Positions 1-52,081 of a stretch of 52,081 nucleotides of DNA are shown here, one piece after another (the first letter of the stretch is position 1; each line of letters starts with the position of its first letter). The notes below the pieces were generated by a model. The model made no database searches. It saw nothing but the letters and a program-made list of their open reading frames with translations, and had not been told where the DNA came from. This DNA is from Thermoflexales bacterium (lineage in GTDB: Bacteria > Chloroflexota > Anaerolineae > B4-G1 > DUEL01), in NCBI GenBank assembly GCA_014360895.1, contig JACIWQ010000007.1, positions 1-52,081 on the forward strand. Direction: 5' to 3'. The position numbers were made by a program, and so were the translations under genes.

Positions 1-6
1 GCGGCT

Positions 7-35
7 TTGCCGCCCGCCGCAGAATCCCTTATACA
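7..35 (+). promoter_or_regulatory. Possible promoter of the tat genes
   Basis: TTGCCG at 7-12 and TATACA at 30-35 are 17 bases apart, followed by GAGGTG and the tatA ATG at 55. The boxes are only moderately close to consensus. The -35 box overlaps a GC-rich inverted stretch that resembles the hairpins at 17925 and 28478. Confidence 0.3.
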
Positions 36-54
36 GAGATAAATGAGGTGACGC

Positions 55-234
55 ATGGGCTGGATTCGTGGCTGGGAATGGATCATCATCCTGGTCATCG
101 TGCTCCTCATCTTCGGAGTGGGGCGGCTGGGGCAACTGGGCGCCGAGTTGGGGAAGGGCATCCGCAACTTCCGGGAGGCGCTCTCGGGCAAGCAGGAAGC
201 GTCGGAAGAGCCGAAAGAGGAACCGAAGGCCTGA
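55..234 (+). CDS. tatA: Twin-arginine translocase subunit TatA
   Basis: A 59-residue TatA-type protein. TatA oligomers form the variable pore by which folded proteins carrying twin-arginine signals cross the cytoplasmic membrane. A short N-terminus leads into one hydrophobic helix (about residues 8-21), then the hinge around [10 protein letters not shown], an amphipathic helix ([13 protein letters not shown]) and a charged tail of E, K and P. These are the standard TatA features. GAGGTG lies just ahead of the ATG. It is followed at short distance by a second TatA/B-like gene and tatC, which supports the call. It could equally be labelled TatA/E. Confidence 0.9.
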
Positions 235-301
235 GGCCATCGGCCTTTCTTCTCCGGGCTCAGGGCGTCTCTCCCGCTCCCGGCCCTGGATAGGAAGGGG
301 C

Positions 302-646
302 ATGGATTTTCTGAATATCGGCTCGGGGGAGTTCGTCTTCTTAATCCTGCTGGCCATCCTGCTGGTGGGACCCAAACGGGCCGTGGAATGGGTTCAGCAG
401 TTCAGTCGCTTTGCTGCCCGCATCCGGCAGGAGTGGCTCGCCGTTCAGCGGGATGTCTTGAAGGAGGTCCAGGCGCTGAGCCAGGAGACCGCCAGTGCCC
501 TTCAGCCGGCGCTCCAGGAGGCGGCGCAGTCGGTCCAGACCTTTCAGGAGGCCCAGCGGGAAATCGCTTCTCTCCAGAAGCAGATCGTGACCGAAGGGCT
601 TCCCCTCCCGGATGTCCTGGAACCTACCGATGACTTTGCCGGATGA
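302..646 (+). CDS. tatB: TatB-like (TatA/B family) translocase subunit
   Basis: A 114-residue protein with an N-terminal membrane helix (about residues 9-22), the hinge LVGPKRAVEW that fits the TatA/B family (GPK then an amphipathic helix), and a long Q, E and A-rich helical tail. The tail is longer than in the TatA upstream and the gene abuts tatC, so TatB is the best label; TatB works with TatC as the signal-peptide receptor. ATG 302 has GGAAGGGG upstream. The stop overlaps the tatC start (ATGA), so the two are probably translationally coupled. TatA and TatB are hard to separate by sequence alone in this phylum. Confidence 0.8.
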   Translation: MDFLNIGSGEFVFLILLAILLVGPKRAVEWVQQFSRFAARIRQEWLAVQRDVLKEVQALSQETASALQPALQEAAQSVQTFQEAQREIASLQKQIVTEGLPLPDVLEPTDDFAG

Positions 647-1359
647 AAAAGCGGGGCGACGAGAGAAAATCGTTGCTGGAGCATGTGGAGGAACTCCGCC
701 GACGGCTGATCCGGGCGCTTCTGGCCCTGGCTGTCGGCTTTATCATTAGTGCCCTGTTCACCAACCATCTGCTGGAGTGGCTGGCCCGACCGGTAGGAGG
801 ACTGGAGAACCTGGAAGCGATTGAGGTTACCGAGAACCTCGGTGTCTTTATGCAGGTTGCCCTCCTGGGCGGGGTCCTTCTGGCTATGCCGGTGATCGTC
901 TATCAGGTCTGGCGATTTGTCACCCCCGGCCTCTATCCCCACGAAAAGCGGTACATCTACATCCTTGCTCCGGCCGCAACAATCCTCTTTGTTGCGGGCG
1001 CCGCCTTTGCGTACTTTGTGATGCTCCCCGCCGCGGTCCCCGCCCTTCTGGGTTTCGCTCCTATCCCCACCCGTCCCCGCCCGGCCAACTACATCTCCTT
1101 TGTGACCAACCTGATGTTCTGGGTCGGCGTCAGTTTTGAGATGCCGCTGTTCATCTTCTTCCTGGCGAAAGTGCGCCTGGTGGGCCCGCGCGACCTGTTG
1201 CGCAACTGGCGGGTCGCGGTTTTCCTGATCGCCCTCTTGGCGGCGCTGGTGACGCCGACGGGCGACCCCATCAATATGGCGCTGGTGATGGCTCCTCTGA
1301 CGGTCCTCTACGGCCTGAGCGTCCTGCTGGCGCGCGTGGCCTACCGGGAGTCCGGGTAG
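643..1359 (+). CDS. tatC: Twin-arginine translocase subunit TatC
   Basis: A 238-residue polytopic membrane protein, about the usual TatC length. It has the family N-terminus (SLLEHVEELRRRLIRALLAL), the YQVWRFVTPGLYPHEKRY segment between helices, and a conserved later part with VGVSFEMPLFIFFLAKV and TPTGDPINM. TatC binds the twin-arginine signal and nucleates the translocon. It is the last gene of a three-gene tat operon; its ATG overlaps the previous stop. A GC-rich hairpin follows at 1385-1409. Confidence 0.95.
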   Translation: MKKRGDERKSLLEHVEELRRRLIRALLALAVGFIISALFTNHLLEWLARPVGGLENLEAIEVTENLGVFMQVALLGGVLLAMPVIVYQVWRFVTPGLYPHEKRYIYILAPAATILFVAGAAFAYFVMLPAAVPALLGFAPIPTRPRPANYISFVTNLMFWVGVSFEMPLFIFFLAKVRLVGPRDLLRNWRVAVFLIALLAALVTPTGDPINMALVMAPLTVLYGLSVLLARVAYRESG

Positions 1360-1384
1360 AAGAAAACCGGCCCTGGTTTCCCCT

Positions 1385-1409
1385 GGGGACGGGCGGACGC
1401 CCGCCCCGC
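1385..1409 (+). terminator. Possible terminator after tatC
   Basis: GGGG-A-CGGGCG is followed by an almost complementary CGCCCGCCCC, giving a GC hairpin 25 bases after the tatC stop. The T-rich run behind it is weak (CTCTTT), so termination is a guess from position and stem strength. Confidence 0.35.
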
Positions 1410-1465
1410 GCTCTTTCCAACTCCTCCGGACGCGTTACATCCCCGTTACGGTTCGCGGTCTCCCA

Positions 1466-1494
1466 TTGATATTCCCTCGGGCAGAGGGTATACT
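1466..1494 (+). promoter_or_regulatory. Promoter of the glycoside hydrolase gene
   Basis: TTGATA at 1466-1471 and TATACT at 1489-1494 with a 17-base spacer, 60 bases ahead of the ATG at 1555. The boxes match the sigma-70 type seen at other promoters in this window. Confidence 0.55.
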
Positions 1495-1554
1495 GGAATC
1501 AGAACACGACCTGCCGCAGGCGGCCTGGATGTCCCTGCCATAAGGAGAAGAGGA

Positions 1555-3747
1555 ATGCGCGCCCGGTGGATGCTCACCCTGGCCCTTGTTCTGACAGTCG
1601 CGGCATTGCCGAAGGGAGTCGCCGGCGATACCGGGCCGGTCACCCCGCTCCCGCCGGTGACCGCCACCGACGGCTTCGCCGGAACCTGCTACTCTTTCTA
1701 CCCCGATCCCTACGGCCAGGTTCCCGGCCGCCCTTTCCTCCCCCTGATGCTGGCCGCCGGCTCCCGCTGGGACCGCTTTGATTTCTCCTGGCTCCAACTG
1801 GAGCCCAGGGAGGGACAATGGAACTTTGTAGCTCAGGACCAACTGGTGAGCGACCTGCGCGCTGCCGGGATGAACATCCTGGGCATCCTCCTCTGGACAC
1901 CGAACTGGGCAGCTACCGGGAACTGCACCCCCCTCCCTGAATCGCTCCGACTGGACCTGCGGCCTGACCGGTGGCCCGCATCGGCTTTTCGCCAGATGGC
2001 CACCCCGATGAACAACGACCGTCCCCTCTGCATCACCACCCCGCCCCGGGGCCTCTACGAAGAGTGGAACGACTGGACGACCGCCGACGGCGACCCCGTC
2101 AATACCTGGGGCCGTTTCGTCTACACCGTCGCCTATCGCTATCGGGATTCGGTCAAATATTGGGAAGTCTGGAATGAGCCGGACCTTCACTGGTTCTGGA
2201 GCGGGACTTCCACCGACTATGCCCAACTCCTCAAAGTGGCCTACCGGGCGGTGAAGGCCGCCTGCCCGGATTGCCGGGTCCTCTTCGGCGGCATCGCGTA
2301 CTATGAGAAACCCGATTTCTATCGCTGGGTACTGAACCGGTTAAAGAGCGACCCGGATGCGCCCACCTACAACTACTTCTTTGACGCGATGGCGATTCAC
2401 CTTTACCATCGCTCTTCCAGCATCTATGACGTCACTCAATCTATCCGCAACGGCATGCGGGAGTTCGTCCCCGACCGCCCCATCTGGCTCACGGAGACCG
2501 GCTCGCCGGTCTGGGACGATTCGTCCGTCATCAGCCCCACCGTCCCCTACACCTGGTCCGCCCGGATGGACGAGGCGGCGGCCTACGTCCTCCAGTCCTA
2601 CGCCAACGCGCGGGCGGCCGGGATTGAGCGCTACATCTTCTTCCGCGCCCACGACGACTACTGCGACAAGAACCGGGACGGCGATTGCGCCGATGAGGGG
2701 ATTGACTACGGCATGGGCGAACTCTTCGGCCTGGTCCGGGACGACCGGAGCCTGCGCCCGGCCTACGTCGCCTTTCAGGTTGCCACAACCTACCTGGTCT
2801 CGCCGACGATGGTCACCAGCGTCAACTACTCCGACGGAGTGCGGCGGGTGACCTTCTGGGGGACACCCCGGGGGAAAATCAGCGTCCTCTGGAACACCGT
2901 CCCCACGGCGACGCTCTTCTCTTACCCGGAGACCTTGCCTGCCGCCACACTGGTGGACCAGCGGGGCGTCACTCGCACCATCACGGCGACGAACAAAGCG
3001 TACTCCCTCTTCCTTCCCGGCGCGACAGCCAACAATGGCGGCGGGGTGGGGACCTCTGACTACATCATCGGCGGGGAGCCGTACCTGGTGATAGAGACGG
3101 ATACCATCCCGCCCACCGCGACCGTCCGCTCTGTGACGGTCTCCCTGCCCCCCACGGTCACCGTCTCCTGGGATGGGGCGGACGACGCGGCGGGCATCTG
3201 GCTCTACGACGTGCAGGTCCGGGAGGGAGCGGGAGCCTGGACGAACTGGCTGACGATGACCCCCACAACCAGCAGTGCTTACGTGGTCCCCCGGACGGGC
3301 ACCTGGTGTTTCCGGGCGCGGGCGTGGGACCGGGCGGGGAATCGGGGGGACTGGTCGCCGGAACTCTGCGCGGCGGTCACCCTGACGCGCACCGTCCACC
3401 TGACAGTGGATGGAGTCTTCGGGGATGAGGACGGGGACGGGGCACGAGGCCCGGATGAGCCGACCATCACGGCAACGATGCGTTTGCTGAGCCCGGCGGG
3501 GGTGGATGTTGTCTCCCCCACGATGGGGACGTCGTGGGAGTTCACCGCGACCCTGCCGGTGGGGATATACACCCTGGAGGCGACGCCGGAGAGCTGGCCC
3601 TCCCCGCCGCCGGGGTGGCTACCCCGCCGGATGCCGGTGGAGGTCTATTCGGGGGTGGAGCCTCAGGAGGTCTTCCTGACCATCGGCCTGCGGCCCCATC
3701 GGGCCAGCGTGTATTTGCCAATAGTTCGGAGGGGCGTTGGTGCATAA
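1555..3747 (+). CDS. Exported clan-A-like glycoside hydrolase with C-terminal beta domains
   Basis: A 730-residue secreted protein with an N-terminal signal peptide (MRARWMLTLALVLTVAALP). The catalytic part looks like a (beta/alpha)8 barrel of glycoside hydrolase clan A, nearest in feel to GH39/GH5-type enzymes: WEVWNEPDLHWF holds the presumed acid/base Glu208, and IWLTETGSP the presumed nucleophile Glu314. Fibronectin-III-like and calcium-loop-like modules follow (DEDGDGARGPDEP near residues 622-634). The substrate cannot be read from sequence. GAGAAGAGG precedes the ATG. The natural C-terminus was probably ...YLPIVRR at residue 726; a MITE inserted in the last codons adds GVGA before a new TAA. 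Confidence 0.75.
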   Translation: MRARWMLTLALVLTVAALPKGVAGDTGPVTPLPPVTATDGFAGTCYSFYPDPYGQVPGRPFLPLMLAAGSRWDRFDFSWLQLEPREGQWNFVAQDQLVSDLRAAGMNILGILLWTPNWAATGNCTPLPESLRLDLRPDRWPASAFRQMATPMNNDRPLCITTPPRGLYEEWNDWTTADGDPVNTWGRFVYTVAYRYRDSVKYWEVWNEPDLHWFWSGTSTDYAQLLKVAYRAVKAACPDCRVLFGGIAYYEKPDFYRWVLNRLKSDPDAPTYNYFFDAMAIHLYHRSSSIYDVTQSIRNGMREFVPDRPIWLTETGSPVWDDSSVISPTVPYTWSARMDEAAAYVLQSYANARAAGIERYIFFRAHDDYCDKNRDGDCADEGIDYGMGELFGLVRDDRSLRPAYVAFQVATTYLVSPTMVTSVNYSDGVRRVTFWGTPRGKISVLWNTVPTATLFSYPETLPAATLVDQRGVTRTITATNKAYSLFLPGATANNGGGVGTSDYIIGGEPYLVIETDTIPPTATVRSVTVSLPPTVTVSWDGADDAAGIWLYDVQVREGAGAWTNWLTMTPTTSSAYVVPRTGTWCFRARAWDRAGNRGDWSPELCAAVTLTRTVHLTVDGVFGDEDGDGARGPDEPTITATMRLLSPAGVDVVSPTMGTSWEFTATLPVGIYTLEATPESWPSPPPGWLPRRMPVEVYSGVEPQEVFLTIGLRPHRASVYLPIVRRGVGA

Positions 3748-3881
3748 ATACTTCCTCGCCCCACATCACCAGCATTTTGTGGGTATTTGCGGTGTTTTTG
3801 CCCCACTTTTGGGCAAAAAACGACCGTTTTTAGGGATGGCATCTTCGCAAACCCGATTTATGCACCAAAGCCGTTCGGAGG
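3724..3881. mobile_element. 140-bp IS903/IS5-like MITE with 9-bp target duplication
   Basis: Direct copies of GTTCGGAGG lie at 3724-3732 and 3873-3881. Between them, 3733-3749 (GGCGTTGGTGCATAAAT) is inverted at 3856-3872 with one mismatch in 17. The right end, read inward, is GGCTTTGGTGCATAAATC, which matches the IS903 terminal repeat as I remember it at 16 of 18 bases; IS903-group elements make 9-bp duplications. The interior of about 106 bases has no gene, so the element is non-autonomous. It sits in the last codons of the glycoside hydrolase gene. Confidence 0.85.
3795..3819. repeat. Inverted repeat inside the MITE
   Basis: TTTTTGCCC and GGGCAAAAA flank a 7-base loop, a 9-bp stem. The T run is on the 5' side and the A run on the 3' side, the reverse of an intrinsic terminator. 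It is probably a structural part of the element. Confidence 0.5.
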
Positions 3882-4011
3882 TAGATATCTTAGGGCATTC
3901 CGACAATTTGTTTAATGGTGCGGCGTGGCGTGCCGATTGGAAACCACTTCGCTTCGTGGCGGCTGCAAGCGTTTTGCGGAGATGTCAAAATAGATTCGCC
4001 TCAATATGAGG

Positions 4012-6132
4012 TTACTCTTTTATTGAAGCCCTTGCTTTTTGCTCTTGTATCACTTTTTCTAATAGTTTTATTTCTGGCGTATGGGGGCTTTGGTAGGAGA
4101 GGTAGAGCCGCTCGCGAGCGCGAGTCATACCCACGTACAGCCAACGGCTCCGCTTGATGGTTTTCTCCTCCCGTTCTTCTTCTGAATCTTCGCTCTTGGA
4201 AACCGGGGGCAATGCTTGCAACTGGCATATAAAGACGACCTTAAACTCTAATCCCCTGACTCTTTCAAGTGTTGTTACATTCAATCTGTCTTGCACAAAG
4301 CGTGCCACATCTTCGTCCGATGGGTCCGGGGTATGCATCTCAAAGCCTCTGCTAAGAAAGAAGTTGCAAGCTTTATCTACGCCCGCTTTGGTAGGCAATA
4401 AGATAGCTATATCGTGCGGGTTGTAATGCCGGAGCAGACCTTTTATTTCACGCTCAGCTTGTCGCAATTCCTCGTCGAGAGAGTTGAATTGCCGGAGAAC
4501 CGGCCAGGGACCGTGTCGCATTTTCTCCGGAATAATTTCTGGTTTCAATAGAATCTCTCCTTCTCGCTCAAGTTGTTTCAGTAACGCTTCATTCTGACAC
4601 GCAAATTCGTAGGCTGTGACAAATATCTCGTATGTGTTCCGATATGGCCGTTTCAGAATTTGTGAACGTCCTACGACGTTAAAGCCTATATCTCGCCATG
4701 TAAAACTCCCAAAAACTCGCTGAGCTGGATCAGCGGTCATAAAGAAGTTATTCCTTGAGATATGTTGGATTACTCTAAACCAGGCCGGTGCGAAGTCCTG
4801 AGCTTCATCTACAAGTACGGCGTCAAAAATCTCCCCCGGAAGTTCTCCACAGAGAATGGCTCTTTGTAGAAGTATCGCGTGATCGTGATAATCATAACAC
4901 TGCCTCATACCGTTCAAAATGGCCTGGTACCGTTGGAACAGTTTGAATACAGCCTTACGCTGATTTATCGTTAATCCTACCCTGCGCCCCGTACGTTCGG
5001 CGTTCAGGTAAGTCTCGCACTCAATTTGCAGCGTCTCCGGACTAAGAGGTAGCGTGTCTTTGATCCACTCTATCTCTTCAGCCAGGTAATCTGGTCGGAG
5101 ATTGGACAGTTCTGGCAAGTCCAGTTGTTCCAGTGCCTTTCTTACGATACCCTCCAGGGATCCCTTGTGTTCCTTCTCATCTACGAATATCGGGTTAGCC
5201 AACCTTTCCTGCAGCATGTATCGGGCAAAAGCATGCCAGTGCCATACTTGGACCTTGGGTTGTAAGGGACTCAGTCTTTTTCTCAAGTGATTAGCTAACA
5301 AATAGTTCCGGGTAAGTACAAGGATGTTCCACTCAGGATGTATCTGATGCAAATAGTATGCCCGAAGTCCCAGTACGAACGTTTTTCCACTCCCTGCGAC
5401 CCCACGGACGAGGCGCAACCGATATGTTTCCGCTGCGTGTTTTCCCTCTTCGGAAACTTCCTGTATCATCTCTTCATAAATTCCACGAAGCGCTGCCTCT
5501 TGTTGTTCGGGGTCAGCCACACTTAATTCCTCACCATCATCAATTATCACTGTTTCTTGGTGCAGGACCGCCTGTATCGCTTTCATCTGACGATCGTTTA
5601 ATCCCTGGAATCCAGGTCGCTGATATGCTATTTTTTTTAATTGCTCCAGTAGTTTGGCGGAATTCTCCAAATGGTTGCTTGCAATCACGCAAGGTCGGTC
5701 GTGGTAACGTACCAATGCGGAGTGCAGTTGGAGATGCCGCTCTGATAAGTGGGTAAAAACTACAGCGTATGACCAGGGCACCATCAAGTTGCCCTGCTGA
5801 TCCCGGAGTTCTTGCCTCTTTTTTAGCTCATCTGCTTTCCTTTGCGCCTTTTGCTCAATTTCCCGGACAGGGTTGGGTGCGGAGAACTTTGTGCCATCCC
5901 TCCTTTTGACTTCAATCTGATGAACATCGGATCTGGTAATTTCACTATAGTCTTTCACTTCCAGAAAGAACAACCCCAATTGTGGGTGAAGCAGCACAAA
6001 GTCCTGGGAACTATCTCCGGTTGGGAGCTCTGCCCATCCCAAAAATTCGTCAGGTAAATTCCGCAGTAAATTGTAAAAGCGGTTTTCGCCATGAGTTGGT
6101 TTTTCTCTTAGCGAGCCTATAATCCGTGCCAT
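4012..6132 (-). CDS. NERD-domain UvrD/Rep-type helicase
   Basis: A 706-residue protein joining an N-terminal NERD (nuclease-related) domain to a superfamily-1 helicase. The NERD part shows Asp44 and Glu58-Val-Lys60 (FFLEVKDY), fitting a PD-(D/E)xK core. The helicase has Walker A GVAGSGKT at 244-251, Walker B VLVDEAQD, and motif VI VGMTRARERLYL near the C-terminus. Such proteins process DNA; some NERD-helicases belong to phage-defence loci, but I see no partner gene here. Base composition and codon use are clearly more AT-rich than the flanks, which suggests transfer. AAGGAGG precedes the ATG. A MITE lies beyond its 3' end and an inverted repeat beyond its 5' end. Confidence 0.85.
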   Translation of the reverse strand: MARIIGSLREKPTHGENRFYNLLRNLPDEFLGWAELPTGDSSQDFVLLHPQLGLFFLEVKDYSEITRSDVHQIEVKRRDGTKFSAPNPVREIEQKAQRKADELKKRQELRDQQGNLMVPWSYAVVFTHLSERHLQLHSALVRYHDRPCVIASNHLENSAKLLEQLKKIAYQRPGFQGLNDRQMKAIQAVLHQETVIIDDGEELSVADPEQQEAALRGIYEEMIQEVSEEGKHAAETYRLRLVRGVAGSGKTFVLGLRAYYLHQIHPEWNILVLTRNYLLANHLRKRLSPLQPKVQVWHWHAFARYMLQERLANPIFVDEKEHKGSLEGIVRKALEQLDLPELSNLRPDYLAEEIEWIKDTLPLSPETLQIECETYLNAERTGRRVGLTINQRKAVFKLFQRYQAILNGMRQCYDYHDHAILLQRAILCGELPGEIFDAVLVDEAQDFAPAWFRVIQHISRNNFFMTADPAQRVFGSFTWRDIGFNVVGRSQILKRPYRNTYEIFVTAYEFACQNEALLKQLEREGEILLKPEIIPEKMRHGPWPVLRQFNSLDEELRQAEREIKGLLRHYNPHDIAILLPTKAGVDKACNFFLSRGFEMHTPDPSDEDVARFVQDRLNVTTLERVRGLEFKVVFICQLQALPPVSKSEDSEEEREEKTIKRSRWLYVGMTRARERLYLSYQSPHTPEIKLLEKVIQEQKARASIKE

Positions 6133-6163
6133 AGGTCTATGCCTCCTTGAGAAAGATTAATAG

Positions 6164-6264
6164 ACTTTATCGGAAATAGCGCCAGGTAGCGCAGCACATA
6201 TCTTCTCCAGTTAAGGAAAATCTGCGCTCGTCCGCGTTAATCCGCGTCCTATTTCCGATGAAGT
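6164..6264. repeat. Inverted repeat upstream of the helicase gene
   Basis: ACTTTATCGGAAATAG at 6164-6179 is inverted at 6249-6264 with one mismatch in 16. Between the arms lies a copy of the dispersed repeat containing CTCGTCCGCGTT and AATCCGCGTC (about 6218-6249), found also near 19560, 27850 and 35020. The segment occupies the 5' leader of the helicase gene. Confidence 0.55.
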
Positions 6265-6296
6265 TTAATGAGTGGGGTATCTATACAGGTTGGCTG

Positions 6297-8324
6297 TTAT
6301 CTTTCTGGGAGGGCCAATCTTCGGTCCCGCTCCCAAGGGGGGAGCCGTTCCTCCTTCTCCGCCAGCAACTGCCGCAACTCAAAAATGCGGTCCCGCAGCA
6401 TGGCCGCCTTCTCAAACTCCAGTTCCTCCGCCGCTTTCCGCATCTCCTTCTCCAATTCCCGGATGAGCCGCGCCAGGTCGTCTTTGGGCATCATCGTCAC
6501 CGGCACTTCCGGCTGACGGGCCGTCTGCGCCCGCACCCGGTCGGTCAGATCGCGGATTTCTTTGACGATGGTGGCCGGGGTGATGCCGTGCTCCTGGTTG
6601 TACTTCATCTGGATGGCCCGACGGCGCTCCGTCTCCTCTATGGCCCGCTTCATGGAGTCGGTGATCCGGTCGGCGTAGAGGACGGCGGTGCCGTGGACGT
6701 GGCGGGCCGCCCGCCCGATGGTCTGGATGAGCGCGGTATCCGAGCGCAGGAAGCCCTCTTTATCCGCGTCCAGAATCGCCACCAGGCTCACCTCCGGCAG
6801 GTCCAGCCCCTCCCGGAGCAGGTTGATGCCCACCACCACGTCGTAGACGCCCATCCGCAGGTCCCGCAGAATCTCCACCCGCTCTATAGTCTGCACCTCG
6901 CTGTGGAGGTAGTGGACCTTAATGCCCAGTTCCCGCAGGTAGTCCGAGAGGTCCTCCGCCATGCGTTTGGTGAGGGTGGTGACCAGGACCCGCTCCCCCC
7001 GCGCGACCCGCTCCCGGATGCGCGCGATGAGGTCGTCCACCTGCCCTTTGGCGGGCCGGACGATGATTTCGGGGTCCACGATGCCGGTGGGCCGGATGAC
7101 CTGCTGGACCACCTGCTGGCTCTTTTCCAGTTCGTAGGGGCCGGGGGTGGCGGAGGTGTAGATGACCTGGTTGACCCGCGCTTCAAACTCCTCAAAGGTC
7201 AGGGGACGGTTATCCAGCGCGGAGGGGAGCCGGAAGCCGTACTCCACCAGCGTCTCCTTCCGGCTCCGGTCGCCGTGGTACATCCCCCGAATCTGGGGGA
7301 TGGTCATGTGGGATTCGTCTATGATGAGCAGATAGTCGGCGGGGAAGTAGTCCATTAGCGTCCAGGGCGGGGATCCGGGCGGGCGCTGCTGCAGGTGGCG
7401 GGAGTAGTTCTCAATCCCCGCGCAGTAGCCCACTTCGCGAATCATCTCTATGTCGTAGCGGGTGCGCTGTTCCAGCCGCTGGGCCTCCAGGAGTTTCCCC
7501 TGGGCGCGCAGTTCCCGGAGCCGCTCCTCCAGTTCGGCCTCAATATCCGCCAGTGCCTTCTCCCGTTTCTCCTCGGGAGTGATGAAGTGTTTGGCGGGGA
7601 AGATGGCGAGTTCGTCCAGTTCCGCCAGTACTTCGCCGGTGAGGGGGCTGATCTCGGTGATGCGCTCCACCTCGTCCCCCCAGAAACTGATGCGGTAGGC
7701 GGTCTCGCCGTAAGCGGGCATGACCTCCAGCGTGTCCCCCCGCACGCGGAAGCGGCCCCGGCCCAGTTCCAGGTCATTGCGCTCGTAGTAGATGCTGACC
7801 AGATGTCGGAGGACGGTCTCCCGACGGTGGCGTTCGCCCCGGGCCAGTCGCAGCGTCACCCGGCCCCACTCCTCCGGGTCGCCGATGGCGTAGATGCAGG
7901 AGACGGAGGCGACGATGATGACGTCCCGGCGGGAGAAGAGGGCGGAGGTCGCGGCCAGCCGCAGCCGGTCTATCTCCTCGTTGATGTCCGCGTCCTTCTC
8001 AATGTACAGGTCGTACTGGGGGAGGTAGGCCTCGGGCTGGTAGTAGTCGTAGTAGGAGACGAAGTACTCCACCGCGTTGTGGGGGAAGAACTGGCGGAAC
8101 TCGGCATAGAGTTGGGCGGCGAGGGTCTTATTGTGGGAGATGACCAGGGTGGGCTTCTGGACGGCCTCTATGACTTTGGCCATGACGTAGGTTTTCCCTG
8201 TACCTGTTGCGCCCAGCAACGTCTGGTGCTTATAGCCGCGACGGAGCCCCTCCACCAGCGCGGCGATGGCTTCCGGCTGGTCTCCCGTGGGCTGGAATTC
8301 GGAGACTAACTGGAATCGGGGCAT
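6297..8324 (-). CDS. uvrB: Excinuclease ABC subunit B
   Basis: A 675-residue UvrB, the usual length. UvrB takes damaged DNA from UvrA, verifies the lesion and recruits UvrC in nucleotide excision repair. It begins [11 protein letters not shown], has Walker A GATGTGKT at 38-45, the beta-hairpin region [11 protein letters not shown], the DESH box ([16 protein letters not shown]), and late helicase motifs ([21 protein letters not shown]). A C-terminal UVR motif ([18 protein letters not shown]) contacts UvrC. uvrA and uvrC are not in this window. No strong Shine-Dalgarno is seen at the ATG, but the N-terminus fits the family. Confidence 0.97.
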
Positions 8325-8343
8325 AGGACTGCGAAGCGCAGAA

Positions 8344-9282
8344 TTAGGGATTGGGGCGGTCGGCGGCCTGGCGGGCCAGGGCGATGGCGCCCAGGACGCC
8401 GGCCCGGGCTCCCAATGCAGGCGGGACGATGTACTTCTGCATCTCTTCCTTATCCAGAATCGGGCGGGCCTGGATGTAGCCGTTCAGCAGTTCCGGCACC
8501 TCGGCCCGGATGCGGGGAAACAGGTGGTGCTGTCTCATCACCCCGCCGCCCAGGATGATGCGCTGAGGCGATAGGGTGCAGACGAAATTGGCCAACGCCA
8601 GGGCCAGATAGTGGGCTTCCAGCGCCCATGCCGGATGGTCGGGCGGCAGGTCCTCCGGCCGCGTGCCCCAGCGCGCCGCGATGGCCGGGCCGCAGGCCAG
8701 TCCTTCCAGACAATCGCCGTGGTACGGGCAGCAGCCCTCAAAGGGGTCGGCCTGTCGGTCGTGGGGGATGCGGATGTGCCCCATCTCGGGGTGGAGCAGG
8801 CCGTGAATCAGGCGACCGCCCACCATTCCCCCGCCGCCGATGCCGGTCCCGACGGTCAGATAGATGAACGTATCCAGCCCCTGGGCGGCGCCCCAAAGCC
8901 CCTCTGCCAGGGCCGCGCCGTTGACGTCGGTATCAAAGCCGACGGGCAGGTTCAGCCCCTGGCGAATCTCGCCCGCCAGGTCCACATTCCGCCAGCCGAT
9001 CTTGGGGGTGGAGGTGATATAGCCGAAGGTCGGCGAGGCCGGGTTGGGGTCCACTGGGCCGAAAGAGGCGATGCCGACGGCACAAATAGCTCCTCCCAGC
9101 CGGTCCTGCTGGTCCCGGAAGAAATCCAGCGCCCGGCGGATTGTCTCCTGCGGGGTGGTGGTCGGGAAGCGGACCTCGGCGCGCAGGTCGTCGGGTCCTG
9201 TGCCGACCGCGCAGACGAATTTGGTGCCGCCGGCCTCAATGCCGCCGTAGAGAGCCGAGTCGGAGGGGAAAGGGTGGGTCAT
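8344..9282 (-). CDS. ROK-family sugar kinase, probably fructokinase
   Basis: A 312-residue ROK kinase. The N-terminal phosphate loop [15 protein letters not shown] and the zinc-site region ([12 protein letters not shown], then [11 protein letters not shown]) are typical of the Bacillus-type fructokinase branch; [14 protein letters not shown] contacts ATP. It would phosphorylate fructose, or a related hexose, in the cytoplasm. I chose ATG 9282 because the family starts just before GGIEAGGT and the predicted transcript starts near 9330; an ATG at 9321 would add 13 residues. Transcribed divergently from the MATE gene with overlapping promoters. Confidence 0.85.
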
Positions 9283-9336
9283 TTCTGCTTTTGGACCAGG
9301 CGGTAGACGAGTGTGGTACATCCTAACAGCGCCGTC

Positions 9337-9365
9337 ATTGTACCGCGCGCAGGAGGGTTTGTCAA
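9337..9365 (-). promoter_or_regulatory. Promoter of the ROK kinase gene
   Basis: On the minus strand TTGACA (9365-9360) and TACAAT (9342-9337) are 17 bases apart. The -35 box overlaps that of the divergent MATE promoter, so polymerase may bind only one at a time. Confidence 0.6.
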
Positions 9366-9386
9366 CCGGCCAATCTGCGGTATACT
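9359..9386 (+). promoter_or_regulatory. Promoter of the MATE exporter gene
   Basis: TTGTCA at 9359-9364 and TATACT at 9381-9386 with a 16-base spacer, 21 bases ahead of the ATG at 9408. Confidence 0.6.
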
Positions 9387-9407
9387 GGGGCGACGGGTGA
9401 GGCGTCT

Positions 9408-10787
9408 ATGGGGACAGTTCTACTGGCCAAACGGGTGTTCCGGAAACAGGCCCCGCCGCGAGGGATTACCGTCCAGGTCCTCAGCCTGGCATGGCCCGTC
9501 GTCGTGGAGCAGATGCTGGGGACGGCGGTGGGGCTGGTGAATACGTACATTGTGGGCCACCTGGGCGCGGCGGCGCTGGCGGCCGTCGGCCTCGGTTCGC
9601 AACTGGTGAACCTGCTGACGGCGCTGTTCAGCGCGGCCGGGGTGGGCGGGACGGTGTTGGTCGCCCGTTCTATCGGCGCCGGGGAGCGACGAGAAGCGGA
9701 AGCGTTCGCCGGACAGTCCCTGCTCCTGGCGCTGGCGATGGGGGCCCTGATGGCCGTCCCTTGCCTCTTCTGGGGCGGCGGGATGCTGAGGGCGCTGGGC
9801 GGCGCGCCGGATGTGGTCGCCCCGGGCCGGCTCTATTTGCTGGCGGTAGGGACGACGATGCCGCTGACCGCTCTGCTCTATGTGGGCAACGCGACCATCC
9901 GGGGCGCCGGGGATACCCGGACTCCGATGGTCATTATGGGGGTGGTCAACGGGGTCAACGCGGTTCTCTCGTGGGGCCTGGTCTACGGCGTCGGCCCGCT
10001 ACCCGCCCTGGGCGTCCTGGGGGCCGGCATCGGCGCGGCGGCGGGGTCGGCCGTCGGCGGGGTGCTGACCGCGCGGGCCCTGATGCGCGGGCGGGCGGCC
10101 GATGGACTGCGGGTTTCCTGGGCCGCGTTGCGGTTGGACCCCGGGCGTGCCGGGCGGCTGCTGCGCATCGGGCTCCCCAGCGGGGCCGAGCAGGGGCTGA
10201 TGCGGCTGGCCCAGGTGGTGATGGCCTCCGTGGTGACCGGTCTGGGCACCGCCGCCTACGCCGGACACCAACTGGGCATCCAACTGCTCTCGGTGGCCTT
10301 TACCCCGGGGTTCGCGTTCTCCGTCGCGGCGACGACGCTGGTGGGGCAGGAACTGGGGCGCCAGTCCCCTCAGCGGGCGGCGGCCTGCACCATGACCGCG
10401 TCGTGGCTGGCGCTGGCGGTGATGTGCAGCGGCGGAGTAGCCGCCTTTTTCCTGGCGGAGCCGCTGGTCCGCTTCTTCACATCCGACCCGGGCGTGATTG
10501 CCCAGGGGGCCATAGCGGTTCGGGGATGCGCCTTCATCCAGCCCTCGCTGGCCTGGTACTTCGTCCTCTCCGGCGCGCTGCGCGGGGCTGGAGATACCGG
10601 ATACGTCCTGCTGGCTCAGGCCCTGCCAATCTGGCTGGTCCGCCTACCCCTTTCCTGGCTGTTGGGCATCGCCGCCGGCCTGGCCCTCCCCGGCATCTGG
10701 GCCGCGATGATTCTGGATATGAGCGTCCGCGCATTGATGCTGGGTCTCCGTTTCCGCAACGGCGCCTGGCAGCGCATCCGCGTGTGA
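9408..10787 (+). CDS. MATE-family multidrug/metabolite exporter
   Basis: A 459-residue membrane protein with about twelve hydrophobic helices and two related halves, as in MATE (NorM/DinF) antiporters that export cationic compounds using Na+ or H+. Typical segments are LAWPVVVEQMLGTAVGLVNT, GNATIRGAGDTRTPM in the first half and SGALRGAGDTGYV at the matching place in the second half. GGTGAGG lies ahead of the ATG. The substrate is unknown. It is followed by a long repeat cluster rather than by another gene of an operon. Confidence 0.9.
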   Translation: MGTVLLAKRVFRKQAPPRGITVQVLSLAWPVVVEQMLGTAVGLVNTYIVGHLGAAALAAVGLGSQLVNLLTALFSAAGVGGTVLVARSIGAGERREAEAFAGQSLLLALAMGALMAVPCLFWGGGMLRALGGAPDVVAPGRLYLLAVGTTMPLTALLYVGNATIRGAGDTRTPMVIMGVVNGVNAVLSWGLVYGVGPLPALGVLGAGIGAAAGSAVGGVLTARALMRGRAADGLRVSWAALRLDPGRAGRLLRIGLPSGAEQGLMRLAQVVMASVVTGLGTAAYAGHQLGIQLLSVAFTPGFAFSVAATTLVGQELGRQSPQRAAACTMTASWLALAVMCSGGVAAFFLAEPLVRFFTSDPGVIAQGAIAVRGCAFIQPSLAWYFVLSGALRGAGDTGYVLLAQALPIWLVRLPLSWLLGIAAGLALPGIWAAMILDMSVRALMLGLRFRNGAWQRIRV

Positions 10788-10795
10788 AGTTTTTT

Positions 10796-11030
10796 ACCAC
10801 GAAGACACGAAGGCACAAAGGTTTAATTAACAATTAAAAAATTAACAATTCTTCGTGTCTTGGTGTCTTCGTGGTTTGGGGAAATCACCACCAAGACACG
10901 AAGGCACAAAGGTTAAATTAACAATTTAAAAAATTAACAATTAAAAAATTAACAATTCTTCGTGTCTTGGTGTCTTCGTGGTTTTCAGAAAAATCAAAAG
11001 ACTTCGTGTCTTGGTGTCTTCGTGGTTTTC
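10796..11030. repeat. Cluster of inverted CACGAAGACAC-type repeats with AT-rich linkers
   Basis: ACCACGAAGACACGAAGG starts at 10796 and its inverse (CTTCGTGTCTTGGTGTC...) lies at 10851-10876. A second pair occupies about 10887-10913 and 10958-10985, and a further right-hand copy lies at 11001-11029. AT-rich linkers made of TTAACAATT and TTAAAAAATT units separate the arms. RNA from either strand could form long hairpins. No gene is seen in the 258 bases between 10787 and 11046. Confidence 0.8.
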
Positions 11031-11045
11031 CGAAAAGGGGGAACC

Positions 11046-12155
11046 GTGCGCATTGAGCAGGTGGAGATTCGCTACATTCGCCTGCCCCTGAGGCGGCACT
11101 TTGAGACCAGTTTTCGCCGCACGCAGGAGCGCCATACCGTTCTGGTCACCGTCTGGGCCGACGGGGTGGAGGGGTGGGGGGAGTCCCCCGTAGAGGATGG
11201 CCCCTGGTTCTCGGCGGAGACGGTGGAGACGGCCTGGCACGTCCTGCGGGATTTCCTGATCCCGATGATGCTGGGGCAGGAGGTCGCGAGCGCGGCCGAC
11301 GCCTTCGCCCGGATGGGACGGGTGCGCGGCCACCCGATGGCCAAGACTGGGCTGGAGGAGGCGCTGTGGGACGTGGAGGCCCGACAGAAGGGGGTCCCCC
11401 TGGCCCGGCTCCTGGGAGGCGTGCGGGACCGCATTGTGAGCGGCGTCAGCGTGGGCATCCAGGACTCCCTCCCCGAACTCCTGGAGCAGGTGGAGGGGTA
11501 CCTGGCCCAGGGCTACCGGCGGGTGAAAGTGAAGATCAAGCCTGGCTGGGATGTGGATGTGGTGCGGGAACTGCGGCGTCGCTGGCCGACAGTGCCGCTG
11601 ATGGTGGACGCCAATTCCGCCTACACCCTCGCCGATGCCGACCACCTGGCCGCGCTGGACGAGTGGGGCCTGCTGATGATAGAGCAACCGCTGGCCCACG
11701 ATGACCTCTACGAGCACAGCTTGCTCCAGCGGCAGCTCCGGACGCCCATTTGCCTGGACGAATCGGTCCCCACCCCGGCCCACGCGCGGGCGGCGCTGGA
11801 ACTGGAGAGTTGTCGCATCATTAACATCAAGCCGGGGCGGGTGGGAGGGCTATCCCAGGCCCGCCGCATCCACGACCTTTGCCAAGAGCGCGGGGTGCCG
11901 GTCTGGTGCGGCGGCCTGCTGGAGACGGGCGTGGGGCGGGCGCACAACGTCGCCATTGCCACCCTGCCCAACTATACCCTCCCCGGCGACGTCTCCGCCA
12001 GCGACCGCTATTACGAGCGGGATGTCGTCGTCCCCCCCTTCCGTCTCAACCCCGACGGCACCATAGACGTCCCTCCGGGGCCGGGCATCGGCGTGGAGAT
12101 AGACCGGGATTTTCTGGAGACGGTCACCGTCCGGCGGGAGAGGTTCTCTCTATAA
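11046..12155 (+). CDS. menC: Enolase-superfamily enzyme, o-succinylbenzoate synthase / N-succinylamino acid racemase type
   Basis: A 369-residue enolase-superfamily protein. The acid-base and metal residues can all be placed: Lys161 and Lys163 (KVKIK), Asp188 (MVDAN), Glu213 (IEQPL), Asp238 (CLDES) and Lys262 (NIKPGR), nearly the numbering of the Amycolatopsis NSAR/OSBS enzyme. It would dehydrate SHCHC to o-succinylbenzoate in menaquinone synthesis, or racemise N-acylamino acids; sequence alone does not decide and no other men gene is nearby. I chose GTG 11046 behind GGGGGAA; an upstream in-frame ATG at 10962 would translate the repeat cluster. The symbol is tentative. Confidence 0.75.
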   Translation: MRIEQVEIRYIRLPLRRHFETSFRRTQERHTVLVTVWADGVEGWGESPVEDGPWFSAETVETAWHVLRDFLIPMMLGQEVASAADAFARMGRVRGHPMAKTGLEEALWDVEARQKGVPLARLLGGVRDRIVSGVSVGIQDSLPELLEQVEGYLAQGYRRVKVKIKPGWDVDVVRELRRRWPTVPLMVDANSAYTLADADHLAALDEWGLLMIEQPLAHDDLYEHSLLQRQLRTPICLDESVPTPAHARAALELESCRIINIKPGRVGGLSQARRIHDLCQERGVPVWCGGLLETGVGRAHNVAIATLPNYTLPGDVSASDRYYERDVVVPPFRLNPDGTIDVPPGPGIGVEIDRDFLETVTVRRERFSL

Positions 12156-12197
12156 CGAAACGTCACCCAACTGCAACTCTCTTGCCACATACCGGGA

Positions 12198-12225
12198 TTG
12201 ACGGATTTGCCATTTGTGCTATACT
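12198..12225 (+). promoter_or_regulatory. Promoter of the HNH-nadD-nfi gene run
   Basis: TTGACG at 12198-12203 and TATACT at 12220-12225 with a 16-base spacer, 20 bases ahead of the HNH gene ATG. Confidence 0.65.
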
Positions 12226-12245
12226 TGTGGCAACGGAGGACAGGG

Positions 12246-12749
12246 ATGAACCGGCCGGTACTGGTGCTGAACGGCAACTACGAACCCCTGCATGTCTGCA
12301 CGACGAAACGAGCTATGGGACTGATTCTTTCCGGGAAGGCCGTAGTGGTGGAGAACGGTCGCGGCTTCATCCGCACGGTCTCCGCCGTCTATGAACGGCC
12401 GTCGGTCATTCGCCTGGTTTTCGTCGTGCGTCGGCCCGCGCCGCGCGTCCGCCTGACCAAGCGGGAGATTCTGCGGCGGGATGAGTACCGTTGCCAGTAC
12501 TGCGGTCGGGAATCTGCCAATCTGACGATAGACCATGTCATCCCGCGCCATCGGGGAGGCGAGCATTGCTGGGAGAACCTGGTGGCGGCCTGTCCTCAGT
12601 GCAACCGGCGCAAGGGGAGCCGCACGCTGGAAGAGGCCCGGATGACGCTCCTGCGGCCTCCCTTTGAACCTCGTCCGACCGCCCGGTACCTCTTCAGCAC
12701 CTATCTGCGGGAAAATCAGGAGTGGGCCAAGTACATTGACGGGTGGTGA
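12246..12749 (+). CDS. HNH endonuclease family protein
   Basis: A 167-residue protein with a C-terminal HNH fold: two zinc-binding CxxC pairs (CQYCGRE and CPQCNRRKG) flank DHVIPRHRGG with the catalytic His. The N-terminal half starts VLVLNGNYEPLHVCTTKRA, as in a widespread family of chromosomal HNH proteins of unknown role, which differs from mobile homing nucleases. GGAGGACAGGG precedes the ATG. It leads a tight co-directional run; its end overlaps the nadD start by 14 bases. Confidence 0.85.
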   Translation: MNRPVLVLNGNYEPLHVCTTKRAMGLILSGKAVVVENGRGFIRTVSAVYERPSVIRLVFVVRRPAPRVRLTKREILRRDEYRCQYCGRESANLTIDHVIPRHRGGEHCWENLVAACPQCNRRKGSRTLEEARMTLLRPPFEPRPTARYLFSTYLRENQEWAKYIDGW

Positions 12750-13371
12750 TCCCCTCCGTCTCGGTGTTCTGGGCGGCACGTTTGACCCTCCGCATTACGG
12801 CCATCTGGCCCTGGCGGAGACGGCGCGCGTCCAGTTGGGATTGGCCCGGGTGCTCTTCGTCCCCGCTGGTGATCCACCTCACAAACCCGGCTATCCCCTC
12901 AGTCCGGCCGTCCACCGGGCGGCAATGGTGAAGGCCGCCATTGCGGATAACCCGGCCTTCGTCCTCTCCCGCGTGGACCTGGACCGGCCCGGCCCGCACT
13001 ACACGGTGGACATGCTGGCGATGCTGAACGAGATGTTTGGAGGGGCCGAGTTTTACTTTTTGATGGGGAGCGACAGCCTGGACGAATTCCCGACCTGGCG
13101 CGACCCGGCGGGGATTATCCGCCAGGCGATTCTGGCGGTGATGGAACGGCCGGGATGGGCGGCCGACATGGAGGACCTGGAGCGGCAGGTCCCCGGAATC
13201 CGGGAACGGGTGGTCTGGCTGGACGCGCCCCGCCTGGACCTCTCCGCCACCGACCTGCGGCGACGGGTGCGGGAGGGACTGCCGGTCCGGTACCTGGTCC
13301 CTCCGGCGGTGGAGGCGTACATTCGGGAGCATGGCCTCTATGCCCGGGAAAATCCTGATTGTAGAAGATGA
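12736..13371 (+). CDS. nadD: Nicotinate-mononucleotide adenylyltransferase
   Basis: A 211-residue NadD, which transfers AMP to nicotinate mononucleotide to form deamido-NAD. LGVLGGTFDPPHYGHL carries the nucleotidyltransferase HxGH motif, VPAGDPPHKPGYPLSP binds substrate, and LSATDLRRRVREG near the C-terminus corresponds to the SxTxxR box. No ATG or GTG lies close ahead of the conserved start. TTG 12736 with AGGAGTGG ten bases upstream is the best start, inside the end of the HNH gene; the exact start is less sure than the gene. Confidence 0.93.
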   Translation: MTGGDPLRLGVLGGTFDPPHYGHLALAETARVQLGLARVLFVPAGDPPHKPGYPLSPAVHRAAMVKAAIADNPAFVLSRVDLDRPGPHYTVDMLAMLNEMFGGAEFYFLMGSDSLDEFPTWRDPAGIIRQAILAVMERPGWAADMEDLERQVPGIRERVVWLDAPRLDLSATDLRRRVREGLPVRYLVPPAVEAYIREHGLYARENPDCRR

Positions 13372-14482
13372 CCTGGAGAGCCTGAAACTGATCGGGCTGA
13401 TGCTCCAGAGTCGGGGGTATCAGATTGTCGCCGCGCAGAATGGGCCCCAGGCCCTGAGCAAGGCGGTCAGCGAATCCCCGGACCTGATTCTTCTGGATGT
13501 GATGATGCCCGGTATGGACGGCTATGAGGTGGCCCGGCGTCTGCGGGCCGATGAGCGCACGGCTGCCGTCCCCATCATTATGCTGACCGCTCGCGGGCAG
13601 GTGACCGATAAGGTGGCCGGTTTTGAGGCCGGCGCCGATGAATACCTGGTCAAACCGGTCCACCCGGCGGAACTGGTCACCCGGATAGAGACCCTGCTGG
13701 CCCGCTCTGCCCGTCTGGGGCCACCCGTGCGCGCCCCGCGCGGCAAGAGCATCGGCTTTCTGGGATGCAAAGGCGGCGTGGGGACCAGCACACTGGCGAT
13801 GAATCTCTCCGTTGCCCTGATCCGGGGGCCGGCCTCCGGGAAGCGGGTCGTATTGCTGGACGCCCACACCGGTTCTTCTTCTCTCGCCTTGCAGATGGGC
13901 TTGCGCCCCCAGCAGGGCCTCCAGGTCCTGGCCGGGCGAGACCCTCAGGGGCTGACGGCGGATACGATTCTGACCTACGCCGACCGCCACGTGTCCGGGG
14001 TGCTGGTCCTGGGAGGACTGCCCGAGCCCCGGGGGACCGTCCAGTCTTTTACGCCTGCCCACGCCGAGGCGATCGTCCGCGCCCTGGTGGGTACCGTGGA
14101 TTATGTTTTGGTGGACATGGGAACCGGACTGGACGCGGTCAACCAGGCCCTGCTGCGGGTGCTGGATTATGTGATGGTTGTCGTGGAGCCCCATCGGGTC
14201 AGCCTCCTGTTGACTCAGGCGTTGCTGGCCGCGCTGGATGCTCTGGAGGTCGGTCGGCATCGCCAGGGGGTTGTTCTGATCAACCGGGCTCCTACCTCCA
14301 CCACCCCGAGTAAGGACACGGTAGAGGAGTTCCTCCAGCGGGAGATTGTCGTGGTCATTCCACCAGCGCCAGAACTGGCCTTCCAGTCTGCAGAACAGGG
14401 GACTCCAATGGTGATTATGCAGCCGGAGAGCCTGGTCGCGGTTCAGTTTCACCATCTGGCCCAACACATCGCATCCCGGTAA
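13340..14482 (+). CDS. REC - CpaE/TadZ-like ATPase fusion
   Basis: A 380-residue protein. Residues 1-120 are a response-regulator receiver domain (KILIVEDD; phospho-acceptor Asp53 in LILLDVMMPGMDG; EYLVKPVHPAEL). The rest is a MinD/ParA-type ATPase with GCKGGVGTSTLAMNLS, in which the second Lys of the deviant Walker A is replaced by Thr, and DYVLVDMGTGLDAVN as Walker B. The receiver plus degenerate ATPase order is that of CpaE/TadZ, which places type IV (Tad) pili at the pole. No other tad/cpa gene is nearby. ATG 13340 overlaps nadD; ATG 13331 is also possible. Confidence 0.8.
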   Translation: MPGKILIVEDDLESLKLIGLMLQSRGYQIVAAQNGPQALSKAVSESPDLILLDVMMPGMDGYEVARRLRADERTAAVPIIMLTARGQVTDKVAGFEAGADEYLVKPVHPAELVTRIETLLARSARLGPPVRAPRGKSIGFLGCKGGVGTSTLAMNLSVALIRGPASGKRVVLLDAHTGSSSLALQMGLRPQQGLQVLAGRDPQGLTADTILTYADRHVSGVLVLGGLPEPRGTVQSFTPAHAEAIVRALVGTVDYVLVDMGTGLDAVNQALLRVLDYVMVVVEPHRVSLLLTQALLAALDALEVGRHRQGVVLINRAPTSTTPSKDTVEEFLQREIVVVIPPAPELAFQSAEQGTPMVIMQPESLVAVQFHHLAQHIASR

Positions 14483-14484
14483 CG

Positions 14485-15180
14485 ATGGCCCTCTTGCCCC
14501 ATTTCACCCATCCCTGGGACATCTCCCCCGCCGAGGCCCGGGCCCTTCAGGAGCAGTTGCGGGCTCAGGTGCGGGTGATCCCCCTGGCATCGCCTCCCCG
14601 ATGGGTGGCCGGAGTGGACGTCAGCATTCAGGATGAGGTCGCCCGGGCGGCGGTTGTCCTGCTCTCCTTCCCCGACCTTTCCCCTGTGGAAGCCTCTACG
14701 GCTCAGGTGCCGGTCTCATTTCCCTACATCCCTGGCCTTCTGGCCTTTCGGGAGGGGCCGGCGGTGCTGGCGGCGCTGGAGCGGTTGAAGGGCCAGCCCG
14801 ATGTCCTCATCTTTGACGCGCAGGGGCTGGCTCATCCTCGCCGGATGGGCCTGGCCACCCATCTGGGCATCCTCCTGGACTGGCCCAGCATCGGCTGTGC
14901 CAAATCCCGCCTGTGGGGAGAGCACGAGGAGCCCCCGCCGCAGCGGGGCAGTTGGGTGCCGCTCTGGGACGGCGACGAGGTCATCGGCGCCGTCCTCCGC
15001 ACCCAAACGGACGTCCAGCCGGTCTACGTCTCCGTGGGCCATCGGGTGGACCTGGAGACCGCTGTGGAACTGGTGCTGGCCTGCGCGCCGACGTTCCGGT
15101 TGCCCGAACCCATCCGCTGGGCCCACCGGGTAGCAGGCGGGGAGAGTCTGCCCCCCGCCCGCCAACCGATGCTGTTTTAG
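14485..15180 (+). CDS. nfi: Endonuclease V (deoxyinosine 3' endonuclease)
   Basis: A 231-residue Endo V, which nicks DNA near deaminated adenine (deoxyinosine). Family blocks are present: VAGVDVS with the first metal Asp, YIPGLLAFREGP with the catalytic Glu, and LIFDAQGLAHPRRMGLATHLG with the later Asp and the base-wedge region. The start is two bases after the preceding stop, so it is co-translated with the REC-ATPase gene. It may be linked functionally to the other DNA-related gene of the run (HNH), but this is only proximity. Confidence 0.93.
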   Translation: MALLPHFTHPWDISPAEARALQEQLRAQVRVIPLASPPRWVAGVDVSIQDEVARAAVVLLSFPDLSPVEASTAQVPVSFPYIPGLLAFREGPAVLAALERLKGQPDVLIFDAQGLAHPRRMGLATHLGILLDWPSIGCAKSRLWGEHEEPPPQRGSWVPLWDGDEVIGAVLRTQTDVQPVYVSVGHRVDLETAVELVLACAPTFRLPEPIRWAHRVAGGESLPPARQPMLF

Positions 15181-15187
15181 AGCGAAT

Positions 15188-16729
15188 ATGCTGCAAACCC
15201 GACAGGTAAGAAGCGCCCTGAAAGGACTGGGCATCCTTTTGCTGACCGTGGTGGCGGCCCTCGGTGGGGGATACCTCCTGGCCGAGTTCGGGCCCCTCCT
15301 GGCCGCGGTGGGCCTGGTTGCCCTGGTGCTGGCCCTGTGGATGCTGCAGAACATAGAAATCGCCTACTGGGCCGTCATCGGCGTTATCTGTCTGCTCCCC
15401 TTTGCCTCTTTCCCCTTTGACATTGGCTTCCGCCCCACTTTCCTGGACGCGGCGTTGGGGATGCTCTTCGTCGTCTGGCTGCTCCGCTGGATGGCCGACA
15501 GTGAGCGCTCTTTCACAGCGACCGGGCTGGGGGGGACGGTGTTGCTGTTTCTGCTGCTGGTGCTGACGGCCTTTGTCCTCGGCCTGGGCCACGCTCCGCT
15601 GACATCCTACGTCGTCCGTCACTTTGCCGAGATTCTCCTGAGCATTCTGCTCTTCTTCCTGGTGGTCAATACCGTGCAGGATACGGGACGGCTGGAGCGG
15701 CTGGTCCGGGCCCTCATCCTCTGTGCGTTTGCCGAGGCGGTCCTGGGCATTCTTCTCTACGCTATCCCGGACGACTGGGCCATCCGCGCCCTTTCGGCGC
15801 TGCGCGTCCTGGGCTACCCCTCGGGGCCCGGCGTCCTGCGGTATATTCAGGATGACCCCACCCTTCCCCAGCGGGCCACCGCCACCTCGGTGGACCCCAA
15901 CATCCTGGGGAGTCTGATGAACCTCTCGTTGGCGCTGGCTGTCCCCCAAATGTTTGCCCGCCGTCCGCTGATCCGGCGGCGCTACCTGGTGCCCATCCTG
16001 GGGACTCTGGCCCTCTGCCTGGGGCTGACCATCTCCCGGGGCTCCATGGCCGGTGCCGGAGTGGCCCTCATCGTGGTGGCGACGCTTCGGTACCGGAAAC
16101 TGTGGTGGCTGTTGCTGGCCGTGAGTGTTCTTCTCCTGCTCCTTCCCCAGACCCAGACTCTGGTGGCGCATTTCATCGCCGGCCTCCGGGGAGAGGACCT
16201 GGCGACGCAAATGCGCTTTGGGGAGTACAAAGATGCCATCACCCTGATTATGCGCTACCCGGTACTGGGCGTAGGCTTCGCGGGTTCCCCCGACGTGGAT
16301 ACGTATATCGGGGTCTCCAATCTCTACCTGATGATTGCCGAACAGACCGGTTTGGTTGGACTGGCGGCCTTCCTGACCGTGATGGGGGTCTTCCTGGCCC
16401 GCTTCTGGCGGACCCGCGCCGGTTTCCGGCGACGGGCTGGCGATGTTCAGGGAGAGGCGGCACTGGAGACCTTAGAGCCTCTCTGGTGGGGGCTTCACGC
16501 GGCGGTCATCGGCGCGCTGGTGGGGGGACTCTTTGACCACTATTTCTTCAACCTGGACTTTCACCACTCGGCGACGCTTTTCTGGCTCATCATCGGGCTG
16601 GCGACGGCGGCTACGGAACTGGTCCGCAAGGTGGGGGGCACGGAAACCATTGGGGGACACGCGGAAAGTGTCCGGCGGGGTTCCCCCGCAAGTTTACCAA
16701 GTTCATCCACGACCTGGAGGAAGCTATGA
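15188..16729 (+). CDS. O-antigen ligase/polymerase-like membrane protein
   Basis: A 513-residue protein with about eleven to twelve hydrophobic helices and a large loop after the middle. It fits the Wzy_C/WaaL-type family: [40 protein letters not shown] and [18 protein letters not shown]. These proteins join or polymerise undecaprenyl-linked glycans at the outer face of the membrane. The natural substrate is unknown. It starts seven bases after nfi and its TGA overlaps the next ATG, so it is inside the same transcript, an unusual place for a polysaccharide gene. Confidence 0.75.
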
Positions 16730-17922
16730 CCCAACACGCACGTGAACCTGTGATCGTTTCTGCGGCCCGGACGCCCATCGGCCGGTTTCAGGGGACGCTG
16801 GCCCCTCTATCTGCTCCCGAATTGGGCGCGGTGGCGATCCGCGCGGCCGTAGAACGGGCGGGCATAGACCCCGCTCTGGTGGAAGAGGTGCTGATGGGGA
16901 ACGTAGTCCAGGCCGGGGTGGGGCAGGCCCCGGCCCGGCAGGCGGCCATCAAGGCCGGCCTCCCCCCCACCGTCGGCGCGACGACGGTCAACAAGGTCTG
17001 CGGCTCCGGCCTCAAGGCGGTGATGCTGGCGGCGGCGATGGTCGCGGCGGGCGACGGTGACGTCTTCGTGGCCGGCGGCATGGAGAGCATGAACAACGGC
17101 CCGTACATGCTGAAGCAGGCCCGCTTCGGCTACCGACTGGGCGACGGCAAACTGGTGGATGCGACCGTCCACGATGGCCTGTGGTGTCCGTTCCAGGACT
17201 GGCATATGGGCAACGCCGCCGAGTGGATTGCCCGGGAGTACGGCCTGACCCGCCAGGAACTGGACGAGTATGCCTACAGGAGCCATATGAAGGCCATCGC
17301 GGCGATAGACGAGGGGCGGTTTAAGGAGGAGATTGTCCCCGTCCAGGTGCCGCAGCCGAAGGGGGGGCCGATTCTCTTTGACACCGACGAGTGTCCCCGG
17401 CGGGATACCTCGCTGGAGGCGCTGGCCCGCCTGAAGCCGGCCTTCCAGCCGGACGGGATGGTGACGGCGGGTAACTCTCCCGGCATCACCGACGGCGCGG
17501 CGGCGCTGGTGGTGATGAGCCGGGCGAAGGCGGAGGAATTGGGCCTGCGGCCGCTGGCCCGGATCGTCGCCTATGCTCAGGCGGCGGTGGAGCCATTGAA
17601 AATCTTCACGGCGCCCATCTTCGCGGTCCGCAGACTCTGGGCGAAGACGGGCACTTCGGTGAACGACTACGACCTCTACGAAATCAACGAGGCATTTGCG
17701 GCCCAGGTGGTGGCCGACGGCAAGGAACTGGGTTTGCCCTGGGAGCGGGTGAACGTGAATGGCGGCGCCATCGCTCTGGGACATCCCATTGGTTGCTCCG
17801 GCGCGCGCATTCTGGTCACCCTCATCTACGCTCTCCGGCATCGGGGGCTCCGTCGCGGCCTGGCGTCCCTGTGCCTGGGCGGCGGCGAGGCCGTCGCGAT
17901 GGCCGTTGAGTTGGAGGAATAA
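16726..17922 (+). CDS. Acetyl-CoA C-acetyltransferase (thiolase)
   Basis: A 398-residue thiolase with a complete active site: nucleophile Cys92 (NKVCGSG), [12 protein letters not shown], the His of [10 protein letters not shown] and the second Cys in [11 protein letters not shown]. It condenses or cleaves acetoacetyl-CoA or 3-ketoacyl-CoA. Compare the two thiolase-fold proteins at 29554 and 31578, which lack these residues. The ATG overlaps the TGA of the preceding gene. It ends the long plus-strand run, followed by a strong hairpin at 17925. Confidence 0.93.
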
Positions 17923-17924
17923 GA

Positions 17925-17957
17925 TTTGCGGCGGCGGCCGGAGGCCGCCGCCGCAAA
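17925..17957. terminator. GC-rich hairpin between convergent thiolase and phoU genes
   Basis: TTTGCGGCGGCGGCC (17925-17939) is perfectly inverted at 17943-17957 around a GGA loop: a 15-bp stem. There is no T run on either side. Its position between convergent genes suggests a bidirectional terminator. The arm sequence is shared with the hairpin at 28478, so it may equally be a dispersed repeat. Confidence 0.5.
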
Positions 17958-18006
17958 GTCCCGTTGTCGGTTGCGGCAGCGCAGTCGCCGCAGCGGATGT
18001 CCGCCT

Positions 18007-18693
18007 TTACCCCGGCAGGTCCTCTATACCGTTCCCTTCCCGGTTCATTTCCCCCAGTTCCCCGGTGACGGTGAAGATCACCCGCTCGCAGATGTTGGTC
18101 ACCCGGTCGGCGGCGCGCTCCAGGTTATGGGCCGCCCAGAGGAGATGGTTGGCCTGGTCTATGTTCTTCGGGTCCGCCAGGATGTAGGTGACCAATTCCC
18201 GGTAGACCTGGTTGTAGAGGGCGTCTACTTCGTCGTCCTCGGCCGGGATGGCCCGGGCCAGCGCCACGTCCCGACGGGCGAAAGCATCCAGGGCCCGATG
18301 GAGCATGCTGCACGCCTTTTCCGCCATCCGGGGGATGTCTATGAGGGGCTTTATCAGCGGCTGGTCGCCGATCATCAGATTGATGCGGGCGATCCCCTTG
18401 GCGTAGTCCCCCATCCGCTCCAGTTCGGAGGAGAGGTCCAGAATCGCCGCCAGTGCGCGCAGGTCGCTGGCCATCGGTTGCTGGGTAGCGATCAACACCA
18501 GCGCGTCGGATTCAATGGCAAACCGCCGGGCGTTGATGTCCCGGTCCTGGGCGATGATGCGCCGGGAGGCCTCAAAATCCCGCCGCTTCAGCGCGTCCAC
18601 CGATTCGGCAATCGCCCGCTCCACCATATTCCCCAGGACCAGCAATTCGTCCTGCAGGCGCTGCAGTTCCCGGTCAAAAGTCTCTCGGGGCAT
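18007..18693 (-). CDS. phoU: Phosphate uptake regulator PhoU
   Basis: A 228-residue PhoU made of two homologous three-helix repeats, each with acidic metal-binding patterns (ELERMGDYAKGIARI and NLERAADRVTNICERV). PhoU links the Pst phosphate transporter to the phosphate two-component system and damps phosphate uptake. A strong purine Shine-Dalgarno (GGAGGAGG) precedes the ATG. pstB lies just upstream on the same strand, separated by a heptamer array. The sensor and response regulator are not in this window. Confidence 0.95.
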   Translation of the reverse strand: MPRETFDRELQRLQDELLVLGNMVERAIAESVDALKRRDFEASRRIIAQDRDINARRFAIESDALVLIATQQPMASDLRALAAILDLSSELERMGDYAKGIARINLMIGDQPLIKPLIDIPRMAEKACSMLHRALDAFARRDVALARAIPAEDDEVDALYNQVYRELVTYILADPKNIDQANHLLWAAHNLERAADRVTNICERVIFTVTGELGEMNREGNGIEDLPG

Positions 18694-18710
18694 ACCTCCT
18701 CCTTCCTCCC

Positions 18711-18789
18711 CTACTTCCTACTTCCTACTTCCTACTTCCTGCTTCCTGCTTCCTGCTTCCTGCTTCCTGCTTCCTGCTTCCTGCTTCCT
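18711..18789. repeat. Tandem heptamer array CTTCCTA/CTTCCTG
   Basis: About eleven copies of a 7-base unit: the proximal ones end in A (CTACTTC phase), the others in G (CTGCTTC). It fills the space between pstB and phoU, and the pstB stop codon at 18788-18790 lies at its edge. Read in the gene direction it is a GGAAGCA/GGAAGTA purine tract ahead of phoU. The same unit recurs at 40450. Confidence 0.9.
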
Positions 18790-19546
18790 ATCCCGCCCGC
18801 CCGGTGATGTAGTCCTCGGTCAGTTTTTGGGCCGGACGGGTGAAGATGACCTCGGTGGGGCCGAATTCCACCAGTTCCCCCAGCCAGAAGAAGCCGGTCC
18901 AATCCGAGACCCGCGCCGCCTGCTGCATGTTGTGCGTCACGATGACGATGCAGTAGTTCTCCCGCAGACGGCGCATCAGTTCTTCTATTTCCAGCGTGGC
19001 AATCGGGTCCAGCGCCGAGCAGGGCTCGTCCATCAGGATGACCTCCGGCTGGACGGCGACGACGCGCGCCAGGCAGAGCCGCTGCTGCTGGCCCAGGGAG
19101 AGGTTCAGCGCGTTCTGCCGAAGGTTGTCTTTGACCTCGTCCCAGAGGCCCACATCCCGCAGGCTTCGCTCCACAATCTCATCCAGGTTGCGGTGGCGGT
19201 GGATGCCCAGGACCCGGGGGCCGAAGGCGACGTTATCGTAGATGGACTGGGGGAACGGGTTGGGCCGCTGAAAGACCATCCCTACCCGTCGGCGCAGGTC
19301 CACCACGTCCGTGCCCGGCGCGTAGATGTCCACCCCGTCCAGCAGGACCCGCCCCTCCACCCGCGTGCGCGGGATGGTGTCGTTCATCCGGTTCAGGCAG
19401 CGCAGGAAGGTGGACTTGCCACACCCCGAAGGCCCGATGAGCGCCGTAATCTGCCGGTCCGGGATGACCATAGAGATATCGGAGAGGGCGATTTTATCGC
19501 CGTAGTAGAAGTTCAGATGTTCCACCCGGATTTTGGCGTCGTTCAT
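18788..19546 (-). CDS. pstB: Phosphate ABC transporter ATP-binding protein
   Basis: A 252-residue PstB, the cytoplasmic ATPase of the PstSCAB high-affinity phosphate importer. Walker A is GPSGCGKST at 38-46, the ABC signature is the PstB-type [13 protein letters not shown], and Walker B is [27 protein letters not shown] is also a PstB hallmark. GAGGAAAG precedes the ATG. The permease genes pstC and pstA and the binding protein pstS, which normally sit just upstream, are absent here; the upstream gene is gatA. Confidence 0.95.
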
Positions 19547-19557
19547 ACTTTCCTCAT

Positions 19558-19615
19558 CCGGACGCAGATGAGCGCCGGTTTTCTCTGATGAAATCTGCGT
19601 ATATCTGCGTCCGCC
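19558..19615. repeat. Dispersed ATCTGCGT-type repeat between gatA and pstB
   Basis: The gap holds GACGCAGATGAGCG and GAAATCTGCGTATATCTGCG, related to the repeats near 6218, 27850 and 35020. I see no promoter in this 69-base gap. Confidence 0.45.
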
Positions 19616-21070
19616 TCAGATGGGTGGGCGGCGGGTGTGCCAGTCGGTGGCCTGCTCGTAGGCGTAGGCCACCCGCAGGACGGTCGTCTCCCCCAGGGCC
19701 GGGCCCATAATTTGCAGTCCGATGGGTAGGCCCTGCGCATCAAACCCGCAGGGGATGCTGATCCCGCAGATGCCCGCCAGGTTGACGGAGAGGGTGAAGA
19801 TGTCGGAAAGGTACATCTGGAGTGGGTCCTCCGTCTTCTCGCCGATGCGGAAGGCGGTGGTGGGACTGGTGGGGGCGACGACCACATCCACCTGCTCAAA
19901 GGCGCGGTCAAAATCCCCTTTGATGAGGGTGCGCACTTTCTGCGCTTTCAGGTAGTAGGCGTCGTAGTATCCGGCGCTGAGGGCGTAGGTGCCCAGCATG
20001 ATGCGCCGTTTGACCTCCGGGCCGAAGCCCCGGCCGCGTGTTTGTTTGTAGGTGTCCTCTAAAGAATCGCCGACGATGCGCAGGCCGTAGCGGACGCCGT
20101 CGTAGCGGGCCAGATTCGCGCTGGCCTCCGCCGGAGCGATGAGGTAGTAGACGGGGAGGGCGTAGTCGGTGTGAGGCAGGCTGACCTCCACGATTTCGGC
20201 GCCCAGGTCGGCCAGTTGCCCCAGGGCGGCGCGCACGGCGGCCTCCACCTCCGGTTGGATACCGGCGATGAAGTACTCCCGGGGGACGCCGACCCGCATC
20301 CCCCGGATGTCGCCGGTCAACGCGGCGGTGTAGTCGGGGACGGGGACGTCCAGCGAGGTGGAGTCCTGGGGGTCGTGTCCGGCGATGACGCTCAGGAGAA
20401 TCGCCGCGTCGGTGACGTCGCGGGCCAGAACGCCCACCTGGTCCAGCGAAGAGGCGAAGGCGATCAGCCCGTAGCGGCTCACCCGCCCGTAGGTGGGCTT
20501 CAGGCCGACGATGCCGCAGAAGGCGGCGGGTTGGCGGACGGAGCCGCCGGTATCGGTGCCCAGCGCGCCCAGACACTCCCCAGCGGCGACAGCGGCCGCG
20601 CTCCCTCCGCTGGACCCGCCCGGGACCCGCTCCAGGTCCCAGGGGTTGTGGGTGGGGAAGAAGGCGGAGTTCTCGGTAGAGGAGCCCATGGCGAACTCGT
20701 CGGTGTTGGTCTTGCCCAGGATGACGGCCCCGGCGGCCTTCAGCCGGGCGACGACGGTGGCGTCGTAGGGCGGGACGAAATCCTCCAGGATGCGGGAGCC
20801 GCAGGTGGTGGGGATGCCCGCCGTGCAGATGATGTCTTTGACGGCAATGGGGATGCCCTGGAGGGGCAACTTTTGCGGTTGCCGGCCCATCGCGTCGGCC
20901 GCGCGGGCCTGCTCCAGCGCGACCTCCGGCGTCAGCGTGATGTAGGCCCGGACGTCGTTATCCACGGCCAGGATGCGGTCTATCACCGCCTGGGTCAACT
21001 CTACGGCGGAAATCTCCCCCGCATCCAGGAGCGCGCGGGCCTGGTGGATGGTCAGGTCGTAGAGGTGCAC
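19616..21070 (-). CDS. gatA: Asp/Glu-tRNA amidotransferase subunit A
   Basis: A 484-residue GatA, the glutaminase of the GatCAB enzyme that converts Glu-tRNA(Gln) to Gln-tRNA(Gln), and Asp-tRNA(Asn) to Asn-tRNA(Asn). The amidase-signature triad is visible: Lys78 (PIAVKDI), cis-Ser153 (GGSSGGS) and nucleophile Ser177 (DTGGSVRQ). The start is GTG at 21070, directly after the stop of the preceding gene, with GGAGG inside that gene's end, so translation is probably coupled. gatC lies two genes upstream; gatB is not in the window. Confidence 0.97.
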
Positions 21071-21835
21071 TCAGTCCTCCTTTGCCAGCAGAGTCTCTAT
21101 AACCTGGACAAACTCTTCCGCCTGGGCGATGGCTTCTTCTACCTGTTCGGGGGCGAAATCCCGGCGGCGTTCGTAGTCGGCTTCCAGGCGGTGTTTGAGG
21201 GCACGCCGGAACCAGTGGCTGTACTTCTCGTCTACCTCACCCGTGCGGACGAAGTGGAGGCCGAAGAGGGAGACCGTTCCGGTGTGGGATTTGGCGCGGA
21301 TTCCCCGCGCGGCCAGCGCTGCGTCCGCCGCGTCCAGGAAGGCATAGTAGACCAGGGACATCGCCGCGCCCCAAAATTGGGATTGAACCATCAATCTGGC
21401 CTGCTGGATGCGCTCTCGTGCCGATTGCAGAAACTGTTGCACCACTTGTTCCGGTTTTCCCTCCCCCACCATAATCGGCTCTCCTTTCAGTGGGATGCCC
21501 TCTTCGGCAACGTTGCGGATGAAGGGGGTGCCCAGCGCGCATTGGGCCGCCAGGTCTGCCGGGGTCATTTCCAGAACTTCCAGATGCACCCCCTCTCTCC
21601 AAGGGCGGGCGGTGAGTTCCAGGAGGGTGTCCGTTACCTCGGGCGTGCGGGAGTCCACCACCACCAGCAGGTCCACGTCCGATTCGGGGTGGGTATCGCC
21701 TCGGGCCTTGGAGCCGTAGAGGATCAGGCGCTGGACGCGGCCGGGCAGAGCCCGTTCCAGTTCCCGGCAGAAACGGGCCACGGCCCGCCGTTCGGCCGGC
21801 CGCAGGTGCTTCAGGCGGGGGTCGCGCGTCTCCAT
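21071..21835 (-). CDS. Fused MNT nucleotidyltransferase - HEPN protein
   Basis: A 254-residue protein joining two domains that usually form a two-gene toxin-antitoxin pair. Residues 30-90 are a minimal nucleotidyltransferase: GSKARGD at 41-47, SDVDL with Asp53 and Asp55, and a third acid near Glu86. Residues about 130-250 are a HEPN domain (YYAFLDAADAALAARG; KSHTGTVSLFG; Arg210-x4-His215 followed by EADY). In MntA-HepT pairs the nucleotidyltransferase AMPylates and silences the HEPN RNase; whether the fusion does this is unknown. It sits between gatC and gatA in one transcription unit. I chose ATG 21835; a TTG at 21868 would add 11 residues encoded by a repeat. Confidence 0.8.
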   Translation of the reverse strand: METRDPRLKHLRPAERRAVARFCRELERALPGRVQRLILYGSKARGDTHPESDVDLLVVVDSRTPEVTDTLLELTARPWREGVHLEVLEMTPADLAAQCALGTPFIRNVAEEGIPLKGEPIMVGEGKPEQVVQQFLQSARERIQQARLMVQSQFWGAAMSLVYYAFLDAADAALAARGIRAKSHTGTVSLFGLHFVRTGEVDEKYSHWFRRALKHRLEADYERRRDFAPEQVEEAIAQAEEFVQVIETLLAKED

Positions 21836-21838
21836 AAT

Positions 21839-21866
21839 CCCGTAATTCCGTGCCCTGTATTCCGTC
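21839..21866. repeat. Short GTATTCC-type heptamer tract
   Basis: Units of about seven bases (GTAATTCC, GTGCCCT, GTATTCC, GTCAATC) lie between gatC and the MNT/HEPN start. They resemble the tract at 49488 and overlap the last codon of gatC. Confidence 0.45.
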
Positions 21867-22152
21867 AATCCCAGATGGCGGGCACTTTAAAGCAGTTCTC
21901 CTCGGCCTCCGGGGCGTTGGCCAGGATGTCCTCCCGGGGGGCCGGGGGGCGCGGGTCGTCGGGCCGCATGACGTTGCGCAGGGGCAGGACGGTCGCGGTG
22001 GGGGGAATGGCTTCGGTATCCAGTTCCTGCAGGCGCGCGGCGTATTCCAGCACCGCCGAGAGTTGCTGGCGGAAACGCTCTTTTTCCTCTTCGGTCAGAG
22101 CCAGCCGGGCCAGGTCGGCAATGTGCTCCACTTCCTCTCGGGTCAGGATCAC
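21865..22152 (-). CDS. gatC: Asp/Glu-tRNA amidotransferase subunit C
   Basis: A 95-residue GatC, the small subunit that wraps around GatA and GatB and stabilises them. It starts [18 protein letters not shown], has [19 protein letters not shown] in the middle, and ends with the conserved RPDDP ... [15 protein letters not shown]. The start is GTG at 22152 behind GGAGGTGG. It is the first gene of the gat unit and has its own promoter at 22179-22206. Confidence 0.95.
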
Positions 22153-22178
22153 GGTCCACCTCCTTGCTGGTTACCCAT

Positions 22179-22206
22179 ATTATAACATGCCTGGGCACAG
22201 GGGCAA
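22179..22206 (-). promoter_or_regulatory. Promoter of the gatC unit
   Basis: On the minus strand TTGCCC (22206-22201) and a consensus TATAAT (22184-22179) are 16 bases apart, about 27 bases ahead of the gatC GTG. Confidence 0.65.
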
Positions 22207-22231
22207 TGAGGAGTCTCAGAGCGTGGAAAAG

Positions 22232-22271
22232 ACGGAGGTTTGAGGGCGCAACCGTGCCCCCAAACCTCCGT
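22232..22271 (-). terminator. Intrinsic terminator after the GT4 gene
   Basis: Downstream of the stop at 22286, the minus-strand RNA can form a 16-bp stem (ACGGAGGTTTGGGGGC with GCCCTCAAACCTCCGT, one G-U pair) with an 8-base loop, followed by CTTTTCC. It separates the glycosyltransferase from the gatC promoter. Confidence 0.7.
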
Positions 22272-22285
22272 TTATCCTCCCCCAC

Positions 22286-23374
22286 CTACAGGGACCGATA
22301 TACCTCCACCGTCTGGGCGGCGATGTGGGCATGGGTGTAGTGGGCCAGGACCCGCTCCCGCCCCCGCCGGGCCAGTTCCGCCCGCAACGCCGCGTCGGTG
22401 CGGAGGCGCTCCAGGCACGCCCGCAGGGCCTCCACGTCCCCTTCCGGGAAGGTGAGCCCCGCGTCGCCGACGACGTGGGGGATTTCGCCGCAGGTGGAGC
22501 CGACCACGGGCACCCCGCAGGCCATGGCCTCCACCAGGACCCGACCGAATTGCTCTATCCAGTTGGGACGGGAGCGGGAGGGGAGGACCAGGACGTCCAG
22601 CCGGTGGTAGAATTCGGGCATCCGAGGCGAAGGGAGGGTGCCCAGAAAGGCCACCCGTCCGGAAAGCGCGGGCGCGGCGGCTTGTTTTTCCAGGATGGGG
22701 CGCATGGGCCCGCTCCCCAGAATCTCCACCCGCACCCCGGGCATCCCCGCGACGGCCTCCAGCAGGAGGTCTGCCCCCTTCTCCTCCACCAACCGTCCGG
22801 CGAAGCCGACGGTGAAGGGGCGGTCCGTCTCCCGGTGGGGTGGGGGGGCGAAGTGGTCCGGGTCCACACCGAACTGGGGGATGACGGCCAGCGGGCCGGT
22901 GTACCCCTTGGCCCGCCAGACCCGCGCGGCAGTCTGGCTGCCCGCGATGGCGGCATCCGCGTGGCGCAGGCAGTAGCGCTCAAAGAGGGAGAAGGGGGGC
23001 GGATAGCGCCGGAGCAGGTTCTGCCAACTGAACCAGAGGGTCCGGCAACCGGCCCGTCGGGCCAGGACCATCCCGTGGAAGGTCGCCAGGTTGTAGGGCT
23101 CCTCGTCCAGGTGGACGACCTCCGGATGAAAGGCCTGAATCTGGCGGGCCAGGCGCGGGTAGAAATGGAGGTGGAAGTGGCCGTTGAGGGCCATCGTCTC
23201 CACGACCAGTTCGTAGCCCTCGGTGTGGGCCCGCTCCAGGGGGAGGAGGCCGCGCTCGTCCTTCCAGTACGGCGGGACGACGGCCCGCAATTCCACCCCC
23301 AGGCGCGCGATTTCCTCCAGTTTCCGCTGGTAGATGCCGACGATGCAAGCTTTGGAGAGGAGGAGGACGCGCAT
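22286..23374 (-). CDS. GT4-family glycosyltransferase
   Basis: A 362-residue GT-B glycosyltransferase. The C-terminal half has the family's nucleotide-sugar site: VGFAGRLVEEKGADLLLEAV, VEILGSGPMRPILE, and EQFGRVLVEAMACGVPVVGS with the E-x7-E pattern. It would transfer a sugar from a nucleotide donor to a glycan or lipid in the cytoplasm; donor and acceptor are unknown. The ATG at 23374 sits at the edge of a heptamer array and has no clear Shine-Dalgarno. No other surface-sugar genes adjoin it. Confidence 0.88.
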   Translation of the reverse strand: MRVLLLSKACIVGIYQRKLEEIARLGVELRAVVPPYWKDERGLLPLERAHTEGYELVVETMALNGHFHLHFYPRLARQIQAFHPEVVHLDEEPYNLATFHGMVLARRAGCRTLWFSWQNLLRRYPPPFSLFERYCLRHADAAIAGSQTAARVWRAKGYTGPLAVIPQFGVDPDHFAPPPHRETDRPFTVGFAGRLVEEKGADLLLEAVAGMPGVRVEILGSGPMRPILEKQAAAPALSGRVAFLGTLPSPRMPEFYHRLDVLVLPSRSRPNWIEQFGRVLVEAMACGVPVVGSTCGEIPHVVGDAGLTFPEGDVEALRACLERLRTDAALRAELARRGRERVLAHYTHAHIAAQTVEVYRSL

Positions 23375-23432
23375 ATCGCATATCGCTTATCGCGTATCGC
23401 TTATCGCTTATCGCGGATTGCTTATCGCGGGT
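23373..23432. repeat. Tandem heptamer array TATCGCN
   Basis: About eight units (CATATCG, CTTATCG, CGTATCG phases) directly ahead of the glycosyltransferase ATG. In the gene direction the unit reads GCGATAN. The same family lies ahead of the genes starting at 34126 and 36382. The 103-base gap to the next gene holds nothing else I can name. Confidence 0.85.
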
Positions 23433-23477
23433 TGCAAATCGCCGATCGGGAACCTGTGGCGCAGGATTTGTCTTGTG

Positions 23478-25433
23478 CTAATGACCGCGCAGGACGAGGG
23501 GCAGGTAGACCGAATATTCCAAGGTCTTGAATACACCGCTGCCCAGTGTTCCAGCGTAAAGGACGGAATGTTCCCCGGGAGCAAGGGCCAGAGCCAGTAC
23601 CCAGAGATTGGTCAGACCGGTGTTCAACGGGCTCCAGTTTGTGCCACCATCCGTGCTTTTAAAAACACCGCTACCCCCTGTCCCAGCATAAATGGTGTTT
23701 GGGTTCTGGGAGTCTATTGCCAGAGCACAGACCCACTGATTGTCTAACCCAATCTGGCTCCAGTTTGTGCCGCTGTTCGTGCTCTTGAAAACACCGTCGT
23801 ATGTCCCCGCGTAGAGGATGGACGGAGTTTGCGGATTCATTACCAGGGTCTGAATATAAAAATCGGTCAGGCCAGAGTTGATCTGACTCCAATTCTCCCC
23901 GCCGTCCGTACTTTTGAAGACGCCGCTGCCGTTTGTCCCGGCATAGAGGGTGTCGGGGTTATCCGGGTCTATAATCAGGGCGTTAATGTAGCTACTGTAC
24001 GACAGGCCATTGCTGGCCGCGCTCCAGTTTGTGCCGCTATCCGTGCTTTTGAAGACCCCGCCACCGTATGTCCCGGCATAGAGGATGGATGGGTTTTGGG
24101 GGTCTATTGCCAGTGCCCAGGTGGGGGTATAGGTCAACCCATTGTTGATCGCACTCCAGGACGAACCGCCATTTGTGCTTTTGAATACACCGCCATATGT
24201 CCCGGCATAGAGGGTATCGGGGTTATGTGGGTCTATTGCCAGAGCCGAAACCTGGAAATCGGTTAGGCCGGTGTTAGCTGCACTCCAGTTCGCACCGCCG
24301 TCTGTGCTTTTGAAGATGCCACCGCCACCTGTCCCAACGTAGAGGGTACCGGAGTTATGGGGGGGAATTACCAGGGCATGAGGAATGGAAGCAATCAAGC
24401 CGCTGTTAGCCGGGCTCCAGTTCGTGCCGCTATCCGTGCTCTTGAACGCGCCCCTGCCGTTCGTCCCCGCGTAGAGAGTGTTCGGGTGTTGCGGGTCTAT
24501 TGCCAATGTGTTGATATTGGTCGGGCTATTGTTGACGAAGGTCCAGTTTGCACCGCCATCTGTGCTCAGGAACACGCCGCCGTTACGTGTCCCAGCATAT
24601 ACTGTGCTCGGATTCTGCGGGTCAATCGCCAGGGCCAGAACCACGAGGTCCGTCAGACCGTTGTTGACCTCTCTCCAGTTCTCGCCACCATCTGTGCTCT
24701 TGAATACCCCGTTACCACCTGTCCCAGCGTAGAGCGTGCCCGAATTCTGCGGGTCTACCACCAGGGCCCGAATGCCCATCGTGGTTAACCCTGAGCCAAC
24801 CGCACTCCAGGAGGAACCGCCGTCCGTGCTTTTGAATACACTGCTGGCAGCGCCAGCATAGATGGTGGACGGATTTTTGGGGTCAATTGCCAGGGACTGA
24901 ACGAAGGGATCGTTCAGGCCGTTGTTGACTGCGCTCCAGCTTGCGCCGCCGTTCGTACTCTTGAACACCCCATTACCATTTGTCCCTGCGTAGATGGTAC
25001 TGGAATTTTGGGGGTTTATCACCAAAGCGCGAACATAGACAAAGGTGGTGCCTATACCGTAGTTGATAGGACTCCAATTCACACCACCGTTTGTGCTTTT
25101 GAACACGCCGCCGCCCCCTGTCCCGGCGTAAATGGTGGACGGGTTTTTCGGGTCAATCGCCAGAGCTGGAACCCAGGTGTTCGTCAGACCGGTGTTGACC
25201 GCGCTCCATGACGAACCGCCATTTGTGGTTTTGAAAATACCCCCACCCGCTGTTCCGGCATAGATGACATTGGGGTTCTGTGGTTCTATCGCCAGGACGT
25301 AAATGCTTCCGCCCTCCGGGCCAATGTTGGTCCAAATGCCGGCTCCAGCAAAGGTGGTACTTGTCCCACCGACGCTCAGCAGAAACACCAGGACGATGAG
25401 CAGGACTCTCCTGAAGGTAGTTGTGCGTTTCAT
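23478..25433 (-). CDS. Exported Asp-box (BNR/YCF48-like) beta-propeller protein
   Basis: A 651-residue secreted protein with a signal peptide (RRVLLIVLVFLLSVGG) and about 14 repeats of some 46 residues. Each repeat has IDPQNPxTIYAGT followed by GVFKSTDGGxNWS; I count 14 YxGT strands and 13 Asp-boxes (SxDxGxxW). This predicts one or two propellers of the sortilin/BNR type, with no catalytic residues evident, so binding or adhesion is likelier than hydrolysis. It ends SVYLPLVLRGH, a motif shared by other exported proteins here. GGAGG precedes ATG 25433; an upstream in-frame start is less likely. GC is somewhat lower than its neighbours. Confidence 0.85.
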   Translation of the reverse strand: MKRTTTFRRVLLIVLVFLLSVGGTSTTFAGAGIWTNIGPEGGSIYVLAIEPQNPNVIYAGTAGGGIFKTTNGGSSWSAVNTGLTNTWVPALAIDPKNPSTIYAGTGGGGVFKSTNGGVNWSPINYGIGTTFVYVRALVINPQNSSTIYAGTNGNGVFKSTNGGASWSAVNNGLNDPFVQSLAIDPKNPSTIYAGAASSVFKSTDGGSSWSAVGSGLTTMGIRALVVDPQNSGTLYAGTGGNGVFKSTDGGENWREVNNGLTDLVVLALAIDPQNPSTVYAGTRNGGVFLSTDGGANWTFVNNSPTNINTLAIDPQHPNTLYAGTNGRGAFKSTDSGTNWSPANSGLIASIPHALVIPPHNSGTLYVGTGGGGIFKSTDGGANWSAANTGLTDFQVSALAIDPHNPDTLYAGTYGGVFKSTNGGSSWSAINNGLTYTPTWALAIDPQNPSILYAGTYGGGVFKSTDSGTNWSAASNGLSYSSYINALIIDPDNPDTLYAGTNGSGVFKSTDGGENWSQINSGLTDFYIQTLVMNPQTPSILYAGTYDGVFKSTNSGTNWSQIGLDNQWVCALAIDSQNPNTIYAGTGGSGVFKSTDGGTNWSPLNTGLTNLWVLALALAPGEHSVLYAGTLGSGVFKTLEYSVYLPLVLRGH

Positions 25434-25497
25434 TGTGAACCTCCTTCCAAGTGGATGATCGTTGTGCATCTGAAAAGAGGAATTCACAATGTTCTCG

Positions 25498-25530
25498 GAA
25501 TTTCTGCATTCTCTGTGTTCTCTGCGGTAA
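25498..25530. repeat. CAGAGAACACAGAGAA-type repeat
   Basis: In the gene direction (minus strand) CCGCAGAGAACACAGAGAA lies ahead of the propeller gene. It resembles the CACGAAGACAC repeats at 10796 in build. The 100-base gap shows no clear promoter. Confidence 0.4.
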
Positions 25531-25533
25531 TCT

Positions 25534-26889
25534 TCATTCCCCCCGCATCATCCGGCGGGCGATGGCGTTATGGCGCTCCACGATGGGGCCCAGGTCCACC
25601 GTCAACAACTGACCCTCCTCCACCACGACGCGGCCGTGGATGACGGAGAGGTCCACCCGCTGGGGGGTGCAGAAGACCAGCGCGGCCACGGGGTCGTGGA
25701 GCGCTCCGGCGTAGTCCAGCCGGTCCAGGTGGAACCCGATGAAGTCGGCGGCGAAGCCGGAAGCCAGTTGGCCGATGTCGTCCCGGCCCAGGACGGCCGC
25801 GCCGCCGCGCGTCGCCAGCCAGAGGGCCTCGCGCGCGGTGAGCCCGCGCGGATTGCCGGTGACCCGCTGCAGGAGCATCGCCATCCGGGCCTCCGCCAGC
25901 AGGTGGGAAGAGTCGTTGCTGGCGGAGCCGTCCACCCCCAGGCCGACCTTGACCCCCGCGTCCAGGTACGCCCGTACGGGCGCGATGCCGGAGGCCAGCC
26001 GCATGTTGGAACTGGGGCAGTGGCAGACTCCGGTCCCGGTCCGGGCTAGGAGGCCGATCTCCTCGCCGTTCACGTGGACCCCGTGGGCATACCAGACGTC
26101 GTCGCCCACCCAGCTCAGGTCCTCGGCGTAGCTCACCGGTCGGCGGCCGAACCGCTCCAGGCAGAACTGCTCTTCGTCCAGTGTCTCGGCCAGGTGGGTG
26201 TGGAGGTGGACGCCGTAGGCGCGGGCCAGCGCCGCCGCTTCCCGCATCAGGTCGGGGGTCACCGAGAAGGGGGAGCAGGGGGCCAGGACGATGCGGAGCA
26301 TGGCGTGGCGGTTGGGGTCGTGGTAGGTCTCCACGGCCCGCTGCATATCCTTGAGGATGAAGTCCTCGTCCTCCACGACGCTATCCGGGGGAAGGCCACC
26401 CTTGCTCTCGCCCAGGCTCATCGCGCCCCGGCTGGCGTGGAAGCGGATGCCGATTTCCTGCGCGGCCCGGATCTCGTCGTCAATCCGGCAGCCGTTGGGG
26501 TAGATGTAGAGGTGGTCGGAGGCGGTAGTGCAGCCGGAGAGCATCAGTTCCGCCAACCCGACCAGCGCGCTGATGTAGACGGCCTCAGGGGTCAGCCGGG
26601 CCCAGATAGGGTAGAGGGTCTTGAGCCACTCAAAGAGGGTGGCATCCTGCGCGGCCGGGACGGCACGGGTGAGGGTCTGGTAGAGGTGATGGTGGGTGTT
26701 GACCAGGCCGGGCAGGACAACCATCCCCCGGGCGTTGATGATGTGGTCGGCGGTGGTGGGGAGTTCCGCCGTCGGCCCCACCTGCTGGATGACGCCGTCG
26801 CGGACAAAGAGGCCACCGTCGGGGATTTCCTGCCCGGTGTCGTCCATCGTGACCAAGATGTCGGCGTGTTGAAGGAGAAGGGTGGACAT
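25534..26889 (-). CDS. 8-oxoguanine deaminase-like amidohydrolase
   Basis: A 451-residue amidohydrolase of the TrzA/AtzB group. Metal ligands are seen in GLVNTHHHLYQ, HLHTHLAET and GVDGSASNDSS. The stretch LTRAVPAAQDATLFEWLKTL is typical of the branch annotated as 8-oxoguanine deaminase, which converts 8-oxoguanine to uric acid and ammonia; related S-adenosylhomocysteine or triazine deaminases are alternatives. GGAGGTATCT precedes the ATG at 26889. It is a single gene between repeat-filled gaps. Confidence 0.8.
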   Translation of the reverse strand: MSTLLLQHADILVTMDDTGQEIPDGGLFVRDGVIQQVGPTAELPTTADHIINARGMVVLPGLVNTHHHLYQTLTRAVPAAQDATLFEWLKTLYPIWARLTPEAVYISALVGLAELMLSGCTTASDHLYIYPNGCRIDDEIRAAQEIGIRFHASRGAMSLGESKGGLPPDSVVEDEDFILKDMQRAVETYHDPNRHAMLRIVLAPCSPFSVTPDLMREAAALARAYGVHLHTHLAETLDEEQFCLERFGRRPVSYAEDLSWVGDDVWYAHGVHVNGEEIGLLARTGTGVCHCPSSNMRLASGIAPVRAYLDAGVKVGLGVDGSASNDSSHLLAEARMAMLLQRVTGNPRGLTAREALWLATRGGAAVLGRDDIGQLASGFAADFIGFHLDRLDYAGALHDPVAALVFCTPQRVDLSVIHGRVVVEEGQLLTVDLGPIVERHNAIARRMMRGE

Positions 26890-26901
26890 AGATACCTCCG
26901 T

Positions 26902-27136
26902 GCGCTGATTGGAAATCAGCCTCCCTGGGCGCTGGCGGCTTCGCTGCTGCTCGCCGTGACATTCGCCGGACGTCAGCCTTCGCTGACGCGAAACCTGTCG
27001 GCGCAGGCCGACAGGGAGGCCAAAGGCCCAGAGAGGCTGCCTTCAGTCGGCGCTGATTGGAAATCAGCCTGCCTGGGCGCTGGCGGCTTCGCTGCTGCTC
27101 GCCGTGACATTCGCCGGACGTCAGCCTTCGCCGACG
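26902..27136. repeat. Two 87-base direct repeats with an internal palindrome
   Basis: 26902-26988 recurs at 27050-27136 with about two mismatches (offset 148). Each copy begins with the palindrome GCTGATTGGAAATCAGC and goes on GGCGCTGGCGGCTTCGCTGC. The 61 bases between the copies are unrelated. This fills most of the 304-base gap between the carbonic anhydrase and deaminase genes; I find no gene in it, although frames stay open. Confidence 0.85.
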
Positions 27137-27193
27137 ACTGTTCAAGGGACGGCGAACGAAGCAACCTGGCCAGAGGCCCGGGCGAGGGCAACT

Positions 27194-27790
27194 TCAGTCG
27201 GCGCCTTCCAACCAGACCACTTCCCCGCTCTCCAGGTCGTAGCACGCGCCGAGGATGTGGAGGGCTCCGGCGCGGACGCGCTCTGCCAGGGCCGGGACGG
27301 CGGCCAGAGCTTCCACCGTGCGCCGGATGTGGGCATCTATGGCGTTGGCGACCGGGTCGCCGGAGAGACCAGCGGTCTGCTGGACGGCGGGCAGGATAGC
27401 CTCTACAAGGGAGCCGACAGAGCCGTGGGGTTTCTCCTGAACCTGCGCGCTCTGGACGGCGGCGGTCACCGCGCCGCAGCGGGTGTGGCCCAGAACCACC
27501 ACCAGGGGGACGCTCAGGTGGTCCACGGCGTATTCTACACTGCCCAGAACGGCGTCGTCCACCACGTGCCCGGCAGTCCGGATGACGAAAAGGTCGCCGA
27601 TGCCCTGATCAAAGAGGATTTCCGGCGGGACGCGCGAATCGGAGCAGCTCAGGATAGCGGCGAAGGGACGCTGCTGAGGGAGCGTCTCCTGGCGGCGCGC
27701 GGCGTCCTGGCGGGGATGGCGGGCCTGACCGGTCCGGTAGCGCAGGTTGCCCTCTTTCAGGGCCTGGAGCGAAGAGTTGGCGGTGGTCAT
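27194..27790 (-). CDS. Beta-class carbonic anhydrase
   Basis: A 198-residue beta carbonic anhydrase, catalysing CO2 + H2O to bicarbonate. Zinc ligands lie in LSCSDSRVPPE (Cys, with the Asp-Arg dyad) and GHTRCGAV (His and Cys); IGDLFVIRTAGHVVDD is the family block between. GGAGGGTTTT precedes ATG 27790; a start at 27811 would add seven residues without a better ribosome site. No Sul or bicarbonate transporter adjoins it. Confidence 0.93.
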   Translation of the reverse strand: MTTANSSLQALKEGNLRYRTGQARHPRQDAARRQETLPQQRPFAAILSCSDSRVPPEILFDQGIGDLFVIRTAGHVVDDAVLGSVEYAVDHLSVPLVVVLGHTRCGAVTAAVQSAQVQEKPHGSVGSLVEAILPAVQQTAGLSGDPVANAIDAHIRRTVEALAAVPALAERVRAGALHILGACYDLESGEVVWLEGAD

Positions 27791-27839
27791 AAAACCCTCC
27801 ACGATTCCCAATGGCTGGGCGGTCGGCGTTACGAAGCCG

Positions 27840-27897
27840 ACAAGGAGAATTCGCGCTGACCCGCGTTCGTCCGCGTCCGCTTGCCGATGACAAAATC
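27840..27897. repeat. Dispersed CCGCGTTCGTCCGCGTC repeat
   Basis: Fills the gap between the carbonic anhydrase gene and the helix-hairpin-helix gene. Related copies are near 6218, 19560 and 35020. Confidence 0.45.
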
Positions 27898-27899
27898 GG

Positions 27900-28415
27900 T
27901 TACCGGCGGCGTCCGCCCTTCAGCCGCTCCTGCAGGAGGGCCAGTTCCTCCCAGCGGCCCTCGGCGGCCAGTTTCGCCTGCTCTATCCAACCTGCCGGGT
28001 CCATATACGGCCACCCTGCGCTGACCAGCGCCTGTTTGACCTGGCTATAGTCGGCGGTGGCCAGGGCCTGGAAGGTGGTGATGCCGATGGAGGCCAGGAC
28101 CTTCGCCACTTTCGGCCCGATGCCCTCCAGACGGGTCAGGTCGTCGGCGGGCGGCGCGGCAGCTTCCGCGACCGCTTCGGCGGGAGCGGCGGGCGGCGAG
28201 GGGACGACCTCGGCGGGGGCCGGGGCGGGCTGGGCAATCTCCACAGACGGTGTGGGGGAGGGCGTGGATGCAGCTTCGGCGCGGCCGACTTCTCTTTTCT
28301 CCCGTTTGCGGGTGAAGAGCCAGACCAGGTAGAGGGCAAGCAGGATAAGTAGGATAATGATGACCAGCCAGAGAATGGTTGTCCAGACACTGGCGGCAAG
28401 AACGGGTGCTTTCAT
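27900..28415 (-). CDS. Membrane-anchored helix-hairpin-helix protein
   Basis: A 171-residue protein: an N-terminal membrane helix (about residues 10-34, TILWLVIIILLILLALYLVW), a basic stop-transfer (FTRKREKR), a linker of P, A and E (about 48-90), and a C-terminal domain with DLTRLEGIGPKVAKVLASIG, a helix-hairpin-helix like those in small ribosomal-L17-like or NADH-dehydrogenase-associated domains. The HhH could bind DNA or protein near the membrane; the function is unknown. AAAAGGAGG precedes the ATG. Confidence 0.8.
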   Translation of the reverse strand: MKAPVLAASVWTTILWLVIIILLILLALYLVWLFTRKREKREVGRAEAASTPSPTPSVEIAQPAPAPAEVVPSPPAAPAEAVAEAAAPPADDLTRLEGIGPKVAKVLASIGITTFQALATADYSQVKQALVSAGWPYMDPAGWIEQAKLAAEGRWEELALLQERLKGGRRR

Positions 28416-28477
28416 GGCGTGCCTCCTTTTGTACAGTCGCGCTTCGTATAGTCAATAACCGGCACAATAAAAGGGGG

Positions 28478-28506
28478 ATTTTGCGGCGGGTTCGCCGCCG
28501 CAAAAT
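28478..28506 (-). terminator. Hairpin ending the thiolase/DUF35 unit
   Basis: ATTTTGCGGCGG (28478-28489) is perfectly inverted at 28495-28506 with a 5-base loop. On the minus strand the stem is followed by CCCCCTTTTATT. It lies just beyond the stop of the DUF35 gene at 28529, so termination there is plausible. The arm matches the hairpin at 17925. Confidence 0.55.
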
Positions 28507-28528
28507 CCCTTCTCCAATGTGCAGGGGC

Positions 28529-29005
28529 TTACCTGACCGGTCGGAAGTAGCGGATGTCGGTGATGCTGCCCCTTCGCTCCGCCGGGTCCTTGAAGACCGC
28601 CTCCACGCACATCCCGATGCAGACATCCTCCGGGTCCACCTCCCCCAGATCGTGGACCAGTCCGCCGTCGGTGCCGTCTATCTGGATAAAGGCGACGATG
28701 CGGGGCTCCGGCAGGGGGTTGCCGTCCAGGTCCAGGTGCACGACGGTAAAGGTGTGCACCCGACCGGTGGTCGGTACTTCCACCCACTCTTCCAGGTGGG
28801 CGAAGCAGCGCTCGCAGTAGAGGCGGGGCGGGACGTAAATCAGGTCGCAGTGGGGACAGCGGGTGCCCCAGAGACGGCCGTTATCCTTGATCTCGCGGAA
28901 AAACCGCTCCCCGGCGATGCCCACCGTGTAGCGGCTCTGGATGGGAATCTCGCCGTACCAGGCCTTCGTCTGGTCAATGTGGACGACCCGTTCCAAGAGG
29001 GACAT
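28529..29005 (-). CDS. Zn-ribbon OB-fold (DUF35) protein A
   Basis: A 158-residue DUF35 protein. An N-terminal helix precedes a rubredoxin-like zinc ribbon (CPHC ... CERC, about residues 50-69) and an OB fold (GRVHTFTVVHLDLDG ... PEPRIVAFIQIDG). DUF35 proteins are partners of thiolase-fold enzymes: they bridge thiolase and HMG-CoA synthase in archaea and support the Ltp2-type aldolases of steroid breakdown. GGAGG precedes the ATG, nine bases after the previous stop. It is the last gene of the thiolase/DUF35 unit. Confidence 0.88.
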   Translation of the reverse strand: MSLLERVVHIDQTKAWYGEIPIQSRYTVGIAGERFFREIKDNGRLWGTRCPHCDLIYVPPRLYCERCFAHLEEWVEVPTTGRVHTFTVVHLDLDGNPLPEPRIVAFIQIDGTDGGLVHDLGEVDPEDVCIGMCVEAVFKDPAERRGSITDIRYFRPVR

Positions 29006-29014
29006 GGGACCTCC

Positions 29015-29518
29015 TTACTCCAGGGGCTTGAAGTAGCGGATGTCGGTGATGGCTCCCTCCCGCTCCTCTGGGGGCTTCCAGACGGCCCGGACCCGCATGC
29101 CGATTCGGACGGCCTGGGGGGCCACCTCCCCCAGCAGGTGGAGGATGCCCATCCCCGGCGACGCGCCATCTATGGCGATGACGGCAGGGATGAGCGGATG
29201 CTCCAGCCGTACCATGTCCCAACGGATGTGGCAGATGGAGAAGGTGATGACGGTGCCGGTGTCCTGCAGAGGGACAAAGCCGTCGGTGGGGACGAAGCAA
29301 TCCTGGCAGAACATGCGCGGCGGGACCAGAATCCGCCCGCAACTGGGGCAGTGGACGCCGACCAGCCGCCCGTTCTTCAGTTCCGCCAGGTAGCGGCCGA
29401 TGGCGATTCCGGCGTCCCAGGCGTAGCGGGCGACGGGCTTCCAGGTCTCGTAGAGCACGCGCCCGGCCTCAAAATCCTCTTCGCTAAGGTAGACCGTGTC
29501 GTAGACGAACTCCTTCAT
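29015..29518 (-). CDS. Zn-ribbon OB-fold (DUF35) protein B
   Basis: A 167-residue paralogue of the preceding DUF35 protein. The zinc ribbon is CPSC ... CQDC, and the OB fold has DTGTVITFSICHIRWD and LIPAVIAIDGASPG; both end in a similar ITDIRYF. It carries a longer N-terminal helical part (FVYDTVYLSEEDFEAGRVLY). Two DUF35 genes next to two thiolase-fold genes suggest two cognate pairs or one mixed complex. GGGAGGAGCC precedes the ATG. Confidence 0.88.
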   Translation of the reverse strand: MKEFVYDTVYLSEEDFEAGRVLYETWKPVARYAWDAGIAIGRYLAELKNGRLVGVHCPSCGRILVPPRMFCQDCFVPTDGFVPLQDTGTVITFSICHIRWDMVRLEHPLIPAVIAIDGASPGMGILHLLGEVAPQAVRIGMRVRAVWKPPEEREGAITDIRYFKPLE

Positions 29519-29553
29519 GGCTCCTCCCGATGTCGTCGGGCCTTCTGAGAGGA

Positions 29554-30720
29554 TCAGATACCCAGCACAACCACTGTGCCCACCTGCATCAGGTCACCCC
29601 AGGCCTGGGCGACGCCCCGCTTGGGCTGGCCGGGGACCTGACGGGCGCCGGCCTCGCCCCGCAGTTGCCAGAAGAGTTCCGCCACCTTCATCAGGGCGGC
29701 GGCGGCGATGGGGTTGCCCACGCCCAGGAGCCCCCCGCTGGGACAGACGGGCAGGTCGCCATCCCGCTGGGTGATGCCCAGCGCGGTCGCCTCCGGCGCC
29801 TTGCCCTTGTCAAAGAGCAACAGCCCCTCCAGATGGTGGAGTTCCTTGTAATCAAAGGGGTCGTAGGGCTCGGCGATGTGGATTTGCTTGCGCGGTTCGG
29901 TGATGCCGGCCATCTTGTAGGCCATCCGCGCCGCCTCCTCCACGTAGGTGGGGTAGGAGAGGTCGCGGTTGGTCCAGTAGGCCGTATCCAGATTCCAGCC
30001 GACTCCCTCCACCCAGACGGGCTTGTTGGTGACCCGGCGGGCGACGTGCTCAGCGGCCATCACCACTGCCACTGCCCCGTCGGTCACCGGGGAGACGTCC
30101 AGCCGCTGGACGGGCCAGGCCAACACCTCGGAGTTCAGGACGTCCTCCACAGTGATATTCGGGTCGCCCAGGAGCGCGGCCGGGTGGTCGGCAGCGTTGC
30201 GCTTGTTTTTCACCGAGACCAGCGCGATATCCCGCTTGGAGAGGCCGTAGCGGGTCATATAGGCGTTCATCTCCAGGGCGAAAATCCAGAGGAGGTTCGG
30301 CCCCAGGGCGCGCTCGGTGATGTTGTCAAAAATAGTGATAAACGCTCCTTGGGGATGGGGTTGGCACGCGGACATCTTCTCTTCTGCTACAACCAAGACG
30401 GTGTCAAAGAGGCCACTGGCGACGTGGTACCAACCCTGGATGACGGAGAGAACACCGGTTCCGCCGCCGACGTAGCCGCGAATGACCGGCTTGCCCCAGC
30501 CGCCGCAGCCGTCGGAGAGGTACTCGCTCTTCATATGAACGCCGTCAAAGGCCTCCGGCGCAGTGCCGATGACAACGGCGTCTATATCGTCCAGGGTCAA
30601 TTCGCAGGATTCCAGCGCTTTGCTGGCGGCCTCCCAGGCCAGTTCTTTGGATGTTTCCTGAGCGCGGCGGACGAATTTGGTCATCCCCGCGCCGACAATG
30701 GCGACTCGGTTTCGGGCCAT
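29554..30720 (-). CDS. Thiolase-fold protein lacking the catalytic Cys (copy 1)
   Basis: A 388-residue protein of the SCP-x/lipid-transfer thiolase group (VAIVGAGMTKF; CPSGGLLGVGNP; WQLRGEAGARQV). By hand alignment the nucleophile position of CASG is Gly86 (VGGGTG), the usual HDxF His is Tyr286 (EPYDPFD), and the GHP His is Asn336 (GVGNP). It is therefore unlikely to be a normal Claisen thiolase. Ltp2-type thiolase-fold aldolases, which also lack the Cys and pair with DUF35 domains, are a possible model. The gene is followed at 35 bases by the DUF35 gene. GGAGGGAACC precedes the ATG. Confidence 0.82.
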   Translation of the reverse strand: MARNRVAIVGAGMTKFVRRAQETSKELAWEAASKALESCELTLDDIDAVVIGTAPEAFDGVHMKSEYLSDGCGGWGKPVIRGYVGGGTGVLSVIQGWYHVASGLFDTVLVVAEEKMSACQPHPQGAFITIFDNITERALGPNLLWIFALEMNAYMTRYGLSKRDIALVSVKNKRNAADHPAALLGDPNITVEDVLNSEVLAWPVQRLDVSPVTDGAVAVVMAAEHVARRVTNKPVWVEGVGWNLDTAYWTNRDLSYPTYVEEAARMAYKMAGITEPRKQIHIAEPYDPFDYKELHHLEGLLLFDKGKAPEATALGITQRDGDLPVCPSGGLLGVGNPIAAAALMKVAELFWQLRGEAGARQVPGQPKRGVAQAWGDLMQVGTVVVLGI

Positions 30721-30735
30721 AGGTTCCCTCCTGGG

Positions 30736-31209
30736 TTATCGTAATTCTCGCAAGGACCGGATGGGAGCATAGTAACCGAAGGCGATCATCTGCTGGAGCG
30801 CAGTGTCTGCCTGGTCCAGCGGGACATGTCCTTCGTCCACCAGATATTTCAGGACGCCGATGGTCCCGGAGACCGGTACTCCCAGGCGCCGGGCTTCGCG
30901 TCGGGCGACCCGGTCATCGGTCAGCAAAGCATAACCCCGACTATATGCCAGGGCCAGACAGGCGGCCTCGCCCCTATCCAGCGGAGGCACTAACTGGTTT
31001 TGGAGGTTGCGCTCTGCTTCTGTCAACTGCAGAACGGTCAACCACGACCAATCCGCATCGGGAAGCCGGCCCAGCCGAATACCGGCCTGAAGTTCTGCCC
31101 AGGCATCCTCGGTCGTGACCAGTCTCTCTGGCCAGATCGCCTGCAACCAGTCGGTGCACCGGACAACGGCGAAGTTGACCATAACCGTGCTATCCAGCAC
31201 CAGGCGCAT
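30736..31209 (-). CDS. PIN-domain (DUF3368-like) putative toxin
   Basis: A 157-residue PIN-like RNase. Conserved acids are in LVLDSTVMVN, DRGEAACLALA and LLTDDRVARREARR; VSGTIGVLKYLVDEG near the C-terminus is typical of the DUF3368 group. ATG 31209 overlaps the end of the UPF0175 gene by 20 bases, the normal layout of such antitoxin-toxin pairs. The pair lies between two thiolase-fold genes in the same direction. Confidence 0.8.
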   Translation of the reverse strand: MRLVLDSTVMVNFAVVRCTDWLQAIWPERLVTTEDAWAELQAGIRLGRLPDADWSWLTVLQLTEAERNLQNQLVPPLDRGEAACLALAYSRGYALLTDDRVARREARRLGVPVSGTIGVLKYLVDEGHVPLDQADTALQQMIAFGYYAPIRSLRELR

Positions 31210-31531
31210 CCGACCGGTTCTCCTGCTTCCATGATCGCAGTGCATCCACTTCCGCCTGGGCATCTGCTTCGTCTACGGGGCCCAGGCGAAGAGGAATCCC
31301 TTTCTGGATGAAGCGCTCGCGGAGTTCCAGGGGGTGCATTCCCAATAGGGACGCCGCGCGGGCCAGGCTGATTTCCTCATCCAGATACGCGCTGACCACC
31401 ACAGACCACCGCAGGTCTGGGTCTTCATCCAGCAGGCGTTGCAGAGCCCGTTGTACCAGAAAGGGCTGAGAATGTTGCAGTTTGATCAGTTGTTCCAACG
31501 CCCAGGTCCCGGCGATAACCGTGGCGGCCAT
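31190..31531 (-). CDS. UPF0175-family antitoxin
   Basis: A 113-residue protein with a helix-turn-helix-like centre (EEISLARAASLLGMHPLELR) followed by FIQKGIPLRLG, as in UPF0175 proteins that pair with DUF3368 PIN toxins. It probably binds DNA and the toxin. GGAGGTGAAA precedes ATG 31531. The C-terminal end overlaps the PIN start. Confidence 0.78.
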   Translation of the reverse strand: MAATVIAGTWALEQLIKLQHSQPFLVQRALQRLLDEDPDLRWSVVVSAYLDEEISLARAASLLGMHPLELRERFIQKGIPLRLGPVDEADAQAEVDALRSWKQENRSDAPGAG

Positions 31532-31577
31532 TTTCACCTCCTGAATCCCAAGCAGCAGGTTTAGGGCAGAGAAGACC

Positions 31578-32729
31578 TCAATTGCTCAGTATCACCGCCG
31601 CGCCGCTGGTGGTGGGAACTCCCCGCCAGGCGAAGGCCATACCGACCTCAGCGCCCTCCACCTGATGCCGTCCGGCCTCGCCGCGCAACTGGAATACCAC
31701 CTCCAGCACCCGGGCCAGCCCGGAGCCATCCAGCAGGTGCCCCATCCCCAGGCTGCCGCCGGAGGGGTTGACGGGGAATTCGCCCCCGATTTCGGTCCCG
31801 CCCTCCAGGGTCCAGAGGCCGGCCTCGCCGGGCCGACAGAACCCCAGCGCCTCCAGGTGCTGCAGTTCCTTGTAGGCGAAGGTGTCGTCTATCTCGGCGA
31901 AGTCTATCTCGGACCGGGGGCTCTTGATCCCGGCGGTGCGGTAGGCCATCTGGGCCGCCAGGTACGCGTACGACGCCTCTCCCCATGGCCGGCTCTCCAG
32001 GGTATGGGTGTCGTTGGCCCAGCCAATGCCCCGAATCCAGATGGGCCGGTCGGTGAGGGCGCGGGCAGTGGCGCCGTCGGCCAGGACCAGGACAACGGCC
32101 CCGTCGGCGTGGTCGGCACACTGCAGGCGGGTGAGGGGCTCCGCCACCATGTCCGACCCCAGCACCGCCTCCACGCTCAGGTCGGCGCCGTAGACGGCCA
32201 GGGGGTTGAAGAGCGCGTTGGCCCGGTTTTTCACCACCACGCGGGCGCAGGCTTCCAGCGGAGTCGCCGTCTCCGCCAGGTATCGCCGCATCTCCATCCC
32301 GGCGATGGCGTAGGGGTGAAACGCCAGCGGGCGGTTGTAGACGGGGTCCATCGCGTAGGCCAGGATGTGGGGGAGGGTGAGGACATTGGAAGCTTTGCTG
32401 TGGGCCTCCACGACGACGACGTCAAAATGGCCGGTGAGAATCTGCATCACCGCTGCGGCCAGGCCGTGGATGCCGTCGCCGGTGATGGTGTGGTTGGGCC
32501 GCAGCGCGCCGCCCAATTGGTCGGGGGTGTATTCGTCAAAAATACTGGTCCCCTCTATGAAGTCCTCCGCCACGGTGACGAAACTGTCCACGTCCCGGCG
32601 GGGATCAATGCCGGCGTCCTCGTAGGCCCGCACGGCGGCTTCGTACATCATCTCCTTGTAGGAGAGATCGGGCGAGATGGAACGGAATCCGCTCCATCCG
32701 GCCCCCACAATGGCGACTTCGCGAAGCAT
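31578..32729 (-). CDS. Thiolase-fold protein lacking the catalytic Cys (copy 2)
   Basis: A 383-residue SCP-x-like thiolase-fold protein (EVAIVGAGWSGF; NPSGGSLGMGH; FQLRGEAGRHQV). By hand alignment the CASG box is Gly86-Ile-His-Gly (GDGIHG), and the HDxF His is replaced by Asp (EIDDTFAYKE); the His of GHLLDGSG is kept. It shares the Gly at position 86 with copy 1 but differs at the other sites, so the two may form a heteromer or act on different substrates. ATG 32729 has AAGGAGGTG. It is the first gene of the thiolase/DUF35 unit. Confidence 0.8.
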   Translation of the reverse strand: MLREVAIVGAGWSGFRSISPDLSYKEMMYEAAVRAYEDAGIDPRRDVDSFVTVAEDFIEGTSIFDEYTPDQLGGALRPNHTITGDGIHGLAAAVMQILTGHFDVVVVEAHSKASNVLTLPHILAYAMDPVYNRPLAFHPYAIAGMEMRRYLAETATPLEACARVVVKNRANALFNPLAVYGADLSVEAVLGSDMVAEPLTRLQCADHADGAVVLVLADGATARALTDRPIWIRGIGWANDTHTLESRPWGEASYAYLAAQMAYRTAGIKSPRSEIDFAEIDDTFAYKELQHLEALGFCRPGEAGLWTLEGGTEIGGEFPVNPSGGSLGMGHLLDGSGLARVLEVVFQLRGEAGRHQVEGAEVGMAFAWRGVPTTSGAAVILSN

Positions 32730-32776
32730 AGGCACCTCCTTGAAAAAGGATGCAAGTGTGCAGGTGTGCAAGGGTC

Positions 32777-34126
32777 CTATCGCTCCGTGGCCGGGATGAA
32801 AATGCGGAACGGGAGCGGCTCAAAGGCCAGGTTCAGGCTGAGATAGTCATCGCTGTAGCCGCCGACGGCGTAGATGGTCAGGTCCACCAGTGCCACACCC
32901 ATCCCCTGCCAGTTCCCCAGGAGGGGGGTCTCCACCGGCATCCAGAGGGCCTGGGCCGGGTCGTACCGTTCGTTGAAGCCCAGGTACCCTCCCCAGCCCC
33001 CGCCGCCGACGGCGTAAAGTTGCCCGCCAAAGGGGACCAGTCCCAACCCGCCCCGGGGCAGGGTAAGGGAGGGGCAGGCCGACCAGGTGTCCCGCGCCGG
33101 GTTGTAGACGGCGCAGGTTGTTTGCTCCTGGCCGGCGCGGTATCCGCCGACCACGTAGACCTCATCCCCCAGCGGGGCCGCTGCCGCCAGCGCCTGTGCG
33201 ACGGGCACCGAGGCTCGCTCCTCCCAGTGGTCGGCCTGGGGGTCGTAGGCGTAGACGGTATCCAGGTACTGTCGGCCGTCGGTGCCGCCGAAGAGGTACA
33301 TGCGGTCTCCGTGGACGGCCAGCGCGTAGCCGCAGAGGGGGCGGGGGAGCGGGGCGGCGGTCGTCCAGGTGTCGGCGGCGGGGTCGTAGACCTCCAGGAC
33401 GGAGAGCGCGGTGCCCTCTCCGGTGCAGCCGCCGGGGACGAAGACCCGGCCTCCCAGGACGGCCGCGCCGATGTAGGCGGCGGGGGTCGGTTTGGGCGCG
33501 CCGCGCGTCCAGGTGTCGGTGGTGGGGTCGTAGATTTCCACCGCGTCTGATGGGCCCTCCGGAGTCTCGCCGCCGATGGCCAGCAGGCGCCGCTCCCAGG
33601 CGGTCGCGGCCAGCCATGCCCGGCGGGTGGGCATCTGGGCCCGCTCCACCCAGCGGGATTCGGGGCTCCGGCCCGCACCGGCGGCCACCACCTCGCTTCG
33701 GGAAGGAAGCAGTCCGGCGGCAGGCGGGGCGGAGGGGACCGGACGAGGCCAAGCAAGGGCCAACGCCGCCACCGCCACCAGCGCGGCCGCAATCAGGACC
33801 ACCCGGCGGTACCAGGGCAGCGGCGGCTCGGGCGCCGGGACGGCCCCTGCGGCCGTCGGCGCGGGCGGTGCCTCCGGTGCCAGCTCCTCTTCCTCGCTGA
33901 CGGTGCGTACCTCCGACACCGCGACCCACCCCCGGCGTACGGCGACCATCGTCGCCTCGGTGCGGGAGACCACTTCCAGTTTGGTGAAGATGTTGCGCAG
34001 GTGGACTTTGACGGTGTTGGTGCTGATGTGCAGCCGGTGGGCAATCTCCTTGTTGGAGGCGCCAGTCGCGACGTAGCGGAGGATCTCCAGTTCCCGTTCG
34101 GTCAGCGGTTCGCCGGGTTCAGCCAT
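32777..34126 (-). CDS. LuxR-type HTH - transmembrane - Kelch regulator
   Basis: A 449-residue protein with an unusual order. Residues 5-65 are a GerE/LuxR helix-turn-helix (LTERELEILRYVATGASNKE; NTVKVHLRNIFTKLE). A P, E and A linker leads to one membrane helix (108-126). The remainder is about six Kelch repeats (LLAIGG, VFVPGG, MYLFGG, VYVVGG, LYAVGG, IYAVGG, each with YDPxxDxW), presumably outside the membrane. This predicts a one-component transmembrane regulator in which an external propeller controls a cytoplasmic DNA-binding domain. It ends FRIFIPATER, close to the YLPLVLR motif. The ligand and targets are unknown. Confidence 0.85.
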   Translation of the reverse strand: MAEPGEPLTERELEILRYVATGASNKEIAHRLHISTNTVKVHLRNIFTKLEVVSRTEATMVAVRRGWVAVSEVRTVSEEEELAPEAPPAPTAAGAVPAPEPPLPWYRRVVLIAAALVAVAALALAWPRPVPSAPPAAGLLPSRSEVVAAGAGRSPESRWVERAQMPTRRAWLAATAWERRLLAIGGETPEGPSDAVEIYDPTTDTWTRGAPKPTPAAYIGAAVLGGRVFVPGGCTGEGTALSVLEVYDPAADTWTTAAPLPRPLCGYALAVHGDRMYLFGGTDGRQYLDTVYAYDPQADHWEERASVPVAQALAAAAPLGDEVYVVGGYRAGQEQTTCAVYNPARDTWSACPSLTLPRGGLGLVPFGGQLYAVGGGGWGGYLGFNERYDPAQALWMPVETPLLGNWQGMGVALVDLTIYAVGGYSDDYLSLNLAFEPLPFRIFIPATER

Positions 34127-34152
34127 TGGTTATCGCATATCGCATATCGCGT
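34127..34152. repeat. Short TATCGCN heptamer tract
   Basis: Three units (TTATCGC, ATATCGC, ATATCGC) directly ahead of the LuxR-Kelch ATG, in a 33-base gap. Same family as 23373 and 36391. I see no separate Shine-Dalgarno. Confidence 0.7.
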
Positions 34153-34159
34153 TCCGGGG

Positions 34160-35065
34160 TCATTCCGGGCGGGTAGCGACGGCAATGCCGGTTAGGACCA
34201 ATGCACCGCCTGCCAGGGTGACGACGCCGGGCATTTCGCCCAGGATGATCCAGGCCAGGATGCTGGAGCCAATCGGTTCGCCCAGGACGGCCAGCGTCAC
34301 ATAGGTGGCCGGGAGGTGGCGGAGGGCCCAGTTCAGGGACGAGTGGCCCGTAATCTGCGGCCCCAAGGCCAGGAGGAGCAGCCAGAGCCAGTGGACGGGC
34401 GGGTAGCCCCCCAGCGGGACGCGCGCCAGTGCGGCGACCGTCATCAGGACGACGGCGGCGGTGGCGTAGACCGGGAAAACGTAGGCCAGGAGGGAGAGGC
34501 GGGCCCGCAGCCGCCGCCCGATGAGAAAGTAGACGGCCACGGAGACCGCGCCGGCCAGCGCCAGCAGGTCGCCGGTCAGCCGGTGGGTGCCCTGCCCCCA
34601 GTCGTCCAGGCCGATGACGATGGAGCCGACGATGGCAACGACCAGGCCGACCACCAGCGGTCGGCTCAGCCGCTCCCGCAGAATCAGAAACGACCCCAGG
34701 CCCACGAAGAGCGGGCTGGTGCTCACCAGGACAACCGAGGCGGCCACGGAGGTGTAGGCCAGGGAGGAAATCCAGGTGGCGAAGTGGACTGCCAGCATAG
34801 CGCCCGAGGCCAGCATCAGGAGCCAGTCCCGCCGGGACAGGCCGCGCAGTTCCTCCCGGCGGGTCATCAGTGTGACCGGTGCCAGGATGAGGGAGGCCAG
34901 GGTGAGCCGCCAGGCGGCAATCGCCAGCGAGTTCACCTCCGCCTGGGCCAGCCGGATAATGGGCGAGGCGGTGGAGGCGGCCAGGACGCCCACCACCAGG
35001 GCCAGATGGGGCGGGAAGGGAGACGCGGATGAACGCGGATGGGCGCGGATTTTATCTGCTTCCAT
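34160..35065 (-). CDS. EamA/DMT-family transporter
   Basis: A 301-residue protein with ten hydrophobic helices in two EamA halves (NSLAIAAWRLTLASLILAPV in the first; LPATYVTLAVLGEPIGSSIL in the second). DMT exporters move metabolites or amino acids out of the cell. The first 15 residues (ADKIRAHPRSSAS) are encoded by a copy of the dispersed ATCCGCGT repeat, so the repeat has either supplied the present start codon or the true start is further in. The substrate is unknown. Confidence 0.85.
   Translation of the reverse strand: MEADKIRAHPRSSASPFPPHLALVVGVLAASTASPIIRLAQAEVNSLAIAAWRLTLASLILAPVTLMTRREELRGLSRRDWLLMLASGAMLAVHFATWISSLAYTSVAASVVLVSTSPLFVGLGSFLILRERLSRPLVVGLVVAIVGSIVIGLDDWGQGTHRLTGDLLALAGAVSVAVYFLIGRRLRARLSLLAYVFPVYATAAVVLMTVAALARVPLGGYPPVHWLWLLLLALGPQITGHSSLNWALRHLPATYVTLAVLGEPIGSSILAWIILGEMPGVVTLAGGALVLTGIAVATRPE
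35016..35062. repeat. Dispersed ATCCGCGT repeat inside the 5' end of the DMT gene
   Basis: The plus strand reads GACGCGGATGAACGCGGATG then GGCGCGGATTTTATCTGC. Related copies lie near 6218, 19560 and 27850. Here it is translated as the N-terminus of the transporter. Confidence 0.6.
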
Positions 35066-35080
35066 CGGCGCGGTATCCTC

Positions 35081-36382
35081 CTACCGGCTCAGCCATGACC
35101 AGGGGATGATGGGGTTCACGATGTCCATCGTGATGATGACCAGCGAGATGCCAATCAGAATCACCATCCCGGCCATGTGGACTTTCGCCTCGGTCTCCGG
35201 GGAGATGCGGCGGCCCCGGATGGCCTCTATGAGGACAAACAGGGCCCGCCCGCCGTCCAGTGCGGGCAGCGGAAGCAGATTGGTCATCCCCACTGCCAGG
35301 CTGATCAGGGCGGTGACCTGTAGGGCCATAAAGGGAATGCCGGCCTCCATGCTCTGTTTGAGGGCGTAGCCCAGAAACCCCAAAATGCCCGGAATCCCCA
35401 CCGGTCGGACGGCTTCGGCCGCGGAGACCTGGCCGCTGGAGACCATGCGCGGCAGGTTGAGAATGCTGAGGACTACGACGGCCATGCTCTTTCCGGCGGC
35501 GATGGTGGCACGGGGGAGGGAATACCGTTCTGCCGACGCCGGGTCGGGCCAGTCCTGGAGGCCGATGCCCAGAAAGCCGCGCCCATCGGTCAGGACGGGG
35601 GTGGCCGTAAGGGTGAGAAATTCCTTTTCCCTCAGAACCGTCAGTTCCAGTGGCTCTCCCGGCGAGGAGCGAATCCACTCCCGCAGTTCTGTGCTCCCCT
35701 CCTCCAGTCGGTCCCCGTTGACAGCGGTCACGATGTCGCCTGGGAGGAGGCCGGCCTTCTCGGCGGGGCTATCCGGGACCACTTCCTGAATCTGGACGAA
35801 GGCGCGGGTGGGGACGCCCGTCGCGTAGGCGGCAATCATCAGGAGAAAGGCGACCAGGATGTTGAACAGAGCGCCGGAGAGGAGCACGACCAGCCGCCAC
35901 CGCTTCGGCCGCGCTGCCAGGCTCTGCGGGTGAGAGGGGTCCTCCTCGCCCAGCATCCGAACGAATCCCCCCAGCGGGAGCAGGTTGAGGGAGTAGATGG
36001 TGCCCAGCTCCAGCGCGGTCAGGCGGCCGCGCCGCCAGGGCGCCGGGGGGGCAGGCTCCTGTTCGGAGACGGCGGCCCGCCGAATCTCCGCGACGCGCGG
36101 GAGGCTTTCCGGGCCAGGCTCCAGTCGGACCTCCACATCCTGGCCCGGCGCCAGGCCGGGGGGCAGGCGGACCGAACCGGGCAGGAGCATCCGTTGCCCG
36201 TCCACCTCTATGGTGCCTTCCTCCCGAAACAGGGTGAGCAGACGGGGCGGGAAACCCAGGCCGAATTCCAGGACGCGCGCGCCGGCCCGCCGGGCGGTCA
36301 GGAAATGGCCCAATTCGTGAATCAGAATCATCGGCCCCAGCATCACGACCAGGGCCAGGGCAAGCCACTGGAAGAGTTCCAT
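35081..36382 (-). CDS. rseP: Site-2 membrane metalloprotease (RseP/RasP family)
   Basis: A 433-residue M50B protease that cuts membrane-embedded regulators. The zinc site is HELGH (about residues 23-27) near the N-terminus, followed by GFPPRL. One PDZ domain (VVPDSPAEKAGLLPGDIVTA) and the LDG motif (NLLPLPALDGGRALF) follow. An insertion of about 60 residues rich in P, E and R lies between the first helix and SLNLLPLGGFVRM, longer than usual. GAGGACT precedes the ATG, which lies at the edge of a heptamer array. No anti-sigma factor is seen nearby. Confidence 0.93.
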   Translation of the reverse strand: MELFQWLALALVVMLGPMILIHELGHFLTARRAGARVLEFGLGFPPRLLTLFREEGTIEVDGQRMLLPGSVRLPPGLAPGQDVEVRLEPGPESLPRVAEIRRAAVSEQEPAPPAPWRRGRLTALELGTIYSLNLLPLGGFVRMLGEEDPSHPQSLAARPKRWRLVVLLSGALFNILVAFLLMIAAYATGVPTRAFVQIQEVVPDSPAEKAGLLPGDIVTAVNGDRLEEGSTELREWIRSSPGEPLELTVLREKEFLTLTATPVLTDGRGFLGIGLQDWPDPASAERYSLPRATIAAGKSMAVVVLSILNLPRMVSSGQVSAAEAVRPVGIPGILGFLGYALKQSMEAGIPFMALQVTALISLAVGMTNLLPLPALDGGRALFVLIEAIRGRRISPETEAKVHMAGMVILIGISLVIITMDIVNPIIPWSWLSR

Positions 36383-36390
36383 AGAGTCCT

Positions 36391-36437
36391 CGCGTTATCG
36401 CGTATCGCTTATCGCATATCGCGTATCGCGTATCGCC
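36391..36437. repeat. Tandem heptamer array TATCGCN
   Basis: About six to seven units (GTTATCG, CGTATCG, CTTATCG, CATATCG) directly ahead of the RseP-family ATG. Downstream, 36526-36534 (TCGTAGTGC) is inverted at 36551-36559. The 221-base gap 36383-36603 has no gene. Confidence 0.8.
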
Positions 36438-36603
36438 CATCGGGAAGGGCTTGTAGTCTGGCACGAAGCGAAGAGGAGTGCCGTTGTTGCGGAGCGAACA
36501 AGCGCTACTCCGCTGTGCTTTTGGTTCGTAGTGCGGCCCGGATTCGTGGTGCACTACGAGCGCGACCCCACGCGGAAAGTCAGCACCATTCTGTAGGCGT
36601 CGG

Positions 36604-37725
36604 TTACAGCGGCCGTTCGTAGATGCGGTGGGCCTTGTAGAAGTTCACTCCCAGCCCTTCCATTTCCCGCATCATTTTGCCGTTCTGCTCGTTGACCTGG
36701 ACGATTTCGGCGTGGCGAAATCCCCGCTCGTGGACGGTCTTCTCCAGTTCGGTGAACATGATGGCATCCACGCCCAGGCCCTGGTACTTGGGCAGGATGC
36801 CCCCGCCGTTGAAGTCTATCCGGTCGGTGTGGTTGAACTCCCACAGCAGCATGGCCCAGCCGAAGGGGTAGAGACGCCCGCCGCACCGCTGCAGGGCCCG
36901 GTTGATGTTGGGGAAGCCCAGGATGAAGCCGACAATCTCGTCCCCCTTGACGACGACTTTGGAGACGTCGGGGCGGGTCAGGTTGATGAGCCGGTCAATG
37001 ATGCGCTGGGCGTCCTCCCCGGTGATGGGGACGAATTCCCGGTTCTCGGCGAAGGCGGCGTTGTAGGCGTCCACGACCCGGGGGGCAATGGCCCGCATCT
37101 CGGCTTTGGTGCGGAAGGTCAGCACCTGGAAGCCGCGCCGGGCCTTCACTCGTTCGGCAATCTCGTGAATCCGCTCCGGCAATCGGGTGCTCCCCGGCAG
37201 GTAGCCGGAGAAGTAATCGGTCTGTTTCTGGAAACCGGCCTCCTGAATGAGGCGGTCGTAGTAGGGGTAATTGTAGGCGATGCCTAAGGCGGGCAGGTAC
37301 TCAAACCCCCGCACCAGCACCCCCAGGGAGTCCCCGGCGGAGAAGCCCTCGGGCCCGCTAATGGTCTCCAACCCGCGCCCCCGGGCCCAGTCAAACGCGG
37401 CGTCAAAGAGCGCGCGGGCCACCTCCCCGTCGTCCACCGAATCAAAGAGGGCGAAGAAGGCCCCTTTCTGTCCCCGGTAGGCGTTGCGTTTTCGGGGCTC
37501 CAGGACGGCGATGCGCCCCACCACCTCCTTCCCGACCGTCGCCAGGAAGAAATCGGCGTCGGAGTGGCGGTAGTAGGGGTGGCGCTCCCGGTTCAGTTGC
37601 TTGCGGGCACTGGAGACCAGCGGCGGCACCCAGTACGGACATCCCCGGTAGAGGCGGAAGGGGAAGCGGACGAAGCGTTCCACGTCCTGGGGGTTGTCGG
37701 TCTGAACTTTGTGAATGTGCACCAT
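36604..37725 (-). CDS. GNAT-like N-acetyltransferase domain protein
   Basis: A 373-residue soluble protein. It opens with VERFVRFPFRLYRGCPYWVP, then a first acyltransferase-like region (FFLATVGKEVVGRIAVL, ALFDAAFDWARGRGLETI), and a C-terminal GNAT-like part (DEIVGFILGFPNINRAL; GILPKYQGLGVDAIMFTELE resembles motif A). It matches a widespread family of uncharacterised GNAT-fold proteins. Substrate and role are unknown. Confidence 0.7.
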   Translation of the reverse strand: MVHIHKVQTDNPQDVERFVRFPFRLYRGCPYWVPPLVSSARKQLNRERHPYYRHSDADFFLATVGKEVVGRIAVLEPRKRNAYRGQKGAFFALFDSVDDGEVARALFDAAFDWARGRGLETISGPEGFSAGDSLGVLVRGFEYLPALGIAYNYPYYDRLIQEAGFQKQTDYFSGYLPGSTRLPERIHEIAERVKARRGFQVLTFRTKAEMRAIAPRVVDAYNAAFAENREFVPITGEDAQRIIDRLINLTRPDVSKVVVKGDEIVGFILGFPNINRALQRCGGRLYPFGWAMLLWEFNHTDRIDFNGGGILPKYQGLGVDAIMFTELEKTVHERGFRHAEIVQVNEQNGKMMREMEGLGVNFYKAHRIYERPL

Positions 37726-37763
37726 AGGGCGGCTCCGGCGACGGTTGCACAGGATTCATCCGG

Positions 37764-38606
37764 CTACGCGGCGAAGTAACTGACGGCCAGCACTCCCGGC
37801 CCGGCGTGGGTGACGATGGCCGGGGGGAGTTCGTATATGGGCACCTCCGGGATGCCCAGTTGGGCAGAGAAATCCGCCGCCAGTTCCCGGGCGGTGGCTT
37901 CGGCGTCCGCGTGCATGACCGCCAGGTAGGATTCGGGGCTGTGGGGACATCCCTCCAGTACCAGTTCTCGCAGCCGTTCCAGCGCCCGCCGTTGCGTCCG
38001 TTGCTTCTCAAATGGCTCCACTCGCCCGTCCCGCAGGGTGAGGATGGGCTTGACCTGCAGGAGGCCGCCCAGGAGGGCCTGGGCGCCGCCGATGCGGCCG
38101 CCCCGGTGGAGGTATTCCAGCGTGTCCACCACGAAATAGACCCGCTGGCGGGCGAGCATTTGCTGGACCCGGGCGATGATGGTGTCGGCGTCCACCCCTT
38201 CCTTCGCCCAGCGGTCGGCCAGGAGGACAACGGTCGCCAGTGGCGCGGCAACGGTGCGGGTATCCACTACCCGGATGTCCGCTCCGGGGAAATCCTGGGC
38301 CGCCGTCAGCGCGCTGCGGACGGTGCCGCTGAGTTCGGAGGACGGGTGCAGGCAGATGATGGTCCGGTACCCCTCTGCCAACAGACGCTCAAAGATGGGG
38401 TTGTAGAGGGCGGGGGGCGGCGCGGCCGTCTTGGGCAGCGTCGGCGAGGAGCGCAGTTTCTGCAGGAACATCCGGGTATCCATCTCCGTGTCGTCCCGGT
38501 AAGTCTCCTCGCCAAAGATGATAATCTGCGGGAGGACCGGGATGTCGTGAGCTCGGGCCAGTTCCAGCGGCAGGCCGGAGGTGGTATCGGTGATGATTTT
38601 GATCAT
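37764..38606 (-). CDS. DegV-family fatty-acid-binding protein
   Basis: A 280-residue DegV (FakB-like) protein. It begins IKIITDTTSGLPLELAR, has SSELSGTVRSA and DTLEYLHRGGRIGGAQALLG, all typical. FakB proteins present fatty acids to the kinase FakA for phospholipid synthesis; fakA is not in the window. GGAAAGGAG precedes the ATG and a promoter lies at 38627-38654, so it can be transcribed alone. Confidence 0.93.
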   Translation of the reverse strand: MIKIITDTTSGLPLELARAHDIPVLPQIIIFGEETYRDDTEMDTRMFLQKLRSSPTLPKTAAPPPALYNPIFERLLAEGYRTIICLHPSSELSGTVRSALTAAQDFPGADIRVVDTRTVAAPLATVVLLADRWAKEGVDADTIIARVQQMLARQRVYFVVDTLEYLHRGGRIGGAQALLGGLLQVKPILTLRDGRVEPFEKQRTQRRALERLRELVLEGCPHSPESYLAVMHADAEATARELAADFSAQLGIPEVPIYELPPAIVTHAGPGVLAVSYFAA

Positions 38607-38626
38607 GACGGCTCCTTTCCTTCTGA

Positions 38627-38654
38627 ATTATACAGGACAATCCGGAGGAGACAA
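38627..38654 (-). promoter_or_regulatory. Promoter of the degV gene
   Basis: On the minus strand TTGTCT (38654-38649) and a consensus TATAAT (38632-38627) are 16 bases apart, 20 bases ahead of the ATG. The boxes lie inside the last codons of the upstream UPF0104 gene. Confidence 0.6.
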
Positions 38655-39641
38655 GTCTCCCCGGGCGGCCTCGCTGACTTCTGTCCAGTGGACCCCCTCT
38701 ACGGCCATAAATATCAGCCCCAGCAGGGTGACCGGGATCAGCAGGATAGCGTGCAGGACCAGGATGTAACTCCCTGCCAACGCGGCGGGTGCTCCCATCC
38801 CCTGGAGAATTTTGATGCCGACTTCAAATGTGCCGATGTAGCCGGGCAGGGAGGGGAGCGCCGTCAGCAGGTTGACGGCTCCGCCCATCACCATCACGCC
38901 GATGTATCCCAGGTGCAGGTCAAAGGCGAAACTGACCAGCCAGTACTTGAGCGCTTCCAGCAACCAGACCCAGACGGTGATGCCGAAGAGGGTCAGGACA
39001 TCTCGCGCGCTGCGCAATCCTTCCAGTCCGGCAATGACCCCTTCCAGAAAGTTCAGGAGCGGGGAGCGGATGCGGGGAGGGACGAATCTCTCCAGAACCC
39101 AGTGGGCCATCCGCCGCAGGCGGTCCGGATGGGCGGCCAGGACCAGGAAAACCGCCAGTGCGCCGAAGAAAACCCCGCTGGCGATCGCGACCAACCGTCC
39201 CAGAAATGCCGAGAGGGGCAGGAAGAGCAGGCCGAAGAGGACGAAGCAGACCAGCGTCAGGCCATCAAACAGCCGCTCCAGGATGGCAGTGGTCAGGGTG
39301 GTGCCGATGTGGACGCCTTCCTTCCGCCAGAGGACATAGGCCCGCAGCACCTCTCCCAGCCGGAAGGGCAGAATGTCGTTGCCCATATAGCCGATGACGA
39401 CGACGGGGAAGAGGCGGGCCGTCGGGACCGATTTGCTCCCGCGCAGGAGAAACTTCCACCGCCAGGAGCGAAACCAGACGGAGATAAAGTAGACCGTCAC
39501 GCCGGGGATGAGCCAGATGTACCGGGCCGTCTTCAGCGCGTCCCAGACCTCCCCCAGGTGCAGGTCCCGGAAGGCGAACCAGAGGAAGAAGACGCTCAGG
39601 ATGAAGCCGATGAGGAGAAGGGGCCAGCGTCGTTTTGTCAT
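38628..39641 (-). CDS. UPF0104 / lysylphosphatidylglycerol-synthase-type membrane protein
   Basis: A 337-residue protein with about eight hydrophobic helices of the UPF0104/AglD group: WFRSWRWKFLLRG, GYMGNDILPFRLGEVLRAYV, ILERLFDGLTLV, and LLTALPSLPGYIGTFEVG. Members flip or modify lipids; the substrate is not known. ATG 39641 overlaps the TGA of the octanoyltransferase gene (ATGA). An in-frame start further upstream would lie inside that gene and is unlikely. Confidence 0.85.
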   Translation of the reverse strand: MTKRRWPLLLIGFILSVFFLWFAFRDLHLGEVWDALKTARYIWLIPGVTVYFISVWFRSWRWKFLLRGSKSVPTARLFPVVVIGYMGNDILPFRLGEVLRAYVLWRKEGVHIGTTLTTAILERLFDGLTLVCFVLFGLLFLPLSAFLGRLVAIASGVFFGALAVFLVLAAHPDRLRRMAHWVLERFVPPRIRSPLLNFLEGVIAGLEGLRSARDVLTLFGITVWVWLLEALKYWLVSFAFDLHLGYIGVMVMGGAVNLLTALPSLPGYIGTFEVGIKILQGMGAPAALAGSYILVLHAILLIPVTLLGLIFMAVEGVHWTEVSEAARGDLSPPDCPV

Positions 39642-40444
39642 ATCGGGTACCGGAATGTCCAGTTGTCCGAAGCGTACTTCTCTTGCCGCAGTTGCTGGGC
39701 GACATCTGTTTCCCAGGGGGTCAGCGCCCCCGGCTCCAGTTGGAGGTTCAGGGCGTGGGCGAAGCCTTCGGCGACGGCCCGCGCGGCCTCCTCCCACGGG
39801 ATTTCCCGTCCCAGCACTTCTGCCAGTGTGGTCGCCCGGGCGCGCACCCGGGCCGGGTCGGCGGGCGGGTTCAGAAACGGGCAGATGCGGGCGATGTCGC
39901 CGGTCAGCGGGAGCGCGCCATGCTGCAAAAGCGCCCCGCGTCCTCGCATCTGGGCGCTACCGACCAGTTTCCGCCCGTCCACCACAATCTCAAACTCCCC
40001 CGGCGTCTCAAAGCAGACGGGCCCGACGGCGGCGGGGGGTTTCTGCCGGTGGACGGCGGCCCGTACCCCCAGCCGGGCCAGCGCGGCCAGCAACCCCTGG
40101 CTGATGCGCTGGCAACTGGTCAGGACGTCCCCGCGCACGCGCGGGTCGGTGAGCGGCGCGGCGACAGAGTAGGTCAGTTCGTCTATATGGAGAATGGCGC
40201 GCCCGCCGGTGGGGCGGCGGACCAGGCCGTATCCGGCGGCGGTCAGCGCCTCCCGGTTCACCTCGTCGGCGGATTGATGGCGGCCCAGGGAGAGGCAGGG
40301 CGGCTCCCATGCGTAAAGCCGCAGTGTCGGCGGGACCCGTCCCTCCGCCACTCCCCGCCAGATTGCCTCATCCACCGCCATCTGGGTCGGCCCGTCAGCG
40401 GGCGCCGAAACTATCAGCCTCCAGACCGGAGAGCCGTCATCCAT
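39638..40444 (-). CDS. lipM: Lipoyl-relay octanoyltransferase, LipM-type
   Basis: A 268-residue BPL/LplA-fold protein. RRPTGGRAILHIDELTYSV and GRKLVGSAQMRGRGALLQHG (Lys159) are family blocks, and Cys144 in VCFETPGEFEIV is placed like the acyl-thioester Cys of LipM. It would move octanoyl groups from acyl carrier protein to lipoyl domains; lipoate-protein ligase A is the alternative. AAGGGG precedes the ATG, just after a heptamer array. Fe-S assembly genes lie upstream, which fits LipA's need for Fe-S clusters, though lipA is absent here. Confidence 0.82.
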   Translation of the reverse strand: MDDGSPVWRLIVSAPADGPTQMAVDEAIWRGVAEGRVPPTLRLYAWEPPCLSLGRHQSADEVNREALTAAGYGLVRRPTGGRAILHIDELTYSVAAPLTDPRVRGDVLTSCQRISQGLLAALARLGVRAAVHRQKPPAAVGPVCFETPGEFEIVVDGRKLVGSAQMRGRGALLQHGALPLTGDIARICPFLNPPADPARVRARATTLAEVLGREIPWEEAARAVAEGFAHALNLQLEPGALTPWETDVAQQLRQEKYASDNWTFRYPI

Positions 40445-40449
40445 CCCCT

Positions 40450-40494
40450 TACTTCCTACTTCCTACTTCCTACTTCCTACTTCCTGCTTCCTGC
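40450..40494. repeat. Tandem heptamer array CTTCCTA/CTTCCTG
   Basis: About six units between the octanoyltransferase start and the first sufU gene; it also forms the last codons of that sufU gene (stop at 40463). Read in the gene direction it is a GGAAGTA purine tract. Same unit as at 18711. Confidence 0.9.
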
Positions 40495-40861
40495 TATAGT
40501 TTCTGATCGCGTTCCGCAGCGCTTCCAGGGCGACCCGCGCGCAGGCTTGCCGTGCGGGCCGCAGGTCCATCCCCAGCCATCGGACCACGTCCGCGTCCCC
40601 GAGCTGGCGCAGTTCCTCCAGCGGTTGCCCCTGGATGTGTTCCATCAGCATGGACGCGGCGGCCAGGGCAATGACGCATCCTTCGCCGGTGAAGGTGGCC
40701 TCTGCGACGGTCCCCGTCCCGTTCAGGCGCAGTTCCACCCGCACCCGGTCGCCGCAGAGGGGGTTTTCGGCCTCGCCGACCCGGTCCGGAGCCGTCAGAT
40801 GTCCCCGGTGGCGGGGGTGTTGGTAGTGGTCCAGGATTCGTTTGCGGTAGGGGGTAGGCAT
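40463..40861 (-). CDS. sufU: SufU/NifU-like Fe-S assembly protein (copy 1)
   Basis: A 132-residue NifU_N protein. Cys ligands are in PLCGDRV, TGEGCVIALAAASM and ARQACARVAL, the SufU three-Cys pattern with the Asp after CG. SufU takes sulfur from SufS (or scaffolds clusters). Its last ten or so residues (SRKQEVGSRK) are read from the heptamer array, giving a 7-residue periodicity, so the array has replaced or extended the natural C-terminus. It abuts the second copy directly. Confidence 0.88.
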   Translation of the reverse strand: MPTPYRKRILDHYQHPRHRGHLTAPDRVGEAENPLCGDRVRVELRLNGTGTVAEATFTGEGCVIALAAASMLMEHIQGQPLEELRQLGDADVVRWLGMDLRPARQACARVALEALRNAIRNYSRKQEVGSRK

Positions 40862-41248
40862 TCAGCCTCCGGTGGCACGGCGGTATGCGGCCAACCCCGC
40901 GCGCAGGGCGACCAGTGGGGAAAGGGCGCAGCGGCGACGGTTCGGCGGGATGGGCGCGTCCAGCCAGGATAGCACTTCCTCCTCGGTCAACCCTTCCAGG
41001 TCTTCCACCCGTTTCCCCAGCAAGTGCTCGGTGAAAAGGGAGGCCGAGGCCATGCTGATCATGCAACCTTCCCCCTCAAAGGCGACCCGGGCGACCCGCC
41101 CCTCGGAGTCCAGCGCAATCTCCAGGTGGACCTGGTCGCCGCAGGACGGGTCATCGCTGTCGGCGACGATGTCCGGTGAAGGAAGCCTCCCCCAGTTGCG
41201 GGGGTGGGCGTAATGGTCCAGAATGGTTTCAGAGTACAGATCGCTCAT
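40862..41248 (-). CDS. sufU: SufU/NifU-like Fe-S assembly protein (copy 2)
   Basis: A 128-residue NifU_N protein with the same Cys positions: PSCGDQV, EGEGCMISMASASL and RRRCALSPL. It starts LYSETILDHYAHPRNWG, the family signature. It resembles copy 1 throughout, so the two arose by duplication or are long-standing paralogues. ATG 41248 is chosen; a GTG at 41257 would add three residues. The divergent promoter of the toxin-antitoxin pair begins three bases upstream. Confidence 0.9.
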   Translation of the reverse strand: MSDLYSETILDHYAHPRNWGRLPSPDIVADSDDPSCGDQVHLEIALDSEGRVARVAFEGEGCMISMASASLFTEHLLGKRVEDLEGLTEEEVLSWLDAPIPPNRRRCALSPLVALRAGLAAYRRATGG

Positions 41249-41250
41249 GT

Positions 41251-41278
41251 TTGACACCGACCAGGGGTGTTATATAAT
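41251..41278 (+). promoter_or_regulatory. Promoter of the Phd/PIN toxin-antitoxin pair
   Basis: A consensus pair: TTGACA at 41251-41256 and TATAAT at 41273-41278 with a 16-base spacer, 42 bases ahead of the antitoxin ATG. Confidence 0.8.
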
Positions 41279-41280
41279 TG

Positions 41281-41298
41281 ATTACACAATTACACAAT
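41281..41298. promoter_or_regulatory. Possible antitoxin operator: tandem ATTACACA repeats
   Basis: ATTACACAATTACACAATT follows the -10 box at once. Two 8-base copies side by side at a transcription start suit an autorepressing Phd antitoxin, but this is inference from position. Confidence 0.35.
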
Positions 41299-41319
41299 TG
41301 CGCACTTGGGAGCGATGAA

Positions 41320-41643
41320 ATGTCAACGCTGATTTCGGCCGCAGAGTTTCACCGCAAGGCAGGCGACCTGCTGGCGCGCATCCGGTATCGGGGAGAGCGG
41401 TTTATCATTGAGCGACGGGGCCAGCCCATTGCGGTTCTCCTGAGCATAGAAGAGTTCCGCCAACTGGAGGCGATAGCCGCTCGTCAGCAGGCAGCGGAAC
41501 GGGCCGCCCGCTTCGCGGCTTTTGAGGCCGCCTGGGAAGCCGCGCCGCCCTCTGAAGCAGATGGGAGCGAGTTAAGCGATGCCGCCATTCAGGCCGAAGT
41601 AGACGCCGTGCGCGAGGCCCGCCGTGCCCAGAGTCGTGATTGA
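41320..41643 (+). CDS. Phd/YefM-type antitoxin
   Basis: A 107-residue protein with the Phd/YefM N-terminal DNA-binding part (LISAAEFHRKAGDLLARI; RFIIERRGQPIAVLLSIEEF) and an acidic, flexible C-terminus that would cover the toxin. GGGAGCG precedes ATG 41320; an upstream start at 41278 would lie in the promoter. It overlaps the PIN gene by 20 bases. Confidence 0.88.
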   Translation: MSTLISAAEFHRKAGDLLARIRYRGERFIIERRGQPIAVLLSIEEFRQLEAIAARQQAAERAARFAAFEAAWEAAPPSEADGSELSDAAIQAEVDAVREARRAQSRD

Positions 41644-42052
41644 CACCAGCCTGCTGGTGCGGATGATTACGGGCAGCCCGGTTTCCTCCCCTCTTTACCG
41701 CTTATGGCGGGAAGGCCGCTTTGAACTTGTTCTCTCTCCTCTCTTACTGGAGGAACTGGAAGCGGTCCTGAACCGTCCTGCCCTCCAGAAATATCTCCGT
41801 CCTGGTACTGCCCGGGCTTTCTTGGAACTTCTGTCTGCCGAAGCGATGGTGGTCAGCCCGACCATCGCCGTGTCTCTCTGCCGCGACCCCAAAGACGACG
41901 CTCTGCTGGAGATTGCCATCGCGGCTCAGGCAGAGTATCTGGTCTCGGCCGACCAGGACCTTATTGGTGATCCCCGTCTCCAGGAGATTATGAGAGCCCA
42001 ATACGGTGTTCGGATTGTGACGGTTACTGAGTTCGTGAAGACATTGGGATAG
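41624..42052 (+). CDS. PIN-domain toxin
   Basis: A 142-residue PIN RNase (COG1569-like). Four acids can be placed: Asp7 (VVIDTSLLV), Glu in LLEELEAVLN, Asp in CRDPKDDALLEIA, and Asp in LVSADQDLIG. It would cut RNA when freed from the antitoxin. The start is GTG at 41624, inside the antitoxin gene. It runs convergently towards sufS, seven bases away. Confidence 0.88.
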   Translation: MPRVVIDTSLLVRMITGSPVSSPLYRLWREGRFELVLSPLLLEELEAVLNRPALQKYLRPGTARAFLELLSAEAMVVSPTIAVSLCRDPKDDALLEIAIAAQAEYLVSADQDLIGDPRLQEIMRAQYGVRIVTVTEFVKTLG

Positions 42053-42059
42053 TTGTCCT

Positions 42060-43283
42060 TTACTGCCCCAGCACTTCTCCTACCCGTTCCAGTGCCTGTA
42101 CCAGCCGGTCCACCTCGTCGGCGGTGTTGTAGAGGTAGAAACTGGCGCGGACGGTGGCGGTCAGCCCCAGGCGGCGGTGGAGCGGTTGGGCACAGTGATG
42201 CCCGGCCCGGACGGCGATGCCTTCCATATCCAGCATATGGGCAATGTCGTGGGGGTGAATCCCGCGAAAGGTGAAGGCGACCACGCCGCCCCGCTGATGC
42301 GCGGGCGGGCCGATGATGTTCAGGCCGGGCAGGGCCGATAGTCGCTCCATCGCGTAGGCGGTCAGTTCCCGTTCGTGGGCCAAGATGGCCTCCATCCCGA
42401 TGCCCGTCAGATAATCCACTGCCGCCCCCAGCCCGATGCCCTCCACAAACGCCGGGGTCCCGGCCTCAAACTTCCAGGGCAGTCGGTTCCAGGTAGCCGA
42501 TTCCCACTCCACTTTCCGAATCATATCGCCACCGCCCAGGAACGGCGGCATGGCCTCCAACAGCGCCTCCTTTCCGTAGAGGACGCCAATGCCGGTGGGC
42601 CCGCACATCTTGTGGCCCGAAAAGGCCAGGAAGTCGCAATCCAGGTCCTGGACGTCCACCGGCATATGGGGCACGGCCTGGGCCGCATCCACCAGCACCA
42701 CCGCGCCGGCCCCGTGGGCCTTCTGGATAATCTCCCGCACCGGGGTAATCGTCCCCAGGACGTTGGACATCATCGTCACGGCAACCAGTTTGACCCGTTC
42801 ATCCAGCAGGGAGTCCAGCAGGTCCATCCGCAGGAGGCCATCGTCGGTGATGGGGAGGTAGACCAGTCGGGCCCCTTTTTCCTGCGCCAGCAGTTGCCAG
42901 GGGACCAGGTTGGAGTGGTGCTCCATCTCGGTCAGGAGAATCCGGTCGCCCGGGCGGATGTTTGTCCGTCCCCAGGCGTAGGCGACCAGGTTGATGGCCT
43001 CGGTGGTGTTGCGGGTGAAGATGACCTCCTCCCGCACGGGCGCGTTGATGAAAGAAGCCACCCGGTCTCGTGCGTTCTCGTAGGCCAGGGTGGCTTCTTC
43101 GCTGAAGGCGTAGATGCCCCGGTGGACGTTGGCATAACACTCCCGATACACTCGCTCCATTGCCTCCAGGACCGGCAGCGGCTTCTGGGAACTGGCCGCG
43201 CTGTCCAGGAAGACCAGGGGGTGGCCGTGAACGGTTCGGGAAAGGGCGGGGAAGTCGGCCCGAATTCGCTTTATATCCACCAT
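42060..43283 (-). CDS. sufS: Cysteine desulfurase SufS
   Basis: A 407-residue group II cysteine desulfurase: it removes sulfur from cysteine with PLP and passes it to SufU. FLDSAASSQKP at the start, TRNTTEAINLVAYAWG, the PLP Lys in FSGHKMCGPTG, and the active Cys in VRAGHHCAQPLHRRLG are present. GAGGTGG precedes ATG 43283. A promoter lies at 43315-43342. Together with two SufU proteins and the MIP18 protein it forms an Fe-S set; sufB, sufC and sufD are not in the window. Confidence 0.97.
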   Translation of the reverse strand: MVDIKRIRADFPALSRTVHGHPLVFLDSAASSQKPLPVLEAMERVYRECYANVHRGIYAFSEEATLAYENARDRVASFINAPVREEVIFTRNTTEAINLVAYAWGRTNIRPGDRILLTEMEHHSNLVPWQLLAQEKGARLVYLPITDDGLLRMDLLDSLLDERVKLVAVTMMSNVLGTITPVREIIQKAHGAGAVVLVDAAQAVPHMPVDVQDLDCDFLAFSGHKMCGPTGIGVLYGKEALLEAMPPFLGGGDMIRKVEWESATWNRLPWKFEAGTPAFVEGIGLGAAVDYLTGIGMEAILAHERELTAYAMERLSALPGLNIIGPPAHQRGGVVAFTFRGIHPHDIAHMLDMEGIAVRAGHHCAQPLHRRLGLTATVRASFYLYNTADEVDRLVQALERVGEVLGQ

Positions 43284-43314
43284 GTTCCACCTCACAAGCA
43301 GTTTGGGCGGAGGT

Positions 43315-43342
43315 AGTATACCATAATCATCCGCTGTTGCAA
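43315..43342 (-). promoter_or_regulatory. Promoter of sufS
   Basis: On the minus strand TTGCAA (43342-43337) and TATACT (43320-43315) are 16 bases apart, about 30 bases ahead of the sufS ATG. Confidence 0.65.
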
Positions 43343-43381
43343 CTGTGACGGCCGGGTTTTCGGCGATGTGTCTCTGCTTTT

Positions 43382-43409
43382 TTGACAGCGCGGGGCGTTG
43401 TGGTATAAT
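43382..43409 (+). promoter_or_regulatory. Promoter of the MIP18-family gene
   Basis: Full consensus: TTGACA at 43382-43387 and TATAAT at 43404-43409 with a 16-base spacer, 46 bases ahead of the ATG. It is divergent from the sufS promoter, about 40 bases away. Confidence 0.85.
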
Positions 43410-43455
43410 GTGAGAAAATCCGGTTTCAGATACCACGAGTTTTGAGGAGTCTGTC

Positions 43456-43779
43456 ATGAACGAGAACCCACAACCCCTTTCCGAGCAAGAAATTGCCCGC
43501 ATCCGGGAGGCCCTGCGGGATGTCTACGACCCCGAAATCGGCATCAGCGTGGTGGACCTGGGGCTGGTGCGGAAGATTGAGGAAGTGGAGGGGGAGGTCC
43601 AGATTACGATGATTCTCACCGCTCCCTTCTGCCCGCTGGCGGGGATGATTCTGGAGGAGGCCCGGCGGGCCGCCCAGGCCGTCACCGAACGACCGGTGAA
43701 GGTGGTCATGGGGATGGAGCGCTGGGACCCCTCCATGATGTCCGGCGAAGCGCACCAGCGCCTGGGCTTCGGGTTCTGA
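43456..43779 (+). CDS. MIP18/DUF59-family Fe-S assembly protein (SufT-like)
   Basis: A 107-residue DUF59 protein. DVYDPEIGISVVDLGLV and LTAPFCPLAG (the conserved Cys) are typical of the PaaD/MIP18/SufT group, which helps mature Fe-S proteins. It lies divergent from sufS, which supports an Fe-S role. GAGGAGTCTGTC precedes the ATG. A 9-bp hairpin follows ten bases after the stop. Confidence 0.92.
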   Translation: MNENPQPLSEQEIARIREALRDVYDPEIGISVVDLGLVRKIEEVEGEVQITMILTAPFCPLAGMILEEARRAAQAVTERPVKVVMGMERWDPSMMSGEAHQRLGFGF

Positions 43780-43788
43780 GGGAGGTGT

Positions 43789-43809
43789 CTTTGGGGCGCC
43801 GCCCCAAAG
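43789..43809 (+). terminator. Hairpin between the MIP18 and archaemetzincin genes
   Basis: CTTTGGGGC and GCCCCAAAG form a perfect 9-bp stem with a GCC loop, followed by ATTTGTTCT. It could be a weak terminator or a leader structure of the next gene; the T run is imperfect. Confidence 0.45.
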
Positions 43810-43823
43810 CATTTGTTCTAAAG

Positions 43824-44381
43824 ATGCCCGGGGAAGTCCTGGTTGTCCCCATCGGAGAGGTGGAGGTCAATCTGACGGCCTGGCTGGCAGGGGAACTGGG
43901 CGCAACCCTGGGATGCCCGGTGGCCGTTGGGGAACCGGTCCCCGTGCCAGAATGGGGGTACGACCCGCACCGCCGCCAGTACCGGGGAGAATCTATGCTG
44001 GCGGCACTGCGCGCGGTCTCCGCACCCGCCGGGCGGGTTCTGGGCCTGGTGGATGCGGATTGTTATGCCCCAGGGCTGAACTTCATCTTCGGGCAGGCAA
44101 CCCTGCGGGGGCGGGAAGCTTTCGTCGCGCTGCCCCGCCTCCGCCCCTCTTTCTACGGTCTCCCCGATGACCCCTCCCTCTTCCGCCAGCGGGTGCTCAA
44201 GGAGGCCGTCCACGAACTGGGCCACACCTGGGGGCTGGGCCATTGCCCCGACTCCCGTTGCGTGATGCACTTCTCCAACACGCTCCACGATACGGACGTG
44301 AAGGGAGCGGCGTTCTGCCCTCGTTGCCGACGCAACCTCCCGCGATGGACACCGACATCCGCTCCGAACTCCAGCGTCTGA
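43824..44381 (+). CDS. Archaemetzincin-family zinc metallopeptidase
   Basis: A 185-residue protease with the complete archaemetzincin signature: HELGHTWGLGHC (His130, Glu131, His134, His140), then Cys141-x4-Cys146, Met148, and Cys165-x2-Cys168 binding a structural zinc. It starts VLVVPIGEVEVN as family members do. These are cytoplasmic aminopeptidase-like enzymes, common in archaea and vertebrates and patchy in bacteria. The physiological substrate is unknown. ATG 43824 was chosen by family length; a GTG at 43785 would add 13 residues over the hairpin. The end overlaps the next gene by 37 bases. Confidence 0.9.
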   Translation: MPGEVLVVPIGEVEVNLTAWLAGELGATLGCPVAVGEPVPVPEWGYDPHRRQYRGESMLAALRAVSAPAGRVLGLVDADCYAPGLNFIFGQATLRGREAFVALPRLRPSFYGLPDDPSLFRQRVLKEAVHELGHTWGLGHCPDSRCVMHFSNTLHDTDVKGAAFCPRCRRNLPRWTPTSAPNSSV

Positions 44382-44989
44382 CCCGGATGCCTCCCTGGGG
44401 GCGAATCCAGCACGACGATTGGGACCGTCCCAGCCGGTTTATCTATCATATCCGCTCGCTGGAAGAGTTGCGCCGGGAGACCCGCAGAGTTGCGGCGGCA
44501 CGGGGATTTCCCCTTCAGCCGTTTGCCGCCTATGTGATTCGGCGCTGGTACAACTTCCATACCCACCAGGTCGTTTTGGAGATGTGCTATTCCCACCCAC
44601 GCGTTACTCCGGAGACGGACCCCCGCCATCCGTCCGTGGATTTCTATCTGGACGGCGTCCCCTTTGATCTGAAACTGACCGATTTCCCGCGCCATTACCC
44701 TGTTTCGCTGGACGAGGCCCGGGCCCACCCCGAGGGCCTGGTCAACTGGCTGTACCGGAATCAGTCTCGGGAGGGGCGCTATCACGCGGCCAACCGTCTA
44801 TTTGTCATTTTCTATCACGCGCTCGCTCCGGAGCGGACCTGGGAAGTGCGCCGGATGTTTGATCGGATAGAGCCGCTGGTTGAGGCGTACCTGGACCGGC
44901 CTGCGCTGATTCGGGCCCGATGTGTTGGGCCGGATGGGGTCCTGTACCGCCCCCTGGCCGGGGCGATTTTCTGCGTCTACGAGGACTAA
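44345..44989 (+). CDS. Uncharacterised protein, possible PD-(D/E)xK fold
   Basis: A 214-residue soluble protein that I do not recognise. A strand-like region VVLEMCYSHP (Glu79) is followed by HPSVDFYLDGVPFDLKLT with Asp99 and Asp108-Leu-Lys110, spaced like the core of PD-(D/E)xK nucleases. Later it has WLYRNQSREGRYHAANRLFV and several aromatic-basic stretches. The fold idea rests only on this spacing. It overlaps the archaemetzincin gene by 37 bases with no good Shine-Dalgarno, suggesting coupled translation and a shared role. Confidence 0.6.
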   Translation: MDTDIRSELQRLTRMPPWGRIQHDDWDRPSRFIYHIRSLEELRRETRRVAAARGFPLQPFAAYVIRRWYNFHTHQVVLEMCYSHPRVTPETDPRHPSVDFYLDGVPFDLKLTDFPRHYPVSLDEARAHPEGLVNWLYRNQSREGRYHAANRLFVIFYHALAPERTWEVRRMFDRIEPLVEAYLDRPALIRARCVGPDGVLYRPLAGAIFCVYED

Positions 44990-45035
44990 CGGGTACTACC
45001 CACAGACCCTCATTCATTCCCCTCTCCTGCGAAGT

Positions 45036-45079
45036 CTTCATACATCCTCTGCAATTTCTTCACAATTTCTTCAACAGTT
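45036..45079 (+). promoter_or_regulatory. 11-bp phased direct repeats (possible PhoB/OmpR-type operator)
   Basis: CTTCA recurs at 45036, 45058 and 45069, with a weaker CTCTG at 45047: four 11-base units. CAATTTCTTCA is repeated exactly at 45052-45062 and 45063-45073. A -10-like TATCAT lies at 45085-45090, so the repeats cover the place of a -35 box. Winged-helix response regulators of the OmpR/PhoB class bind direct repeats spaced by 11 bp in this layout. Confidence 0.5.
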
Positions 45080-45119
45080 GACGGTATCATACGGCCAGTC
45101 GCGAATCCGAGGGAGAGAC

Positions 45120-47249
45120 ATGGCCGACCAGCCTTCTTCGTTTCTCACCAGGAGACTATTGCCCGGCGTGACCGTCGCGCGGGCAATTGTGGTGGTGCTG
45201 ATGGCCCTCTCGCTGGGGCTCCACCTCTACAACATCGGCTCCATCGGCGACGCCAACGCCTACTACACCGCGACGGTCAAGTCCATGCTGCAATCCTGGC
45301 GCAACTTCTTCTTCGCCGCCGCCGAGCCGGGCGGGTCCGTCACGGTGGATAAGCCCCCGCTGGGGTTCTGGATTGAGGCCGCCTTCGCGGCCCTCCTGGG
45401 TGTGAGCGGCTTCAGCACTTCCCTGCCCAACATCCTGGCCGGGGTCTTCGCCGTCCCGGTGCTCTATGCCCTCGTCCGCCGCCACGCGGGGGAACTGGCC
45501 GGCCTGGTCGCCGCGCTGGCGATGACGCTGACGCCCGTCTTCGTCGCCACGAACCGCAACAACACCATAGACGGGATGCTGGTCTTCTGCCTGCTCCTGG
45601 CGGCGTGGGCGTTCGTGCGGGCGACGGAGTCCGGTCGGCGGCGCTGGTTGCTCCTGGGCGCGTTCCTGGTCGGCCTGGGCTTCAACATCAAGATGCTCCA
45701 GGCCTATCTGCCGCTGCCCGCGTTCTATGCCCTCTACTTCCTCGGCTCCCGGGAAGGGTGGGGCCGGAAACTGGTCAATCTGGCCCTGGCGACGGCCCTG
45801 CTCCTGGCCGTCTCCTTCTCCTGGGCGGTCGCGGTGGACCTGACGCCACCGGACGGGCGGCCGTACATCGGCTCCTCGGGCGACAACTCCGTGATGAGCC
45901 TGATTTTCGGCTATAACGGCCTCTCGCGGGTGTTCAACCGGGGGATGGGCAGTCCCCAGGCCGCGCAGGCCCCGGCGGGTCCGGGGACCTTCCCTGCTCC
46001 TCAGGCCGGGATGCAGCGCGGCGCCCCCGGCTTCGGTCAGCAGGCCGTGGACGCCTGCGCAGGCCTGAATGAGGGGGCGGCGTGCTCCTTCAGCGTGGAC
46101 GGCCGCACCGTCGCCGGGACGTGTGTGCGCTCCCCCAGCGCCGACCAACTGGTGTGCACGCCTCAGGGCGGGCCTGCCCCGGCCTTCCAGCGGGGCACAC
46201 CGGTGATGGGTACGCCCCCGCAGGCCAGTCGGGGCAACGTCCCCTTCAGCAATGAAACGGGCTATCCGGGCATCTTCCGCTTCTTCACGGCGCCGCTCTC
46301 CAAGCAGATGTCCTGGCTGTTGCCCTTCGCGCTGGTCGGCCTGGTCGTGTCGCTGGTCGGCCGTCGGGTCCGGCTGCCGCTGGAGGAGGGGATGCACCGG
46401 GCGCTGGTCCTCTGGGGCGGCTGGCTGGTCACCTGCCTGGTCTTCTTCAGTTTCGTCTCCGGGATTTTCCACGCCTACTACACCATTATGCTGGCCCCGG
46501 CGCTGGGCGCGGTCGTCGGGACGGGGACAGCTCAGTTCAGGGAGTGGACGCGAACGCATCCCTGGACGGGTGTCCTCCTGGTCCTGGCCGCCGCGGGGAC
46601 GCTCGGGTACCAGGCCTTCGCGTTCCGGCAGTACGGGGAATCCCTGAGCGTGCTGGCTCTTGCCGCGCTCCTGCTCCTGGCCGGAGGCCTGTTTCTTCTG
46701 ATCCCGGCGCGGGCCCGGCGGGTGGCTGTGCCGGTGATTCTGGCGGCGATGCTGGTCGCCCCCGCGTACTGGACGGGGATGACCGTCGCGGCGGGGGCGG
46801 ACCAGAACCTGCCCACCGCGTATCCGGGGGCCCAGCAGTTCCGGCCCGGACCGGGGGCCCGCGCGGGCGCGTCCGCTCCGGCGAGGGCCGGTAGGGCCAA
46901 CGCCGACCTGGTGGCCTACCTGCAGGCGAACACGCAGGACGTGGAGTACCTGGTCGCCGTGCCCTCCTCCCAGACCGGCGCGCCGCTGGTGTTGGCGACG
47001 GGCCGTCCGGTCCTCTACATGGGCGGTTTCGGCGGGCAGGACCGGGTGGTGACGGCGGAGGATTTGCAGAAGATGGTCGCCGAGGGCCGGCTGCGGTACG
47101 TCCTCTACGGCGGGATGGGCGGTCGGCAGGACATCGCGGCCTGGCTGCAGACGTCCTGCACAGTCGTCCCGGAGTTCAGCGCAACGGGCACCGCCGCTCC
47201 GGGTGGGCCCGCCGACCGGGGCACCGTGCTGTATCGGTGTGGAAATTAG
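45120..47249 (+). CDS. GT39-like membrane glycosyltransferase with a four-Cys insert
   Basis: A 709-residue GT-C protein with about 11-13 membrane helices. GDANAYYTATVKSMLQSWRN and VTVDKPPLGFWIEA form the acceptor/donor site of PMT/ArnT-type enzymes, which use polyprenyl-phosphate sugars outside the membrane. The external loop at about residues 275-385 is an insertion rich in G, P, A and Q that contains a small domain with Cys313, Cys322, Cys335 and Cys346 (ACSFSVDGRTVAGTC). The C-terminal part is soluble. GGGAGAGAC precedes ATG 45120. It heads a four-gene run with exporter genes. Confidence 0.85.
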   Translation: MADQPSSFLTRRLLPGVTVARAIVVVLMALSLGLHLYNIGSIGDANAYYTATVKSMLQSWRNFFFAAAEPGGSVTVDKPPLGFWIEAAFAALLGVSGFSTSLPNILAGVFAVPVLYALVRRHAGELAGLVAALAMTLTPVFVATNRNNTIDGMLVFCLLLAAWAFVRATESGRRRWLLLGAFLVGLGFNIKMLQAYLPLPAFYALYFLGSREGWGRKLVNLALATALLLAVSFSWAVAVDLTPPDGRPYIGSSGDNSVMSLIFGYNGLSRVFNRGMGSPQAAQAPAGPGTFPAPQAGMQRGAPGFGQQAVDACAGLNEGAACSFSVDGRTVAGTCVRSPSADQLVCTPQGGPAPAFQRGTPVMGTPPQASRGNVPFSNETGYPGIFRFFTAPLSKQMSWLLPFALVGLVVSLVGRRVRLPLEEGMHRALVLWGGWLVTCLVFFSFVSGIFHAYYTIMLAPALGAVVGTGTAQFREWTRTHPWTGVLLVLAAAGTLGYQAFAFRQYGESLSVLALAALLLLAGGLFLLIPARARRVAVPVILAAMLVAPAYWTGMTVAAGADQNLPTAYPGAQQFRPGPGARAGASAPARAGRANADLVAYLQANTQDVEYLVAVPSSQTGAPLVLATGRPVLYMGGFGGQDRVVTAEDLQKMVAEGRLRYVLYGGMGGRQDIAAWLQTSCTVVPEFSATGTAAPGGPADRGTVLYRCGN

Positions 47250-47261
47250 CGCCCCGAAAAA

Positions 47262-47283
47262 CTTTGTGTCCTTTGTGGTTTAT
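47262..47283. repeat. CTTTGTGTCCTTTGTGGTTT repeat
   Basis: Lies in the 55-base gap between the glycosyltransferase and the adaptor genes. It belongs to the same loose family as the CTTCGTGTCTTGGTGTC repeats at 10796-11030. Confidence 0.5.
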
Positions 47284-47304
47284 ACCCTAAAAACAGGAGG
47301 AGAC

Positions 47305-48762
47305 ATGCTCAAACGTCGCTGGATATGGATTGTTGTCGCCGTGGTCGTCGTGCTGGCGGGAGTGGGAGGGTTTCTCCTCTGGCGGCAGTCCAGCACCGCC
47401 GCGACCTCTACCGCCACGCGCACCGTCCCCGTGCGCAAGGGGACGCTTCAGGTCACCGTGAGCGCCAGCGGCTCCCTGGAGCCGGTCCGGCAGGTAGACC
47501 TCAGTTTTGACGTCTCCGGCAAAGTCGCCGAGGTGGCGGTGGACATCGGGGACGCGGTGAAGGCCGGGCAGGTGCTGGCCCGTCTGGATACGACCAGCCT
47601 GGAACTGAGCCTGCGGCAGGCGGAAGCCCAACTGAAGTCCGCCCAGGCCCAACTGGCGAAGGCTAAGACCCCGGCGACCGAGGAGGAGATCAAGGCCGCC
47701 GAGGCCGCCTACTACAGCGCGCTGGCCCAGTACCAGGAACTGAAAAACAGCCCCTCCGAGGAGACCATCGCGTCCGCAAAAGCGAGCCTGGAGAAGGCGA
47801 AGATTACGCTGGAGCGGGCCCAGGCCGCCTACGACCGGGTCTCCTGGCGGCCAGAGATTAGCATGCTCCCACAATCCCAGCAGTTGCAGGACGCCACGCT
47901 GGATTATCAGGTCGCCCTGGCCAACTATGAGGCGGCTGTCAAGGGGCCTTCCCAGACGGAACTGGCGGCCGCGTGGCGCAACGTGGAGAGCGCGAAGGCC
48001 AAACTGGATAGCCTGCGGAATGGCCCCACGGAGGAGGACCTGGCCTCCGCTGAGGCCACGCTGGAGCAGGCTCAGGTTGCCGTAGAAACCGCCCGCCGCA
48101 ACCTGGAGGCCGCCACCCTCAAGGCCCCCTTTGACGGCGTCGTCGCGGCGGTGAACCTGGTGGTCGGCGAGCCCGCTGTCTCCCCGGCGGTCACACTGAT
48201 GGACCTCTCCCGTTTCCGCATCACCGTCCAGGTGGACGAGATGGACGTGAGCCAACTGGCGGTGGGGATGCCCGCGGTGGTGACGGTGGACGCTCTGCCC
48301 GACGTAACGCTGACCGGCAAGGTGGAGCGCATCGGCGTGGCGGCCTCCTCTACCAGCGGCGCCGTCTACTACCCTGTCGTCATCGCGCTGGACCCGACCG
48401 ACGCGCCGCTGCGGGCCGGGATGTCCGCCAGCGTCACCATCCAGGTGCAGGAACTGACCGACCAGTTGCTCATCCCCACCTGGGCCATCCTGACCGACCC
48501 GGTCACCAATCGGCCCTACGTTCTCCGCCAGACGGCCAACGGCGTGGAGCCGGTCAACGTCCAACTGGGCGTCCGGTATTCGGGTTACGCGCAGGTCCTC
48601 TCCGGCCTCTCTGAGGGGGACGTTCTGGTCGTCAATAACCAGACCGGCTCCTCCGGCACCTTTGAGCCGGGCGCGATGCGGTTCATCTTCGGTGGAGCGG
48701 GTGGGCCGCCGCCCGAGTTCCGGCGGCAGACTCAGCAGGGACAGCAACAGCAGCAGCCATAG
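47305..48762 (+). CDS. HlyD/MacA-type periplasmic adaptor
   Basis: A 485-residue membrane-fusion protein. An N-terminal anchor helix ([20 protein letters not shown]) is followed by a lipoyl half ([20 protein letters not shown]), a long coiled coil (about residues 90-270), the second lipoyl half ([20 protein letters not shown]), and beta-barrel regions ([19 protein letters not shown]). The tail is a Q-rich stretch. It links the ABC exporter encoded next to an outer layer or acceptor. GGAGGAGAC precedes the ATG. The coiled coil is longer than in most MacA proteins. Confidence 0.9.
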
Positions 48763-48772
48763 GAGCGGGCCT

Positions 48773-49486
48773 ATGAATGAGACGGTTGTCCGCCTGGAGA
48801 ACATCGTCAAAATCTACCGGATGGGGGCCGTGGAGGTGCCCGCGCTGCGGGGCGTCTCCCTCACCGTCCGCCCCGGCGAGATGGTCGCCATTATGGGCCC
48901 CTCCGGCTCCGGCAAGTCCACCCTGATGAACATCATCGGCTGCCTGGACCAACCCACCTCCGGCGCCTACTGGCTGGACGGGCAGGAGGTGGGGAAACTG
49001 GACGACGACCAGTTGGCGGCCATCCGCAACCGGCGCATCGGCTTTGTCTTCCAGACCTTCAACCTGCTGCCGAGGACGACGGCGCTGGAGAATGCGGCGC
49101 TGCCGCTTCTGTATGCCGGGGTGGGGCGGGCGGAGCGGCTGCGGCGGGCGCGGGAGGCGCTGGAGGCAGTGGGGTTAGGCGACCGGCTGCACCACACGCC
49201 GACGGAACTTTCGGGTGGGGAGCAGCAGCGGGTGGCGATTGCGCGGGCGTTGGTGACGGGGCCGTCGCTCATTCTGGCGGACGAGCCGACGGGGAATCTG
49301 GATAGCAAGGCGGGGCGGGAGGTGATGGCGATCTTGCAGCGGTTGAACTGGGAGCAGGGGATCACGGTGGTGATGGTGACCCACGACCCGACGATTGCGC
49401 GGCACACGGGGCGGATCATCTACCTGCGGGACGGGTTGGTGGAGGGGGAGGAGGTGGTCTCCAACCCCCTGGTCGCGGCGGGATAG
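48773..49486 (+). CDS. MacB/LolD-type ABC transporter ATPase
   Basis: A 237-residue ATPase: Walker [11 protein letters not shown]-loop [20 protein letters not shown] signature [15 protein letters not shown], Walker [14 protein letters not shown] and the H-loop VMVTHD. The PTGNLDS tail is typical of the MacB/LolD/FtsE group (mechanotransmission transporters). It starts ten bases after the adaptor gene and pairs with the permease downstream. The substrate is unknown. Confidence 0.95.
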
Positions 49487-49487
49487 C

Positions 49488-49533
49488 GGAACACGGAATA
49501 CGCAATACGTACTTCGTACTCCGTATTCCGTAG
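49488..49533. repeat. Heptamer tract GGAATAC/GTATTCC
   Basis: Seven-base units GGAACAC, GGAATAC, GCAATAC, GTACTTC, GTACTCC and GTATTCC run in phase from the ABC ATPase stop towards the permease start. The two halves are roughly inverted, so a hairpin is possible. Related units lie at 21839. Confidence 0.7.
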
Positions 49534-49547
49534 GGATGGAGGTGAGG

Positions 49548-50786
49548 ATGAATCTGGCCGAGAGTTTACGGGTGGCGTTGCGGGCGCTGGGGGCGAACAA
49601 GTTACGCTCGGCGCTGACGATGTTGGGGATTGTGATTGGGGTGGCGGCGGTCATCGCGCTGATGGCCGCCGGGCAGGGTGTTCAGGTCTTTGTGACGGAA
49701 CAGTTCCAGGGTATCGGGAGCAATCTGCTCTTCGTCTTGCCCAACGTCGGGCAGAATACCCGGTTTGGCGGAGGGACCTCTATCCGCTCGCTGACGATGG
49801 GGGATGTCCGCGCCCTCTCGGACCCCCTCCGTCTGCCCGACGTGGCGCGGGTGGCGCCGCAGATAGACCGGAACGGTACGGTGAGTGCCGGAGGGCGGCA
49901 GACCCTCACCACCATTCAGGGGGTCACACCCGAGTTTGTCGCCGTGCGCAAGTGGCGCCCCGCGATAGGAGAGTTCATTACCGCCCAGGATATAGAGGGG
50001 CGGAGCCGGGTTGTCGTCCTGGGCAAGACGGTGGCGGAGACCCTGTTTCCGGATAACCCCGCGCCTCTTGGGGAGACGGTCCGCATCAACAATGTCCCCT
50101 TCCGGGTCATCGGGGTGATGGAGGAGAAGGGCGGCACGTTCACCGACCAGGATGATACCGTTTTTGTCCCATTGACGACGGCCCAGAGCCGCCTTTTCTC
50201 CGCCCGCGCGCCCAACGGGGAGTACCGGGTCTCCTACATCCTGGTGGAGGCGGTGAGCGAAGACCGGATGGACGCCGCTGCCGAGCAAATCCGCACCGTC
50301 CTGCGGGAACGGCACCGCATCGCCTTTGAGGACGAGGACGACTTCATCGTTCTCAGCCAGGCGGACCTGATCCAGACCTTCGGCAACATCACCGGCGTGC
50401 TGACAGTCTTTCTGGGGGCCATTGCGGGCATCAGCCTGTTGGTGGGCGGCATCGGGATTATGAACATTATGCTGGTCTCGGTGACGGAGCGGACGCGGGA
50501 GATCGGCCTGCGGAAGGCCGTGGGGGCCCGGCGGCGGGACATTCTGGTCCAGTTCCTGATGGAGGCAGTCACGCTGGCGGTATCCGGCGGGCTGATCGGC
50601 ATCGGTATCGGCTTTCTCGGAGCGCAGGTCATCTCCGCGCTGGTGGAGGGCTTCCGCTCTGTGGTCACGCCGCAGGCGGTGCTCCTGGCGACGGCCGTCT
50701 CAGCGGGGGTCGGGCTGGCTTCCGGGCTGTATCCGGCCTGGCGGGCCTCCCGGTTGAACCCCATAGAGGCGCTGCGGTACGAGTGA
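49548..50786 (+). CDS. MacB-type ABC transporter permease
   Basis: A 412-residue permease with the MacB_PCD/FtsX layout: a first membrane helix (LRSALTMLGIVIGVAAVIAL), a large external domain (about residues 45-280), and three C-terminal helices with GGIGIMNIMLVSVTERTREIG, LRKAVGARRRDILVQFLMEA and the final YPAWRASRLNPIEALRYE. With the adaptor and ATPase it forms a tripartite exporter. ATG 49548 is chosen because GGAGGTGAGG lies just ahead; ATG 49536 would add four residues. A strong hairpin follows. Confidence 0.95.
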   Translation: MNLAESLRVALRALGANKLRSALTMLGIVIGVAAVIALMAAGQGVQVFVTEQFQGIGSNLLFVLPNVGQNTRFGGGTSIRSLTMGDVRALSDPLRLPDVARVAPQIDRNGTVSAGGRQTLTTIQGVTPEFVAVRKWRPAIGEFITAQDIEGRSRVVVLGKTVAETLFPDNPAPLGETVRINNVPFRVIGVMEEKGGTFTDQDDTVFVPLTTAQSRLFSARAPNGEYRVSYILVEAVSEDRMDAAAEQIRTVLRERHRIAFEDEDDFIVLSQADLIQTFGNITGVLTVFLGAIAGISLLVGGIGIMNIMLVSVTERTREIGLRKAVGARRRDILVQFLMEAVTLAVSGGLIGIGIGFLGAQVISALVEGFRSVVTPQAVLLATAVSAGVGLASGLYPAWRASRLNPIEALRYE

Positions 50787-50790
50787 CTCA

Positions 50791-50822
50791 CGTGCCAGGC
50801 ACTTCTGAAAGTGCCTGGCACG
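50791..50822. terminator. Bidirectional hairpin between convergent genes
   Basis: CGTGCCAGGCACTT (50791-50804) is perfectly inverted at 50809-50822 with a CTGA loop: a 14-bp stem. It begins four bases after the permease stop, and its other end almost touches the stop of the convergent gene. No clear T run, but the position is that of a shared terminator. Confidence 0.6.
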
Positions 50823-50823
50823 T

Positions 50824-52038
50824 TCAAAGCCCCACATCATCCACATTCATCGCCGCGTTGAGGGTATCCCCGTCGTTCTTCACCCCGATGTAGAGGGTGA
50901 CCCGCTGGCCCGCGTAGGGGCTCATGTCTACCCTCCGCTCCACCCACACGCCCTCCGGCAGGTCCCCCGGCCGCCAGGAGTCCAGCAGCTGATATTGCCC
51001 GCTCTCGTCGTACAGGCTGACGTAGAAGAGGTCATCCCGGTCTCCCCCGGTCCGGAGGTAGACCCAGAGGCTCAGGGTGACCGCCGGACCCTGCGGGACG
51101 ACGAAACGCTGGGAGACGGAGGAGTAGACGTACTGTCCCGGTTCTCCCGGGGGAATGCCCAGGCGCATGCTACGGGCGCCGGAGCGGGCCAGGGAGGCAT
51201 CGTAGGCGGCCAGCCGGTTCAGCGTCCACCCGTCATCGGTCTCAAAGCTGCCGTTGAGGAGGCCGGGAGGCGGGTCCGCCGCCGCGTCCCGCAGGACCAG
51301 GGGCAGGAAGACCCGGTGGCGGGCTGGGGAGGATTCTTCCGTCAGAAAATCCACTGCCTGCTCCACCACCGCCGCCCGGGCCGGGGGGTCTACCGTCTCC
51401 AGGGGGAAGGCGAAGTAGACCAGGCGGGAGCAGCCGTCGGCGTACTGGACGGCGGCGACCCCGCCCGTCCCGCCGACGTACTCCAGCGCGGCGACCGACC
51501 CCGCCGTGGGGCTGATGACGTCCGGGAAGTCCGGGTCGTACATCCCCGGCGCGTCAAAGCGGAAGGGCCCCAGGCCCTCAAAGAGGGAGCCGACGGTGGG
51601 GCTGACCACGTAGGTCCCGGCGTCGTCGGCGACGTAGCGGGCCCGCAGGGTGTTGCGGTAGAAGTCCGGGTCGGCGCCCTGACCGTCCAGGTGCCAGCCA
51701 ATCTCCGTCCCGCTGAGGAAGAGCGCGCCGCATTCGCCCAGATAGGCCCGCAGGAGCGCCCGCTCCGTCGGGTCCAGCGTCTGGTCGGGGCCAGATTCCT
51801 CGCCCAGAATCCAATCCACCAGCCCATAGCCCGCCAGGGCGACGTCGCCATCCCGGACGGCCTCGTTGCTGGCGCTGTCAAAGGGAATGGTCATTGCCTG
51901 CCCGTGCTGGAGGACGTAGTTGCGCGCGTTCATCCGGTCTAGGAACATCCGCAGGTTGTAGCCCTCCACCGGGTCGGTTTCCGGGACCAGCATGGTGCGG
52001 TTGAGGCGGTCAAAGCCGTTGACCAGGAGGGCCCTCAC
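50824..52038 (-). CDS. C-terminal part of an exported protein with a carbohydrate-binding-like domain
   Basis: At least 404 residues. The first 230 (GFDRLNRTMLVPETDPVEG; LQHGQAMTIPFDSASNEAV; GALFLSGTEIGWHLDG) match a domain usually found near the end of large exported enzymes. HRVFLPLVLRDAA follows, and then a beta-sandwich-like module (GLLNGSFETDDGWTLN ... VTLYIGVKNDGDTLN). No signal peptide is seen. The GTG at 52038 lies in a G-rich edge repeat and the frame stays open to the window end, so the gene probably extends beyond it or was cut by the repeat. Confidence 0.6.
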   Translation of the reverse strand: MRALLVNGFDRLNRTMLVPETDPVEGYNLRMFLDRMNARNYVLQHGQAMTIPFDSASNEAVRDGDVALAGYGLVDWILGEESGPDQTLDPTERALLRAYLGECGALFLSGTEIGWHLDGQGADPDFYRNTLRARYVADDAGTYVVSPTVGSLFEGLGPFRFDAPGMYDPDFPDVISPTAGSVAALEYVGGTGGVAAVQYADGCSRLVYFAFPLETVDPPARAAVVEQAVDFLTEESSPARHRVFLPLVLRDAAADPPPGLLNGSFETDDGWTLNRLAAYDASLARSGARSMRLGIPPGEPGQYVYSSVSQRFVVPQGPAVTLSLWVYLRTGGDRDDLFYVSLYDESGQYQLLDSWRPGDLPEGVWVERRVDMSPYAGQRVTLYIGVKNDGDTLNAAMNVDDVGL

Positions 52039-52081
52039 CCCCTCCCCCCTGGCCCCCTCCCCCTCTCCCGCAAGCGGGAGA
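52036..52081. repeat. GC-rich edge repeat with TCTCCCGC/GCGGGAGA palindrome
   Basis: The plus strand reads CCCTCACCCCCTCCCCCCTG, then a C-rich stretch, then TCTCCCGCAAGCGGGAGA, a perfect 8-bp stem with an AA loop at 52064-52081. It has the look of a dispersed intergenic repeat, cut by the window end. Confidence 0.6.

Follow-up and report, generated by a model that had tools for sequence, protein, structure and literature searches.

An IS903-type miniature element in the final codons of a gene for a secreted glycosidase-like protein in a Thermoflexales bacterium

We report that a 140-bp element in the window (the whole 52,081-nucleotide stretch analysed here, contig C230 in a draft genome of 3.57 Mb and 262 contigs) is almost certainly a non-autonomous element with IS903-type ends, i.e. 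a MITE, that was inserted in trans by an IS5-family transposase at the last codons of its host gene. Before the insertion the gene ended YLPIVRR-TAG and it now ends YLPIVRR-GVGA-TAA. The features are as follows.

1555-3747, + strand: host gene for a 730-residue secreted glycosidase-like protein, now ending YLPIVRR-GVGA (open frame; sub-threshold PF01229 and PF02449 matches; orthologues)
3724-3732, + strand: left copy of the 9-bp target duplication GTTCGGAGG, the codons Val-Arg-Arg
3733-3872, + strand: MITE, 140 bp (multi-copy in the genome; 9-bp duplications)
3733-3749, + strand: left terminal inverted repeat GGCGTTGGTGCATAAAT (16/17 match to the right end)
3745-3747, + strand: new stop TAA, from the MITE (read from the sequence)
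3795-3819, + strand: hairpin inside the element, TTTTTGCCC-7 nt-GGGCAAAAA (read from the sequence)
3856-3872, - strand: right terminal inverted repeat, read on this strand as GGCTTTGGTGCATAAAT (16/17 match to the left end)
3873-3881, + strand: right copy of the 9-bp target duplication GTTCGGAGG
3882-3884, + strand: old stop TAG, now untranslated (at the same point as the TAG in the G001 orthologue)

The preliminary description of an element with 17-bp ends and a 9-bp duplication at 3724-3881 was confirmed to the base: the ends GGCGTTGGTGCATAAAT and ATTTATGCACCAAAGCC are identical at 16 of 17 positions and the flanking GTTCGGAGG copies are perfect (9/9). A transposase gene would not fit into 140 bp, and none is listed among the frames of the element; what is seen is a short unit with terminal inverted repeats and no transposase gene. 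Its subterminal bases are ACTTCCTCGCCCCAC and CGGGTTTGCGAAGATGCC, and a Rfam search of the window gave no match. The host frame reads ...SVYLPIVRR, to which the element adds GVGA and TAA. With the element and one copy of the duplication removed, the rejoined flanks read ...ASVYLPIVRR-TAG, with GTTCGGAGGTAG as the predicted pre-insertion site. The name "hydrolase" earlier given to the gene should be read with care, since it rests on GH39/GH42 matches (PF01229, PF02449) that are just under the Pfam cut-offs.

Orthologues of the host gene are present in five same-genus genomes (73-83% identity) and the insert is absent from all five. The G001 orthologue ends ...RASVYLPMVRR-TAG, and its DNA, GTGCGGAGGTAG, has one mismatch relative to the joined flanks; the similarity continues to the stop and vanishes beyond it. 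This empty site, which comes from another species (83% protein identity) and not from another strain, is direct evidence of a past insertion, and together with the joined flanks it bears out the earlier proposal that the insertion exchanged the old stop for four added residues. The G005 orthologue ends FLPLVCR-TAG, and those of G002, G004 and G006 carry four extra residues past the YLP motif (the three tails being GAAP, GFAP and WGAP). These tails superficially resemble GVGA, as would be expected if the segment were the ancestral 3' end of the gene and the flanking 9-mers a chance repeat; they come, however, from unrelated DNA and end in TAG, while the 140 bp are found in no orthologue and recur at other sites of the genome, where the duplications differ. 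We consider that reading to have a negligible probability, as the empty site, together with the further copies, has refuted it. With three of five orthologues naturally having extra residues, a short tail at the end of the host protein looks tolerated, and the four residues added by the insertion are probably near neutral.

Searching the genome with the 158-bp segment gave eight places, which correspond to about six copies of the element including that in the window. C12 and C204 carry complete copies of 141 bp (94-95% identical), both with perfect 9-bp duplications, TTCTGGGAG and CCAGGGGAT, respectively. The end of C228 holds the left part and the start of C20 the right part of a copy; since each is flanked by CATAGAAGG they most likely represent one copy broken by the assembly, with an overlap that differs at a few bases. 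Only right-hand parts are present on C255 and C231 (two fragments), and the eighth place, on C90, is an IS end only. Hence four copies have both ends, one of them pieced together from two contig ends, and they have four different perfect 9-bp duplications. This recurrence at independent sites, with a different perfect duplication at each two-ended copy, shows that the element is not a product of chance; the MITE is thus present at several sites with a target duplication at each. Beyond this genome, an order-wide search of 48 genomes detected related fragments in the same genus only, and among GTDB genome contigs there was a match in one Thermoflexus MAG only, where the copy is a decayed relative also found as G001. 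Viral contigs searched for the left-end pattern gave no match.

The C12 copy (G000:C12, 1020-1509) is situated between a T-box leader (Rfam RF00230, 69 bits, E 8.6e-15, under the gathering score) and the start of an aminotransferase-like gene, that is, within a regulated leader; the gene that follows resembles a branched-chain aminotransferase as judged by eye.

A transposase-bearing element with matching ends was identified in the same genome, at C185:22871-24009, so that other copies and a related transposase, two of the things the preliminary description had proposed to look for, are present. This insertion sequence is 1139 bp long, has a 9-bp duplication (GGTCTACGC) and contains one open DDE frame of 343 residues (DDE_Tnp_1), which matches PF01609 and PF13737 and scores 306.5 bits against the NCBIfam model for IS5-family transposases (NF033579; cut-off 140). 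The predicted transposase is approximately 40% identical to IS903B transposases in plasmids over 90% of the query, and in the alignment the motifs around both D residues and the E are kept. As yardstick for the IS903 end we used GGCTTTGTTGAATAAATC, read from an annotated IS903B copy; two IS903B records with short flanks were taken, and one with a predicted virulence gene in its flank was left aside. The right end of the MITE matches this end at 16 of 18 positions, in agreement with the preliminary description, and the left end at 14 of 18; for the IS ends the values are 15/18 and 16/18. The partner IS combines an IS5-family DDE transposase close to that of IS903 with a 9-bp duplication and IS903-type terminal repeats. 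Members of the IS903 group are ~1050 bp long with 9-bp duplications and ends of about 15-27 bp (PMC3281130). The present system is like the group in its transposase identity, its ends, which start GGCTTTG.TG.ATAAAT, and its duplications, and unlike it in the Chloroflexota host, the length of the partner IS and the lack of a transposase in the window element.

The terminal repeat is also present at further places in the genome. On C1 the IS is truncated and contains an internal stop, on C3 it is interrupted by an assembly gap but flanked by the duplication GCCCACCGG, and C205 and C7 each carry one end of a single copy, as indicated by their common ACGGGCACG. The same-genus genome G002 has an IS copy with intact ends and the duplication CTTTCCAAT, and eight transposase matches in all. 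Many contigs stop inside an IS or MITE (the ends of C7, C20, C88, C90, C118, C205, C219, C228 and C255), and two contig pairs, C205/C7 and C228/C20, can be joined by their matching 9-bp duplications.

The shared ends and duplication length suggest that the MITE was mobilised by the C185 transposase or by one closely related to it. In the proposed course of events an IS5-family transposase would act in trans on the non-autonomous element with its IS903-type ends, and a 9-bp staggered cut would be made across the final three sense codons in the secreted glycosidase-like gene, with GTTCGGAGG becoming duplicated on repair. From the left end of the element four codons (GVGA) are read in the host frame before TAA is reached, so that the whole protein is kept with four residues added and the old TAG is left untranslated.

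In favour of the MITE having arisen from the resident 1139-bp IS by simple internal deletion are the 17-bp ends and 9-bp duplications that the two have in common. The genome also contains a 112-bp locus (C251 of G000, 484-595) that is made up of 76 bases from the left and 45 from the right end of the IS, with no visible duplication, and that is a true internal-deletion derivative and a second miniature type. The interior of the MITE, in contrast, is not shared with the resident IS: its similarity to the C185 and G002 IS copies is no better than that of shuffled sequence, and we regard such an origin as unlikely. Because the MITE shares the ends only, the resident IS is the likely mobiliser and not a demonstrated parent. 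The designation "IS903-like MITE" accordingly holds for ends, copies and partner transposase, with the refinement that the interior is not common with the IS found. No IS with subterminal bases like those of the MITE was found. At its right end, a G006 IS shows 88% identity to the MITE over the last 33 bases. This is a hint of a parent IS that is related but not the same, although terminal repeat makes up about half or more of the matching stretch. That the 140-bp family would instead be an unrelated hairpin sequence with acquired IS903-type ends, transcribed at gene ends and leaders where the hairpin affects expression, appears highly improbable.

We also considered a regulatory reason for retention of the element, namely an action of its transcribed hairpin on stability or termination at the mRNA 3' end. 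The RNA fold z-score of the whole element is about -5 (-5.2), and in other bacteria RNase III can act on the hairpins of MITEs (PMC2229807). The strong fold, however, is largely due to the inverted repeats and would be expected by construction of any such element, and the MITE copies are not placed alike with respect to genes; overall, we find a regulatory role quite improbable, and insertion in trans remains our preferred reading. The internal hairpin was rejected as a terminator: no terminator-like site was scored inside the element, and the hairpin stem is rich in T in its 5' arm and in A in its 3' arm.

Insertion of MITEs at gene 3' ends has already been described in Coxiella burnetii, where QMITE1 and QMITE2 overlap the final bases of functional genes and slightly alter the C-terminus, which was remarked to be tolerant of change (PMC5896051). 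The window element resembles these in lying over a gene 3' end with a small C-terminal change, whereas QMITE1/QMITE2 are reported as a different, unrelated MITE family and overlap by 1-50 bp, compared to four codons and a stop here. In-frame fusions of small inverted-repeat elements to genes, such as the Rickettsia palindromic elements and intragenic ERIC, have been reviewed (PMC10969869, PMC2229807); those give longer in-frame peptides, unlike the stop after four codons in our case. In the literature covered, with most subscription journals outside it, we found no MITE description for Thermoflexus or Chloroflexota. The window element is a clean but ordinary example that opens no new principle. 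It provides a fully worked case (ends, duplication, partner transposase and empty site) for an IS903-type MITE in Chloroflexota, and its changed stop codon and hardly altered protein make clear why insertions of this kind are tolerated at the 3' ends of genes.

Downstream of the MITE, the convergent gene at 4012-6132 (- strand) encodes a NERD-domain UvrD-like helicase, a pairing that occurs in some defence-related proteins. Finally, the pattern [YFW]LP[LIVM]..R ends the host protein (3710-3747), its orthologues and another long, apparently secreted protein of the window (23478-25487; e.g. SVYLPLVLRGH), and it may serve these Chloroflexota as a C-terminal signal for sorting or anchoring. With a loose YLPxVxR pattern over ~400 kb, 4 of 266 ORFs have such a C-terminus vs 0.7% internally, an enrichment that is not convincing.
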